DNA of 58,941 nucleotides from Rhodobiaceae bacterium (GTDB taxonomy: Bacteria > Pseudomonadota > Alphaproteobacteria > RS24), in contig JAHEGN010000008.1 of NCBI GenBank assembly GCA_024645085.1, positions 36,818 to 95,758 of the forward strand, read 5' to 3'. The notes under the pieces were generated by a model that worked only from the letters and a program-made list of their open reading frames with translations, made no database searches and was not told the DNA's origin. The translations under genes were made by a program, and so were the position numbers. Positions within the stretch are counted from its first letter, which is position 1; each line of letters begins with the position of its first letter. Shown here piece by piece: positions 1 through 58,941 of this stretch.

Positions 1-771
1 AAGATTGATTTGCCCAATACCGGCCGCCAACATGCCGGGCACGGCCAGCGCAAATACCGCTTTCACATCAGCCGTCCAGCGCGGCCATGCCAAGCGAAAC
101 CCCAAACCGGCGCGCCACACAGCAATAACGACAAAAGCCAATTGCGCGAAACCAGAAACCACCACGCCCCAAATGATATAGTCAATTGCCAGACCCTGAA
201 AAACCACCGCCATGGCCATCGCCAAAATCAACAAAATATTCAGCAATAGGGGAGCAAAGGCGGCAGCGAAAAACCGTCCGGTGGCATTTAACATGGCGGC
301 AAATAAAGCCATCAGCGACATGAAAATCAAATAGGGAAAACTGATCCGCGCATAATAAACCGCAAGGTCAAATTTTTCTGGCGCGCCGACCATGCCTTGG
401 GCAATCGCCATCACCAGACCGGGCATGAAAATTTGCGCCAATAGGGTGAAAACAACCACCGCCGTCAATAAAACCGAACACACACGGGCGGCAAATTGAA
501 TGGCGGCTGGGGTGCCGTTGGTTTCTATTTGCTGCGAAAATAACGGCACAAAGGCGGCGCTAAAAGCCCCCTCGGCAAATAGCCGGCGAAACAAATTCGG
601 CAGCCGGAAAGCAATGACGAAAATCTCGCTAAATGGCCCAGCGCCCAAAAGAGCGGCAAGAAAAATATCCCGCCCAAAGCCGGTAATGCGGCTGGCCATG
701 GTCGATAGGCCGACAATTAAAGCGGTGGACAGCAATCGCGACCGTGGCGCTGGCTTGTCTGATGCGCTCAT
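1..771 (-). CDS. murJ: Lipid II flippase MurJ (MviN), N-terminal part, cut by window edge
   Basis: An open frame runs from an ATG at 771 leftwards off the window, so 257 codons are visible and the C-terminus is missing. It reads as the MurJ/MviN family of polytopic membrane flippases that export the peptidoglycan precursor lipid II. The N-terminal hallmark is clear: a RITGFGRD segment followed by FRLPNLFRRLFAEGAFS and FVPLFSQ, then alternating hydrophobic helices. The start lies three bases after the glnD stop on the same strand, so the two are probably co-transcribed and translationally linked. The glnD-murJ neighbourhood is common in alphaproteobacteria. Identity is confident; topology and length cannot be judged here. 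Confidence 0.93.
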   Translation of the reverse strand, partial: MSASDKPAPRSRLLSTALIVGLSTMASRITGFGRDIFLAALLGAGPFSEIFVIAFRLPNLFRRLFAEGAFSAAFVPLFSQQIETNGTPAAIQFAARVCSVLLTAVVVFTLLAQIFMPGLVMAIAQGMVGAPEKFDLAVYYARISFPYLIFMSLMALFAAMLNATGRFFAAAFAPLLLNILLILAMAMAVVFQGLAIDYIIWGVVVSGFAQLAFVVIAVWRAGLGFRLAWPRWTADVKAVFALAVPGMLAAGIGQINL

Positions 772-774
772 CGC

Positions 775-3609
775 CTAACCCGCTTTTCTCGCCGCCGCCG
801 ACGACGGGCGTCGTGGCTTGGCAGATTTCACCGGATCGCTAATGGTGAGTAAGAGCGCTTCAGTGACCGCCTCGCGCTTGGCCTTGCTGGCAATTTTGCC
901 GCCGGTCAAATCATGGGCATAAAACGCATCCACCGCGCGCTCGCCAAAAGTGGCGATACGAGCGGCTGACACTGAAACGTTTTTTTCAACAAAAGTGCGG
1001 GCCAATGCATATAAAAGGCCGGGCCGGTCGAGGCCGCTGACTTCTATCACGGTAGCGTCGTCTGACAGGTCATTGCGCAAATCAACCTCTGGCGCCAAAT
1101 CAAAGGCTTCAATTTGTTTATTGCGGCGGCCCTGCGGCAAATGCTCTGGCGGTGCAATGGAGCCATTCATCACCCCCAGCAGGGTGTTTTTGAAGCGCTC
1201 GACCTGCGCGGCTTCGAGTGGCCCTGACCGGTCGGGTCTTTTGACATGCAGCGCATCTATCGCCAAACCATCTTGGGTGGTTGAAATGCGCGCGTCGAGA
1301 ATGCTCAGCTCAGCCACCGCACAGGCGCCGGTGATGCGCGCAAACAAGCCGGGGTGGTCTTGCGCAATAAAGGTGACTTCCGAACAATCGCGCATCGGAT
1401 CGGGCGAAACATCAAGCATGAAAGATTGGTCGCCCATTTCTTCAATCATGGCGGCATGGCGCAATTGTGACTCAACCGAAAAGCCCACCCAATAGGCTGG
1501 CAAATGGCGCGCCACATAGGCGTCATATTTTTGTGCCGACCAACCGCCGGCATGCGCCATGACAAAAGCCTGTTTGGCGGCATCGGCGCGTTCAGCCAAT
1601 TGCGCGCCATAGCCCATGCCATTGAGCGTCGCCTTGGCGCCGTCATAAAGCTCGCGCAACAGCTGCGCCTTCCAGCCGTTAAACACGCCGGGGCCAACGG
1701 CTTTAATGTCGACCTCGGTCAGAATAAACAAATGTTCCAAACGCTCCGTCGTACCGACGCTGGCAGTGAAATCTTCGATTGTCCGCGGGTCGGATAAATC
1801 GCGTCTTTGGGCCACATCACTCATCACCAAATGTTCGCGCACCAGCCATTCGGTGAGCCGCGTCTCAGCTTTGCTGAAACCCAATCGTGGGCCCAATGTG
1901 CGGGCAATACGAGCGCCCGCAACCGAATGGTCCTCTGGTCGCCCCTTGGCGATATCGTGCAACAGCGTCGCCAAATATAAAACCCGCCGATTGACTTTGC
2001 CGGTTTTCATCAGCTCATAGGCCAGTGGATGAGCTTCAGCTTGGGCGCCGCTTTCAATCTCGCGCAGCAGACCAATGGCCCGCAGCAAATGCTCATCAGC
2101 CGTATAATGGTGATACATATTAAACTGCATAAGCGCCACGATACGGCCGAAGTCTGGTATGAAACGCCCCAAAACGCCAGCCTCATTCATCCGCCGCAGC
2201 GTCCGCTCTGGGTTTTTGCGCGAGGTAAGAATTTCCAAAAATAAAATATTGGCCTGCTCATTGGCGCGCAGGTCTTTATTGACGAATTTCACCGCCCGAG
2301 TAATGGCGCGCATGGTGTCGGGGTGAATATTGAGGTTAAATTTATCGGCCAAATGGAAAACCCGAATAAGGTTCACCGGATCTTTTTCAAAACAATCTTC
2401 ATCGGTCATGGTCAGGCGGCCACCACCAAACAGAAAGCCATCGACTTTTTTATTGCGTCGGAAAATTGCTGGTAGGCGCACGCGGCTTGGCGGTTTTTTC
2501 TGCTGCTCTTCGAGAGAGGCGCAGAAAATAGCCGTCAAATCGCCAATGTTTTTGGCCACTAAAAAATACCGGCGCATGAATTTTTCCACCGACTTCATGC
2601 CCGCGCTATCATCGGCTTCAAAATGGGCCGATAATGGTTTTTGAACATCAAAGCTCAAACGCTCTTCGGCGCGGCCAGTCATGAAATGCAAATGGCAGCG
2701 CACCTCCCAAAGGAAATGATCGCAGCGACGGAACAGCCGCAATTCGGCTGGCGTCAACACGTCTAAGGCGACCAATTCATTGAGCTCGTCAATTTGATAA
2801 CTATAGCGGGCAATCCAAAACAAAGTGTTCAAATCGCGCAAACCGCCTTTGCTCTCTTTCAAATTCGGCTCAACCAAATAGCGCGATTGGCCCGCCCGCA
2901 AATGCCGCGCGTCGCGCTCGGCCAATTTGGCGGTGACAAATTCAGGGGCGCTATTGGCGACAATTTTTTCAGAAAACTTTTCTTTAAACTCAAGGTAAAG
3001 CGCAGCTGAGCCCCAGAGGAAACGCTTTTCCAACATCGCCGTGCGAATGGTGAAATCCTGCTCGGCTTGAACTAAGCAATCGGCGATTGTGCGCGTTGCG
3101 TGACCAACTTTCAGCCCCAAATCCCACAACATATAAAGCATGAGCTCGACAAAACTCTCAGAGGCGGCGTTGCGCTTATAGGGTAGCAGAAACAGTAAAT
3201 CGATATCTGAACTGGGCGCCAAACGGCCACGGCCGTAGCCACCGACGGCGAGAACAGTGACCTTTTCAGCCTCGGTCGGGTTCGACAAATAAAGCACATC
3301 GGTTTCAATATAGGCGGCCAAAGCACGCAATAAATCATCTTGCAGGGATGACAAATATTCGGCGCATTGCGCACCCTTGAGGGTTTTATTTTCGAGCCCT
3401 TGGCGGGCTTCGGCGCGACCTTGGGCGAGGAATTTTTTCAGCGCTTCCAACACCGCCAATCGCTTTTGATTGTCATCGCCATCAGATTGTGCGGCGGCGG
3501 CGCGCAGGCACGCCAATAAGTCGCCCTCGCGCCGCGTGGCGGATCGCGACGATAGCTTTTTTTCAAGCACGGCATGAGTGGATTTGGCGGTGGGTTTGGC
3601 GGCGGCCAT
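775..3609 (-). CDS. glnD: Bifunctional uridylyltransferase/uridylyl-removing enzyme GlnD
   Basis: This 944-residue protein is the PII-protein uridylyltransferase that senses glutamine and modifies GlnB/GlnK. Visible domains in order: a nucleotidyltransferase domain with GGYGRGRLAPSSDIDLL near residues 122-138 (the D-x-D metal ligands are present), a linker helical domain, an HD hydrolase domain with LLHDIAKGRPEDHS near residue 550 for deuridylylation, and two C-terminal ACT domains (about 730-810 and 840-920) that bind glutamine. Length matches the family (about 890-950). It lies between mutS upstream and murJ downstream on the same strand, 68 bp after mutS. The N-terminal 40 residues are low-complexity, so the exact start is less certain than the identity. 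Confidence 0.97.
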   Translation of the reverse strand: MAAAKPTAKSTHAVLEKKLSSRSATRREGDLLACLRAAAAQSDGDDNQKRLAVLEALKKFLAQGRAEARQGLENKTLKGAQCAEYLSSLQDDLLRALAAYIETDVLYLSNPTEAEKVTVLAVGGYGRGRLAPSSDIDLLFLLPYKRNAASESFVELMLYMLWDLGLKVGHATRTIADCLVQAEQDFTIRTAMLEKRFLWGSAALYLEFKEKFSEKIVANSAPEFVTAKLAERDARHLRAGQSRYLVEPNLKESKGGLRDLNTLFWIARYSYQIDELNELVALDVLTPAELRLFRRCDHFLWEVRCHLHFMTGRAEERLSFDVQKPLSAHFEADDSAGMKSVEKFMRRYFLVAKNIGDLTAIFCASLEEQQKKPPSRVRLPAIFRRNKKVDGFLFGGGRLTMTDEDCFEKDPVNLIRVFHLADKFNLNIHPDTMRAITRAVKFVNKDLRANEQANILFLEILTSRKNPERTLRRMNEAGVLGRFIPDFGRIVALMQFNMYHHYTADEHLLRAIGLLREIESGAQAEAHPLAYELMKTGKVNRRVLYLATLLHDIAKGRPEDHSVAGARIARTLGPRLGFSKAETRLTEWLVREHLVMSDVAQRRDLSDPRTIEDFTASVGTTERLEHLFILTEVDIKAVGPGVFNGWKAQLLRELYDGAKATLNGMGYGAQLAERADAAKQAFVMAHAGGWSAQKYDAYVARHLPAYWVGFSVESQLRHAAMIEEMGDQSFMLDVSPDPMRDCSEVTFIAQDHPGLFARITGACAVAELSILDARISTTQDGLAIDALHVKRPDRSGPLEAAQVERFKNTLLGVMNGSIAPPEHLPQGRRNKQIEAFDLAPEVDLRNDLSDDATVIEVSGLDRPGLLYALARTFVEKNVSVSAARIATFGERAVDAFYAHDLTGGKIASKAKREAVTEALLLTISDPVKSAKPRRPSSAAARKAG

Positions 3610-3677
3610 AAATTAACTCCAAGGCAAGGATGTTGCGACTTATCTATATCACAAACAAAGGCGAAATTGCGACACAG

Positions 3678-6350
3678 CTAAACAAGATCTTTCAGCCGGT
3701 ATAGCCAGTCCAACGCCTCACGCGGACTGAGCCTATCGGGCTCAACTGTCGCCAAGGCCTCGCGCAAATGATCGCTGTCTGGCGCAGTGATGGCTTGTGC
3801 CGCAAATAACGGCAGGCCGTCCAAGGCTGGCACCATATCATGGGCCGCGCGGCTTTCTTCCAGAACCGCCAGAACCGCGCGGGCGCGCTCAATCACCGCA
3901 TCGGGCAGACCGGCCAATTGCGCCACATGAATGCCGTAAGAGCGGTCAGCGGCGCCGCGCCCGACCTCGTGCAAAAACACCAATTGGCCGTCGTGCTCGC
4001 GCACCATCATTGAAGCATTGGACAGCCCATCAAGGCGCTCGGCCAGACCGGTTAGCTCATGATAATGAGTGGCGAAAAGCGTGCGGCAGCCAGACCCGTC
4101 GTGCAAAAACTCCACCGCCGCCCAAGCAATTGACAGGCCGTCAAAGGTCGCTGTGCCACGGCCGATTTCATCCAGAATAACCAGCGCGCGCGGGCCAGCT
4201 TGGTTCAAAATCGCCGCCGTCTCGACCATTTCAACCATGAATGTTGACCGCCCACGGGCCAAGTCATCGGCCGCACCGACACGGCTAAACACCCGATCCA
4301 CCAAACCAATATGAGCCTTTTGCGCCGGCACAAAACTGCCGATTTGCGCCAAAATCGTAATCAGCGCATTCTGCCGCAAATAGGTTGATTTACCGGCCAT
4401 ATTGGGGCCGGTTAATAAGGTCAGCCGCGGCGCCGTTTTGGCGGTAGCATCAAGGCTGCAATCATTGGCGATAAAGCGCCCGCTATGGTCGCTGAGCAGC
4501 GCCGCTTCCACCACCGGATGGCGCCCGCCCGTCACCTCAAAAACCAAACTATCGTCAACCAGCGGAGCCACCCAATTTCGCTCAATCGCCAATTCAGCCA
4601 AACCAGCGGCGACATCAAGCGCCGCCAGCGCTGCCGCGCAATCGCTAATGGCATTGCTGGCCGCCGCGATTTGCTGGCACAGAGCAGCGAAAATTTCCAA
4701 TTCCAAAGCCAAAGCGGTTTCACCAGCGCGGCTGATTTCGCCAGCCAGTTCTGACAATTCAGCGGTGGAAAACCTTACGGCGCCGGCCAGCGTCTGGCGG
4801 TGAATGAAACGCGCTTGATGCGGCGGTGACATCAGCGTGTCGCCATGCTGGGCCGGCACATCAATGTGATAGCCAAGCACACCATTATATTTAATTTTCA
4901 GCGCTTTGACGCCCGTCTCATCGGCATATTTTTGTTGCAAACCGGCAATCACCCGTCGGCTTTCGTCGCGCATTTGCCGCGCTTGATCAAGGCCGGCATG
5001 ATAGCCCTCGCAAACAAAGCCGCCATCGCGCGCCAGCATCGCCGGTTGCTCAACCAAGGCCGCTTGCAAGGTTTCGATTAAATGGTCAATGGCCGACACA
5101 TCATGCGCCAATTGCACCATATATTGGGCCAGCTCGGCCGGTATGTCGTCAAAGCTGAGCAGCAGCCCATGCAGGCGACGCGCCGCTTCTAAGCCGCGCC
5201 CAATGGCCTGCATGTCGCGCGGGCCGCCGCGCTGCATGGCCAAGCGCGACAGCGCCCGCACCATATCGGGGGCGGCTTTCAAACTGGCGCGCAGATCATG
5301 GCGCAGATTGGACTGGGCGGTAAAAAATGCCACCGAGGCCAGACGCTGGGCAATGGCCGCCACATCGGTCAGCGGGGCCGATAATCTTTGCCCCAAAAGC
5401 CGTCCGCCAGCCGCCGTCACCGTCAGATCAATGGTGTGCATTAAACTGCCCTTAGCCTCGCCAGCCAGCGTGCGGGTTAATTCCAAATTGGCCCGCGTCG
5501 CCGCATCAATGCCCATATAGGCGCTAGTGTTTTCAAGCAGCGGCGGCGATAGGCGTGGCATGTTTTCGAGCTGAGTGCGTTGCATATAGGCCAGCAAAAT
5601 GCCGCAAGCGAGAAGTTCAGCCCGCCCCAAATCACCAAAGCCGTCAGCGCTTTGCACCTGATAATAATCGCGCAATAGCTGGCTAGCGGCCTGCGAGGAC
5701 ATATCTTCGACCGGCGCTATCACCGCCGCATTCTGCATGGATAATGTCTCGTGAAGATGCGCCGCCATGTGGCTGGGTTGCAAAATTTCTCGCGGCGCCA
5801 AACGCGCCATCAGGGCCGCAAGCCCAGCCGCATGGGTGGCGGTGACGCCAAATTCACCGGTCGACATATCGAGCCAGGCAGCGGCCATTTCTTCGCCAAC
5901 CATAGCGGCGGTGGCCAAGTAATTATGTTCGCGGGCATCAAGCAGCGCCTCCTCACTAAGCGTGCCAGGTGTCACCAAACGCACCACTTCGCGGCGCACG
6001 ACAGATTTTGAGCCGCGCTTTTTGGCTTCTGCGGGGTCTTCGGTCTGCTCACAAATGGCGACACGAAAGCCTTTGCGAATGAGCTTTTCTAAATAGCCCT
6101 CAGAGGCATGATATGGCACGCCGCACATGGGGATGTTGTCGCCCAAATGCTTGCCGCGATGGGTCAGGGTAATGTCGAGGGCGGCGGCGGCGGCGACCGC
6201 GTCATCAAAAAATAATTCGTAAAAATCGCCCATGCGATAAAACAAAAGGGCATCGGGATAATGCGCTTTTATTTCCAAAAACTGCGCCATCATTGGCGTT
6301 GGTTTTGGCACGTCCTGCGCATTGGGTGGGGCGGTGTTTGATGACTGCAT
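3678..6350 (-). CDS. mutS: DNA mismatch repair protein MutS
   Basis: MutS recognises base mismatches and small loops and recruits MutL. The N-terminal mismatch-binding motif GDFYELFF lies near residue 45. The ATPase shows Walker [10 protein letters not shown] near 650 and Walker [13 protein letters not shown] near 730, followed by the FATHYHEL segment. The ATG at 6350 gives 890 residues. An in-frame GTG at 6371 would add seven residues but has no better ribosome site. A later Met-Met pair just before AQFLEIK is a third option, so the start is only moderately certain. The gene heads a likely mutS-glnD-murJ transcript and is divergent from maeB. Confidence 0.96.
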
Positions 6351-6491
6351 GGCGCCATTGTAGCAGAGCACGGGATGGAAAGAAGCCTTAAGACGCGCGA
6401 AATAACAAAAAGGTGTTGAATTTTCTTACGTTTTTGGCTTCGCTTGTTCTTGTTTTCCAGCCGTGAAAGCCCTACAACATGAGACCAATCT

Positions 6492-6503
6492 GGGCGCGCG
6501 CCC
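6492..6503. promoter_or_regulatory. 12-bp perfect GC palindrome in the mutS/maeB divergent region
   Basis: GGGCGCGCGCCC is a perfect palindrome about 75 bp upstream of maeB and 140 bp upstream of mutS. It is the most structured element in this intergenic region of roughly 225 bp, which otherwise shows no RNA gene. It could be an operator or a leader hairpin. No function is demonstrated by sequence alone. Confidence 0.3.
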
Positions 6504-6576
6504 GAAATTATAAGTAGGCCTGTCGATTTGACCAGCCTGTGAACCAAAACCGGCCTTAGGGCCACGAGGTAAGTCT

Positions 6577-8844
6577 ATGAGCGATAAAGAAAAAAGCTTC
6601 ACCGATCAGGAAGCCCTGCGATTCCATACGCGCGGAAAGCCCGGCAAGTTGGAAATTACCCCAACCAAGCCAATGGCCACCCAGCGCGACCTTTCGCTTG
6701 CTTATTCGCCAGGCGTTGCGGTGCCAGTGAAAGTCATCGCCGAAAATCCTGACGCCTCATATGATTATACCTCGCGCGGCAATATGGTTGCGGTTATCTC
6801 CAATGGCACGGCTATTCTGGGGCTCGGGAATTTGGGCGCCTTGGCCTCTAAGCCGGTTATGGAGGGCAAGGCGGTATTGTTCAAACGCTTCGCCGATGTC
6901 GATTCAATCGACCTTGAGATTGATACGGAAGACCCGACTGAATTCATCAATGCGGTTAAATATTTGGGCCCGTCTTTTGGCGGCATTAATCTGGAAGATA
7001 TTAAAGCGCCAGATTGCTTCATCATTGAGCAGCAATTGCGCGAGATGATGGATATTCCGGTTTTCCATGATGACCAGCACGGCACAGCAATTATTTGCGC
7101 CGCTGGCCTGATCAATGCGCTGCATCTCACTGGCCGCGACATCAAAGATGTTAAAATTGCCGTCAATGGCGCCGGCTCGGCGGGTATTGCGTGTCTTGAG
7201 CTGATTAAAGCCATGGGGCTGCCATCTGAAAACGCCATTTTATGCGACACCAAAGGTGTCATTTATCAGGGCCGCAAAGACGGCATGAACCAATGGAAGT
7301 CGGCCCATGCCGTCAAAACCAAGGCCCGCACTTTGGCTGATGCAATGAAGGGCGCAGACGTATTTTTGGGTCTGTCGGTTAAGGGCGCGGTCGATGCCGA
7401 TATGATTGCCAGCATGGCCGACAATCCAATTATTTTCGCCATGGCCAATCCAGACCCGGAAATCACGCCCGAAGAAGTGGCGGCCATTCGCGATGATGCG
7501 ATTATGGCGACCGGCCGGTCGGATTATCCCAATCAGGTGAATAATGTTTTGGGCTTTCCATATATTTTCCGCGGCGCCCTCGATGTGCGCGCTCGCACCA
7601 TTAATGATGAAATGAAAATTGCCTGCGCCGAAGCGCTCGCCATGCTGGCGCGTGAAGATGTGCCCGATGAAGTGGCCGCCGCCTATCAGGGTGAACGCCC
7701 ACGGTTTGGCCCACGCTATATTATTCCAGTGCCGTTTGACCCGCGTTTGATTTGCGATATTCCGGCTGCCGTCGCCCGCGCTGCTATGGATAGCGGCGTT
7801 GCCCGGGCGCCGATTGTGGATATGGAAGCCTATCACCAGCGGCTGAAAGCGCGCCTCGACCCAACCGCCAGCTCGCTGCAAATCATCATGAATAAGTCGA
7901 AACAAAACGGCAAACGGATGATTTTTGCCGAAGGCGAGCAAGAGCAAGTTATTCGCGCCGCTATTGCCTATAAAGACTTGGGGCTGGGCGAGCCAATTCT
8001 CATTGGCACAGAAGATATTGTGCGCGCCAATATGATTGAGCTGGGGCTGGAAGAGCGCACCGATATTGAAATCCGCGACACGCGCACCTCACCGCAGATT
8101 CAGGAATATTCGAACTTTTTGTTTGAGAAACTGCAGCGGCGGGGACGCTTGCACCGCGATTGCGAACGTCTGGTCAGCAATGACCGTAATATTTTTGGCG
8201 CTTGTGCGATTGAACGCGGCGATGCTGACGCCATGGTCACCGGTGTCACGCGCAGCTATTCCATCACCCTCGAAGAAGTCTCGCAGGTCATCAATCCGCT
8301 GCCCAATCATCGGGTCATGGGGCTTTCCATGCTGGTGGTACGCGGGCGCACGGTTTTGGTTGCCGACACCAATGTTATCGACATGCCAAGCGCCGAGGAA
8401 TTAGCTGATATTGCGTGTCAAAGTGCGGCTGCTGCGCGGGCGCTGGGCCATGAGCCGCGCGTCGCCATGCTGGCCTATTCGACTTTTGGTCATCCTGAGG
8501 GTGACCGCTCTGTGTTTGTCCGCGAGGCGGTTAAAATTCTTGACGCGCGCGGTGTCGATTTTGAGTATGAAGGCGAAATGGCGGCCGATGTGGCGCTCAA
8601 TCGCGAGGCCATGAAGCGCTATCCGTTCTGTCGTCTGACGGAACCCGCCAATATTCTTATCATGCCAGCCATTCACTCGGCCTCAATCTCAACCAAAATG
8701 TTGGAGGAGTTGGGCGGCGCGACACTGATTGGCCCGATTCTCATCGGCCTTGAAAAGCCCGTGCAGATTGCCCGTATCGGCGCCACCGCCACGGAAGTGT
8801 TAAACATGGCCGCCATTGCCGCCTATGGGCTAGAAAAAATCTAG
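6577..8844 (+). CDS. maeB: NADP-dependent malic enzyme with C-terminal phosphotransacetylase-like domain
   Basis: The protein decarboxylates malate to pyruvate with NAD(P) reduction, linking the TCA cycle to acetyl-CoA supply. Its 755 residues match the two-domain MaeB/Tme type. The malic enzyme half (to about 430) has SLAYSPGVAVPV near 43, DDQHGTAIICAAG near 164 and the nucleotide-binding NGAGSAGIACLEL near 196. The C-terminal half resembles phosphate acetyltransferase, which in studied homologues is regulatory (acetyl-CoA sensing) rather than catalytic. The ATG at 6577 is preceded by a GAGGT ribosome site. The gene abuts the stop of convergent comM with no spacer. Confidence 0.96.
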   Translation: MSDKEKSFTDQEALRFHTRGKPGKLEITPTKPMATQRDLSLAYSPGVAVPVKVIAENPDASYDYTSRGNMVAVISNGTAILGLGNLGALASKPVMEGKAVLFKRFADVDSIDLEIDTEDPTEFINAVKYLGPSFGGINLEDIKAPDCFIIEQQLREMMDIPVFHDDQHGTAIICAAGLINALHLTGRDIKDVKIAVNGAGSAGIACLELIKAMGLPSENAILCDTKGVIYQGRKDGMNQWKSAHAVKTKARTLADAMKGADVFLGLSVKGAVDADMIASMADNPIIFAMANPDPEITPEEVAAIRDDAIMATGRSDYPNQVNNVLGFPYIFRGALDVRARTINDEMKIACAEALAMLAREDVPDEVAAAYQGERPRFGPRYIIPVPFDPRLICDIPAAVARAAMDSGVARAPIVDMEAYHQRLKARLDPTASSLQIIMNKSKQNGKRMIFAEGEQEQVIRAAIAYKDLGLGEPILIGTEDIVRANMIELGLEERTDIEIRDTRTSPQIQEYSNFLFEKLQRRGRLHRDCERLVSNDRNIFGACAIERGDADAMVTGVTRSYSITLEEVSQVINPLPNHRVMGLSMLVVRGRTVLVADTNVIDMPSAEELADIACQSAAAARALGHEPRVAMLAYSTFGHPEGDRSVFVREAVKILDARGVDFEYEGEMAADVALNREAMKRYPFCRLTEPANILIMPAIHSASISTKMLEELGGATLIGPILIGLEKPVQIARIGATATEVLNMAAIAAYGLEKI

Positions 8845-10365
8845 TCAAGCGCTGGCCTGAACGCTGGCCAGACGGCGCCATACTGTGGCTGTGGCAATAT
8901 CGCTTTCACCGGGACCATCGCGTCCGGCCAAATCCGCCAGGGTGAGGGCGACGCGCAAAATTCGATTAAACCCGCGCGCCGTCATATGACGATCGTCGAT
9001 TAAATGGTCGAGAATTTTCTGCCCCGCCGCATCGGGCTTGGACAAGGCGCGCAATCGGTCGCCGTCGAGTTGCGCATTGAGGCAATCCTGCCGCTCGATT
9101 TGCCTTTGCCGGGCATCGAGCACGCGCGCGGCAATCGGCGCACTGGCCTCACCGGCTTCACCGGTAATCATTTTATCAAGCCGTACCGGCGGCACATCAA
9201 TGCGAATGTCAAAGCGATCGAGCAGCGGCCCCGACAGGCGCGACAAATATTCCTTCCGACAAATTGGCAGCCGATGGCAGGCCAGCTCGGTGTCATCAGC
9301 ATGGCCACAGCGGCATGGGTTCATGGCGGCGACCAATTGAAAGCGCGCCTGATAATGCACATGCGCCTCAGCCCGCGCCACTTCTACGCGACCGGTTTCA
9401 ATCGGCTGGCGCAACGCATCTAAGGCTTGGCGCGAAAACTCTGGCAATTCATCAAGAAACAACACGCCGCAATGCGCCAGCGAAATTTCGCCCGGCTTGG
9501 CATTGCGACCACCGCCAATCAAAGCGGCCATGCTGGCCGAGTGATGCGGTGCCCGAAAGGGTCGTTGATGCGCCATGCGCACGCCACCGCGTCGGCTCGA
9601 CAGGCTTTCAATAATGCTAATCTCAAGCCGCTCTTCCGCCGTCAGTGCGGGCAATAGGCTGGGCAGGCGCGCCGCCAACATTGACTTGCCAGCGCCCGGC
9701 GGACCGTTCATTAAAAAATTATGGCCTCCGGCCGCTGTCACCTCCAAGGCCAAACGCGATTGATGCTGCCCGCGAATATCGGCCATGTCAGGATAATCGG
9801 GTTGGCTTTGCGGTTGCTCGGTTCGCGGCGGCGGCAAAATTTGTGTGCCGCGCAAATGATTGACCGCTTGCAAAATATGCGGCGCGGCCACTATGCCCGG
9901 TTGCCCCGGCTGGCACAGGCCCGACCACGCCGCCTCACCACCACAGGCGGCCGGACAAACCAAACCCATTTGTTTTTGCAAGGCCGCCATCGCCGCCGGC
10001 AAGGCGCCGGGCACGCCAATACAGGCACCATCAAGCCCGAGCTCGCCCATGACCACAAAGCCATCAACCTCAAATTGCGCCAGTCCACCCATGGCGACAA
10101 TCAGACCAAGAGCAATCGGCAAATCATAATGACTACCCTCTTTCGGCATATCAGCCGGCGATAAATTAATGGTGATGCGGTCATAGGGCAGGGCGAGGCC
10201 GATAGCAGCCAGCGCCGCCCGCACGCGCTCTCGGCTTTCGGCCACAGATTTATCGGGCAGGCCGACAACGTTAAAGGCGTTTTGTCCCGGCGCCAAATGC
10301 ACTTGCACATCGACTGGCAAAGCATCGACACCGCTGAAGGCGATTGTTTGAATATGGGCAACCAT
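8845..10365 (-). CDS. comM: YifB/ComM-family Mg-chelatase-like AAA+ ATPase
   Basis: A 506-residue member of the YifB/ComM family. In competent bacteria ComM is a hexameric helicase that promotes branch migration during natural transformation. The role in this organism is inferred. The N-terminal Lon-like fold begins at the family-typical MVAHIQTIAFSGVDA, which fixes the start at ATG 10365 rather than 24 codons upstream. Walker A GPPGAGKSM lies near residue 220, followed by a Mg-chelatase-type AAA+ core. CGHADDTELACHR resembles the small cysteine cluster of the family. It is 74 bp downstream of gshB on the same strand, and its stop touches that of maeB. Confidence 0.93.
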   Translation of the reverse strand: MVAHIQTIAFSGVDALPVDVQVHLAPGQNAFNVVGLPDKSVAESRERVRAALAAIGLALPYDRITINLSPADMPKEGSHYDLPIALGLIVAMGGLAQFEVDGFVVMGELGLDGACIGVPGALPAAMAALQKQMGLVCPAACGGEAAWSGLCQPGQPGIVAAPHILQAVNHLRGTQILPPPRTEQPQSQPDYPDMADIRGQHQSRLALEVTAAGGHNFLMNGPPGAGKSMLAARLPSLLPALTAEERLEISIIESLSSRRGGVRMAHQRPFRAPHHSASMAALIGGGRNAKPGEISLAHCGVLFLDELPEFSRQALDALRQPIETGRVEVARAEAHVHYQARFQLVAAMNPCRCGHADDTELACHRLPICRKEYLSRLSGPLLDRFDIRIDVPPVRLDKMITGEAGEASAPIAARVLDARQRQIERQDCLNAQLDGDRLRALSKPDAAGQKILDHLIDDRHMTARGFNRILRVALTLADLAGRDGPGESDIATATVWRRLASVQASA

Positions 10366-10439
10366 CGTGTTGTTATTCTTGTTCTCGGTTTTGGTCTTGG
10401 TTCTAGCTTGGCGCGAAACTGCCGCGCCTGCAACCAAAA

Positions 10440-11378
10440 CTAGCGGCGCGCTTCAATCGCGTCCCAAATCATCACCGCAATATCCGGCCCGCCAAATTGT
10501 TTAATCTCGCGAATACAGGTCGGCGAGGTGACGTTAATCTCGGTCAAATGCTCGCCAATAATATCAATGCCGGCAAAGACAATGCCCAGCTCACGCAGGC
10601 GCGGGCCAATGGTGGCGGCGATTTCAAGGTCGCGATCGGTCAAGCCAATGGCCTCAGGGGTGCCGCCAACATGCACATTGGCGCGCGCATCACCGGCAGC
10701 TGGCACACGGTTTAAGGCGCCAACAGCCTCGCCCTCGACCAAAATCACCCGCTTATCGCCAGCCCGCACATCGGGCAAATATTGTTGCGCAATGACCGGT
10801 TCACGGCTGCTGGCCAGAAACATATCAATCAGCGAGCCAAAGTTTTCATCTTCTGCGCGCACCCTAAAAATTCCGGCGCCACCATTACCAAACACTGGTT
10901 TCAAAATCACATCGCCAAACTCGGCGCGGAACCCATTAAGGGCGGCGCGGTCGCGGGTCATCAGGGTTGGCGGCAACAGGCCTGCGAATTCCACCGGAAA
11001 GATTTTTTCCGGCGCATTGCGCACAGAGGCCGGATCATTGACCACCAGCGTGTGCGGGTGAACGCGCTCAAGAAAATGCGTTGCGGAAATATAATTCATG
11101 TCAAAAGGCGGGTCTTGGCGCATTAAAATGACGTCAACGTCGCGCAAATTGGTCATCACGGCGTCGCCCAATTGATAATGCGCACCCACCACATCGGCCA
11201 CTTGCAACGGCTGAATGGCGGCGCTGACCTGGCCATCGCGCATGGCCAGCCGGTCGGGCTCATAATAGAATAAGTCATGGCCGCGTCTTTGCGCTTCCAG
11301 CGCCAAAGCAAAACTCGTGTCGCCACGAATATCAATGCCACCAATCGGATCCATTTGTAGGGCAACGCGCAAAACCAT
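10440..11378 (-). CDS. gshB: Glutathione synthetase
   Basis: GshB ligates glycine to gamma-glutamylcysteine using ATP, the second step of glutathione synthesis. The 312 residues match the prokaryotic family (about 315). The N-terminal [14 protein letters not shown] and the ATP-grasp segment [12 protein letters not shown] are diagnostic, as are the C-terminal [12 protein letters not shown] and the preceding [12 protein letters not shown] metal/ADP site. The ATG at 11378 has an AAAGGA ribosome site about seven bases upstream. It sits between yraN and comM on the same strand, in an order (rsmI-yraN-gshB-comM) common in alphaproteobacteria. No gshA is in the window. Confidence 0.97.
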
Positions 11379-11455
11379 AAAGCATCCTTTCGACTCTCAC
11401 TGGCGACACTTTCCCCGATATTGCTTAATTGCTCAAGTGCTGAGATGGCGAAATA

Positions 11456-11827
11456 TTAAAATCGCCACACTGCTTTTTTATGGCGCGGCCAAGCCCAGCG
11501 CCCAAGGCCGATAAAATCAAACCGCCAGGGCAGGTTTTGTAGCTCACGGTGTTGCCCAACAAACGCATTGGCCGCGGCCTCAATACGGCGCCATTGCATT
11601 GGCGTTACCGCGTCTAGATCTGCGACCATGCCGGTTCTTTGTTTGACTTCGACAAACACCAGCAGCCGCGCCCGCCGGGCGATAATGTCAATCTCGCCGC
11701 TATGATGACGAAAATTGCGGGCCAAAAGGCGATAGCCTTTGAGGCGTAAAAATAGTGCCGCCAGCGTCTCTGACCGGCGTCCGGTTTTTTCTCGATGGCG
11801 GCGTTGCTTGTTATTTTTTGCGCCCAT
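11456..11827 (-). CDS. yraN: UPF0102 family protein YraN
   Basis: A 123-residue basic protein of the YraN/UPF0102 family, which has a restriction-endonuclease-like fold and is suspected to act in nucleic-acid metabolism; its physiological function is unknown. Visible features are the conserved RLKGYRLLARNFR stretch, then GEIDIIARR and FVEVKQR, which match the E-x-D ... E-V-K pattern of PD-(D/E)XK-like nucleases. The gene starts 14 bp after the rsmI stop, so it is almost certainly in the same transcript as rsmI and gshB. Confidence 0.92.
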   Translation of the reverse strand: MGAKNNKQRRHREKTGRRSETLAALFLRLKGYRLLARNFRHHSGEIDIIARRARLLVFVEVKQRTGMVADLDAVTPMQWRRIEAAANAFVGQHRELQNLPWRFDFIGLGRWAWPRHKKAVWRF

Positions 11828-11841
11828 TATTTGATACCTGA

Positions 11842-12711
11842 TTATTTTTCGCTGAGCTGCAAAGCCCGTTCATAAACTTGTTTTCGTTTCAGCCCAGTTT
11901 CGGCACAGACATGCTGCACCGCATCGCGCAGGCTCATTTTTCCAAGGGCAAGCCTCAAGGCGGCGTCAATTTGCTCGGCGCGGTCGGGGCCATCCGCCTG
12001 TGGCGCGGCTGGGCCAATGAGAAAGACAATCTCACCGCGGGGTGGTTGCGTCTCAAATTGCACCGCCAAGCTGGCCGCGTCACCGGTGATGATTTGTTCG
12101 AATTTTTTGGTAATTTCGCGGGCCACCACAACATCGCGTGGGCCCAATATGGTGGCCACATCGGCCAAGGTTTTGGCCAAACGTTTGGCGCTTTCGAAAA
12201 ACACTAATGTGCCGAGTTGCTCGGCTAATTTCTGCAAAGCCTTTTGTCGCGCCGCTTGTTTCGGGGGTAGGAAGCCATAAAAACTAAAGTGATCCGTGGG
12301 CAGGCCAGCAATGCTCAAAGCAGCAATCGGCGCCGAGGGGCCGGGAATGGCGAACACCTCATGACCGGCCTCGCGGGCGGCGCGCACCAAGGGCATGCCG
12401 GGATCGGAAATCAGCGGCGTACCGGCATCGCTAATCAGCGCTATGGCTTGTCCCTCGTCCAATTGTCGCAAAATCTTCGGGCGCATTTCTTGCGCATTGT
12501 GCTCATGATAGGCGCGCCGCGATGTGGTGATATTATGCAATGTCATCAGCTTGCCGCTGGTCCGCGTGTCTTCGCAATATATCACTGCGACGCTCGATAA
12601 AATATCAAGCGCCCGTAAGGTAATGTCGCGCGCATTACCCAAAGGGGTGGCGACAATATAAAGACCGGCGGGCAAGCCCTGCGTTTGAATATCTGCTTTG
12701 CGCATAGCCAT
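11842..12711 (-). CDS. rsmI: 16S rRNA (cytidine(1402)-2'-O)-methyltransferase RsmI
   Basis: RsmI is an SAM-dependent tetrapyrrole-methylase-fold enzyme that 2'-O-methylates C1402 of 16S rRNA in the decoding centre. The sequence has the family N-terminus GLYIVATPLGNARDITLRA, the central ISDAGTPLISDPG loop, and PGPSAPIAALSIAGLPTDHF, plus a C-terminal helical domain ending with an KRKQVYERAL segment. At 289 residues it is normal length. It is the first gene of the rsmI-yraN-gshB(-comM) minus-strand block and is divergent from the LppC-type lipoprotein gene, as in many proteobacteria. Confidence 0.97.
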   Translation of the reverse strand: MAMRKADIQTQGLPAGLYIVATPLGNARDITLRALDILSSVAVIYCEDTRTSGKLMTLHNITTSRRAYHEHNAQEMRPKILRQLDEGQAIALISDAGTPLISDPGMPLVRAAREAGHEVFAIPGPSAPIAALSIAGLPTDHFSFYGFLPPKQAARQKALQKLAEQLGTLVFFESAKRLAKTLADVATILGPRDVVVAREITKKFEQIITGDAASLAVQFETQPPRGEIVFLIGPAAPQADGPDRAEQIDAALRLALGKMSLRDAVQHVCAETGLKRKQVYERALQLSEK

Positions 12712-12782
12712 AGAAAACGGCTGTTTCTCGATTTAGGCAAGCCCAAAGGCACATTTCAGCCTTATTTTTCTGGCAGGTTTAC

Positions 12783-12803
12783 TTATCCTCAAGGGGGGGA
12801 TAA
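12783..12803. promoter_or_regulatory. Stem-loop in leader of the LppC-type lipoprotein gene
   Basis: TTATCCTC pairs with GGGGATAA (one G-U pair) across a five-base AAGGG loop, ending 24 bases before the GTG start at 12828. It lies in the 116-bp divergent region between rsmI and the lipoprotein gene. It could be a leader hairpin affecting translation or an operator half-site pair. Regulatory role is inferred. Confidence 0.35.
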
Positions 12804-12827
12804 TTTGGCGTCGAACAGGAGTCTGAC

Positions 12828-14309
12828 GTGACCTTGCAATTGCCCAATATTTTACGCGCGCTGGCGCTTCTAACACCGCTGGTTTTATTGTCATGTGGCG
12901 CCCCCATTGCGCCGCAAAATCAAACGGCGCGGCCGCCATTGTCTAGCCCCAGCGCGCCGCGAGTTTATGTCGAGCCAATGACCATCGACTTTAGCCAATT
13001 CCCAGACCCGCCTGCACGTCCTCTGGGGGCGGTGGCTATAAGCTTGCTATTGCCAATGAGCGACAGCCGAGAAAATATTCGAGTGCTGGCTATGGATTTG
13101 TTTAATGCCGCGCAACTGGCGGTGTTTGACGCCGGACAAAGCAAAATTGTTTTGCGCCTACATGACACGCAGGGCACGCCGGAAGGCGCCGCCTATGCCG
13201 CCAAGGCAGCGATTGCCGCGCAGGCCGATATTTTGATTGGCCCGCTTTTTTCCTCTTCGGCAGAAGCCGTGGCGCCAGTTTTGGCCGGTCGCAATGTGCC
13301 AGCCTTAGCGTTTTCTAATGACCGCTCAGTGCGGGCCGACAATATTTGGCTGCTCGGATTTATGCCGGAACAAAATATCGACCGAGTGGTCGTCGAAACG
13401 ATTTCGCAAGGGCTGGTGCGTTTCGGCGTTTTAGTGCCTGAGGGGGCCTATGGCGATTTACTGCTACAACAAGTCAGCCAGCGTATTGAGCGCTTTGGCG
13501 GCGAATTGGTGCAAGCGGAAACCTACCCAGAAGACGCCAAAGGCATGTTTGATCCGGTGCGGCGGCTGGCGCAATTTGACCGCCGCAAACAAGCCCATAG
13601 CGATGAGTTGGCGCGGCTAACGGCGGCGGCGCGGCGGCTGGCCCCAGCCGATACGCCGGACGATAAATTGTTTTCCGCCCTGCGTACCATTGCCCCGGAG
13701 CTGGTGTCGGCCTATGAGGGGCTGAAGCGCTCTGAGACTTTGGGCGAAATTCCTTATGATGTGGTGTTTGTGCCCGAGGGCGGCCTAGCGTTGCGCAAAT
13801 TAGCGCCGCTTTTGCCCTATTTCGACATTGATCCAAAATTGGTGAAATTTATCGGCACTGGTCTTTGGGATGACCCGAGCCTGTCGCAAGAGCCACCGCT
13901 GCATGGCGGTTGGTATGCCGCGCCCGATCGTAAATTATGGGACGGCTATCAAAAGCGCTATGAACAATTATTCGCCCGTCCAGCACCGCGCCTGACCAGT
14001 ATTGCCTATGATAGCGTCAGCCTTGCCATCCGGCTGGCGACAATTAATCTGCAACAACCCTTTACCTATGACTTATTGACCGACCCGAACGGCTTTGCCG
14101 GTCTTGATGGGATTTTGCGGCTCACCGCTGATGGCCTAAACGACCGTGGCTTGGCGGTGCAAGAAATCACCGCCAATGCGCCGCGTATCGTCAGTCCGGC
14201 GCCGCGCAGTTTCGTTGAACATGACCGACGTATGCGCGCCGCTTTGGCTTTGGCCGAAAGCTTGCAAGGAAACGCCGCCGCGCCATTGGCCAATTTAGGA
14301 CGGCAATAA
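12828..14309 (+). CDS. Penicillin-binding protein activator, LppC/LpoA-type lipoprotein
   Basis: A 493-residue lipoprotein of the LppC family, related to E. coli LpoA, the outer-membrane activator of PBP1A; it has a periplasmic-binding (type I) fold. The N-terminus is a lipoprotein signal: hydrophobic ALALLTPLVLLSCG with a lipobox Cys near residue 24. Downstream segments such as AVAISLLLPMSDSRENIR and ADILIGPLFSSSAEAVAPV fit the Leu/Ile/Val-binding-like fold. The GTG start at 12828 has an AGGAG ribosome site seven bases upstream. Pairing with divergent rsmI is the classic yraM-yraL arrangement. The last 15 bp overlap the end of convergent hemW. Confidence 0.9.
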   Translation: MTLQLPNILRALALLTPLVLLSCGAPIAPQNQTARPPLSSPSAPRVYVEPMTIDFSQFPDPPARPLGAVAISLLLPMSDSRENIRVLAMDLFNAAQLAVFDAGQSKIVLRLHDTQGTPEGAAYAAKAAIAAQADILIGPLFSSSAEAVAPVLAGRNVPALAFSNDRSVRADNIWLLGFMPEQNIDRVVVETISQGLVRFGVLVPEGAYGDLLLQQVSQRIERFGGELVQAETYPEDAKGMFDPVRRLAQFDRRKQAHSDELARLTAAARRLAPADTPDDKLFSALRTIAPELVSAYEGLKRSETLGEIPYDVVFVPEGGLALRKLAPLLPYFDIDPKLVKFIGTGLWDDPSLSQEPPLHGGWYAAPDRKLWDGYQKRYEQLFARPAPRLTSIAYDSVSLAIRLATINLQQPFTYDLLTDPNGFAGLDGILRLTADGLNDRGLAVQEITANAPRIVSPAPRSFVEHDRRMRAALALAESLQGNAAAPLANLGRQ

Positions 14310-15443
14310 TTCAGCGATAAGATGGTCAAGCACCAGTCGGCCTTGCGGGCTGGCAATCAAATGGCTGTCGCTGGGCAGTAAAATACCGGCTTGTTGCAGC
14401 GCCAGATGCTTGTCGGCTGGCAATTGAATGCCGCCCATGGCGATGTCGGATAGGGCGACGCCGTCGACCAAACGCAAGCCCAGCAGAAGCATTTCCGTGC
14501 GGCGCTCTTCGTCGTCCAAGATTTTATCTTCGGCCCAACCATGGCCTTGCGCCTCGACTTGCGCCAGCCACGCTTGCGGCGCTTTCAACGCTATGGTCGC
14601 ACGCCGCGCTTGGCCATCGCTCAGCCGCCCATGGGCGCCGGGGCCAATGCCGAGATAATCGCCGCCGCGCCAGCTGGCGATATTATGGCGGCAGGCATGG
14701 CCGTCGCGCGCGTGATTGGACACTTCATAGGCCGAGAGACCCGCCGCCGCGCACATATCTTGCGTCATTTCATAAAGATCAGCGGCACTGTCTTCATCGG
14801 GCACGGCAAAGCGACCCGCCGCATGCAGTCGGTGGAACGGCGTATCTGGCTCAATGGTTAATTGATACAATGACACATGATCGGGGGCTTCGGCCAAGAC
14901 GCGGGCCAGCTCATCGCGCCACATTGCTAAGCTCTGGCCGGGGCGGGCATAAATCAAATCTAGCGACACATGCGAAAACACCTGGCGAGCCACCCGAAAC
15001 GCCGCCAGCGCATCAGCCGCGCTATGGGTGCGGCCGAGGAATTTCAGTGCCGCATCATCCAAGGATTGCACACCAAGCGATAGGCGGGTAATGCCAGCCG
15101 CCGATAAATCGGCTAAATGGGCTTGCGGTGCACTGACTGGATTGGCTTCAAGGGTAATCTCTGCCGCTGGCGCCAGACCCCATAGCCGGTCAATTTCAGA
15201 TAGAATATCGGCCACCATATCGGCTGGCATGAGCGATGGCGTGCCGCCGCCGAAAAACACGGTTTGCACCGGCCCTTGTGAGCGCTGGCTGAAGGCATAT
15301 TGCAATTCAGCGAAATAGGCGGCGCGCCATTGTTGCGGCTGCATATCGCGCATCAAATGCACATTGAAATCACAATAGGGGCAAATGGCGGCGCAAAACG
15401 GCCAATGCAGATAAATGCTCAGCGGTGGCAAATCAGACTTCAA
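14295..15443 (-). CDS. hemW: Heme chaperone HemW (CPN-III-like radical SAM protein)
   Basis: HemW is a radical-SAM-fold heme-binding protein related to coproporphyrinogen dehydrogenase and thought to insert heme into respiratory enzymes. The cluster motif is [15 protein letters not shown] near the N-terminus (C-x3-C-x2-C), followed by FFGGGTPSL. An ATG at 15521 is in frame but would overlap rdgB by 89 bp. The family N-terminus (…[12 protein letters not shown]) instead suggests a TTG at 15443 that overlaps the rdgB stop by 11 bases, giving 382 residues. This start is inferred. The gene is translationally coupled to rdgB and rph, and its 3' end overlaps the lipoprotein gene by 15 bp on the opposite strand. 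Confidence 0.9.
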
Positions 15444-16050
15444 AACACTGCTCGACCAATTGCTGAAAGGCGTCAGCGCGATGCGATATGGCGTGTTTGG
15501 CGGCTGGATCCATTTCGCCAAAGGTCAAATCACCGCCAAGCGGCAAAAACATCGGGTCATAGCCAAAGCCATTGAGCCCGCGCAAGGGCCAGACTAATGT
15601 GCCCGACACTTTGCCCTCAAAACTCTCGACATGGCCATCTGGCCACGCCAAGGACAAAGCGCAGATGAAAGAGGCCGTGCGCGGCGCGTCTGGTTTTTGC
15701 GCCAGCGCCATATGCACTTTATGCATGGCGAATTGAAAATCGCGCTCGCCTCTGGCCGTCTGCGCCCAGCGGGCCGAGTATATGCCCGGCGCGCCATCCA
15801 GCCCATCAACCGCCAACCCGCTATCATCGGCCAAAGCCGGCAAGCCTGAAGCGGTGGCCGAGGCCAGCGCCTTGAGTTCAGCATTGGCGATAAAGCTGCT
15901 GCCGGTTTCTTCTGGCTCAGGCAGGCCGAGGGCGTCGGCGCCCAGCGTCTCAACCTCAAAAGCCGCCAGCAAATCAGCAATCTCAACCAGCTTGCCTTTA
16001 TTATGCGAGGCAATAACCAATTTGCGATCAGTGAATTTGCGCGCTGCCAT
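15433..16050 (-). CDS. rdgB: dITP/XTP pyrophosphatase RdgB (non-canonical purine NTPase)
   Basis: RdgB hydrolyses dITP, ITP and XTP to monophosphates, keeping deaminated purines out of DNA and RNA. The 205-residue protein has the family signature [14 protein letters not shown] at the N-terminus, [22 protein letters not shown] in the middle (metal/substrate site) and the C-terminal [13 protein letters not shown]. Its ATG overlaps the rph stop as TAATG, a typical reinitiation junction, and its own stop overlaps the inferred hemW start. So rph-rdgB-hemW form one coupled operon. Confidence 0.97.
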
Positions 16051-16775
16051 TAGGCGCCAACCGCTTGTTTTTGTAGCGCGACAAGTTCGGCAATGCCGTC
16101 TTTGGCCAAACGCATCAAGGCAGCAAATTCATCTTCGCCAAAAGCCGCACCTTCGGCGGTGGCTTGAATTTCAACGATTGAGCCGCTGCCAGTCATGACA
16201 AAATTGCCGTCTGTATCGGCGACACTGTCTTCGTCATAATCGAGGTCGGCGACCGGCAGGCCCTGATAAATGCCGCAAGATAGAGCGGCCACATGATCGG
16301 AAATAACGCCGGGGCCGACTTTGCCTTTTTCTTGCATCATGGCGACACATTGATAAAGCGCCACCCAGGCGCCGGTAATGGAGGCCGTGCGGGTGCCGCC
16401 ATCGGCCTGAATAACATCGCAATCAAGGCTGATTTGGTTCTCGCCAAGTTTTTTCATATCGACAACGGCGCGCAATGACCGACCGATCAGACGCTGAATT
16501 TCCTGCGTCCGGCCCGACTGCTTGCCAGCATTGGCTTCACGGCGCATACGCTCGCCGGTCGAACGCGGCAACATGCCATATTCGGCCGTCACCCAGCCTT
16601 CGCCTTTGCCGCGCAACCATGGTGGCACACGTTCTTCAAGGCTGGCCGTGCACAACACATGCGTGTCGCCAAATTTAATCAGACATGACCCTTCGGCATG
16701 TTTGGAGACATTGGTTTCAATTGATATGCTGCGAAGTTGATTGGCCGAGCGGCCTGATGGGCGAGTGACAGTCAT
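16050..16775 (-). CDS. rph: Ribonuclease PH
   Basis: RNase PH is the phosphorolytic 3'-5' exoribonuclease that trims tRNA 3' ends. The N-terminus [18 protein letters not shown] and the core [23 protein letters not shown] and [18 protein letters not shown] are diagnostic. The frame is open a further 34 codons upstream, but the family start is MTVTRPSGR, placing the ATG at 16775 and giving 241 residues, the usual size. It is the first gene of the rph-rdgB-hemW operon and is divergent from hrcA, a common alphaproteobacterial arrangement. Confidence 0.97.
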
Positions 16776-16801
16776 GACGTTTCCTAACCTTGCGACGGGG
16801 T

Positions 16802-16815
16802 GAAGTTGTAACTTC
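16802..16815. promoter_or_regulatory. Inverted repeat in the rph/hrcA divergent promoter region
   Basis: GAAGTT and AACTTC are separated by two bases, forming a 14-bp palindrome 27 bp upstream of rph and about 115 bp upstream of hrcA. It is not a CIRCE element (no TTAGCACTC half-site), so it is not evidence for HrcA autoregulation. An operator role for an unknown factor is only a suggestion. Confidence 0.25.
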
Positions 16816-16929
16816 TGTGTAGCCAAATGCGGGCCGCCAAACAAGACCAGCCTGACGCTAATCGACGAAATGTGCATTTCTTTGCTTTAGGGGCTGGGAA
16901 ATGCCAGCGCCAATGCCTAAATAGACAGC

Positions 16930-17997
16930 ATGAGTGAGCTGACACATTTAACCGAGCGGGCGCGGCATATTTTTCGCCATGTCGTCGAAAGCTATTTGGA
17001 GACTGGCGCGCCAATTGGTTCGCAAAGCCTGTCGCAAAGCCTGCGCACACATTTATCGCCAGCCTCCATTCGCGCCACCATGGCCGAACTGGAAGTGCAT
17101 GGCCTGCTTTATGCGCCGCATGTTTCGGCCGGCCGCATGCCAACCCAAACCGGCTTGCGAATTTTTATTGATGGCCTGCTGCAAGTCGGCGAATTAAATG
17201 ATAGTGAGCGCGAGGCGATTGCCCCGAAGATAGATGGCACACGCAGTTTTGAAGATATTTTGCACCAAGCCGTCGATGGCCTGTCGGGGCTTAGTCAATG
17301 CGCCAGCCTGGTGTTGGCACCGAATAATGCCGGCGCCATTAAACATGTCGAATTTGTGCCCATTGCCGATGATAAAATTCTGGTCATTCTGGTCGACCAA
17401 TCCAATCATGTGGAAAACCGTTTGATTGAACGCCCGCCGGGGCTGGTCGCCAGCGCCTTGACCGAGGCCAGCAATTATCTCAATGGGCAATTAAAGGGCC
17501 GCTCATTGGGCGAATTGCGCCGCGACACGCAACGGCAAATGGCGACGGTGGAAAATGAATTGGGCAAGCTAACCGCGCAATTGGTCGAAACGGGCCTCGC
17601 GCAATGGGGCGGTGACGGCTCATCGCCCATGAGCCAAAGCAATGAAATACTTGGCAAAAACCTGCTTGTGCGCGGCCATAGCCATTTGCTCGACAACCTC
17701 AGCGCCATGGAAGATTTAGAGCGTATCCGACTTTTATTTGAAGACCTTGACCGCAAAAAGGAAATGATCAGCCTGTTGTCGCAAGCCGAAGAAGGTGATG
17801 GCGTGAAGATTTTCATCGGCGCCGAAACCTCGCTGTTTTCGCTGTCGGGCTCGTCGGTGATTATCAGCCCCTATAAGGATAGCGACCAACAAGTGGTCGG
17901 CGTGCTCGGCGTGATTGCGCCAACCCGCACCAATTACGCCCGCCTCATTCCAATGGTCGACCATACCGCGCAAGTGGTTTCAAAATTGCTCGCTTGA
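16930..17997 (+). CDS. hrcA: Heat-inducible transcription repressor HrcA
   Basis: HrcA represses chaperonin genes by binding CIRCE operators and is kept active by GroEL. The 355-residue protein shows the N-terminal winged-helix region (ERARHIFRHVVESYLETGAPIGS, then SPASIRATMAELE), the GLLYAPHVSAGRMPTQTGLR segment typical of the family, and a C-terminal GAF-like domain with FIGAE and GVLGVIAPTRTNYARLIPMVD. It is followed 31 bp later by grpE, a standard hrcA-grpE pair. No CIRCE element is seen here, so its operator is probably at groESL outside the window. Confidence 0.96.
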   Translation: MSELTHLTERARHIFRHVVESYLETGAPIGSQSLSQSLRTHLSPASIRATMAELEVHGLLYAPHVSAGRMPTQTGLRIFIDGLLQVGELNDSEREAIAPKIDGTRSFEDILHQAVDGLSGLSQCASLVLAPNNAGAIKHVEFVPIADDKILVILVDQSNHVENRLIERPPGLVASALTEASNYLNGQLKGRSLGELRRDTQRQMATVENELGKLTAQLVETGLAQWGGDGSSPMSQSNEILGKNLLVRGHSHLLDNLSAMEDLERIRLLFEDLDRKKEMISLLSQAEEGDGVKIFIGAETSLFSLSGSSVIISPYKDSDQQVVGVLGVIAPTRTNYARLIPMVDHTAQVVSKLLA

Positions 17998-18028
17998 CGC
18001 ACCGCAAATTGATGATTAGGAAAACCTC

Positions 18029-18676
18029 ATGACCAAAGAAAATGAAAATTCTGCCGAAGCCGCCGAGGCCGCGCCGGCCAGCGACCCAAACACACCCGAA
18101 ACCCAGCAGCCGACAGCCGAGGCGCCTTCCGAGCCTGCTTCAGAGGTGGCAGCGGAAACAGCTTCTGAGACAGCTTCTGAAGCGGCGGCCGAACCGGTTG
18201 ATGCGGCCCCCGCTGAGCCGACGGCGGAAGAACAAATCGCCACTTTGAATGACCAATTGCTGCGCACGCTTGCCGAATTGGAAAACACCCGCCGCCGCGC
18301 TGAGCGCGACCGTGGTGATGCGCTGAAATTTGGCGCCATGAGCTTTGCCCGCGACATGTTGAGCGTTGCCGATAATATGCAACGAGCACTGAAAGCGGCG
18401 GCCGACTTGGGCGCCGATGATTTGCCAGACGCCGCCAAAGCCATGCTCGAGGGCGTGGAGGCCACGGAGCGCGATCTGCAAGCCAGCTTGCAACGCCATA
18501 AAGTGCTGCCGATTAACCCTATGGGTGAAAAATTTGACCCCAATCAGCACGAAGCCATGTTTGAAGCCCCAGGCACGGGACAAGCGGCTGGCACAATTAT
18601 TGAGGTCATTGAAATCGGCTATATGATGGCTGAACGCCTATTGCGCCCCGCCAAAGTCGGCATTGCCAAAGATTAA
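18029..18676 (+). CDS. grpE: Nucleotide exchange factor GrpE
   Basis: GrpE releases ADP from DnaK in the Hsp70 cycle. The first 70 residues are an Ala/Glu/Ser/Pro-rich acidic tail, partly built from a 12-bp tandem repeat. The rest shows the long helix (QIATLNDQLLRTLAELENTRRR), then the NMQRAL region and the C-terminal beta-domain with HEAMFEAPGTGQAAGTIIEV and RLLRPAKVGIAK. At 215 residues it is normal for alphaproteobacteria. It starts 31 bp after hrcA with an AGGAAA ribosome site. It is separated from dnaK by the oppositely oriented alkB, whose stop is one base away. Confidence 0.96.
   Translation: MTKENENSAEAAEAAPASDPNTPETQQPTAEAPSEPASEVAAETASETASEAAAEPVDAAPAEPTAEEQIATLNDQLLRTLAELENTRRRAERDRGDALKFGAMSFARDMLSVADNMQRALKAAADLGADDLPDAAKAMLEGVEATERDLQASLQRHKVLPINPMGEKFDPNQHEAMFEAPGTGQAAGTIIEVIEIGYMMAERLLRPAKVGIAKD
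18155..18178 (+). repeat. 12-bp tandem repeat in the acidic tail of grpE
   Basis: Two near-identical 12-bp units (GAAACAGCTTCT, GAGACAGCTTCT) stand in tandem and encode the repeated peptide ETAS. Being a multiple of three, unit gain or loss would only change the length of the disordered GrpE tail. Confidence 0.6.
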
Positions 18677-18677
18677 A

Positions 18678-19316
18678 TTAAATCGGCGACACCCGCCGCA
18701 GGGTCAAATTAATGCGCCCACCATCGGCGAAAGCATCATGCTGCGATAAAAGCTGGCTGCTGCCGTGCAAGAGGCGGTCAAGGCCATGAAAATTGAGCCG
18801 CGCCGGACCGCCGAAAACAAAGACATCGCCACTGTGGAGTTTCAATGATTGCGTCGGCCCGCGCCGCTGCGCCCCGCCCATGCGAAACACCGCACTATCA
18901 CCGAGGGATACAGAAACCACCGGCGCCTCAAAGGCCACCTCATCGCGGTCTTGGTGCAGCCCCATTTTTGAACGCGGCTTATCATAATAATTAATCAGAC
19001 AACATTCAGGCGGTGCCGAACAGCCGCTGACCGCCGCCCATAAATCATGCAGGCTTTGCGGTATTGCCGGCCATGGCGCCATGGTTTCCGGGTGGTGCGG
19101 CTGATAGCGATAGCCGTTTTTATCCGATACCCAGCCGAGCGACCCCATATTGCTCATGCGGATCGACCATGGCTGATTGCTGCGCGGCATACGCGGTTGA
19201 AACAGCGGCGCCACCGCCAAAGCGTTGGTGATTTCGTGCAAAATTTGATTTTGCGCCGCCGACCCCCAATATTCAGGGTAATAATGCGTTCCTGACCCCA
19301 ATATGTTGTGGCTCAT
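18678..19316 (-). CDS. alkB: AlkB-like alpha-ketoglutarate-dependent dioxygenase
   Basis: A 2-oxoglutarate/Fe(II) dioxygenase of the AlkB family, whose studied members remove alkyl groups oxidatively from nucleic-acid bases. The iron motif H-x-D is in MGLHQDRDEVAFEAPVVS, and the distal His and Arg region appears in FHGLDRLL and the C-terminal RINLTLRRV. The N-terminal NILGSGTHYYPEYWG and GYRYQPHHPETMAPWP fit the nucleotide-recognition lid. The ATG at 19316 has an AAGGATGAG ribosome site; a GTG seven codons upstream is less likely. The gene lies between grpE and dnaK in reverse orientation and shares the dnaK promoter region. Substrate preference cannot be told from sequence. Confidence 0.9.
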   Translation of the reverse strand: MSHNILGSGTHYYPEYWGSAAQNQILHEITNALAVAPLFQPRMPRSNQPWSIRMSNMGSLGWVSDKNGYRYQPHHPETMAPWPAIPQSLHDLWAAVSGCSAPPECCLINYYDKPRSKMGLHQDRDEVAFEAPVVSVSLGDSAVFRMGGAQRRGPTQSLKLHSGDVFVFGGPARLNFHGLDRLLHGSSQLLSQHDAFADGGRINLTLRRVSPI

Positions 19317-19343
19317 TTTTTTCTCATCCTTTTGCACTCAACC

Positions 19344-19372
19344 CTTGTAGCACTGCGCCTAGCTACCTATAT
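19344..19372 (+). promoter_or_regulatory. RpoH (sigma-32)-type heat-shock promoter of dnaK
   Basis: CTTG at 19344-19347 and CCTATAT at 19366-19372 are separated by 18 bases. This matches the alphaproteobacterial RpoH consensus (CTTG, 17-18 bases, CYTATNT). The -10 element ends 58 bp before the dnaK ATG. The alkB start is only 28 bp away on the other strand, so the divergent transcription units share this region. Confidence 0.85.
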
Positions 19373-19430
19373 AAAGCCCAGATATGAATTGGCGAGTTCG
19401 CCTGTAGATTAAACGAAAAGTGAGAAAAAA

Positions 19431-21350
19431 ATGGGAAAAGTAATTGGCATTGATTTGGGTACAACAAATAGTTGCGTCGCCGTTATGGATGGCAGCACAC
19501 CCAAAGTGATTGAAAACGCCGAGGGCGCTCGCACCACGCCATCTATGGTGGCATTCACAGCCGATGGCGAAAAACTGGTTGGGCAACCGGCCAAACGTCA
19601 GGCGGTGACCAATCCGGAAAACACATTATTTGCCATTAAACGGCTCATCGGCCGTCGCTTTAGCGACCCAGCCACCAAAAAAGACATGGATATGGTGCCG
19701 TATAATATCGTCGCTTCAGATGGCGGTGACGCATGGGTGAAAGCCAATGACGAAACCTATTCGCCGTCGCAAATCTCAGCCTTTATTCTGCAAAAAATGA
19801 AAGAGACCGCTGAAGATTATCTCGGCGAGAAAGTCACCCAAGCGGTGATTACCGTGCCTGCTTATTTTAACGACGCCCAGCGCCAAGCGACAAAAGATGG
19901 TGGCAAAATTGCCGGTCTCGAAGTGCTGCGCATTATCAATGAGCCAACAGCCGCCTCTTTGGCCTATGGTCTGGATAAAAATGACGGCCAAACCATTGCT
20001 GTTTATGACTTGGGCGGCGGCACGTTTGACGTTTCAATTCTCGAAATCGGCGATGGTGTTTTCGAAGTGAAGTCAACCAATGGTGACACTTTCCTCGGCG
20101 GTGAAGATTTTGATATGGCGCTGGTTGAGCATATGGCTGCCGAATTCAAAAAAGAAAATGGCGTTGATTTGACCGGCGACAAGCTGGCCCTGCAGCGCCT
20201 GAAAGAAGCCGCTGAGAAAGCCAAAATTGAGCTGTCATCATCGAGTGCCACGGAAATTAACCTGCCGTTCATCACCGCTGATGCTAGCGGTCCAAAACAC
20301 ATGAATATGAAATTGACCCGCTCGGCTTTTGAAGCCTTGGTCGACAAGCTGGTACAGCGCACCCGCAAACCATGCGAAGACGCGCTAAAAGATGCCGGTA
20401 TTAAATTGTCTGAAATTGACGAAGTGGTGCTGGTCGGCGGGCAAACCCGCATGCCGCGTATTCGCGAATTTGTGAAAGATGTGTTCGGCAAAGAACCAAA
20501 TATGAGTGTGAACCCAGACGAAGTGGTGGCCATGGGCGCCGCCATTCAAGCTGGTGTGTTGCAAGGCGATGTGAAAGATGTGTTGCTGCTCGATGTGACC
20601 CCGCTGTCGCTCGGCATTGAAACATTGGGCGGCGTGTTTACCCGCCTGATCGACCGCAACACCACCATCCCAACGAAAAAATCACAAGTCTTCTCAACCG
20701 CCGATGACAATCAGTCTGCGGTGACGATTTCTGTCTGTCAGGGTGAGCGCGAAATGGCCGCGGATAATAAAAATCTCGGCCAATTCAACCTTGAAGGCAT
20801 TCCACCAGCGCCACGCGGCGTGCCACAAATCGAAGTGACTTTCGACATTGACGCCAATGGTCTGGTCAATGTGTCGGCCGCCGATAAGGCGACCGGCAAA
20901 GAACAGGCCATTCGTATTGAAGCCTCTGGCGGCTTGTCTGACGACGACATTGAGCAAATGGTCAAAGACGCCGAAGCCAATGCAGCAGCCGATAAAGAGC
21001 GCCGCGAGTCGGTGGAAGCGCGCAATAATGCTGAAGGGCTTATTCATGGAACGGAAAAATCAATTGCTGAGAATGAAGAGCTAATTGATGGCGCCGACAA
21101 AGAAGCCGCGGAAGCTGCCATTGCCGAATTGAAAACCGCCCTTGAGGGTGAAGACAATGACGCCATTACTGAAAAGGCGCAGGCCTTGTCTCAGGCGGCA
21201 ATGAAAATCGGTGAAGCGATTTACAAAGCCCAACAAGCAAACAGCGAAGCCGCTGCGGCTGCTGATGCAGGTGAAGGCGATGATAATATTGTCGACGCTG
21301 AATATGAAGAAGTTGTCGATGAGGACGCTGACGATCAAAAGGCCTCGTAA
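19431..21350 (+). CDS. dnaK: Molecular chaperone DnaK (Hsp70)
   Basis: DnaK is the ATP-dependent Hsp70 chaperone. The N-terminal ATPase domain opens with [17 protein letters not shown], and contains [17 protein letters not shown] and [13 protein letters not shown]. The substrate-binding domain begins after the linker [19 protein letters not shown] near residue 385-400, and the C-terminus is an acidic Ala/Asp/Glu tail, all typical. The 639 residues equal the usual size. It is driven by a good RpoH promoter and followed 39 bp later by dnaJ, so the pair is probably one heat-shock operon. Confidence 0.99.
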
Positions 21351-21389
21351 GTCGACAGCCCACTGACCGTTTGAGACAGGAGCCGTCGC

Positions 21390-22514
21390 ATGGCGAAAAC
21401 CGATTTTTATGAACAGCTCGGCGTTGACCGTTCGGCCAATGCGGCTGAGCTGAAATCGGCCTATCGTAAGCTTGCCAAAAAATATCACCCAGATGTCAAT
21501 CCAGGTGATGCGGCGGCGGAACAAAAGTTCAAAGAGGTCTCTGAAGCCTATGAAGTGCTGAAAGACGACCAGAGCCGCGCCGCCTATGACCAATATGGCC
21601 ATGCTGCTTTTGAAAATGGTCGGGGCAGCAATGGTGGCGGTGGAGGTTTTGGCGGCGGTTTCGGCGATTTTGGCGGCATGGGCGATATTTTCGAAGAATT
21701 CTTCGGCGGCCAACGTCGGCAACAACGCCAGCAAGCGCGTCGTGGCGGTGATTTACGCATTGAAATTGAAATCACGCTGGAAGACGCCTTCAATGCCACA
21801 GAAAAACAAATCAATCTGACGCGAGCCGGTTCTTGCGGCACATGCAAAGGTTCTGGCGCCCGCGATGGCAGCGCCCCCACCACTTGTGGCGTGTGCAATG
21901 GCCACGGCAAAGTGCGGGCCCAACAAGGCTTCTTTATGGTCGAACGGGCCTGCCATAATTGCCAAGGGCGCGGCCAAGTTGTGCAAAACCCATGCGGCGA
22001 TTGCAACGGTCGCGGCACCACTCAGCAGCAACGCAATCTAACCGTATCCGTGCCAGCCGGTGTCGAGGACGGCACGCGTATTCGCCTTTCTGGCGAGGGC
22101 AATGCGGGCGGCCCCGGGGCAACGCCGGGCGATTTATATGTCTTTGTTAGCGTTCGCCCGCATGCTTATTTGCAGCGCGACGGGGCTGATTTAATGTGCG
22201 CCATTCCAATTGCCTTCGACTTAGCGGCGCGCGGCGGCACGTTAAATGTGCCATTGCTCAATGGCAAACGGGTGAAGCTAAATATTCCAAGCGGTGCCCA
22301 GTCTGGCCAGCAATTCCGCCTGCGCGGCAAAGGCATGCCGGTGTTGCGCTCGCGTTCGCATGGCGATCTATATGTGCAAATTGACGTTGAAGTACCAAGC
22401 GGCTTGAACAAAAAACAACAGGCCTTGCTCGACGCCTTTACCGATAGCCTCGACGACAATAATTATCCTGACGTCAAAGATTTCGACACAAGAAGCAATA
22501 AAGCCAATAGCTAA
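21390..22514 (+). CDS. dnaJ: Co-chaperone DnaJ (Hsp40)
   Basis: DnaJ stimulates DnaK ATP hydrolysis and delivers substrates. The 374-residue protein is type I. It has an N-terminal J domain with the HPD tripeptide in [11 protein letters not shown], a Gly/Phe-rich linker ([18 protein letters not shown]), four zinc-binding CxxCxGxG repeats ([32 protein letters not shown]) around residues 148-210, and the C-terminal substrate-binding beta domains. It lies 39 bp after dnaK and 29 bp before dapB, so dapB may share some transcription from the heat-shock promoter. Confidence 0.98.
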
Positions 22515-22543
22515 GCGGCCAGCGCCCTGCTATATTTAGCGCC

Positions 22544-23341
22544 ATGAGATTAGTAGTAAATGGATGTGCGGGTCGCATGGGGCAAAGCCTCATCAGACTC
22601 ATTCAGGCCGATAGCGGGTTAACCCTTGTCGGTGGTTTGGAGCAGGCCGGAAGCAGCGCTGTGGGCGCCGATTTGGGCACGCTGGCCGGCATGGCGCCGC
22701 TTGGCATCACGGCCAGCGATAATTATCTCGACTTATTAGCCAAGGCCGATGCGGTGGTTGATTTTACCGCCCCCGAGGCCAGTGTTGAGCTGGCCGCCGC
22801 CGCCGCGCAAGCGCGCATTGTGCACATTATCGGCACCACAGGCTTTGATGCGGCGCAGGAAGACGCCATTGCCGCGGCCGGCCGCCATGCGACAATTGTC
22901 AAATCTGGCAATATGAGCCTTGGCGTTAATCTTTTGGCGGTGCTGGTGGCGCAAGCCGCTCGCGCCTTGGGCGATGATTGGGATATTGAAATTTTTGACA
23001 TGCACCACCGCCATAAAGTCGATGCGCCATCAGGCACAGCTTTGCTATTGGGCGAAGCCGCCGCAGGCGGGCGGCAAATTGCCCTGAGCGATAAAATGCA
23101 ATCTGGCCGCGACGGCATGACCGGCGCGCGGCAAGCTGGGGCGATTGGCTTTAGTGCGCTGCGTGGCGGCAGTGTGGTCGGCGATCACGAGGTTATTTTT
23201 GCCGGTGATGGCGAACAAATTCGACTGACCCATCGCGCCGAAAACCGCGATATTTTTGCCCGTGGCGCGCTGAAAGCGGCGCAATGGGCGGCTGGGCAAA
23301 AACCCGGCGTCTATTCAATGCAAGACGTGCTCGGCCTATAG
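22544..23341 (+). CDS. dapB: 4-hydroxy-tetrahydrodipicolinate reductase
   Basis: DapB reduces hydroxy-tetrahydrodipicolinate with NAD(P)H in the lysine/meso-diaminopimelate pathway, which also feeds peptidoglycan. The NAD-binding start [14 protein letters not shown], the nucleotide contact GTTGF, and the catalytic segment [15 protein letters not shown] (general acid His-His and Lys) are all present. The length of 265 residues is standard. It follows dnaJ closely on the same strand, as in many alphaproteobacteria, and precedes gpmA by 26 bp. No strong ribosome site is visible before the ATG. Confidence 0.97.
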
Positions 23342-23367
23342 CCGCGCCATATTCAAGGGGAAATCAA

Positions 23368-23985
23368 ATGAGCCAACTCGTTCTCGTGCGCCATGGGCAA
23401 AGTGAGTGGAATGAAAAAAACCTGTTCACCGGCTGGCGTGACCCAGATTTGACAGCCAAGGGCGTTGAAGAAGCGCGCGCCGCTGGCCGCGCCCTGAAGG
23501 CGGCGCAGGCTAAATTTGACCTCGGCTATACATCGAATTTGCAACGAGCGCAAAAAACCTGCGCCTTGCTGTTGGAGGAATTGCACCGTGGCGACCTGCC
23601 GGTGACCCGCCATGAGGCGTTGAACGAGCGCGACTATGGCGATTTATCTGGCCTCAACAAAGATGACGCGCGCGAAAAATGGGGCGCGGAGCAAGTTCAT
23701 ATTTGGCGCCGCTCTTTCGATATTCCACCGCCCGGCGGCGAGAGCCTGAAGGACACGGCGGAGCGCGTCTTGCCATATTTTAATGCTGAAATCATGCCGC
23801 ACATTAAAGCTGGGAAAAATATTCTTATCGCCGCCCATGGCAATTCGCTGCGCGCTTTGGTGATGCAGCTTGACGGCTTGACCCGCGAAGAAATTATTGA
23901 TGTGAATATTGGCACGGGAGAGCCTTATTGCTATCAGCTCGACGCCAATGGCGCGGTCGTTCACAAGGAAATTCTCGCCACTTAA
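23368..23985 (+). CDS. gpmA: 2,3-bisphosphoglycerate-dependent phosphoglycerate mutase
   Basis: This enzyme interconverts 3- and 2-phosphoglycerate in glycolysis and gluconeogenesis. The phosphohistidine motif [19 protein letters not shown] is at the N-terminus (His9). [14 protein letters not shown] and [13 protein letters not shown], with the second catalytic His, follow. At 205 residues it is the shorter dPGM form common in alphaproteobacteria. The frame extends 28 codons upstream into dapB, but the ATG at 23368, preceded by AAGGGG, matches the family start. Likely co-transcribed with dapB. Confidence 0.96.
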
Positions 23986-24008
23986 TTGTTCGCCCATTGC
24001 CGCTAAGG

Positions 24009-24530
24009 CTAATGCACCGTCTCCGGTGCTTTGTGGCTAGATAGCGCATTGCGCAATTGTCCGGCTAAACCGGCGCGTTCGTCAGGCGACAAAAACCCAC
24101 CAATGCAGACATATTTGCCGTGCGACGACAAAATCAGCGAGCCAATTTCATCGGCCGCTGCGCCCTCGCGCTCGAGCGTCAGGCGCACCCAATAGGGATT
24201 GAAATGCCATGACCGCTCTTGGCCGGTGGCGCTAACTTGGGTAACCGTCAGGCGGTCATTTTTCAGTTCAATTTTTTCGTGCCGTCTGGCATGGCGATAA
24301 TTCAGTTTGAAAAACACATAAAGCAAAATCACATCAAGCCCGAAAAAGCCAAACACGGGCCACGCGCCAAGCGCCCAAAAAAAGCCGCCCGCTACCAAGC
24401 TAATGGCGGCGAAGCAAATAATCAAAATGGAAAAACCACGGTCCGACAAAGACACATTCGGCCGCAAGACAAAAGAAAGCCCGGCCGAAGGCGCGGCATT
24501 TTCTGCGTCAATATATGTGTCCGTAATCAT
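24009..24530 (-). CDS. DUF2244 domain-containing integral membrane protein
   Basis: A 173-residue protein of the DUF2244 family, uncharacterised and typical of alphaproteobacteria. Two adjacent hydrophobic segments near residues 33-75 (FSILIICFAAISLVAGG and FGFFGLDVILLYVFF) form a likely membrane hairpin. A soluble C-terminal part contains RSWHFNPYWVRLTLE and a GKYVCIGGFLSPDER stretch. It is divergent from nth, an association seen in other alphaproteobacteria, and convergent with gpmA across 23 bp. Function unknown; only the family assignment is offered. Confidence 0.85.
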   Translation of the reverse strand: MITDTYIDAENAAPSAGLSFVLRPNVSLSDRGFSILIICFAAISLVAGGFFWALGAWPVFGFFGLDVILLYVFFKLNYRHARRHEKIELKNDRLTVTQVSATGQERSWHFNPYWVRLTLEREGAAADEIGSLILSSHGKYVCIGGFLSPDERAGLAGQLRNALSSHKAPETVH

Positions 24531-24622
24531 CAGGAGAAGATAGGCCTAAAAACCGGTAAAACAAGGCGGCGGGTCAAAATTCCCTGAGTTGCCATAGGCG
24601 CCGCAGATGCTTAGGATGGGGC

Positions 24623-25258
24623 ATGAAAAAGGCAGATATTCTCAAATTTTTTGAACGGCTCTCCCAAACCGCAAGCGAACCCCAAACCGAACTCAATTTT
24701 ACCAATGATTTCACACTGTTAGTGGCTGTCGTTCTGTCGGCGCAAGCGACCGATAAAGGGGTTAATAAGGCCACGGAAAGCCTGTTCAAAAAAGCCGATA
24801 CGGCGAGCAAAATGGCAGCGCTTGGCGAAAGCCAAATCCGCGAGGAAATTAAAACCATCGGCCTGTATCGCAATAAGGCGAAAAATGTTCTCGCCCTGTC
24901 GGAAATTTTGCGCGACCAATTTGACGGCGTGGTGCCGCGCGATCGCGAGACGCTGATGAGCTTGCCCGGTGTTGGCCGCAAGACCGCCAATGTGGTGATG
25001 AATGAGGCATTTGGCGAAGCGACATTTGCTGTCGACACGCATGTTTTCCGGCTAGGAAATCGCACTGGTTTGGCGCCGGGAAAAACTGTTTTAGAGGTCG
25101 AGAAAAAACTCGATAAGCGGGTACCTGACCCCTATCGCCTGCATGCCCATCATTGGCTGATTTTGCACGGCCGATATATTTGTGTCGCGCGTAAACCAAA
25201 ATGTTATGAATGCGTGGTCGCTGATCTATGCAGCTTCCGCGCCAAAACCCAGATTTAA
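24623..25258 (+). CDS. nth: Endonuclease III (DNA glycosylase/AP lyase)
   Basis: Nth removes oxidised pyrimidines and cleaves the resulting abasic site in base-excision repair. The helix-hairpin-helix with catalytic residues appears as LMSLPGVGRKTANVVMNEAF with the active Lys, followed by VDTHVFRL containing the catalytic Asp. The C-terminal 4Fe-4S ligand set is CVARKPKCYECVVADLC (C-x6-C-x2-C-x5-C). At 211 residues it is canonical. It is divergent from the DUF2244 gene (92 bp between starts) and followed 18 bp later by the PfkB-family kinase. Confidence 0.97.
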   Translation: MKKADILKFFERLSQTASEPQTELNFTNDFTLLVAVVLSAQATDKGVNKATESLFKKADTASKMAALGESQIREEIKTIGLYRNKAKNVLALSEILRDQFDGVVPRDRETLMSLPGVGRKTANVVMNEAFGEATFAVDTHVFRLGNRTGLAPGKTVLEVEKKLDKRVPDPYRLHAHHWLILHGRYICVARKPKCYECVVADLCSFRAKTQI

Positions 25259-25276
25259 CCTCCAAAGGAATTCGCC

Positions 25277-26281
25277 ATGTCATCCACATTGATTACCGGA
25301 ATGGGTGCCGCCCTTGTCGATTTATTCGCCAATGTCAGCGACCAACAATTACAAGAATTGGGCAGTGCCAAAGCCTCCATGTCGCTGATTGATGCGGCGC
25401 AATCCGTGCGCTTGCAAGCCGGTGTTGAGGTGCACAGCCAGCGCCCAGGGGGCTCGGCCGCCAATACGGTGGCGGGCATTGCAGCGCTTGGACAATCAGC
25501 TGGGTTTCTCGGCAAGACCGGCGATGACGCGCTGGGACAAATATTTAGCGATGCATTTGAGGCCTTGAATGTCAGCTTTCCGGTTACCCCATGCGACGCC
25601 AGCCAGCACCCGACAGGGCATTGTCTGGTGCTCATCACCCCCGACGCCGAACGCACCATGCATACAGTGCTCGGCGCTTCTGTGATGACGGCGCGCGATG
25701 ATATGGACGGCGAGTTGCTGTCTCGCACTGGCTTGTTGTTTAGCGAAGGCTATGTGTGGGACAGCCCATCTGCCCGCGACGGGTTTTTGAGCGCCGCACA
25801 AAGCGTGCGCGCGCAGGGCGGCAAAGTCGCGTTTTCGCTGGCTGATGGGTTTTGCGTCGAGCGCCATCATGCTGATTTTCTCGCCCTGCTTGATGGGCAG
25901 GTGGATATTGTGCTGGCCAATAAGGTCGAGGCTGAAGCGCTGTTTGGCTGCAGCGATGCCGCCGGTTTAGCGGCTAAAATAAAGTCTACAGATGTGCTTT
26001 TATCGGTGACCTTGGGGGCTGAGGGGGCGCTGATTATTGATGCCAATGGGGCCCAGCTTGTCGCCGCCGAGCGGGTTTCCGATGTTGTCGATTTGACCGG
26101 CGCCGGCGACCAATATGCGGCTGGCTTTTTAGCCGCTTTGCACAATGGGGTCAGCCCGGAAAAAGCCGCACATATTGGCCATTTGGCGGCCAGTGAGGTG
26201 ATCCGTCATATTGGCCCACGACCGCAATCTGACGTGCGGGCGCTGCTCGCCAAACATGGTTTAGAGTTTATTCAGAATTAG
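25277..26281 (+). CDS. PfkB-family carbohydrate kinase, adenosine kinase-like
   Basis: A 334-residue ribokinase-superfamily enzyme that resembles the alphaproteobacterial adenosine kinase group. The N-terminal sugar-binding signature is [17 protein letters not shown], and the C-terminal PfkB signature [17 protein letters not shown] carries the catalytic Asp and anion hole. An internal [19 protein letters not shown] is typical of this subgroup. The substrate (adenosine versus another ribosyl compound) cannot be fixed from sequence. It follows nth by 18 bp with a CCAAAGGAA-type ribosome site, and its TAG stop shares bases with the convergent coaA stop. Confidence 0.85.
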
Positions 26282-27228
26282 ATTTTCCGCAGTAAAACCC
26301 GATCGATTTGATGGCTGCTGCTTTTGTGCAAAATCAAATCGGCGCGGCCGCGGGTTGGCAAAATATTTTCCATTAAATTGGTCATATTAATGCGCCGCCA
26401 AATATCATGTGCGGTGGCCCGCGCCGCCTCATCGTCGAGATCAGCATAGCGACGAAAATAAGCGCCCGGCTCGCGAAAAGCGGTTTGGCGCAAAGACATG
26501 AAGCGTTCGATATACCATTCTTCAATGGTCTCGACCTCGGCATCAATATAAATTGAAAAATCGAAATAATCGGAAACAAAGGGAATTTCATTGCCTTCTT
26601 TGGCCAGCGAGGCCGGCTGCAAAACATTCAACCCCTCAACAATCAATACATCAGGTTGGGTGACGACAATGTCTTCATCGGGCAAAATATCATAAGCCTC
26701 ATGCGAATAAACCGGCGCCGTGACTTCTGGCTGGCCGGATTTCACTTGCGATAAAAACCGCCGCATATTGCGCAGGTCAAAGCTTTCGGGAAAGCCCTTG
26801 CGCTGCATCAGGCCGCGTTCTTCGAGGGTCGCATTAGGAAATAAAAACCCATCTGTGGTGATGAGTTCAACCTTGGGGTGCGACGGCCAGCGGGCCAGCA
26901 TATCGCGCAAAATCCGCGACGTGGTGCTTTTGCCCACGGCCACGGAACCGGCAACACCAATAATGAAAGGCACTTTTATTTCGCGGCCCAAAAATGCATT
27001 GGTCGCGCCATATAAATCTTGCGAGGCTTCAACATATAAGTTCAACAGCCGCGACAATGGCAGATAAATTTCTTCAACCTCGTCGAGCGAAACGGTTTCG
27101 CCACGGCCACGCAATTTTTCAAGCTCGGCTTCGGTTAACATTAATTCAGCGTCTTTGCGCAAGCGGCCCCATTCAGCAGCCGTGAACGAGCGATAAGGTG
27201 AGACGTCTTTTGAGCTTGCCCCGAACAC
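26278..27228 (-). CDS. coaA: Type I pantothenate kinase
   Basis: CoaA phosphorylates pantothenate, the first and regulated step of coenzyme A synthesis. Visible motifs: the P-loop [15 protein letters not shown] near residue 97, TTDGFLFPN, and [14 protein letters not shown], then [16 protein letters not shown] and the [15 protein letters not shown] segment. The longest frame would overlap hisE by 77 bp. A GTG at 27228, four bases after the hisE stop, gives 316 residues, the same size as E. coli CoaA, so I chose it. It is last in the his block, an arrangement also known in rhizobia, and its stop overlaps that of the convergent kinase by four bases. Confidence 0.94.
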
Positions 27229-27232
27229 GCGC

Positions 27233-27556
27233 TTATTCTTTTCCGCGGGCGGCTTTTTCAGCCAGGCCCGAACGACCACGGCGCGCCGCCAATTGGTCCA
27301 TGACCGCATCCAGCGTTACCTCGCGCGCGGCCAACACAACCAAAAGGTGATACAGCACATCCGCCGCCTCACCAATCAGCGCCTCATCGTCTTCGCTCAG
27401 CGCTGCGGTTAGGGCCTCGATTGCTTCTTCGCCTAATTTGCGCGCCGCGCGTGGCAAATCGGCGAGCAATTGCGCCGAATAGCTCTCGTCTGGCGAGGCC
27501 CCGCGACGGGCCAGAATATCTGCGAATAAGTCATCAAGTTGCGATGTTTTGGTCAC
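27233..27556 (-). CDS. hisE: Phosphoribosyl-ATP pyrophosphatase
   Basis: HisE hydrolyses phosphoribosyl-ATP to phosphoribosyl-AMP, step two of histidine synthesis. The 107-residue protein has the family core [37 protein letters not shown], with the metal-binding Glu/Asp residues of the MazG-like fold. The GTG start at 27556 has an AAAGGAA ribosome site. It lies 32 bp after hisF and four bp before coaA. HisI is not in the window, so the next enzyme is encoded elsewhere. Confidence 0.95.
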
Positions 27557-27588
27557 GACGAATTCCTTTCAGCCCTAGCCGTATCCGC

Positions 27589-28347
27589 TTATTGGCGAAC
27601 TGGCAAGCCCGCTTGTGCCATGGCCTGTTTGGCCTCAGCGATTGTATAAGTTCCAAAATGAAAAATCGACGCCGCCAAAACAGCGCTGGCATGTCCGTGG
27701 CGCACGCCATTGACCAAATCCTCAAGACAGCCAACACCGCCTGAGGCAATCACCGGAATTGGCACCGCATCGGCGACCCGCCGCGTCAGCTCCAAATCAA
27801 AACCTGATTTAGTGCCGTCGCGATCCATTGAGGTCAGCAAAATTTCTCCGGCACCACGGGCCGCCATATCTTGGGCAAAGCTGACGGCTTCAAGGCCGGT
27901 TGCCTCGCGGCCGCCATGGGTGAAAATTTCCCAGCGCCCCTCATCCGTTTGTTTGGCATCAATCGCTACGACAATACATTGCGAACCAAATTTGGCGGCT
28001 GAGGCGGCGACGACATCGGGGTCACGGACAGCCGTCGTGTTGAACGATACTTTATCGGCTCCGGCCAATAGCAATTTGCGAACATCGGCTTCGCTGCGCA
28101 CGCCACCGCCAACGGTGACCGGCATGAAACAATGTTCGGCGGTTTCGCGAACCACGCCAATGATGGTGTCGCGGTTTTCGTGGCTGGCGCTAATGTCGAG
28201 AAAACACAGCTCATCAGCTCCGGCGGCATCATAGGCGCGCGCCGCTGCCACCGGATCACCAGCGTCGATCAAATCGACAAAATTCACGCCTTTGACAACG
28301 CGCCCATCGTGCACGTCGAGGCAGGGAATAATGCGCACTTTTAACAT
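27589..28347 (-). CDS. hisF: Imidazole glycerol phosphate synthase subunit HisF
   Basis: HisF is the cyclase half of imidazole glycerol phosphate synthase. It uses ammonia from HisH to close the imidazole ring and release AICAR. The (beta/alpha)8 barrel has the catalytic N-terminal Asp in [17 protein letters not shown] and the second Asp in [15 protein letters not shown]. Phosphate-binding loops appear as [11 protein letters not shown] and VIASGGVG. Length 252 is standard. The ATG overlaps the hisA stop as TAATG, so hisA and hisF are coupled. Confidence 0.98.
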
Positions 28348-29075
28348 TAGACGACACCATCCATGGCCAAAGCGGCGGCGGCATCAAGCCGCCCATCATA
28401 AAGCGCGCGGCCAGAAATGGCGCCAACCACACCGTCGCTTTCGACTTTTTGCAAGCCGACTAAATCCTCCAATCCGGCGAGGCCGCCGGAAGCGATAATG
28501 GGTATTGAAGTGCCACGGGCCAGCGCTGCCGTGGCCTCAATATTTACCCCTTTGAGCAGGCCATCGCGGTCAATGTCGGTATAAATCACCGCCGCAACGC
28601 CAGCATCTTCAAATTGGCGGGTCAGCTCATCGGCCTTTATTTCTGTCGCCTCGGCCCAGCCTTCAACCGCGACAAAACCTTTGCGCGCATCGACGCCGAC
28701 CGCAATATGGCCGGGAAAGGCTTTGCAGGCGTCATAGACTAATTGCGGATTGCGCAAGGCGGCCGTACCCAAAATCACCCGATCAACGCCAGCCGCCAGC
28801 CAATTTTCAATGGTCGCCATGTCGCGAATGCCGCCACCCAATTGAATGGTCAGCTTGCAATGCGCCAGAATTTCTTCGACGGCAGCGCGATTAACCGGGG
28901 CGCCAGCAAAAGCCCCATCGAGATCAATAATGTGTAAGTGCGAAAACCCTTGCGCCTCAAACTGCGCCGCTTGCGCCGCTGGCTCATTATTAAACACCGT
29001 CGCCCGATCCATGTCGCCTTGTTCAAGGCGCACGCATTGGCCATTTTTGAGGTCAATCGCAGGGTATAAAATCAT
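28347..29075 (-). CDS. hisA: 1-(5-phosphoribosyl)-5-[(5-phosphoribosylamino)methylideneamino]imidazole-4-carboxamide isomerase
   Basis: HisA isomerises ProFAR to PRFAR, the substrate of HisF/HisH. The barrel opens with [16 protein letters not shown] (catalytic Asp), with the second Asp in [15 protein letters not shown]. The glycine-rich phosphate loops are [11 protein letters not shown] and IIASGGL. The frame is open upstream into hisH, but the ATG at 29075 overlaps the hisH stop as ATGA and matches the family start, giving 242 residues. An in-frame ATG three codons earlier is possible. Confidence 0.97.
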
Positions 29076-29707
29076 GGTTTCCATTCCAGAAAATTGGCGA
29101 TTAAGTGCAGCCCCGTCTGTTGGCTTTTCTCGGGGTGAAATTGAGTGCCACAAATTGTGTCGCAAGCCAGACCGGCGACCACTGGCCCGCCATAATCCGT
29201 CGTTGCAGCAATGACATTCTGCGCCACTGGCTGTGCCGCATAGCCATGCACAAAATAGGCATCTTGCCCGTGCAGTCCGGCAAACACCGGATGGTCAGTG
29301 GTGATGTGCAAATCATTCCACCCCATATGCGGCACTTTCAGGGTGCTTGGCACGTCGAGCGGTTCAACCGCGCCATCAATCCAGCCAAACCCGCGATGGG
29401 TGCCGCGCTCATGGCCGGTGGCGCAGATTAATTGCATGCCAACGCAAATGCCGAGAAACGGATAGGCTTGTTGGCGCACCCGCTGGTTGAGGGCTTCTTC
29501 CATGCCGACAATGGCCCGCAAGCCCTCGGCGCAATCGCCAAAAGCGCCAACCCCGGGCAGCACTATGTGGTCGGCTTTGAGCACGTCTTCGGGGGCGGCG
29601 GTGACGGTGACTTTGCGATCACCCGCGAGGCTGGCGGCGACACGCGCGAAAGCCTTTTCCGCCGAACGCAAATTGCCCGACCCATAATCAATAATTGCGA
29701 TGCTCAC
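29072..29707 (-). CDS. hisH: Imidazole glycerol phosphate synthase glutaminase subunit HisH
   Basis: HisH is the class I glutamine amidotransferase that supplies ammonia to HisF. The nucleophile Cys is in [12 protein letters not shown], the catalytic His and Glu in [14 protein letters not shown] near the C-terminus, and the oxyanion region is [13 protein letters not shown]. The start is a GTG at 29707 in front of [14 protein letters not shown], which is the family N-terminus. At 211 residues it is normal. It is 17 bp after hisB and overlaps hisA by four bases. Confidence 0.97.
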
Positions 29708-29724
29708 GATGGCACTCTCCGGGC

Positions 29725-30324
29725 TTAGCTGCCCAAAACACCTTTGGTTGATGGAATGGCGTCTGCCTTGCGCGGGTCAATTTCAATGGCCTGACGCAGA
29801 GCACGAGCCAAAGCCTTGAAACAACTTTCAATAATATGGTGGTTATTCTCGCCATAGAGATTTTCAACATGCAGGGTGATGCCGGCCGCTTGCGCGAAGG
29901 CTTGGAACCATTCTTTGAATAATTCAGTATCCATATCGCCCAATTTTGGCTTGCTGAAATTGACTTTCCAAATCAAATAAGGTCGCTGCGACACATCAAG
30001 TGACACGCGAGTGCAGGTTTCATCCATCGGAATGGTGGCGCTACCATAGCGCGTCAAGCCTTTGAAGTCGCCGAGCGCTTCGCATATTGCTTCGCCCAGA
30101 ACAATGCCTGTGTCTTCCGTTGTATGGTGAAAATCAATATGCAAGTCACCGGAGGCTTTAACTGTCAAATCAATCAAAGAGTGGCGCGATAATTGCTCCA
30201 GCATATGGTCGAGAAAACCGATGCCGGTGGAAATGTCATATTCGCCTGTGCCATCAAGATCAACGCTCACCGAAATTTGCGTTTCTTTTGTTTGGCGCGC
30301 CCGTGATGCTATTCGCTTGGACAT
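29725..30324 (-). CDS. hisB: Imidazoleglycerol-phosphate dehydratase
   Basis: HisB dehydrates imidazole glycerol phosphate to imidazole acetol phosphate. The manganese-binding histidine motifs are seen as [29 protein letters not shown] and the C-terminal [18 protein letters not shown]. At 199 residues it is the monofunctional dehydratase, without the phosphatase domain of the enterobacterial fusion. A strong GGAGG ribosome site precedes the ATG at 30324. It is the first his gene here, 75 bp after the Smr gene on the same strand. Confidence 0.98.
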
Positions 30325-30399
30325 GGTGCCGGTTCCTCCTGTGGACGTGATACGCTTTGCTTCACACCTTCTATCAAATTCGGCGCCGATTTCAAAGCA

Positions 30400-30960
30400 T
30401 TAGCCGCGTTGTTTGCGCAATCTCATATAAAACGCACCATCGCCGCCATGGCTGGGGGCGGCAGGGCCGAAAGAGACAATATTTTGCGACAGCGGCGGCT
30501 GGGCGCACCAGAGCGGTAATTCGCGGCGCAAAATCCCCTGACCAGCGACGCCTTTGCCTGTAATCACCAGCACCCAAGTCAGCCCACGGCCAACGCTGTG
30601 ATAAATAAATTGCGTCAAAATCGCTTTGGCTTGCGCCGCCGTCATACCGTGTAAGTCAAGCCTTGCCTCAATTTCTAGATGGCCCCGGCTAAGTCGACGG
30701 CGCGCTTTATGTTCAATGGTCACTTCCGGCTGCAGCGCCGGAGCCGGTTTGGCGTTTGGCTTGGCGGCTTGATTGAGGCGCGATGCGGTGGCCCGGATTG
30801 GCTTTTCTGAATGGCCGGCCGTGCGCTTTTTGGTGGCGCTTGGTTTCGCCGCCCTGGCAATTTGCCGACTTTTGTGACGCTTATCGAGCGGGCTTGTTTG
30901 GCTGATTATTTTTTGCCAAAGCGCGGCATCGGCGCCGTCTTCACTCTTACCGCGTGACAT
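30400..30960 (-). CDS. Smr domain protein (MutS2 C-terminal-like nuclease domain)
   Basis: A 186-residue protein with a basic, Ala/Lys-rich N-terminal half of low complexity and a C-terminal Smr domain. The signature LDLHGMTAAQAKAILTQFI and VLVITGKGVAGQGILRRELPLW match stand-alone Smr proteins, which show nicking or RNA-cleaving activity in characterised cases; the role here is unknown. The frame extends upstream into timA, but the ATG at 30960 has AAGGAG seven bases upstream, so I chose it. It follows timA closely on the same strand. Confidence 0.88.
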   Translation of the reverse strand: MSRGKSEDGADAALWQKIISQTSPLDKRHKSRQIARAAKPSATKKRTAGHSEKPIRATASRLNQAAKPNAKPAPALQPEVTIEHKARRRLSRGHLEIEARLDLHGMTAAQAKAILTQFIYHSVGRGLTWVLVITGKGVAGQGILRRELPLWCAQPPLSQNIVSFGPAAPSHGGDGAFYMRLRKQRG

Positions 30961-30961
30961 T

Positions 30962-30979
30962 TTACGCTCCTTACGCTCC
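30962..30979. repeat. 9-bp tandem duplication spanning the timA stop
   Basis: On the minus strand GGAGCGTAA occurs twice in tandem. The first copy contains the timA stop codon and the second supplies the AAGGAG ribosome site of the Smr gene. A small duplication therefore creates the coupling between the two genes. Confidence 0.6.
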
Positions 30980-31660
30980 TGCTTGGGTCGCAACCAATTG
31001 CCAATTCGGATTGGCACTCTTCAGTGGACGCTCAAAGGTCCATAAATCAACACTCGCTGCCGGTTCAGCATCGTCGCGGGTGGTGCCCGTGTGCAGATAA
31101 GAAATCAACTCGGCCCGATAGCGAACATCGAGCTGAACAATACCATTTTCAATGCGCGCGTCTTCCAGCACCGGTCGGTCGAGGCGGGTGATTTGCGTTT
31201 CCAGCTGCTGACCCTCAGCTTGGCGGGCGCTTATCGCATCGGCAAAGCCGGCATATACATCGGCGCCGAGAAAGTCGCGCACATCTTCCAGCCGCTCCGC
31301 GGCAAAGGCGGTTAAGATCATTTCATAGGCACGCGCCGCGCCATCGACAAAGCGATCAGCGTCAAAGGCGGGATCGGCCGCTTGAAAAAATGCCAGCCCA
31401 CGCCCCTCATTCGGGTCTTGCACCAAATCTTCAACCGGCTCGGTTTCGACAAGGCGCAAATCAGGTGCCGGTTTTTTCTCAACCGGTGCTGCTGCCAGTT
31501 TTTTCTTGCCCAAGGCCTCGCGGTTCAGCCCATAGGCACCGCGGCGCGACTTGCCCGCATCTTCATCATTGCGCATGCCCAAAACGCTGCGCAATTTAAT
31601 GCCAACGAAGATGACGATAATTAGCAAAATTAAATTTAACGGATCGATGGTGCACCTCAC
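30971..31660 (-). CDS. timA: Tim44/TimA domain protein
   Basis: A 229-residue homologue of alphaproteobacterial TimA, related to the matrix-side mitochondrial import factor Tim44. A single N-terminal transmembrane helix (LILLIIVIFVGIKL) is followed by a charged linker and a C-terminal Tim44-like domain (RAYEMILTAFAAERLEDVRDFLGADVYAGF onwards, described in two parts) with the typical LDVRYRAELISYL strand. It is divergent from fxsA, which is the common alphaproteobacterial arrangement with secB nearby. The start is a GTG at 31660 without a strong ribosome site, so the extreme N-terminus is uncertain. Function in bacteria is unproven, probably membrane-associated. Confidence 0.88.
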   Translation of the reverse strand: MRCTIDPLNLILLIIVIFVGIKLRSVLGMRNDEDAGKSRRGAYGLNREALGKKKLAAAPVEKKPAPDLRLVETEPVEDLVQDPNEGRGLAFFQAADPAFDADRFVDGAARAYEMILTAFAAERLEDVRDFLGADVYAGFADAISARQAEGQQLETQITRLDRPVLEDARIENGIVQLDVRYRAELISYLHTGTTRDDAEPAASVDLWTFERPLKSANPNWQLVATQAGA

Positions 31661-31764
31661 TTGTCTTTCGCTCTGCTTAGTCCGATACTATGACGAGTTT
31701 TAACCGAGATTGCAAAGCCTCGCCAGGCTACGCAGTGACGCAGTCACACAAGTGGAGCTGACTT

Positions 31765-32226
31765 ATGAGCGGCCTTTTCCTTTTTATCCTTATCCTTCTG
31801 CCGGTTATTGAGATCAGCCTGTTTATTTATGTCGGCGGCATTATTGGCCCCGGGGTAACGATACTACTTATTGTCGCCAGCGCCATGCTGGGCCTATCTA
31901 CCATGCGGCGGCAGGGCATGACGACGCTGGCCAGCGCTCAGCGCGCACAAGCCGAGGGTCGCGCCCCCGTGGCCGAGGTTGGTAACGGTATTGTCATTCT
32001 ATTGGCCGGTCTATTGCTGCTTATTCCTGGGTTTTTGACAGATGCCATTGGCTTGATGTTATTGCTCCAACCAATCCGCAGTCTGATTTTTGAAACAGTA
32101 TTGGTTTTGCTTGTTCCCGCCCTATTTGCAGGCTTCGGCATGACCGCCAATAATATGGCAGCCGACGTCACGGACCTAGAAGACGGCATTATTGAGGGCG
32201 ACTACACAATTAATGATGATGATTAA
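31765..32226 (+). CDS. fxsA: FxsA family membrane protein
   Basis: FxsA is a small inner-membrane protein; in E. coli its overproduction relieves F-plasmid exclusion of phage T7, but its normal role is unknown. The 153 residues include four hydrophobic segments: LFLFILILLPVIEISLFI, GVTILLIVASAMLGL, GIVILLAGLLLLIPG and a C-terminal FETVLVLLVPALFAG, with the family FLTDAIGLMLL stretch. It is preceded by a GGAG ribosome site, is divergent from timA, and precedes secB by 90 bp. Confidence 0.92.
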   Translation: MSGLFLFILILLPVIEISLFIYVGGIIGPGVTILLIVASAMLGLSTMRRQGMTTLASAQRAQAEGRAPVAEVGNGIVILLAGLLLLIPGFLTDAIGLMLLLQPIRSLIFETVLVLLVPALFAGFGMTANNMAADVTDLEDGIIEGDYTINDDD

Positions 32227-32316
32227 CCGCGACGATGAATTGCACCGGCGTTCAACAAGTGTTAAGAGCATGGCCTTACGTTACTCACCACCGACACGCA
32301 TCTATAGGAGTTAACA

Positions 32317-32820
32317 ATGACTGATAAAAAAACAGAGAATGTCGAAGCAACAACCGAAAACACGCAGCAAGTTGGTATGCAGGTTTTGGCGCAATATGTG
32401 CGCGACCTATCATTTGAAAATCCCGGCGCGCCAAATTTCGCCGCCGCCAATAGCCCAGGCGTAAATGTCAGCGCCAATGTTGGGGCCCGCAAATTCTCTG
32501 ACACAGATTATGAAGTCAGCCTCAAATTCAAAATAGAAGCCAAGGTCGAAGATGACAATGTACAGTTTATCGCCGAGCTGGATTATTGCGGCGTTTTCCG
32601 CCTGATGAATATTCCAGAAAATGACGTACGCCCAATATTATTGATTGAGGCGCCGCGCCAGCTTTTCCCTTTTGCCCGCCGTGTATTAGCCGACGCAACG
32701 CGCGACGGTGGCTACCCACCGATTATGCTAGACCCGATTGATTTCATGGAATTATACCGCCAAGGTGAAAACCAGCCAGCGGCCTCAGATGACAAAGCGG
32801 GCGACAAAGAAATTAATTAA
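32317..32820 (+). CDS. secB: Protein-export chaperone SecB
   Basis: SecB keeps preproteins unfolded and passes them to SecA. The 167-residue sequence has the conserved [15 protein letters not shown] segment near the N-terminus and the [20 protein letters not shown](I) region near the C-terminus that forms the peptide-binding surface, together with an acidic C-terminal tail. A TAGGAG ribosome site lies seven bases before the ATG. It faces dnaQ, and the two stop codons share bases at 32817-32820. Confidence 0.97.
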
Positions 32821-33545
32821 TCGGCCTCCGGGCCATCTTCTTTGAGCCAAATGGCGCGCTGCGGCAAGCTTTGTAAAAACGCCATATGGGCGCGCTTTTC
32901 TTCTTCGTTTAAACGAGACGCCAGCGCTTGCGGGCGCCGCCGCATCGGTTGGCGTGGCGAAAGCGCTTGGCTAGCTTCAGAAGTTTCAGCTTGGCGCACT
33001 TCGCTGCCGGCTGATTGGAACACCAAACCAGACTGCCGGCCGCCGGTGAGCTCCAAATAAACGCCCGCCAAAAGCTCGCTGTCGATCAGCGCGCCGTGCA
33101 AATCGCGGCCGGAATTATCGACCCCAAAACGGCGGCATAGCGCGTCAAGACTGGCCGGTGCGCCGGGGTATTTATTGCGTGCCATGGTCAATGTATCGAC
33201 GGCGCGGGCGTCGGGCAGTGTTGGCTTGCCGATTTTTTCCAATTCGGCATTGAGGAATTTCATGTCAAAATTAGCGTTATGAATGACCAGCGGGTCATTG
33301 CCGATAAACGCCAAGAAATCGTCGGCAATATCGGCGAAACGCGGCTTGTCGGCAAGAAATTTGGCGCTCAGCCCGTGGACTTTTTCCGCCGAAGCCGGCA
33401 TGTCGCGGTCTGGGTTAATATAGACGTGATATATGTTTTCGGTCGGCAATCGGTTGATCAATTCGATGCACCCAATTTCGACAATGCGGTCGCCGCTGGC
33501 CGGATCAAATCCGGTGGTTTCCGTGTCTAAAACAATCTCACGCAC
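32817..33545 (-). CDS. dnaQ: DNA polymerase III epsilon subunit (3'-5' proofreading exonuclease)
   Basis: DnaQ proofreads for the replicative polymerase. The ExoI motif is [19 protein letters not shown] (D-x-E), ExoII is [13 protein letters not shown] and ExoIII is [17 protein letters not shown]. The longest frame starts inside coaE. A GTG at 33545 just after the coaE stop, with AAGGA upstream, begins [11 protein letters not shown], the family start, and gives 242 residues. It ends the ppsR-maf-aroE-coaE-dnaQ run; its stop overlaps the secB stop by four bases. Confidence 0.95.
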
Positions 33546-33546
33546 T

Positions 33547-34194
33547 TTATTGTCCTTTCGCCCGGGCTTGATAACGGGCTTTGCGCGCCTCATAGGCCTG
33601 ACCGGTGCGCCCCTGCAATTGGCTCATAATATCGCGCACCTGCCGGCGCGCGTCTTCCACCGATATTGAGCTGTCCACAATAAAGTCGGCGCGCTGGCGC
33701 TTTTCCGCGTCGGGCACTTGTTTGGCGAGAATATCATTAAAGCGTTCTTCGCTCATGCCCGGGCGGGCCAGAACGCGGGCCTTTTGTATGTCGGCCGGCG
33801 CGCTAACGACAACCGTGCAATCGACAAAACCCTCGCCGCCAGTTTCAAATAAGAGCGGAATATCGAGCAAGACAAATGGTGTTTGTTTTTGCACCTCGGC
33901 TTCCAGAAAGTGCATTTGCGACGCGCCAGCCAGCGGGTGCACAATGGCCTCCAGCTGTTTTAATTTTTCCGCGTCTTTCAAGACCACTTGTCCCAAAATC
34001 GCCCGATCCACCGACCCATCGACAATCGCCTCGGGGCACAGGGCGCCAATTGGCTCCACCGCGGCGCCGTTTTTTTCATACAGGGCATGAACCGCCGCAT
34101 CGGCGTCATAGCGCGGCACGCCCTCGTCTTCGAACAGGCTGGCGGTGAGCGTTTTGCCCATGCCGATTGAACCGGTTAAGCCAATTAAAAACAT
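33547..34194 (-). CDS. coaE: Dephospho-CoA kinase
   Basis: CoaE performs the last step of coenzyme A synthesis, phosphorylating the 3' hydroxyl of the ribose. The P-loop is [12 protein letters not shown] at the N-terminus. [14 protein letters not shown] and [21 protein letters not shown] match family motifs. The 215 residues include a slightly long C-terminal basic tail. Its ATG overlaps the aroE stop (TAATG), and its stop lies one base before the dnaQ GTG. With coaA at 26.3 kb, two CoA-pathway kinases are in this window. Confidence 0.97.
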
Positions 34195-35054
34195 TATGCT
34201 TCTCCCAAATCAGCCATAAGGCGAGCCCGCAGGGCGGCGTCAACGGGTGGCTTAACACCAAACCATGTTTCAAACGACAGCGCCGCCTGATTCATCAACA
34301 TGCCTAAACCATCAACGGCAATATATCCACCAGCCCGCGCCATTTGCAGCAGCGGCGTGTGCAGTGGCGTGTACACAATGTCGCTGACCATAGCTCCGGA
34401 GGCCAAGCCGTCGAGCGACAGCTCAAGCGGCGGATGGCCGCCCATGCCAAGGCTGGTAGCATTGACCAAAAGCCCGCAATCGGCCAGCCCCTCATGGCGC
34501 TGGGCCCAATCAACAATGGTGCATTGCGTTGGGCTGTCGTCAAGAAGCGCCGCCAAGGGCTCGGCCCGCGCCCGTGTGCGATTGGCAAGGGTGATGTGCG
34601 GCGCGCCGGCTTCAGCAAGGGCGACGATTATCGCCCGCGTGGCGCCGCCAGCCCCCAGAACCACCGCCGGTTGACCGCGCCAGTTGCCTGCCGCGGCATC
34701 AAGGGCGGCGATAAAACCAGCGCCGTCTGTGTTGCTGCCGATAATCTCGCCATCGTCAAATAATAGCGTGTTCACCGCACCCAATTTAGCGGCGGCGGCA
34801 TCGCACCGGTTGACTGCGGCAAAGGCGGTTTCCTTGTGCGGAATGGTGACATTGGCGCCGATAAAACCGACCCGCGCCATGGCCTCAAGGGCGCCGCGAA
34901 AATCAGCCTCGGGCGATATTGGGCAGCGGTCATATTGTGCCGATAAGCCCAATTGTTCGATCCAGCCATTGTGGATCAGCGGCGACCGCGAATGGGTGAC
35001 GGGCCAGCCAATAATGCCAGTCCGTTGGCGCTCTTGTGGGTCGGCTTGGCTCAT
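34194..35054 (-). CDS. aroE: Shikimate dehydrogenase
   Basis: AroE reduces 3-dehydroshikimate with NADPH in aromatic amino-acid synthesis. Substrate site residues appear in GWPVTHSRSPLIHNGW and NVTIPHKETAF (catalytic Lys). The NADP-binding loop is VVLGAGGATRAII, followed by NRTRARAEPL. The C-terminal DGLGMLMNQAALSFETWFG is typical. At 286 residues it is standard. It overlaps both neighbours: ATGA with maf upstream and TAATG with coaE downstream, so all three are coupled. Confidence 0.97.
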   Translation of the reverse strand: MSQADPQERQRTGIIGWPVTHSRSPLIHNGWIEQLGLSAQYDRCPISPEADFRGALEAMARVGFIGANVTIPHKETAFAAVNRCDAAAAKLGAVNTLLFDDGEIIGSNTDGAGFIAALDAAAGNWRGQPAVVLGAGGATRAIIVALAEAGAPHITLANRTRARAEPLAALLDDSPTQCTIVDWAQRHEGLADCGLLVNATSLGMGGHPPLELSLDGLASGAMVSDIVYTPLHTPLLQMARAGGYIAVDGLGMLMNQAALSFETWFGVKPPVDAALRARLMADLGEA

Positions 35055-35638
35055 TGGCTTAGGCCGCCGTGCTGCCGCAGGGCGCCCAGCAAGGGCAAAA
35101 GCGGCAAGCCGAGAGTGGAAAAATAGTCACCCTCAATGGCATCAAACAAATGTGCGCCCAAGCCTTCAAGCTGATAACAGCCAACCGAGGCGAGCACCGC
35201 CTCGCCAGCTTCTGCCAAATAAATATCGAGGAAAGTGTCGCTAAAATCGCGCACGCTGAGGGTCACGCTCTCGCTGTGCTGCCAGAGGGTTTGCCCATTT
35301 TCCAAGACCACAACGCCGCCAATTAATTGGTGTTTTTTACCACGGAAAAATTGCAAATTCTGCCGCGCCTCATCTAATGATGCAGGCTTGTCAAACAGCC
35401 GACCATCGCATAACAGCAATTGATCGGCCCCAATAACCAGCCCGTCGACCGACACGGCGCTGGCTTTGGCCTCAGCCAAACCAATCGCCAGACCGGCCGG
35501 GTCGCCTTGGTATTTTTGCTTTAGCGCATCTTCATCAACCCCCGATGGCGCGACATCAAATTGCAGGCCAGCGCCGGTTAAAATAGTGGCGCGCACGACG
35601 CTTTTAGACGCCAGTGTAAGAGGTTTGGAAAGCTTCAT
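35051..35638 (-). CDS. maf: Maf family nucleoside triphosphate pyrophosphatase
   Basis: Maf proteins hydrolyse modified or canonical NTPs and are linked to house-cleaning and septum control. The 195-residue sequence opens with LTLASKSVVRATILTGAGL and has GADQLLLCDGRLFDKP with the catalytic Asp region. The middle RDFSDTFLDIYL and ending FSTLGLPLLPLLGALR are family-like. Its stop overlaps the aroE start as ATGA, and it begins six bases after ppsR. Which nucleotide it prefers cannot be told. Confidence 0.93.
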   Translation of the reverse strand: MKLSKPLTLASKSVVRATILTGAGLQFDVAPSGVDEDALKQKYQGDPAGLAIGLAEAKASAVSVDGLVIGADQLLLCDGRLFDKPASLDEARQNLQFFRGKKHQLIGGVVVLENGQTLWQHSESVTLSVRDFSDTFLDIYLAEAGEAVLASVGCYQLEGLGAHLFDAIEGDYFSTLGLPLLPLLGALRQHGGLSQ

Positions 35639-35644
35639 AATGGT

Positions 35645-36481
35645 CTACTTTTTACGCATTTCAGGATCGGGTTCATGATCATTGTAGAGGTTCAAAATGG
35701 CGCTGGCCACCTCTTCAATGGAGCGCCGCGTCACGTCGAGAACCGGCCATTTTTGCCGCGCAAATAAGCGCCGCGCGTCAGCCGTTTCGGTTTTGATAAG
35801 ATCCGGATCAACATATTCCGTCTCGGCGTCTTCGTTCAAACTCATCAAGCGGTTTTTGCGCACTTGCACCAAACGCTCTGTGCTGGTGGTCAAGCCAACC
35901 ACCAAGGGGCGGCGCACGTCGAGCAATTCTTGCGGCGGCGCAATGCCCGGCACCAGCGGCACATTGGCGGCCTTAATGCCGCGATTGGCCAAATACATAC
36001 AGGTCGGGGTTTTTGACGTGCGACTAACGCCAGTCAAAATAATATCGGCATCGTCGAGATCGCCCTGACTTTGGCCATCATCGTGTTGAATGGTATAATT
36101 AAGCGCCGCAATGCGGCGAAAATAATCAGTGTCCATAGCGTGCTGGCCGCCCGGTTTACCGCTGATTTCAGCGTTCAAATAGGCACCCAAGGCGGTAACA
36201 AAAGGGTCGAGCACGGACATGCAGGGAATGTTAAGCTGGTCGCAGGCCTGCTGCAGTTTTTTGCGCAAGTCAGCGTCCAAGATAGAATACATGACCGGCC
36301 CGGGGTTCTCGGTGACCGAGCCAATGGCGCGGGTCAGCGCCTTTTGCCCGCGCACCAAACCATAGGAATGTTCAACCGCTTGCGCGTCGACAAACTGCGC
36401 ACAAACCGCCTTTGCCAAAGCGTTGACGGTTTCACCCGTACTGTCAGAAATCATATGTAGGTGAAAATAAGTGACGCTCAC
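35645..36481 (-). CDS. ppsR: Bifunctional PEP synthase/PPDK regulatory protein (kinase-pyrophosphorylase, DUF299)
   Basis: This family switches PEP synthase or pyruvate phosphate dikinase off and on by ADP-dependent phosphorylation and phosphate-dependent dephosphorylation. The diagnostic core is ADIILTGVSRTSKTPTCMYL, a P-loop-like segment, with N-terminal FHLHMISDSTGETVNALA. The longest frame begins at 36559, but homologues start close to YFHLHMISDSTGE, so I prefer the GTG at 36481, which has GGAG upstream; that gives 278 residues. It is the first gene leftwards from the origin and heads ppsR-maf-aroE-coaE-dnaQ. The target kinase gene is not in the window. Confidence 0.92.
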   Translation of the reverse strand: MSVTYFHLHMISDSTGETVNALAKAVCAQFVDAQAVEHSYGLVRGQKALTRAIGSVTENPGPVMYSILDADLRKKLQQACDQLNIPCMSVLDPFVTALGAYLNAEISGKPGGQHAMDTDYFRRIAALNYTIQHDDGQSQGDLDDADIILTGVSRTSKTPTCMYLANRGIKAANVPLVPGIAPPQELLDVRRPLVVGLTTSTERLVQVRKNRLMSLNEDAETEYVDPDLIKTETADARRLFARQKWPVLDVTRRSIEEVASAILNLYNDHEPDPEMRKK

Positions 36482-36551
36482 GTCGGCTCCAGACAATGTG
36501 AATAATGTTAATAGCGAGGATAAGTCGCCCCCCGCAGCAAGCCAAGCTATT

Positions 36552-36560
36552 TTGTTCACA
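36552..36560 (+). promoter_or_regulatory. DnaA box 1 (TTGTTCACA)
   Basis: One base differs from TTATNCACA (G at position 3). It lies 71 bp from the ppsR start, so DnaA bound here could also influence ppsR. Confidence 0.6.
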
Positions 36561-36678
36561 ATCGGTGTTTTTCCATACGCCGGTTTGCACCGGGTTATTA
36601 ACTCGCCGCAAACACCTTGTCATATCGGGGATAAAATATCGGCCGCTCCAGCAAGCCTATTTATCCCTCTTATTAACG

Positions 36679-36687
36679 TTATTCACA
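36679..36687 (+). promoter_or_regulatory. DnaA box 2 (TTATTCACA)
   Basis: Full match to TTATNCACA, in the middle of the ppsR-hemE gap and next to a GCGCGC inverted repeat at 36689-36712. Confidence 0.75.
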
Positions 36688-36764
36688 GGCGCGCTTGCGT
36701 CAGTATGCGCGCTGGTTTTTTTCTGTGCTGTTTATAATATGCAGAAATATTTTTGTTTTCCCCA

Positions 36765-36773
36765 TTATTCACA
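36765..36773 (+). promoter_or_regulatory. DnaA box 3 (TTATTCACA)
   Basis: Full match to TTATNCACA. It follows an AT-rich tract and is five bases from the next box, in the same orientation. Confidence 0.75.
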
Positions 36774-36778
36774 GCCAG

Positions 36779-36787
36779 CTATCCACA
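36779..36787 (+). promoter_or_regulatory. DnaA box 4 (CTATCCACA)
   Basis: Differs from TTATCCACA only at the first base. Together with box 3 it forms a close tandem pair on the hemE side of the origin. Confidence 0.7.
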
Positions 36788-36796
36788 GGCCAAGAT

Positions 36797-36805
36797 TGTG
36801 GGCAA
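36797..36805 (-). promoter_or_regulatory. Possible weak DnaA box (TTGCCCACA, inverted)
   Basis: Two mismatches from TTATCCACA, in opposite orientation, nine bases after box 4. A low-affinity site is possible. Confidence 0.35.
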
Positions 36806-36860
36806 AACACCGACTAATGAATAATCCCCAGAAAGCTTGCGACACAACAACAACTACTAT

Positions 36861-36878
36861 TATTTATCTATATAAATA
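36861..36878. repeat. AT inverted repeat at the hemE edge of oriC
   Basis: TATTTAT and ATAAATA flank a four-base centre, a perfect 7-bp inverted repeat 23 bp before the hemE ATG. It could be the easily melted part of the origin, part of the hemE promoter, or both. Confidence 0.5.
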
Positions 36879-36901
36879 GAATGGTTCAGTGAAAGTTTAA
36901 T

Positions 36902-37927
36902 ATGTCTATGAAACCTCTGCTTCAGCTCTTTGCCCATCAAGACGTTCCCGATGTGCCACCAATTTGGTTGATGCGCCAAGCGGGTCGATATCTTCCAGAG
37001 TATCGTGCAACGCGTGAAACAGCAGGCGGGTTTCTCAATCTTTGTTACACGCCAGAGCTAGCAGAGGAAGTTACTCTGCAACCTATTCGCCGTTATGGGT
37101 TTGATGCGTCAATTTTATTTGCTGATATTTTGCTCATCCCGCAAGCCCTCGGGCAGAAGTTGTGGTTTGAGACCGGGGAAGGCCCGCGGCTGACGCCGAC
37201 TGTTAATGCTGATGGCTTAGAGGGTAGCGATATTATGCAGACGTTGGCGCCGGTTGCTCAAACGGTGGCGCGGCTATCAAAAAGCCTTCCTCCGGAGACC
37301 ACATTGATTGGGTTTGCCGGTGCTCCATGGACGGTTGCGACCTATATGGTGGCGGGTCGCGGGACGCCAGACCAAGCGCCGGCGCGCGAGTTGGCACTAA
37401 ATAATCCGAATGATTTTCAAGCGATTATCGACCTATTGGTGGCGGCAACGATTGAGTATTTGTCGGCACAGATTGAAGCCGGTGCAGAAGTGGTGCAGAT
37501 TTTTGAGAGCTGGGCCGGTTCCTTGCGCGGGGTCGAGTTTGAGCGTTGGTGTATTGAGCCGGTAGCTGAAATTATTGCTGGCCTGCGGGCGCGCGGACAT
37601 CAGCAGCCGGTGATTGGTTTTCCGCGCGCTGCTGATTATGACATGGGGGTCTATGTTGCGCGCACCAAATGTCAGGCTCTGGGGTTAGATACATTCGCCA
37701 ATCGGCGCGAGATTATGGCGCAAGTGCCAGAAGAAATAATTCTGCAGGGCAATTTAGATCCGCTGGTTCTGGTTGAAGGTGGCGATGCTCTGGATAGAGC
37801 CGTTGATGAGATTTTTGACGACTTTGCTGGTCGGCGTTTTATTTTTAATCTTGGCCATGGTATTGTGCCGCACACACCACCCGACCATGTTGCTCAACTG
37901 GTTAAAAAAATAAGGAAAATAAAATGA
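36902..37927 (+). CDS. hemE: Uroporphyrinogen decarboxylase
   Basis: HemE decarboxylates uroporphyrinogen III to coproporphyrinogen III in heme synthesis. The family signature PIWLMRQAGRYLPEYRA is at residues 20-36. Further matches include ASILFADILLIPQALG, IGFAGAPWTVATYM and the C-terminal FNLGHGIVPHTPPDHV. At 341 residues it is standard. It is the first gene rightwards from oriC, as in Caulobacter, and overlaps hemJ by four bases (ATGA). No strong ribosome site is visible; a second Met two codons on is an alternative start. Confidence 0.98.
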   Translation: MSMKPLLQLFAHQDVPDVPPIWLMRQAGRYLPEYRATRETAGGFLNLCYTPELAEEVTLQPIRRYGFDASILFADILLIPQALGQKLWFETGEGPRLTPTVNADGLEGSDIMQTLAPVAQTVARLSKSLPPETTLIGFAGAPWTVATYMVAGRGTPDQAPARELALNNPNDFQAIIDLLVAATIEYLSAQIEAGAEVVQIFESWAGSLRGVEFERWCIEPVAEIIAGLRARGHQQPVIGFPRAADYDMGVYVARTKCQALGLDTFANRREIMAQVPEEIILQGNLDPLVLVEGGDALDRAVDEIFDDFAGRRFIFNLGHGIVPHTPPDHVAQLVKKIRKIK

Positions 37928-38370
37928 CCATATTATTGGACCTACAAGAATGGCTGGAAGCTTTTCATATCATCTCTGTGATGTTTTGGATGGCTGGCAT
38001 GTATTATTTGCCGCGCCTGTTTGTCTATCACGCGGAAGCTATGGAGGCCGGTGAACCGCATCAGACATTTGAAAAAATGGAACATAATCTTTTACGGATT
38101 ATTATGAACCCAGCCTTGATTGCGACATGGATTTTTGGGCTGCTATTGTTATCGCGCCCAGGGTTTTGGGAAGGCGCCGGATATTGGCTGATTGTTAAAT
38201 TATGTTTTGTGGTATTTCTGACCGGCTATCACGGCTTTTTGGCCTCATCGCGGAAGAAGTTTCTCTCGGGCACTTCGCCGCGCTCGTCGCGGTTTTATCG
38301 AATGATTAATGAAATTCCGCCAGTTCTGACGGTTTTCATCGTTATTTTGGTGGTTGTTCAGCCGTTTTAG
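37924..38370 (+). CDS. hemJ: Protoporphyrinogen IX oxidase HemJ
   Basis: HemJ is the membrane protoporphyrinogen oxidase of most alphaproteobacteria. The 148-residue protein has four predicted helices: AFHIISVMFWMAGMYYLPRL, ALIATWIFGLLLL, WLIVKLCFVVFLTGYHG and VLTVFIVILVVV. His15 and Lys92 correspond to residues essential in studied HemJ proteins. Its ATG overlaps the hemE stop, so the two heme genes are co-translated. In many relatives hemH sits between hemE and hemJ; it is absent here. Confidence 0.94.
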   Translation: MTILLDLQEWLEAFHIISVMFWMAGMYYLPRLFVYHAEAMEAGEPHQTFEKMEHNLLRIIMNPALIATWIFGLLLLSRPGFWEGAGYWLIVKLCFVVFLTGYHGFLASSRKKFLSGTSPRSSRFYRMINEIPPVLTVFIVILVVVQPF

Positions 38371-38376
38371 CAGCGC

Positions 38377-38404
38377 TTGTTTATTTCATTGATTTTGGTA
38401 TAAT
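38377..38404 (+). promoter_or_regulatory. Probable sigma-70-type promoter of rho
   Basis: TTGTTT at 38377-38382, a 16-base spacer and a perfect TATAAT at 38399-38404 precede rho by about 80 bp. The -35 is weak (three of six). A short hairpin (AGCCT/AGGCT with a four-base loop, 38428-38441) lies in the leader, where autogenous control of rho could act. Confidence 0.6.
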
Positions 38405-38486
38405 GAGGGCTCTCCGCTATTGACGATAGCCTTATCAGGCTGGCGCTATTTCAAAAAATTGCTGGCCTCTATTTTACGGAACACCC

Positions 38487-39752
38487 ATGAACCAGATCAA
38501 ACTTGAGGATCTCAAGGCGCGTACGCCGACAGAACTTTTGGCTTTTGCCGAAGAACACGATATTGAAAACGCTTCGGCAATGCTGAAACAGGATATGCTA
38601 TTTGCTATTCTAAAACGCTTGGCAGAAAACGACACGACGATTATCGGCGAGGGTGTTGTTGAAGTGTTGCAAGACGGCTTTGGCTTCTTGCGTTCGCCAG
38701 ACGCCAATTATTTGCCGGGGCCAGATGATATTTATGTCAGCCCGTCGCAAATCCGTCGTTTTGCTCTGCGTTCCGGCGACACAGTGGAAGGTGAAATTCG
38801 CAGCCCGAAAGATGGCGAGCGATATTTTGCACTGCTCAAGCTGAATAAAATCAACTTTGAAGATCCGGAAAAAGCCCGTCAAAAAGTTCACTTTGATAAT
38901 TTAACGCCGCTTTATCCTGACAGCCCATTCCGCATGGAAGTCACCGATCCGAATGTGAAAGACTCGTCGTCGCGCGTGATTGATATTGTGGCGCCTTTTG
39001 GTAAGGGGCAGCGGGCGCTGATTGTGGCGCCGCCGCGTACCGGTAAAACCGTATTGTTGCAAAATATCGCTAAATCAATCGCCGCCAATCACCCAGAATG
39101 TTATTTGATTGTGCTGCTGATTGATGAGCGACCCGAAGAAGTGACCGATATGCAGCGCTCTGTGCAGGGCGAAGTGGTGTCGTCAACCTTTGATGAGCCA
39201 GCCACGCGCCACGTACAAGTTGCCGAAATGGTCATTGAAAAAGCCAAGCGCCTGGTTGAGCATGGTCGCGATGTGGTGATTTTGCTAGACAGTATCACCC
39301 GCCTTGGTCGGGCCTATAATACAGTCGTGCCAAGCTCCGGCAAGGTTTTGACCGGTGGTGTAGACGCCAATGCGTTGCAACGGCCGAAACGGTTTTTCGG
39401 CGCCGCTCGTAACATTGAAGAAGGCGGCTCGCTGACCATTATCTCAACGGCGCTTATCGAAACTGGCTCGCGTATGGATGAGGTCATTTTTGAAGAATTT
39501 AAAGGCACCGGTAACTCAGAAGTGGTGCTTGATCGCAAGGTCGCCGACAAGCGCGTCTTCCCTGCTATTGATATTATGAAATCCGGCACACGCAAAGAAG
39601 AGTTGCTGACAGATAAAGACACGCTGTCAAAAATCTACGTGCTGCGGCGTATCCTCAACCCAATGGGCTCGGTCGATGCGATTGAATTCCTGCTTGATAA
39701 GCTGAAAAACACCAAAACCAATGAAGAGTTCTTTGACTCGATGAACACTTAA
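38487..39752 (+). CDS. rho: Transcription termination factor Rho
   Basis: Rho is the hexameric RNA helicase that ends transcription at Rho-dependent sites. The N-terminal part has the RNA-binding OSB domain with [18 protein letters not shown](I)YVSP. The ATPase core has Walker [17 protein letters not shown] near residue 180 and Walker [15 protein letters not shown]- and R-loop segments [11 protein letters not shown] and the C-terminal [17 protein letters not shown] are typical. At 421 residues it is normal length. Since the window has few hairpin terminators and many touching convergent genes, Rho-dependent termination is likely important here. Confidence 0.99.
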
Positions 39753-39773
39753 GCGGCTTAAGCGGCGGCTTAC

Positions 39774-40472
39774 TTAACCAAGATTGGCGGCAAAAAGCGC
39801 CAGCGTGCGCTGGTGGGCGGTTTGCGTTGCCGCCTCGTCATAATGCTCGCCGCCCTTGCGGGTAAAGGCATGGTCTTGTTCAGCATAATCATAAACCGTG
39901 ACTTGCGGATGCGGGTCGAGGCCCGCATGAATGGCGGCTTGCGCCTCGGCTGGCACAAAGGCATCGAGCCCGGCGACATGCAGGGCTAGAGGTGCAGATA
40001 TATTTTCCGCCTCGCTCAACAGGTCTTGAATGCCGACGCCGTAATAGCCGACATTGACATCCGCATTGGTGCGGGTGGCGGCTAGATAGGCCATCCGGCC
40101 GCCGAGGCAAAAGCCGACTGTGCCGATTTTGCCATTGCAGCCAGCGTCGGCTCGCAAAGTGTCAATCGCCGCTTGAATGTCGGTGACGCCGAGATCGCCG
40201 TCAAAGGCATTCATTAAGGCAAAGGCCTTTTGCCATTCGGCTTCACTCTGATCGGTCAGCGAAACATTTGGCTCAATGCGCCAAAAGAGATCTGGCGCCA
40301 AGGCCAGATAGCCCTCGCTGGCCAGCCAGTCGGCGACGTCGCGAATATTCTGGTTCACACCGAAAATCTCTTGGATGACAATCACCCCGCCGCGCGGCGT
40401 GGTGCCGTCAGCTGGCCGGGCCAGATAGGCGTCGAAGCTTCCGTCATTTGTTGCAATGTTTATTTGCGTCAT
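39774..40472 (-). CDS. Dienelactone hydrolase family protein
   Basis: A 232-residue alpha/beta-hydrolase of the dienelactone hydrolase family. The catalytic triad can be read as Cys in GTVGFCLGGRMAYL, Asp in the HVAGLDAFVP region and His in AEQDHAFTRKGGEHYDE. The N-terminal GGVIVIQEIFGVNQNIRDVADWLA is typical. The ATG at 40472 has a GGGGAA ribosome site; a TTG four codons upstream is unlikely. Most members act on unknown cytoplasmic esters, so aromatic degradation should not be assumed. It forms a minus-strand pair with the YyaL-type gene, inserted between rho and mnmE. Confidence 0.88.
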   Translation of the reverse strand: MTQINIATNDGSFDAYLARPADGTTPRGGVIVIQEIFGVNQNIRDVADWLASEGYLALAPDLFWRIEPNVSLTDQSEAEWQKAFALMNAFDGDLGVTDIQAAIDTLRADAGCNGKIGTVGFCLGGRMAYLAATRTNADVNVGYYGVGIQDLLSEAENISAPLALHVAGLDAFVPAEAQAAIHAGLDPHPQVTVYDYAEQDHAFTRKGGEHYDEAATQTAHQRTLALFAANLG

Positions 40473-40517
40473 TTTGTTCCCCAATTGTGATTGCCGGCGA
40501 CCATGAAGCGCGCGCGG

Positions 40518-42593
40518 CTATGAAAGTGAATTTTGTCTTTGCTTTATCAAATCGTCAAGGGCAGCGGACAAGGCTTCAGCCGAACGGATGGGTGCCAAGC
40601 AGGTGGTGCCAGGACAAACATAGGCCGTCGGCGCACCGTCTAAGGCTGTCTTGCCATGCGCCGGATGGCTCTCTGGCAAGCGCTGGTCTGGGTGCGGGCA
40701 AGTGACATATTTGGCAAAGATACGGTGCTCTTGGGCGGCGCGCTTGAGGGCGATAAAGTCGGCGTCCTCTCGGCCAGCGGCACCGGCCAAGATGATAATA
40801 CTGACACTGTGATCAAGCGTCAGCTTGCCGAGCAAGAGGCTGGTCATTGATGGATATTGCTTGGCTAGCAGGCCCGACAGGGCAACAAAAGCCGCCTCGG
40901 CGCGCTGGCGATAGCTTTGCTGACCGGTCAGTGCCGCCAATTGACCCAATGCCATGACGGCGGCGGCATTGGCGCTGGGGGCTGCATTGTCTTGCGCCGG
41001 ACGGTTGCGCACCAACAGGCCCTCGGTGTCGGCTTGATTGGCAAAATAAGCGCCGCGCGCGGTGTCTATAAAGCCCGCCTGTAAATGCGCCGCCCAGCCC
41101 TCGGCGACGGCGAGGTAATCAAGATTGCCGGTTAATGTGGCTAAGCCGCAGGCGGCGCTCGCGCCAAAAGCGAGGTCGCCAGCTAAGCTGAGGTCGAGCT
41201 GTTGACCGTTGCGGGCACTATGCGCCAGTCCGCCTTCGGCTGTATCAAGGGCGGCGCGCATAGCGGCAAAAGCGGTCTCGGCCAGAGCCGCCCAATCGGG
41301 TCGATCGAAAAGCGCCGCGGCGTCGCAAAGCGCGGCAATCGCCATGGCGTTCCAATCAGCGAGAATTTTATCATCGCGACCGGGCCGCACGCGCTGATGA
41401 CGTATGGCCAAGAGCGTGGCGCGAGCGGCGTCGAAATCAGCCTCATCGTCGGCCTCACCATCGGGGTCGCTGGTGATGTGCAAACGATTGGCGATATTAT
41501 GGCCCTCGAAATTACCGCCCTCAGTGATGCCATAGGCGGCACAAAAGGCTTCGGCTTCGGCGCCGAGATGGGTGCTTATTTCGGCCTTTGACCAAACATA
41601 AAACCGGCCCTCTTCGCCTTCCGTGTCGGCGTCGAGGCTGGCGGCAAAGGCGCCGCCCTCGGTTTGCATGTCGCGAGCCAACCAGTCAATGGTGTCAGCG
41701 ATACGACGGGCGATGATTGGGTCGGGCTGCTGTCGGTAGACGTCGCACATCAGTTGGATGAGCAGCGCATTGTCATAGAGCATTTTTTCAAAATGCGGCA
41801 CCAGCCATTCGGCGTCGACACTATAGCGAGCAAAGCCGCCGCCAATGTGATCATATAGGCCGCCTGCACACATGCGCGATAGGCTGAAGCGCACCGCTTC
41901 GGTGATGTCGTCATCGCCAAGAAGTTGGCCTTGCGCGGCGAGGAATTGATAGAGAAAGGGCTGCGGAAATTTCGGGGCACCGGCCAAGCCGCCGAGCGTG
42001 CGATCGATATGGGCGCTCATGCTTTGGGCGGCACGGCGTGGCAAATCGGCCGGCATATCGCCGCGCGCATCAGCCCGGGCGCGGGCGCTAAGCCCGTCGG
42101 CAAGCGTCTGGGCGTTTTTTGCAATACGCGCGGGCTCTTGGGTGTAAAGCCTTGATAGTTCTTGCAGAATTTGCATGAACCCGGGGCGGCCATAGTGCGG
42201 TAATTTGGGAAAATAAGTGCCACCCCAAAACGGCCGGGCCTCGGTATCAAGAAACATGGTGAGCGGCCAACCGCCCTGCTCGCCCATCATCGACAGGGCG
42301 GTCATGTAAATATCATCAAGATCGGGGCGTTCTTCGCGGTCGAGTTTGATGCACACATAATGCGCATTCATCAGCGCCGCGACCTCGTCATCTTCGAAAC
42401 TTTCATGCGCCATGACGTGACACCAATGGCACGCCGCATAGCCGACCGAGAGCAGCACCGGCACATTGCGGCGCCGCGCTTCGTCAAACACCGCCTGTTC
42501 CCACGGCTGCCAATGCACAGGATTATCTTTATGCTGCTGCAGATACGGTGAGGTGGCTTCGGCGAGACGGTTTTGGTTGAACTGATTTGTCAT
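40518..42593 (-). CDS. YyaL-type protein: DUF255 thioredoxin domain plus glycoside-hydrolase-like (alpha/alpha)6 barrel
   Basis: A 691-residue member of the YyaL/SPATA20 family. The N-terminal thioredoxin-fold domain carries HWQPWEQAVFDEA, then SVGYAACHWCHVMAHESFED with a CxxC-like AACHWCH site near residue 60, and GGWPLTMFLD. The rest resembles an epimerase/cellobiose-epimerase-like barrel (for example GGLYDHIGGGFARYSVDAEWLVPHF, given in parts). Biochemical function is unknown. The frame is open upstream, but ATG 42593 before TNQFNQNRLAEATSPYLQQH matches the family start. It is 45 bp upstream of the hydrolase on the same strand. Confidence 0.92.
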   Translation of the reverse strand: MTNQFNQNRLAEATSPYLQQHKDNPVHWQPWEQAVFDEARRRNVPVLLSVGYAACHWCHVMAHESFEDDEVAALMNAHYVCIKLDREERPDLDDIYMTALSMMGEQGGWPLTMFLDTEARPFWGGTYFPKLPHYGRPGFMQILQELSRLYTQEPARIAKNAQTLADGLSARARADARGDMPADLPRRAAQSMSAHIDRTLGGLAGAPKFPQPFLYQFLAAQGQLLGDDDITEAVRFSLSRMCAGGLYDHIGGGFARYSVDAEWLVPHFEKMLYDNALLIQLMCDVYRQQPDPIIARRIADTIDWLARDMQTEGGAFAASLDADTEGEEGRFYVWSKAEISTHLGAEAEAFCAAYGITEGGNFEGHNIANRLHITSDPDGEADDEADFDAARATLLAIRHQRVRPGRDDKILADWNAMAIAALCDAAALFDRPDWAALAETAFAAMRAALDTAEGGLAHSARNGQQLDLSLAGDLAFGASAACGLATLTGNLDYLAVAEGWAAHLQAGFIDTARGAYFANQADTEGLLVRNRPAQDNAAPSANAAAVMALGQLAALTGQQSYRQRAEAAFVALSGLLAKQYPSMTSLLLGKLTLDHSVSIIILAGAAGREDADFIALKRAAQEHRIFAKYVTCPHPDQRLPESHPAHGKTALDGAPTAYVCPGTTCLAPIRSAEALSAALDDLIKQRQNSLS

Positions 42594-42666
42594 ATGCGCC
42601 ACTTTAGCCAAGCTATTGCGGAATGCTAGTCCTGATCGGCTGGTGCGGCAAATCAATGAGGGTTAT

Positions 42667-43992
42667 ATGAGCAAGCAAATGAGCGCCGATGGCGATACGG
42701 TCTTTGCCCTGTCGACGGCGCCGGGGCGTGCCGCCTTGGCTGTGGTGCGCTTGAGCGGGCCGCAGGCTTTTGATGCACTGGCGGCGCTGGGGGTGAAACA
42801 ATTGCCACCGCCACGGCAAGCCAGCTTGCGTAAAATCTATCACCCGCAAGATGGCGCCCTGCTCGATGAAGCGCTGGTTCTCTTATTTCAAGCGCCGCAT
42901 AGTTTCACCGGAGAGCATATGGTTGAGCTGCATATTCATGGCGGCATTGCCTGCACTCAATCAGTGCTCGAGGCGCTGGCCGGTTTGGATGATGTGCGAC
43001 CAGCTGAGGCTGGCGCCTTTACCCGGCGGGCGGTGATGAATGGGCGAATGGATTTAACTGGCGCCGAGGCGATTGCCGATTTGATTGACGCCGAGGGGCG
43101 CGCGCAACAGCAACAAGCGCTTAATCAAATGGCCGGTGGCTTGCGCGACTTAATGACCAATTGGCGCGATGAGCTGAAACAGACATTGGCGCATTTGGAA
43201 GCCGACCTCGAATTTGCTGATGAAGATTTACCCGGCGGTCTCGGCCGCGCCGCTTTGAAACGGGTGCCAGAATTGCGCGCTGCCATGCAGGCGCATGTGG
43301 CGGACGAACGCGGCTTGCGCTTGCGCGACGGCTTGCGGGTCGCTCTATTAGGCCCGCCAAACGCCGGAAAGTCCAGCATTATCAATATGTTGGCCGGTCG
43401 CGATGCGGCTATAGTGTCGGCCCGCGCTGGCACCACACGCGATGTGATTGAGGTTGCCATGGTGCTTGGCGGCGTGCCGGTGACGCTGGTCGATACGGCT
43501 GGCCTGCGGGCGGCGGGCGACGACATTGAACGCGAGGGCGTGCGCCGCGCCCTGCTTCAGGCCGAGGAAGCCGACTTGCGGATTTGGGTGAGCGCCGCCG
43601 ATGTCGAGGCGATTGAGACGCCGCCGAACAGCGCCAGCGACTTGACCCTATATAATAAGACCGATTTGCAGGCGGCGCCGGATGGCTTTGATTTTGCCCT
43701 ATCGACGACAACCGGCGATGGCGTTACCGGGTTTTTCGAGGCGTTGGCGACGCTGATCAGCGAGCGCTATGGGGTGCGGGAAGCGCCGGTGCTGACGCGG
43801 CAACGGCACAAACAGGCTTTGTCTGAGGCTATTGTGTGCTTGCAGCGGGCCGAAGAAATTGCCGATAGCGGGCTTGAGTTGGCGGCTGAGGATTTGCGCT
43901 TAGCGGCACGCGCTCTGGGGCGAATCACTGGGGCGGTTGATGTCGAGGCGCTGTTGGACATCGTCTTTGCTGATTTCTGCATTGGCAAATAG
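42667..43992 (+). CDS. mnmE: tRNA modification GTPase MnmE (TrmE)
   Basis: MnmE works with MnmG to add the carboxymethylaminomethyl group to U34 of certain tRNAs. The N-terminal formyl-THF-binding domain has DTVFALSTAPGRAALAVVRL and RRAVMNGRMDLTGAEAIADL. The inserted G domain shows LGPPNAGKSSI near residue 233, a DTAGLR switch and NKTD. The C-terminal CIGK ends with the family cysteine. ATG at 42667 with GAGGG upstream gives 441 residues. It starts the mnmE-mnmG-rsmG-parA-parB run. Confidence 0.98.
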   Translation: MSKQMSADGDTVFALSTAPGRAALAVVRLSGPQAFDALAALGVKQLPPPRQASLRKIYHPQDGALLDEALVLLFQAPHSFTGEHMVELHIHGGIACTQSVLEALAGLDDVRPAEAGAFTRRAVMNGRMDLTGAEAIADLIDAEGRAQQQQALNQMAGGLRDLMTNWRDELKQTLAHLEADLEFADEDLPGGLGRAALKRVPELRAAMQAHVADERGLRLRDGLRVALLGPPNAGKSSIINMLAGRDAAIVSARAGTTRDVIEVAMVLGGVPVTLVDTAGLRAAGDDIEREGVRRALLQAEEADLRIWVSAADVEAIETPPNSASDLTLYNKTDLQAAPDGFDFALSTTTGDGVTGFFEALATLISERYGVREAPVLTRQRHKQALSEAIVCLQRAEEIADSGLELAAEDLRLAARALGRITGAVDVEALLDIVFADFCIGK

Positions 43993-43998
43993 ATTAAA

Positions 43999-44014
43999 TG
44001 TTTCACGTGAAACA
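43999..44014. other. parS centromere site 1
   Basis: A perfect 16-bp copy of TGTTTCACGTGAAACA lies in the mnmE-mnmG gap. This is the universal chromosomal parS sequence bound by ParB. Flanking A and T extend the symmetry to 18 bp. It is about 7 kb from oriC and 2.6 kb upstream of parA. Confidence 0.97.
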
Positions 44015-44065
44015 TTGGCCATGCCGACGCTTGAGTTTTCGCGCTGAGAAGGTTACAACCGCGCC

Positions 44066-45970
44066 ATGAACACAAAACCAAACCATTGGGATGTCATTGT
44101 TATTGGTGGCGGGCACGCCGGTTGCGAAGCGGCGGCGGCGGCAGCGCGTTATGGCGCGCGCACGGTGCTGTTGACCCATAAGCTTGAGACAATCGGCGAA
44201 ATGTCGTGCAATCCGGCCATTGGCGGTGTTGGCAAGGGCCATTTGGTGCGCGAGATTGATGCGCTGGATGGTTTAATGGGCCGGGTATCTGATGTTGCTG
44301 GTATTCAATTCCGCTTGCTTAATCGCCGCAAAGGCCCCGCGGTTCAGGGCCCGCGCACACAGGCTGACCGCAAGCTCTATCGCTTGGCCATGCAGCAAGC
44401 CATTCAGCAAACCGATAATTTGTCGGTTTTGGCGGCGGCGGTTGATGACATTATGGTCAAGGATGGCCGCGCCACCGGCGTTGTGACGGCTGATGGGCAG
44501 AGCCATTATGCGGCGGCCATTGTTTTGACAACCGGCACTTTCCTCGATGGTATTATTCATATTGGCACGCGGCGCGTGGCTGCTGGTCGGCATGGCGAGG
44601 CACCGGCGATTAATCTGTCGAAACGCCTATACGCGCTGGCCGAAGAAACCGGCGCCCTTTCCATGGGCCGGTTGAAGACCGGGACGCCAGCGCGACTGAA
44701 CGGCAAAACCATTGATAAGCAGCGCCTTGAGGCGCAACCAGCCGATGATGAGCCAGTGCCGTTTTCATTTATGACCAGCCATATTGAGACGCCGCAAACG
44801 GTTTGTCATATCACCGGCACGACGCAGGCGACATTTGATATTATCGAGAAAAACATCAATCTATCGGCGGTTTATTCAGGGCAAATTAAGGGTGTTGGCC
44901 CGCGTTATTGCCCGTCGATTGAAGATAAGGTGGCGCGTTTTCCAGAACGCAAACATCATCAGATTTTCCTCGAGCCGGAAGGCCTCGACGATGACACGGT
45001 GTATCCAAATGGTATTTCCACCTCGCTGCCAGCCGATGTGCAGGACGCGTTTATTCGCACCATTCCGGGGCTTGAGAAGGTTGAAATTTTGCGCCCGGGC
45101 TACGCTATTGAATATGATTATGTCGACCCGCGCGCCCTCTTGCCGAGCTTGGAAACCAAGGCTTTGCCGGGGTTGTTTTTGGCGGGCCAGATCAATGGCA
45201 CCACCGGCTATGAAGAAGCCGCTGGTCAGGGCCTTGTCGCTGGGTTGAATGCGGCGCGCCAAGCGGGCGGCGCCGATTCGGTGTTATTTGACCGTTCGGA
45301 AGCCTATTTGGGCGTGATGATTGATGATTTGGTAACCAAGGGTGTGTCGGAGCCCTATCGCATGTTCACCGCCCGGGCCGAATATCGCCTGACCTTGCGG
45401 GCCGATAATGCCGACCAGCGCTTGACCGCCAAAGGCGTCGCAGCGGGTATTGTCGGCACCGCGCGCGACCAACATTTTACCGCCAAAATGCATGAGTTAA
45501 CGGCGGCGCGGGCGCTGGCCCAATCAAAGAAAATGACGCCAAGCGAGGCGGCGACGCACGGCCTGCAGTTGCGCGCCGATGGGGTGCGCCGGACAATGCT
45601 TGACCTCTTAGCCTATCCGAAGATTTCATGGCAGGACTTGGCGCAAATTTGGCCAGAAATGAATGATCTGGCGCCGACGATTCGCCAGCAAATTGAAACC
45701 GATGCGCTCTATGCCGGCTATCTTGACCGGCAATCGGCCGATATTGATGCGTTCCGGCGCGACGAGGCCCTGCTGTTGCCGACGACGATTGATTATTTGA
45801 ACCTCGAGGGCATGGCCACGGAAGTGCGCCAGAAATTAGCCGCCGCCCGCCCCGTCACCTTGGGCCAAGCGGCGCGACTGGACGGTATGACACCGGCCGC
45901 GCTGACGCTGCTTTTGCACCATGCGCGCAAGGCCAAACCGAGCCCTGCCGGTTCCGCCGCCAAACCATAG
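44066..45970 (+). CDS. mnmG: tRNA uridine-5-carboxymethylaminomethyl synthesis enzyme MnmG (GidA)
   Basis: MnmG is the FAD/NADH partner of MnmE in wobble-uridine modification. The N-terminal FAD motif is [21 protein letters not shown]. Signature segments are [21 protein letters not shown], (given in two halves: [11 protein letters not shown] and [10 protein letters not shown]), [22 protein letters not shown] and [15 protein letters not shown]. The 634 residues are standard, ending in a basic Ala/Pro tail. It lies 73 bp after mnmE, with parS site 1 in between, and eight bp before rsmG. Confidence 0.98.
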
Positions 45971-45978
45971 GCGCTGCT

Positions 45979-46611
45979 ATGTCACCGCAAGATTTTTCCG
46001 CGCAGTTCAATGTTTCACGTGAAACAATGCAGCAGCTTGTGACCTATCAAGCGCTGTTGGGTAAATGGCAGCAGAAAATCAACCTCGTTGGCCCGGCCAC
46101 ACTCGAACAGTTTTGGACCCGCCATGTCGCCGACTCGGCGCAGCTTCTGGGCTTGGCGGACGCCGATCACCTAAGCTGGCTCGATCTTGGCAGTGGTGGT
46201 GGCTTTCCCGGTCTTGTCTTGGCGATGATGTTGCAGCCGCGCGGCGGCTATGTGCATTTGGTCGAGAGCGATGAGCGCAAAGTGGCGTTTCTGCGCACGA
46301 TTATTCGCGAAACCGGCGCCCCGGCTGAGGTGCATTTAAGCCGGATTGAGGCGCTGGCTGCGGATCAACCCGAGGCTTTGGCGGGCGTGCAGGTGATTAC
46401 CGCGCGGGCTTTGGCGGCTTTGCCGAAACTCTTACCATGGGTGGCGCCATTTTTCACTTCATCCACAATTGCGCTGCTGCATAAGGGGCGCGGATGGCAA
46501 GAAGAATTGACGGAGGCCGAACAATCGTGGAAACTACAGGCTGAGATTATCCAAAGCGTTACCGATGAGGCGGCGCGGATTATCAAAGTAAGCCAATTGG
46601 CGCAATTGTAA
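45979..46611 (+). CDS. rsmG: 16S rRNA (guanine(527)-N7)-methyltransferase RsmG (GidB)
   Basis: RsmG methylates G527 of 16S rRNA using SAM. The N-terminal LLGKWQQKINLVGPATLEQFW and the SAM motif WLDLGSGGGFPGLVLA are diagnostic, followed by VESDERKVAFLRTI. At 210 residues it is normal. The first codons double as DNA: a complete parS palindrome encodes part of QFNVSRETM near residue 12, a well-known coincidence in alphaproteobacteria. It lies in mnmE-mnmG-rsmG-parA-parB, with parA 41 bp downstream. Confidence 0.97.
   Translation: MSPQDFSAQFNVSRETMQQLVTYQALLGKWQQKINLVGPATLEQFWTRHVADSAQLLGLADADHLSWLDLGSGGGFPGLVLAMMLQPRGGYVHLVESDERKVAFLRTIIRETGAPAEVHLSRIEALAADQPEALAGVQVITARALAALPKLLPWVAPFFTSSTIALLHKGRGWQEELTEAEQSWKLQAEIIQSVTDEAARIIKVSQLAQL
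46011..46026. other. parS centromere site 2, inside rsmG
   Basis: A second perfect TGTTTCACGTGAAACA lies in the 5' coding end of rsmG, where it encodes VSRET. It is about 2 kb from site 1. The two sites flank mnmG and probably form the ParB-nucleating cluster for origin segregation. Confidence 0.97.
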
Positions 46612-46652
46612 AAAATTGCAAACCAGCCGCATTTGTTGAGGTTTAGCCGTTT

Positions 46653-47483
46653 ATGAATGATCTAGAGACCGCAAAACCAGCCGCCCCGCGCATGATGTGC
46701 ATGGCCAACCAAAAAGGTGGCGTGGGCAAGACTACCACGGCGATTAATTTGGGCACGGCGCTGGCGGCGATCGGCGAACCGGTGCTGATGATTGATTTGG
46801 ACCCGCAAGGCAATGCAAGCACTGGCATGGGGCTTGACCGCGAAGCCCGTAAACACACAAGTTTTGAAGTATTATTGGGTGACGAGCCGCTGGAAGCGGC
46901 GATTCACACCACAGCCGTGCCCGGATTTGACGTTATACCCTCCAGTATGGACCTTTTGGGGGTCGAGGTTGAGCTGTCAGACAACCCGCGCCGGCTTTAT
47001 CGTCTTAAGGACGAACTAGCCGCATTTCTGGGAAAAAACCCTGAAAATGCCCGCCGTTATAAATATATTTTCGTCGATTGTCCGCCAAGTCTGAATATGT
47101 TGACGCTCAATGCCATGGTAGCGGCGCAATCTGTTTTAGTGCCGCTGCAATGTGAATTTTTTGCGCTTGAAGGGCTGAGCCAGCTGTTGCACACGATTGA
47201 TCAGGTGAAGGACGGCCTCAATGCCGATCTCGACATTCAGGGCATTGTGCTGACGATGTATGATTTGCGCAATAATTTGTCAGCACAAGTTGAGGATGAT
47301 GTTCGCACGCATTTCGCCGACATGGTTTATCAAACCGTCATCCCACGCAATGTGCGCGTGTCGGAGGCGCCGTCATTTGGCAAACCGGCGCTGCTTTATG
47401 ATCACAAATGCGCCGGCAGTCTGGCTTATATGAAATTGGCGTCGGAACTTATTCAGCGCGAGCGCAAACGCACCGCAAGTTAG
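46653..47483 (+). CDS. parA: Chromosome partitioning ATPase ParA (Soj)
   Basis: ParA is the DNA-binding ATPase that moves ParB-parS complexes apart. The deviant Walker A is ANQKGGVGKTTTAINLG (Lys21 and Lys26), with Walker A' MIDLDPQGNASTG and Walker B FVDCPPSLNMLT. The 276 residues fit the chromosomal Soj type without the plasmid N-terminal HTH. It is followed eight bp later by parB and preceded by rsmG. Two parS sites are immediately upstream. Confidence 0.98.
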   Translation: MNDLETAKPAAPRMMCMANQKGGVGKTTTAINLGTALAAIGEPVLMIDLDPQGNASTGMGLDREARKHTSFEVLLGDEPLEAAIHTTAVPGFDVIPSSMDLLGVEVELSDNPRRLYRLKDELAAFLGKNPENARRYKYIFVDCPPSLNMLTLNAMVAAQSVLVPLQCEFFALEGLSQLLHTIDQVKDGLNADLDIQGIVLTMYDLRNNLSAQVEDDVRTHFADMVYQTVIPRNVRVSEAPSFGKPALLYDHKCAGSLAYMKLASELIQRERKRTAS

Positions 47484-47491
47484 GAAAACAA

Positions 47492-48463
47492 ATGGCAGAA
47501 CGTAAACGTGGACTGGGACGAGGCTTGTCGGCCTTGATTGGCGAGACGACAAAAAAAGTTTTGGACGAGGCGGCGCCGGTTGCGGCGCAACCAAACGCCG
47601 ACACGACGGCGGCGTCACCCGCAACAGTCGGCGGCAACGGACAAGGCTTTCAGCTTCTTGGCATAGACCAATTAGTGCCAGGCAAGTTCCAGCCGCGCCG
47701 CCATTTTGATGAAGAAGAATTACGCGCTCTTGCAAACTCGCTTGAAAAATCAGGTGTGCTACAGCCTCTATTGGTGCGGCCGCTGAGCACAGCTGAGGGC
47801 GCCAAAGGTGCGGCGCAATTTGAAATCATCGCCGGTGAAAGACGCTGGCGGGCGGCGCAATTGGCTAAGCTGCATAATGTACCGGTGATTGTTCAGGCGC
47901 TCAGCGATAGCGTTGCATTAGAAGTTGGCATTATTGAAAATGTTCAGCGCGCCGACCTCAATCCGATTGAAGAAGCCGAAGGATATCAACGGCTTATTGA
48001 AGAGTTCGCTTATACTCAGGCGGAGCTTGCCGAGGCCATCGGCAAGAGCCGAAGTCATATTGCCAATATTTTGCGCCTGACCTCGGCGACGCCAAAAGTG
48101 CGCGACGGGCTGATTATGGGCACGTTGAGCATGGGCCACGCGCGTGCCCTTTTGGGCCACCCGCAGGCTGACCAATTGGTTAAGAAAATTATCGCCGAAG
48201 GCCTCAGCGTGCGGGCCGTGGAAGCGCTGGTCGCGCAAACCAAATCGGACGGTAGCAAAACCAACAAAGCCAAAAGTGAGTCCAGGGCGGGAACGAAAAC
48301 CGCCGACACGCGTGCCCTTGAAAAAACCTTGGCTGATCGTTTAGGTCTGAACGTCACGCTTGATGATAAAGGTGACGGTAGCGGCGGTCAGTTGCATATT
48401 GAATATAAATCGCTTGAGCAATTGGACGCCTTGATTACGCATTTGCTGGCGCGCCACGATTAG
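47492..48463 (+). CDS. parB: Chromosome partitioning protein ParB (Spo0J), parS-binding CTPase
   Basis: ParB loads on parS and spreads as a CTP-dependent clamp. The N-terminal KRGLGRGLSALIG tag contacts ParA. The CTP-binding box is IIAGERRWRAAQLAKL near residue 112-125, with EVGIIENVQRADLNPIEEA. The HTH appears as YTQAELAEAIGKSRSHIANIL near 173-193. A Lys/Ser/Thr linker leads to the dimerisation domain. The longest frame starts inside parA, but ATG 47492 after a TAGGAAAA ribosome site matches the family, giving 323 residues. It is convergent with holA, ten bp away. Confidence 0.98.
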   Translation: MAERKRGLGRGLSALIGETTKKVLDEAAPVAAQPNADTTAASPATVGGNGQGFQLLGIDQLVPGKFQPRRHFDEEELRALANSLEKSGVLQPLLVRPLSTAEGAKGAAQFEIIAGERRWRAAQLAKLHNVPVIVQALSDSVALEVGIIENVQRADLNPIEEAEGYQRLIEEFAYTQAELAEAIGKSRSHIANILRLTSATPKVRDGLIMGTLSMGHARALLGHPQADQLVKKIIAEGLSVRAVEALVAQTKSDGSKTNKAKSESRAGTKTADTRALEKTLADRLGLNVTLDDKGDGSGGQLHIEYKSLEQLDALITHLLARHD

Positions 48464-48464
48464 G

Positions 48465-48486
48465 CGCAAAGCGCTAGCGTTTGGCG
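48465..48486. terminator. Near-palindrome at the parB/holA convergent junction
   Basis: Twenty-two bases centred on GCTAGC form an almost perfect palindrome (one mismatch, one G-U pair) between the parB stop and the end of holA. It could act as a bidirectional terminator hairpin or as a factor site. There is no clear U-tract, so the call is tentative. Confidence 0.35.
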
Positions 48487-49520
48487 GCGCGACTCAACCT
48501 TAATAAAACCTGCCCGGCGTGGGCGTGTGCCATGCCGCGTGAGGCGCCGCGACAAGCCAGCTCGGCCTCTTGCACCAAGGATAGCGCGCGCGCGACTTTG
48601 CGCCGCGTCCACAGTCGCAATTGATTTTCCACCAATGGCTTGCGTTTGAAATGCAGCGGCGGACGGAAGGATGACATGGCGGCATTTTGCGACGTGCCGG
48701 TTTCCATCAACCCAAGCACCAAATGTAGCGTTTGGAAATGCGTGCGCACGGCTGGCAATGCAGCTTCGGCTGGGGTGCCGCTTGAGACCAGTAAATCTAG
48801 CACGTGATCGGCGTTTTTGACTTGCCCGCCAGCCACGCAATCGACCAGCTGGCTTAAATTTGCTTGCGCTGCATTGCCCAAGACGGCGTCAATATCTTCC
48901 AAAGAGATCACCGCTTTTTCATCAGATGGCTGGCGCAGGCCCTTATACATCACCAGTTTTTCGAGGTCGCGCTGCATCACCCCGCGGTCTGTGGTCAGCC
49001 GCGCCACCAGCACGTCGAGGGCGGCGGCTTCAATATTATAATGTTCGCCCTGTAAGAATTGCCGCGCCATAGGGGCAATGTCGCGAGCATCTAGCATATA
49101 AAACGGCAGCGCCATGGCTTGGTCGTGGCCCTCAGCCAATTTGCGCACAGCGGCACTCGGTAATAGATTGCCCGCTTCAATAACGACCAGTGCTTGTTGT
49201 GGCGGGCTGGCGAGTAAAATTTTCGCCGCTTCATTGACTTTGCCGCCGGTGCCAGTGACGTGTACCAGCTTGCTGTCGCCAAACATTGGAATGGCGGCAG
49301 CTTCATCAAGCAACATGCCGGGCTGGCCGGAGACGGCGCTGTCGGCTAGTTGAACATATTGTAAAGGGTCGGGCGATTTGCCGAGATAGCTGTTCTTAAT
49401 CTGTCGCGCCGCTTCCATCACGCCGCCGGCGTCGGGGCCGTAAAGCAAAATTAAGGCCGGTGATGTTTTGGCCTTAAAGGCGTCCATCCATGCGGCGACT
49501 TTATGGGCTTGTAACTTCAT
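48474..49520 (-). CDS. holA: DNA polymerase III delta subunit HolA
   Basis: HolA is the clamp-loader delta subunit that opens the beta clamp. The 348-residue protein begins [15 protein letters not shown] and continues with ALILLYGPDAGGVMEAAR, the inactive AAA+ fold (no complete Walker A). LLPSAAVRKLAEG and TTDRGVMQRDLEKLVMYKG match conserved delta segments, and ALPAVRTHFQTLHLVLGLME resembles the C-terminal collar. Its ATG overlaps the lptE stop (ATGA). leuS-lptE-holA is the conserved alphaproteobacterial order beside parAB. Confidence 0.93.
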   Translation of the reverse strand: MKLQAHKVAAWMDAFKAKTSPALILLYGPDAGGVMEAARQIKNSYLGKSPDPLQYVQLADSAVSGQPGMLLDEAAAIPMFGDSKLVHVTGTGGKVNEAAKILLASPPQQALVVIEAGNLLPSAAVRKLAEGHDQAMALPFYMLDARDIAPMARQFLQGEHYNIEAAALDVLVARLTTDRGVMQRDLEKLVMYKGLRQPSDEKAVISLEDIDAVLGNAAQANLSQLVDCVAGGQVKNADHVLDLLVSSGTPAEAALPAVRTHFQTLHLVLGLMETGTSQNAAMSSFRPPLHFKRKPLVENQLRLWTRRKVARALSLVQEAELACRGASRGMAHAHAGQVLLRLSRAAKR

Positions 49521-50020
49521 TGTGCCTGACTTTGCGGGACGAGGCCCGGCAGGACGCGCAAAATTGATTGGCTGAAGGCGCGCATGGCGCGCGAGCGCAG
49601 GCGGTCGCGTGTGCCTAAATTAATCGCCTCATTGTCGCTGCGTGCAAAGCTATCGACATATTTGAAATCGCGCATTGTCAGCAGATTATGTTGCTGGTCG
49701 AAAAACGACACATTGGCCCGGTGCTCAATGACATAACGTTCAGCCTTGCCGCTGGTGTCGAATATCTGCCCATCTTGTTTTTCACTCAGTTTGATGGCAA
49801 TGCGAACAAGGCCATCGGTTTTCAGTGGCGCCGCCAGGGTGATGGCGCGCACCAATTCACGGCCAGGCAAATTATCTGGCGCTTTAACCGAGGCAAGAAT
49901 ATTATCGGGCAACGAAATCGTTTCTTGTTTGTAAACCGGCTCAAAGCCACAGGCGGCTACAGACACCAAGGCCGCGACGGCAACCAGATGGCGCAAGCGG
50001 CGGGTGTTATCAGACCACAA
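49517..50020 (-). CDS. lptE: LPS assembly lipoprotein LptE
   Basis: LptE plugs the LptD barrel that inserts lipopolysaccharide in the outer membrane. A short basic N-terminus, a hydrophobic [20 protein letters not shown] stretch and the lipobox VAAC mark an exported lipoprotein; the mature part (about 145 residues) shows [20 protein letters not shown] and [14 protein letters not shown]. The longest frame overlaps leuS by more than 100 bp. I infer a TTG start at 50020, overlapping the leuS stop by 11 bases, with GGGGCGGA upstream; other TTG codons nearby are possible. Located between leuS and holA, as in E. coli and most alphaproteobacteria. Confidence 0.82.
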
Positions 50021-52580
50021 GGTTAACAATCCGCCCCGGAACGATGATGCATTTTTTGATTGCTTGTCCGTCAAGAAACTTCTCCACCTGTGGCTCGGCC
50101 AAAACGACTTTTTCAATCATATCCTTATCGGCGTCGCGTGGCACGGAAATTTCGGCCCGCCGTTTGCCATTAATTTGCACCGGCAGAATAATATTGTCAG
50201 ATACCAGAGCTTCTTGGTCGGCACTTGGCCAGACGGCCTGCGCCACAAGCCCTTCACCCCCGAGTAAAGCCCAACAGCTTTCGGCCAAATGCGGCATCAT
50301 TGGTGAGAATAAATGCACCAAATGCAGCAGCGCTTGTTTCAAAACGGCGCGCGCTTCGTCGTCCTCTGGCTTGAAACTGCCAATATGATTGGCCAGCTCG
50401 TAAATGCGCGCAACCGCACGGTTAAAGGCTAAGCCGTTCAAATCATTGCTAACATTGGCAATCGCCTGATGCGTGGCGCGATATAATTCTAGCGCTGCCT
50501 CGCCCTGCGGCCGCGATGGTAGGGGCGCCATATCGAGGCTGCTGGCGGCTTGGGAAATCATCCGCCAAAGCCGCTGAACAAATCGCGAGGCGCCTTCAAT
50601 ACCATCTTGCGTCCATTGAACATCGCGTTCTGGCGGCGAGTCGGACAGCATGAACCAACGCGCTGTATCGGCGCCATATTCGGCGATGATGTGATCCGGG
50701 TCGACGACATTTTTCTTCGACTTAGACATTTTTTCAATGCCGCCAATGTTCACATGTGTCGATGGGTCGGCGCGCAAGCTGGCGCCGTCTTCATGGCGCA
50801 CAATATCTTCCGGCGATAGCCAATTGCCTTGTCCGTCAGTATAGGTTTCGTGACACACCATGCCTTGGGTGAACAGGCCATCAAATGGCTCGCTGACCGA
50901 TAAATGGCCGGTGATGTTCATGGCGCGGGCGTAGAATCGCGCATAGAGAAGGTGCAAAATCGCGTGTTCAATACCGCCAATATATTGGTCAACTGGCAAC
51001 CAATAATCGACAGCGGCGCGACTGGTTGGGCTGGCTTCGGCTAATTCGGCAAAACGCGCGTAATACCAACTACTGTCGATGAAAGTGTCAAATGTATCAG
51101 TTTCGCGCTGCGCCGCGCCGCCGCAAGACGGGCACGCCACATGTTTCCAGCTTGGGTGGTGGTCGAGCGGATTACCTGGCTTATCGAAGCTAATATCGTC
51201 GGGCAATTGTACAGGTAAATCAGCCCGCGGCACTGGCACCGCGCCGCAGTCATTGCAGTGAATAATCGGAATTGGGCAGCCCCAATAGCGTTGCCGTGAT
51301 ATGCCCCAATCGCGCAGGCGATAATTGACGCGTTTTTTGCCGGCGCCATTGGCTTCGAACTCAGTAATTAATTTGGCCTGTGCCTGCTCGGGAGTTAGCC
51401 CGTTGAGGCCCGGCGAGTTGAACAACACGCCCTCTTGGGTATAGGCCGTGTCGGTGACGTCGAAATCATCGCCAGCATCTTTCGGCCGCACCACGGCGCG
51501 CACTGGCAAATCATATTTGCGAGCGAAATCAAGGTCGCGCTGGTCATGTGCGGGACAGGCAAAAATTGCCCCCGTGCCATAGCCCATGAGCACAAAATTG
51601 GCGACATAAACCGGCAAGAGCCAATCGGCATCGAGCGGGTGATGAACTTTCAGGCCGGTGTCAAAACCGAGCTTTTCGCCAGCTTCAATCTCGACTTCGC
51701 TGGTGCCGCGTTTGGCGCATTCGCGACGAAACGCTTGCAGGGCCACATTGTTTTGCGCCAGCTCGATGGCCAGCGGGTGGTCTGGTGAGATGGCGCAGAA
51801 ACTGGCGCCATATAATGTGTCTGGCCGCGTGGTGTAAATTTCCAAAGCCTCAAAACCGGCCGTCGGCTGTTGCAATTTGAATTGGCATTGCAGCCCTTGC
51901 GAGCGGCCAATCCAATTGGCCTGCATCAGCCGGACTTTTTCTGGCCACCGCTCAAGCGCTGGCAAGGCGGTCAGCAGATCTTCGGCGTGTTCGGAGATTT
52001 TCAAAAACCATTGCGTCAACTGCCGTTGCTCAACCGGCGCACCGGAGCGCCAGCCTTTGCCATCAATCACTTGTTCATTGGCCAAAACGGTTTGGTCAAC
52101 CGGATCCCAATTGACAATGCTTTCGCGCCGGTCAACGAGATTGGCGTCGAGGAAATCGAGGAACATGGCTTGTTCGTGGACATAATACGACGGGTCGCAG
52201 GTCGCTAATTCGCGCGACCAATCAATCGACAGGCCAAGGCGTTTGAGCTGACCGCGCATGGCGTCAATATTGCCGTAGGTCCATTGCGCTGGATGGACTT
52301 TCTTTTCCATGGCAGCGTTTTCGGCCGGCATGCCAAAGGCGTCCCAACCCATTGGGTGGAGCACATTAAAGCCCTGCGATTTTTTGAAACGCGCCACCAC
52401 ATCGCCCATAGCGTAATTGCGCACATGGCCCATGTGAATGCGCCCTGACGGATAGGGAAACATTTCCAACACGTAATATTTCGGTTTGCCGCAATCAGTA
52501 TCAAGCGCCTTGAAACAAGCGGCTTGCTCCCAGCGAGCCTGCCAAACCTCTTCGGATTCGGACGGATTATAACGCGTCAT
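50010..52580 (-). CDS. leuS: Leucyl-tRNA synthetase
   Basis: LeuS charges tRNA-Leu and edits misactivated amino acids. The class I signature is [16 protein letters not shown] (HMGH at residues 49-52), and the KMSKSKKN loop is near 615-622. The CP1 editing domain (about 220-400) and a zinc-like CNDCGAVPV / [15 protein letters not shown] pair are visible. The 856 residues are typical. ATG 52580 has an AGGA ribosome site. It is followed by lptE with overlap and preceded by the DUF3576 lipoprotein gene, a conserved order. Confidence 0.99.
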
Positions 52581-52604
52581 GAAAAGTCCTATACGGGAAG
52601 AGGT

Positions 52605-53195
52605 TTAGTTTTCGGTTTTGGCGCTGGCGACTTTGAAGTCACGCGCCTTAGTGAGCACAATATTTTCTAATTGCCGCGATGCCAGTGTCGACCCGGCCAC
52701 ACTTGACCAGCGACCATTGATTTGTTTTTCGCGGAATAAAGACACGGAGATGGCGTCACCGCGCAATTCGCGGCCAAGAATAACAATGTTGATTTTGACC
52801 CGCTCGCCTGGAGAGCTCGGGCTATTATACCAATCAGTGGTAATTACCCCACCGACTGGGTCGGTTGAGGCCAGCGGCATGAAGGAAATGGTTTCCAGCG
52901 CTGCCCGCCACAAAAATGGATTAACTGCCAAACCCCTGACAACCGCTGGCGCCTTATTATTTGCTTCGGCTTGTTCTTCTGGCTCGGCCTCCTGTTGTTT
53001 TCCGAGACCAAAAGTGAAATTGTCGAAAAGCGAACCGGTTTCCTTAGTGGCGCCCTCATAAGTGTCTGGATAATCGGCTTCCATTTCCACATCGCCACAG
53101 CCGACCAAGAGGCCAGCAAGTATCACGCCGATCAGAGCTTTTTTTCCGATGATTTTTTTGCTCGAGCGGAGCGTTTCAGCTTGAAGGTTGCGCAT
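52605..53195 (-). CDS. DUF3576 domain lipoprotein
   Basis: A 196-residue predicted lipoprotein of the DUF3576 family, which is restricted mainly to alphaproteobacteria and commonly sits just upstream of leuS, as here (24 bp). The N-terminus has a basic stretch, a hydrophobic ALIGVILAGLLVGC segment and a lipobox Cys near residue 33. The mature protein contains VNPFLWRAALETISFMPLAS, VGGVITTDWYNSP and RELRGDAISVSLFR, all typical of the family. Function is unknown; location is probably periplasmic face of a membrane. Confidence 0.9.
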   Translation of the reverse strand: MRNLQAETLRSSKKIIGKKALIGVILAGLLVGCGDVEMEADYPDTYEGATKETGSLFDNFTFGLGKQQEAEPEEQAEANNKAPAVVRGLAVNPFLWRAALETISFMPLASTDPVGGVITTDWYNSPSSPGERVKINIVILGRELRGDAISVSLFREKQINGRWSSVAGSTLASRQLENIVLTKARDFKVASAKTEN

Positions 53196-53289
53196 AATTT
53201 AGATCCACTTTTCTGGTTGCCGCATAAATATTACCGGCCTTCAGTATTATGGTGCAGGGCCACAAAAGTAAAGGCCTTGGGGCGACAAT

Positions 53290-53916
53290 TCAGCCGCTGA
53301 TTGCCGGTTTCACGCGCCTATCGGTGGCCTGAAAATCTGAGATGGCGGCATAGGCGGCAATCACATCATGGCCGCCCGCCAGCCGCCGCCAATTTTTACC
53401 ATTCATGCCGCCCAAAGCATAGACACGCAAGCCATGTTCTTCGGCGGCGCGGGCCAATTGTATAAACCGTACCGGCCCCCAAGCTGAGGCGCCGATATGG
53501 CTATTTGTTTCAAAGGCCGGCGATAAAAGCACAAGCCGAAAACCGGCCTCAGCGGCTTTTAGAATCTGCCGTCTATTATGCACGGCAGCGGTCGCTGGTT
53601 GCGGCGAGGTTAGGGCAAATTGCGGACGGCGGGCGATTAAATATGACGGGCAGTGAAATCCGGCCGATAATTTATTGGCCAAGGCGGCATCGCCGGCCAC
53701 CCAAAAGGGTCGCCCTTGGGCCCGGCATAGCGCCGCCATTTGGGCCGCCAGGGCGGCGCGCTGCGGATGGTCGTAATCGCGCAAAATCACCCCATTGGGT
53801 CGCGCCATGGCGCTAATGTTCCGCCGCCAGTCGGGAAACCGCGCGACATCGCTCATCATAATATGACCGCGAGGCGTCGAAATCGGCGCGTGCAGTGGGC
53901 TTGAATATGCTATCAT
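53290..53916 (-). CDS. Thiamine phosphate synthase-like (ThiE/TenI superfamily) protein, degenerate
   Basis: A protein of about 208 residues resembling the TIM-barrel ThiE/TenI group. LLSPAFETNSHIGASAWGP corresponds to the ThiE GPIFPTxTK region, and VYALGGMNGKNWRRL to the GGI phosphate loop. The usual N-terminal QLRxK motif reads VILRDYDHP, and the threonine-lysine part of the pyrophosphate site is not intact. It may therefore be a non-thiamine relative. Start choice is uncertain: ATG 53916 follows a GTG at 53919, and Met-Met at 53859/53856 is another option. It is divergent from the YggS-type gene. Confidence 0.7.
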   Translation of the reverse strand: MIAYSSPLHAPISTPRGHIMMSDVARFPDWRRNISAMARPNGVILRDYDHPQRAALAAQMAALCRAQGRPFWVAGDAALANKLSAGFHCPSYLIARRPQFALTSPQPATAAVHNRRQILKAAEAGFRLVLLSPAFETNSHIGASAWGPVRFIQLARAAEEHGLRVYALGGMNGKNWRRLAGGHDVIAAYAAISDFQATDRRVKPAISG

Positions 53917-53927
53917 CACGCGATAGC
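53909..53927. repeat. Inverted repeat across the ThiE-like gene start
   Basis: GCTATC and GATAGC are separated by seven bases, with the 53916 start codon inside. The resulting hairpin could mask the start, or the repeat could be an operator in the short divergent region with the YggS-type gene. Confidence 0.35.
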
Positions 53928-53979
53928 TTGACCGCTTCGCGGGCTACGCGCAAGATTTATCAACGCATGAGAGGCAGCC

Positions 53980-54678
53980 ATGCCAGCAGTTCCAACACCG
54001 TCACAAAACGCATCTATTAACCATGGTGAAAATTTGGCCGCCGTCGAAGCGCGCATCGCGAAAGCTTTGCAGGCGGCGGCGCGGCAACGCCAAGAGGTGA
54101 CGCTATTGGCGATTTCAAAAACCAAACCAGCCAGCGACATTGAAGCGTTTTTGTCGCTTGGCGTGCGCCATTTCGGCGAAAACCGCGTGCAGGAAGCGGC
54201 TGAAAAATGGCCAGCCCTGAAGGCGGCATATGATGATGTGGAACTGCATTTGGTCGGCCCGCTACAGACCAATAAGGTGGATCAGGCGATTGCTATATTT
54301 GATGTTATTGAGACGCTCGACCGGCCGAAATTGGCTGGCGCTTTGGCCAAGGCTGGGCAAAAGCACGGCAAATTGCCAGCCCTTTATATTCAGGTGAACA
54401 CCGGCGAGGAGCCGCAAAAGGCTGGAGTGGCGCCAGCGGATGTTGCCGATTTCGCCGCTCATTGTCGTGATCAGTGCGGCCTGTCGATCGCTGGCCTTAT
54501 GTGTATTCCGCCAGCGACGCAAGCGCCGGGGCCGCATTTTGCGCTTTTGGGCAAATTGGCACAAACCATTGGCGTCGCGCAATTAAGCATGGGCATGAGT
54601 GGTGATTTTGAAACAGCGATTGGACTGGGCGCGACGCATATTCGGCTCGGCACGCAATTATTCGGCAGCCGCGATTAA
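53980..54678 (+). CDS. YggS/YggS-PROSC family pyridoxal 5'-phosphate homeostasis protein
   Basis: A 232-residue single-domain alanine-racemase-fold protein that binds PLP and buffers its cellular level in studied bacteria. The PLP Lys is in LLAISKTKPASDIEAFL near residue 47, followed by GVRHFGENRVQEA. ELHLVGPLQTNKVDQAI, PALYIQVNTGEEPQKAG and the C-terminal MGMSGDFETAIGLGATHIRLG are family signatures. It starts with a GAGAGG ribosome site. Its stop shares bases with the stop of the convergent transpeptidase gene (TTAA at 54675). Confidence 0.95.
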   Translation: MPAVPTPSQNASINHGENLAAVEARIAKALQAAARQRQEVTLLAISKTKPASDIEAFLSLGVRHFGENRVQEAAEKWPALKAAYDDVELHLVGPLQTNKVDQAIAIFDVIETLDRPKLAGALAKAGQKHGKLPALYIQVNTGEEPQKAGVAPADVADFAAHCRDQCGLSIAGLMCIPPATQAPGPHFALLGKLAQTIGVAQLSMGMSGDFETAIGLGATHIRLGTQLFGSRD

Positions 54679-55211
54679 TCAGCCTTTTGGCTAATGTTAA
54701 TCATGGTTTCAGGGCCGGCATGAGCCAAAATATGCCGCATCATGGCGACATCGACTGCGACACAGCCGCGCGTCGCCTGAAAACCATTTTTCTCCAAATG
54801 TAAAAATATCGCACTGCCCTTGCCAGCGAAGACGGGTTGATCATTGTAACCGAGCTCAAAAAACACGTCATAAAGATGGTCTTGGCGCCATAAAATCTCG
54901 TGCCCATAGTCATGTGGCAGCCCCACGGGGCGATTATAGTCAGGGTCACGAACATCGTCAGACCAGCCGCTTTTCTGGGATATTTCGACAATTGGCAGGC
55001 CGGAAACGGGTCTCTCCCAGCGATCGGGGCGGTACCAAATACGGCGCAAGGCGAAGCGGCCCAATGGTGTGGCGCCATCGCCCTCTACTTTGGTGTCGGT
55101 GACGCCATTGGCGCCCAATGCACAGCGGCCCTGCGCACCGGCAAAGTCTACAATTCCGGCGCGCTGTTTTGAGACCGTGACATAAATGTCATAGTGGGTC
55201 ATAGTTGACAT
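54675..55211 (-). CDS. L,D-transpeptidase (YkuD/ErfK) family protein
   Basis: A 178-residue L,D-transpeptidase-catalytic-domain protein. The substrate loop KVEGDGATPLGRFALRRIWY and the active-site region FLHLEKNGFQATRGCVAVD with catalytic Cys near residue 153 and upstream His match the family. No signal peptide or membrane anchor is visible, which is odd for an enzyme of the periplasmic peptidoglycan; short anchorless forms like this are common in alphaproteobacteria. ATG 55211 is 101 bp from the divergent response regulator. Its true substrate is unproven. Confidence 0.86.
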   Translation of the reverse strand: MSTMTHYDIYVTVSKQRAGIVDFAGAQGRCALGANGVTDTKVEGDGATPLGRFALRRIWYRPDRWERPVSGLPIVEISQKSGWSDDVRDPDYNRPVGLPHDYGHEILWRQDHLYDVFFELGYNDQPVFAGKGSAIFLHLEKNGFQATRGCVAVDVAMMRHILAHAGPETMINISQKAD

Positions 55212-55283
55212 TCACTTGGTGGCGTTTGGGATAAGTTGATAGTCATTGTCATTGCCTCGCGCTGTTGAGTTTAGTTTATGTCG

Positions 55284-55295
55284 TAAGTTAACTTA
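55284..55295. promoter_or_regulatory. 12-bp perfect palindrome upstream of the response regulator
   Basis: TAAGTTAACTTA is a perfect palindrome ending 17 bp before the GTG start at 55313 and 72 bp from the divergent transpeptidase start. Its position suits an operator, perhaps for autoregulation by the neighbouring response regulator. This is inference. Confidence 0.4.
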
Positions 55296-55312
55296 AGCAA
55301 TGAGAAGCAACG

Positions 55313-55990
55313 GTGAAAAGCAAAATACTCTTTGTCGACGATAATGTACCCTTGGCAGAAATGCTGATGGAACAATTCGCCCTGCATGAAGAATTTGAGA
55401 TCACGCTGGTTGAAAGCGCGACGCAGGCGCATGAGATTTTGAAGGATGATGATTTTGACCTTGTGCTGCTAGATTTGAATTTGCCTGATCAAGATGGCCG
55501 CGAGGCGTGTAAGAAAATGCGCGTCGACGGGCTTTTGTGCCCGATTGTCATGCTGACGGGCGCCGCCTCTGAGGCCGATATGATTTTGGGTCTCGACGCT
55601 GGTGCCAATGATTATATTACCAAACCATTTCGCTTTGGGGTTTTGCTGGCGCGCATCAGGGCGCATTTGCGCCAACATGCGAAAACCGAAAATGTGGCGA
55701 TTCCGATTGGCCAATATATTTTCAGACCGTCGATTAAAGTGCTGGAAAATGGCGATGAGAAAATACGACTGACCGAAAAAGAAACCAATATTCTCAGATT
55801 TCTATTTTCCCAAGGCGATGTGACGGTGGCGCGCGAGACCTTGCTGCATGAAGTGTGGGGTTATAATGCGCAAGTCACCACCCATACATTGGAAACCCAT
55901 ATTTATCGATTGCGGCAAAAAATTGAGAGCAATCCGTCAGAGGCAAAACTATTGCTGACCGAAGACGGTGGCTATCGTTTGGCCCGTTAG
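55313..55990 (+). CDS. Orphan OmpR-family response regulator
   Basis: A 225-residue two-domain regulator. The receiver has the acidic pair Asp9/Asp10, phosphoacceptor Asp54 in VLLDLNLPDQDG, Thr82 in VMLTGAASEAD and Lys104 in NDYITKPFRF. The C-terminal winged helix shows LTEKETNILRFLFSQG and HTLETHIYRLRQKIE with the terminal GGYRLAR, the OmpR/PhoB type. No histidine kinase is nearby, so its partner is unknown. The start is a GTG at 55313 preceded by AGAAG. It shares a short divergent region with the transpeptidase gene, and its TAG shares bases with the thioesterase stop. Confidence 0.93.
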   Translation: MKSKILFVDDNVPLAEMLMEQFALHEEFEITLVESATQAHEILKDDDFDLVLLDLNLPDQDGREACKKMRVDGLLCPIVMLTGAASEADMILGLDAGANDYITKPFRFGVLLARIRAHLRQHAKTENVAIPIGQYIFRPSIKVLENGDEKIRLTEKETNILRFLFSQGDVTVARETLLHEVWGYNAQVTTHTLETHIYRLRQKIESNPSEAKLLLTEDGGYRLAR

Positions 55991-56457
55991 CGGGGCGGCG
56001 CAAAAACCTCTTCAGCCCCAGCAATGACCGGATAGCCCGCGGCATAATCAGCCGGCATACGACAGGCGCGGCCGGTGGAAATTTTCATGGCAGCAAAATC
56101 GCTCATGCCGGAAGCTAAAATAAGTTGCTGGCTCTGCGAGGCCATTTGAAAGCGCCGCCGCAGGCGCAAGCGCTGATCATTTTGCGTTACCCAAGTGGCA
56201 ATATGCACGGTGTCGCCAACAAAACTGGCGGCGCGATAATCAATCTCGTGGCGCGTCACGACAAAGCCGCAATCGCGCTGTTGATAGGCGGCGAAGTCAA
56301 AGCCAAGGGCTTTTGAGTGATCCCAAGCGGCGCGCGCCATCCAGCTCAAATAGACAACATTATTGACGTGACCAAAGTCGTCAATGTCAGAAGCCGAAAT
56401 TGGCAGCGATAAAATATGTTGCGGCGCCAGCGCCCAAATTGAGCTATCAAGAGTCAT
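55987..56457 (-). CDS. Acyl-CoA thioesterase, 4-hydroxybenzoyl-CoA thioesterase (hotdog) family
   Basis: A 156-residue single-hotdog-fold protein. The N-terminal catalytic signature is SDIDDFGHVNNVVYLSWM (Asp-x-Phe-Gly-His-Val-Asn-Asn), typical of the 4HBT/YbgC subgroup. It continues VTRHEIDYRAASFVGDTVHI and RRRFQMASQSQQLILASG. It hydrolyses some acyl-CoA, but the chain length cannot be told. It is divergent from a second, PaaI-type thioesterase 112 bp away, and its stop overlaps that of the response regulator by four bases. Confidence 0.87.
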   Translation of the reverse strand: MTLDSSIWALAPQHILSLPISASDIDDFGHVNNVVYLSWMARAAWDHSKALGFDFAAYQQRDCGFVVTRHEIDYRAASFVGDTVHIATWVTQNDQRLRLRRRFQMASQSQQLILASGMSDFAAMKISTGRACRMPADYAAGYPVIAGAEEVFAPPR

Positions 56458-56569
56458 GGCGCGAAACTAGCACTTTGCCGGTCAGCAGACCAGCGCTTGA
56501 AAACTTGAAAAGCTGGCGCCGCGTGTTTATCGTGACAGTAGATTATATTTTGGCCGTTAGGGGGCGTTG

Positions 56570-57064
56570 ATGAGTTCATATGCGTTTGATGTCGAGGTTT
56601 TTGGAACCCGCCGCGACGGCTTCTCCATAGATAAAGAAACATGGCCGCCGAATGTCAAATCAGCGGACAAAAAACCGTCGCCAACGTCGGCGCATTTGGG
56701 TTTGGACTTGCTGGCCGTCGACAAGGAAAACGGCATTGTCGAAATGGCTTTCAATGCCAGCGACCAGCTATGCAATAAATGGGGCGGCATTCAGGGCGGC
56801 AATGTGGCGGCCATGTTGGATGACGCCATGGCCTTTGCCATTGGCCTGAATTTGGACTGGGGGCAGATTAGCCCAACACTTGAAATCAAAGTCTCCATGT
56901 TGTCACCGGCACGCCCGGGACGCCTGCTATCGGTTGGTCGGGTCATTCGGCGCGGCAAATCTGTCGGCTTTATTGAGGGCGAATTATATGACGCCGAAGG
57001 CCGCTTATTGGCGACCGGATCGTCGACGGCAAATTTTGTTACCCTGAAAAAGAAACCGGAATAG
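56570..57064 (+). CDS. PaaI-type acyl-CoA thioesterase (hotdog fold)
   Basis: A 164-residue hotdog protein of the PaaI/YdiI subgroup. The signature is NKWGGIQGGNVAAMLDDAMAFAI near residues 70-90 (given in two parts: NKWGGIQGG and NVAAMLDDAMAFA), with SPTLEIKVSMLSPARPGRLL and GRVIRRGKSVGFIEGE following. Residues 1-40 are an unusual extension without the fold. ATG 56570 is preceded by GGGGG; a TTG one codon upstream is in frame. It is 25 bp before the AhpD/CMD-like gene, so probably in one transcript with it. Substrate unknown. Confidence 0.87.
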   Translation: MSSYAFDVEVFGTRRDGFSIDKETWPPNVKSADKKPSPTSAHLGLDLLAVDKENGIVEMAFNASDQLCNKWGGIQGGNVAAMLDDAMAFAIGLNLDWGQISPTLEIKVSMLSPARPGRLLSVGRVIRRGKSVGFIEGELYDAEGRLLATGSSTANFVTLKKKPE

Positions 57065-57089
57065 TTCTGAAACCGATAAGGAGAAGCCC

Positions 57090-57680
57090 ATGACCCGATT
57101 GTCGCCCGCCCCCGATGAGGTTCAACAACAAGTCTCAGAAGAATTAGCGCTGGCGGCGGCGGTGATGGGGTTTGAGGCCAATTCGCTAAAAATGATGGCT
57201 CATCGGCCAGATATTTTGCGCGCCTTTATCGCTTTCTTTGGTTCCATTCTTGGCCCTGATGGCCTGCTAGACGGCGGCCTGCGGCAATTGATTGCGCATG
57301 TCGCCAGTGCCGCTGCAGGCTGCAATTATTGCCAAGCGCATACCGCCCATAGTGCGCATCATCGCGGCATTGCGGCGGAAAAAATTGAAAACCTTTGGTC
57401 TTATGAAACCAGCCCGCTTTTCAGCAATGGCGAGCGTGTGGCTTTGCGCTTGGCGCAAGCGGCGGCCAGCGTGCCCAATGCGGCCAGCGATGAACATTTT
57501 GAAGCGGCGCGGCAATATTATAGCGAGGCTGAGATCGCTGAAATTGTCGCCGTCGTCGCGGCTTTTGGATTTTTGAACCGATGGAATGACACGCTGGCGA
57601 CGGCGTTGGAGGATAGTCCGCTGGCGTTCGCCGAAAGCCATTTGACGGCGACCGGTTGGGCGGCTGGAAAACACGAATAG
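57090..57680 (+). CDS. Carboxymuconolactone decarboxylase/AhpD-like alkylhydroperoxidase family protein
   Basis: A 196-residue all-helical protein of the CMD/AhpD superfamily. The redox site is GCNYCQAHTAHSAHHRG near residue 76 (C-x2-C followed by His), which in AhpD-like members reduces hydroperoxides. LRQLIAHVASAAAGC precedes it and AEIVAVVAAFGFLNRWNDTL follows, both typical. A strong AAGGAGAAG ribosome site precedes ATG 57090. The gene lies between the PaaI-type thioesterase and the DUF3422 gene, eight bp before the latter. No partner AhpC-type reductant is in the window. Confidence 0.88.
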   Translation: MTRLSPAPDEVQQQVSEELALAAAVMGFEANSLKMMAHRPDILRAFIAFFGSILGPDGLLDGGLRQLIAHVASAAAGCNYCQAHTAHSAHHRGIAAEKIENLWSYETSPLFSNGERVALRLAQAAASVPNAASDEHFEAARQYYSEAEIAEIVAVVAAFGFLNRWNDTLATALEDSPLAFAESHLTATGWAAGKHE

Positions 57681-57688
57681 GGGTTTTT

Positions 57689-58941
57689 ATGAGTGAGCAA
57701 AAATCTGACACATGGCAAGCGCCCGAATCTGGCCAGCACAAGCGCGATTGGCGACTGAATGATGTCACCGATGAACTCAATGCCCGCCCGTTTCCGCGGT
57801 TCGGTGTGCCAACGGCGATTTTTAGACTTTGCTTGAGCGGCCAAAATGCCTTTGTGTCGGTGCAAGACAGTATGGCCAAAGTGCTGCCCAATGTTGACTG
57901 GGATATTGCCGAAAAGGGCAAGCTCATTCGCGCCACACATGATGGCGTCAGATTTAATATTGAGCGCCATACTGAATTCGTCTCAGTGACGGTGATTGAC
58001 GAAAAACCTACCGGCCAATCGGCGGCGACGCATTTGCCCGATGGCTGGCTGTCGCAAATGCAGGGCGAAATTGTGGTCGCAGTTGATTGCCATTGCGTGG
58101 TGCGCGGCGGCAGCAATGAAAGTTGGACCTGCGCCAGTCGCCTGGAGGCTGGCTTGGCCGATGTGTTTTTTGACTTCAAAGTGGCCGAGGATGGGCATAC
58201 AAAAATTGAACTGGCCTTTGATGCCGATGCCGATGTGCGCGATGTTGGCCGCGTCGCCTTGCAAGTTTTAGAGATAGAGACTTATCGCTCTTTCGCCGCT
58301 ATTGGCTTGCCGCACGCGCGCGCGGCACAAGCGCGACTTGGCGAGATTGCCCAAGAAATTCCCAATGACACGCCGCAGGCCGATGACACATCAAAGGCCG
58401 AAGCGCGGTTTCAAAGGCTCAGCCAATTGGCCGGTGAGCTAGAGGATATTTGGCGCCAGACGTCTTTCCGGTTTAGCGCCTGCCAAGCCTATTGGTCTTT
58501 GGTGCAGGCACGGCTGGCCTCTTTGCAGGAATCTGATTTTGACAATCGCATTACTGTGGGTGGGTTTTTGGAACGCCGCTTGCGTCCGGCCATTGCCACT
58601 TATCAATCGACGGAGCATCAGCGCCATAATATGGCCGAGCAGGTTGGCAATATGGCGACGTTTTTGCAGACTCGAATTGAGCTGAGCTTGCAAAGGCAAA
58701 ACGCTGAACTACTGGCCTCGCTGAATATTGGCTCGCAACGACAATTGCGTTTGCAGCACACAGTCGAGGGTGTCTCGACGGTGGCGATTAGCTATTATTT
58801 GGTAAACCTATTGTTTTACCCGGCCGATTTATTGGTCAGCCATGTCCCATCGCTTGATCCGATTTTGGTGAAGGCGGCTCTGGTTGGTATCGCCGTGCCG
58901 CTGGTCTGGCTGTTTATCCGCCGGTTGCTGCGCTCAACCGT
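57689..58941 (+). CDS. DUF3422 family membrane protein, 5' part, cut by window end
   Basis: An open frame from ATG 57689 runs to the end of the window (417 codons visible, no stop). It resembles the DUF3422 family: an N-terminal LNDVTDELNARPFPRF motif, a soluble domain with DEKPTGQSAATHLPDGWL and ETYRSFAAIGLPHARAAQARL, a charged coiled-coil-like part around residues 235-340 (ITVGGFLERRLRPAIATYQS), and hydrophobic segments near the visible end (VSTVAISYYLVNLLFY and ALVGIAVPLVWLFI). It is probably a membrane-anchored protein of unknown function. It begins eight bp after the AhpD/CMD-like gene, so is likely co-transcribed. Confidence 0.85.
   Translation, partial: MSEQKSDTWQAPESGQHKRDWRLNDVTDELNARPFPRFGVPTAIFRLCLSGQNAFVSVQDSMAKVLPNVDWDIAEKGKLIRATHDGVRFNIERHTEFVSVTVIDEKPTGQSAATHLPDGWLSQMQGEIVVAVDCHCVVRGGSNESWTCASRLEAGLADVFFDFKVAEDGHTKIELAFDADADVRDVGRVALQVLEIETYRSFAAIGLPHARAAQARLGEIAQEIPNDTPQADDTSKAEARFQRLSQLAGELEDIWRQTSFRFSACQAYWSLVQARLASLQESDFDNRITVGGFLERRLRPAIATYQSTEHQRHNMAEQVGNMATFLQTRIELSLQRQNAELLASLNIGSQRQLRLQHTVEGVSTVAISYYLVNLLFYPADLLVSHVPSLDPILVKAALVGIAVPLVWLFIRRLLRST

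Follow-up and report, generated by a model that had tools for sequence, protein, structure and literature searches.

The intergenic region between ppsR and hemE in this Rhodobiaceae genome, positions 36483-36901 of the 58,941-nucleotide stretch of DNA that was analysed (the window), is very probably the chromosomal origin of replication. It is likely to represent the oriC of a small-genome alphaproteobacterium, placed at hemE and a COG1806 gene as in Caulobacter and Rickettsia, with the timing of initiation set by DnaA. The hemE-adjacent position is in itself expected, being the known site of the origin in Caulobacter and Rickettsia (PMC1914354), and the region is an ordinary alphaproteobacterial chromosome origin. 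It is bounded by two divergent genes:

35645-36482, minus strand: ppsR/DUF299 (COG1806), the left boundary (NF003742, E=1e-95; PF03618), with an assumed GTG start near 36482
36483-36901, no strand: putative oriC, intergenic between ppsR/DUF299 and hemE (GC-skew minimum, DnaA-box cluster, family conservation)
36902-37927, plus strand: hemE, uroporphyrinogen decarboxylase, the right boundary (TIGR01464, above cut-off)

The origin region is 419 bp long and has a GC content of 42%, as compared with 55% for the window. When the GC skew is cumulated along the contig (95,758 bases), the minimum falls at window position 36960, slightly inside hemE; it should be noted that the skew evidence comes from this single 95.8-kb piece of a draft assembly and from stretches sampled in two relatives, as opposed to a closed chromosome. 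In one of these family relatives, G006, which has a 1.04-Mb contig, the skew is negative in 15 of 15 samples up to 748 kb and positive in 5 of 5 from 780 kb, with hemE at 777 kb, and in the other, G008, the sign flips at hemE, with a local minimum at 606651 within the gene (606063-607070). An intergenic position between hemE and the COG1806/DUF299 gene, a box cluster above chance and a change in the sign of the skew, the features by which a hemE-linked oriC is recognized, are all found here. The first-pass annotation had proposed an origin at the ppsR-hemE divergence and had named a skew minimum elsewhere as an observation that would count against it; the minimum at 36960 bears the proposal out, and the switch in gene direction that it described corresponds to the PF03618/PpsR-type gene on the minus strand and hemE on the plus strand. 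The nearest named records are metagenome-assembled genomes, one of which, 'Rhodobiaceae bacterium UBA7378', has 66% identity in HemE. Partition elements, namely two perfect parS sites and parAB, are found 7-12 kb from the origin:

43999-44014, no strand: perfect parS TGTTTCACGTGAAACA (motif scan)
46011-46026, no strand: perfect parS TGTTTCACGTGAAACA, inside the rsmG coding sequence (motif scan)
46653-47483, plus strand: parA-type partition ATPase gene (ORF, ParA-family models)
47408-48463, plus strand: parB, start codon uncertain (TIGR00180, above cut-off)

The DnaA boxes of the region are arranged as follows:

36497-36523, minus strand: three head-to-tail 9-bp DnaA-box-like units forming a conserved 27-bp block (sequence, family alignment)
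36552-36560, plus strand: one-mismatch DnaA box TTGTTCACA, which recurs in several relatives
36679-36687, plus strand: exact DnaA box TTATTCACA, which recurs in several relatives
36765-36773, plus strand: exact DnaA box TTATTCACA (motif scan)
36779-36787, plus strand: one-mismatch DnaA box CTATCCACA (motif scan)

The only three exact matches to TTATNCACA in the whole 58.9-kb window, at 36497 on the minus strand and at 36679 and 36765 on the plus strand, are all inside the origin region, a number not reached in any of 20,000 sequences generated with a first-order Markov model at matching length and composition. The cluster of DnaA boxes claimed previously is therefore real and far above chance, with three exact and two one-mismatch boxes. 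The claim of a weak inverted box holds as regards the inverted orientation of the box at 36497 but not as regards its weakness, since the match is perfect; the weak box that was meant may instead be a TTGTGGGCA-like sequence near 36795. The 27-bp inverted three-box block at 36497-36523, like the trio tract and unwinding element at 36822-36865 described below, was absent from that annotation. Read on the minus strand, its units are TTATTCACA (exact), CTATTAACA and TTATCCTCG, and the family consensus of the block in the alignment is gTGaAT.AtGTGaAtA..gAGGATAAG. The architecture of the origin is common to the 21 family origins that were aligned, two further loci (L033 and L034) having been left out as not anchorable. 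In 6 of 6 origins from relatives of genus g3 (L027-L032), the outermost inverted DnaA box (TGATTCACA) shares bases with a GANTC, unlike in the genus of the window.

The part of the region next to hemE contains the components of a candidate unwinding element:

36822-36830, plus strand: degenerate, trio-proximal DnaA box TAATCCCCA (family alignment)
about 36843-36901, no strand: AT-rich tract, 77% AT, with an imperfect AT inverted repeat, the presumed DNA-unwinding region (sequence)
36854-36865, plus strand: DnaA-trio tract CTACTATTATTT, unique in the 59 kb of the window

An AT-rich tract adjoining hemE had been noted before, and its 77% AT content agrees with that description. The trio-proximal box, TAATCCCCA, has two mismatches in the genus of the window and is also found in the relative G001, and most relatives have TAATCCACA, TTATCCACA or TAATCAACA at this position. 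The strand opposite to CTACTATTATTT reads 3'-GAT-GAT-AAT-AAA-5', and the run sits in a family-conserved ACAaCtAC tract; no further trio run behind a box was found in an additional 270 kb of the genome. The signature of a BUS element is a DnaA box, a spacer and DnaA-trios, with a spacer of up to 16 bp allowed in the search rule (PMC8287927). Under this rule, with a box of at most two mismatches and at least three trios with a central A, a box and four trios are present here at a strict spacing of 23 bp, whereas a reading with a 14-bp spacer requires three degenerate trios. The segment resembles the published BUS in its box, spacer and trios beside an AT-rich tract, but differs in the degeneracy of the proximal box and in the length of the spacer in the strict reading. 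The 36822-36865 segment is likely, judging from its sequence, to be a BUS element of imperfect form, and the trio tract at 36854-36865 is the likely point at which unwinding would start.

Origin location, skew, boxes, trios, gene presence and promoter motifs are resolved from the sequence, and from these we infer how DnaA may bind, where the DNA may unwind, how initiation may be timed and in which direction regulation may run. DnaA-ATP would load onto the box array at 36497-36787, and a DnaA filament nucleating at the box at 36822 would capture the trio strand at 36854-36865, upon which the AT-rich tract beside hemE would open for helicase loading. The timing of initiation would probably be set by DnaA itself, as opposed to origin-bound CtrA or CcrM sites in the origin, and CcrM and GcrA would remain in the cell and probably work through promoters.

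The first-pass annotation also reported that the region is free of GANTC, GATC and TTAA-N7-TTAA, and a motif scan of 36483-36901 confirmed all three absences; the scan for the CtrA motif was also negative with the less strict TTWW-N7-TTWW pattern (PMC1914354), and a consensus scan of the origin found no IHF site. However, the conclusion drawn from the missing GANTC, that the control of initiation differs from that of Caulobacter or rhizobia, is not supported. GANTC is rare throughout this genome, with 270 sites in 329 kb of sampled sequence (0.82/kb, 0.21 of expectation or about 5-fold depleted) and 28 in the window (0.12 of expectation), as compared with 0.44-1.68 of expectation for control pentamers overall and 0.47-1.68 for those in the 329 kb. 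At the sampled density, 0.34 sites are expected in 419 bp and the probability of an empty stretch is 0.71 (about 0.7-0.8 overall); for GATC the expectation is 0.74 and the probability of finding none is 0.48. Because both absences are expected by chance, they are uninformative, and the lack of GANTC was rejected as a sign of different control. Depletion of GANTC is the published norm in alphaproteobacteria, and in Caulobacter without ccrM the control of initiation stays normal (PMC3973325). Furthermore, the genome of the window encodes an intact CcrM with N6_N4_Mtase and RAMA domains, together with intact GcrA, DnaA and CtrA; CcrM and GcrA each have the NCBIfam model of that name as their best match, with a score below its curated cut-off. 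A CcrM match is present in 26 of 28 family genomes, including 15 of the 15 best, although the G007 matches are less strong and could belong to other methyltransferases. The ccrM, gcrA and ctrA promoters of the window's genome contain GANTC.

The absence of CtrA sites requires a different assessment. Only 11 full CtrA motifs were counted in 1.7 Mb of the genome, a density at which a stretch of 419 bp would likewise be expected to have none by chance; several of the 11 are inside ORFs, and as a set they give no clear indication of the classic CtrA targets. The absence acquires some weight solely from its extension to all of the scanned family origins, none of which has a full CtrA site. Among 103 hemE-upstream regions from across the class, 2 have a full CtrA site and many, including those of Rhodobacterales and Bradyrhizobium, have no DnaA boxes; this comparison is weak because hemE regions without boxes may not mark the origin. 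According to a review, CtrA sites are reported for the origins of Caulobacter and possibly Rickettsia and for no other alphaproteobacterial origins (PMC4468827), and CtrA does not bind the origin of S. meliloti (PMC4433202). To lack CtrA sites is therefore usual for such origins, and in this respect the region resembles the rhizobia. The earlier suggestion that their absence indicates a different mode of control is plausible but describes an ordinary situation, and the contrast with rhizobia fails.

The occurrence of ctrA itself varies within the family. The ctrA gene of the window's genome (G000:C30:2952-3635) encodes a protein with 52% identity over 222 amino acids to a Caulobacter CtrA query, and its best NCBIfam model is CtrA, below the cut-off. 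Full-length, orthologue-level matches to this CtrA (at least 41%) were found in 16 of 28 family genomes. A few others have incomplete or broken matches, and the remaining genomes, including G008, which is 99% complete, have only OmpR-type matches of roughly 26-36%. The family slot for ctrA is between cysQ and mnmA, and the gene is missing from this slot in G008 (C4, L195) and G019 (C4, L190), in which cysQ and mnmA are adjacent. In G012 (C12, L191) and G015 (C2, L192) the slot contains ctrA remnants with stop codons, and in G010 parts of ctrA are in different frames, possibly as a result of a sequencing error. ChpT (PF10090) was detected in 0 of 28 family genomes, whereas 71 of the 109 good genomes from the class have it. 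It should be recognized that the family consists of draft or metagenome-derived genomes, in which gene absence can be taken as firm only if supported by synteny, as in G008 and G019. CtrA looks dispensable in the family, and the layout of the origin in genomes without detected ctrA, such as L029 of G008, is the same as in the others.

Two alternative views of CtrA at the origin can be weighed against these observations. That the origin has escaped both CcrM and CtrA control, in a departure from Caulobacter and the rhizobia alike, would fit the lack of both types of site, the loss or breakage of ctrA and failure to detect ChpT, and the indifference of the layout to the presence of ctrA; this is nevertheless rather unlikely, since the GANTC absence matches chance, CcrM is retained and cell-cycle promoters have GANTC, family origins vary in that some carry GANTC and others none, the rhizobial contrast fails on S. 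meliloti, and the window's genome has kept an intact ctrA. Direct repression by CtrA through degenerate half-sites, for example TTAA at 36508, 36598 and 36673, is improbable. Caulobacter CtrA employs half-sites at promoters (PMC4287350), the encoded CtrA has the receiver aspartate and a CtrA-type C-terminal motif, and the family conserves a TTATTAA-like element near 36596, but even the looser rule finds no intergenic site and the same conserved elements remain in family genomes without ctrA, such as G008.

What may have replaced CtrA is suggested by the promoter of ccrM, a gene that is driven by CtrA in Caulobacter (PMC2877005, PMC4287350). With the conserved GDC codons as the anchor (loci L185-L187 and L197-L216), an exact TTATCCACA DnaA box in minus-strand orientation precedes the anchor by 107-146 bases in 21 of 23 family genomes. 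Because the exact motif family is rare (TTATNCACA occurs 7 times in a 270-kb genome sample), this conservation is far from chance. The ccrM promoters contain 2-5 GANTC in 23 of 23 family genomes, and a scan of them for full CtrA sites was negative. In the window's genome, four GANTC and a single exact DnaA box are crowded into about 40 bases upstream of gcrA (L012:1200-1500), and the region upstream of ctrA has one GANTC, which is not present in three relatives checked. The weakest alternative, that the box cluster at hemE is a mere DnaA-regulated hemE/ppsR promoter and the real origin is elsewhere, for example at dnaA, gains something from these boxes at ccrM and gcrA but is very improbable, as the skew minimum, parS and parAB, the gene-direction switch, the trio tract and the family-wide conservation coincide at hemE and there is no exact DnaA box in the 300 bp upstream of dnaA.

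As a hemE-linked and probably DnaA-timed origin, the region can be compared with characterized systems. The Cori of Caulobacter crescentus has the same flanking genes, several DnaA boxes and an AT-rich tract, and the same four regulators, DnaA, GcrA, CcrM and CtrA, are encoded in both genomes. However, Cori contains five sites for CtrA, one for IHF and several GANTC (PMC1914354, PMC3973325), none of which is found in the window's origin, and its weak G- and W-boxes (PMC4468827) differ from the consensus-type boxes present here. The origins of Rickettsia and Wolbachia are similarly hemE-linked, with few DnaA boxes in about 400 bp; most have CtrA and IHF sites, unlike the origin described here, but some, like it, have no CtrA site (PMC1914354). 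Sinorhizobium meliloti and Brucella also combine genomic ctrA and ccrM with origins that are not bound by CtrA; the ccrM promoter of Brucella is, however, bound by CtrA, whereas the ccrM promoters of this family have the DnaA box instead. Predicted DnaA sites on ccrM, lack of ctrA and lack of chpT characterize clusters C, D and E, respectively, of Brilli et al. 2010 (PMC2877005), and these traits co-occur within the family of the window, with the ccrM box in 21 of 23 genomes. The elements are therefore precedented, but their combination in one family seems to be new, the ccrM box having been scanned in this family alone.

The conserved ccrM box, the missing or stop-broken ctrA in four genomes, the undetected ChpT and the retention of CcrM lead us to a tentative reading, possible but short of probable, in which the circuit has been rewired: DnaA, as opposed to CtrA, would drive ccrM and also gcrA, CtrA would be dispensable and have been repeatedly lost, and the origin would depend on DnaA only. 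Family members with intact, broken and missing ctrA share one origin layout, and they constitute a natural experiment on the loss of a master cell-cycle regulator.
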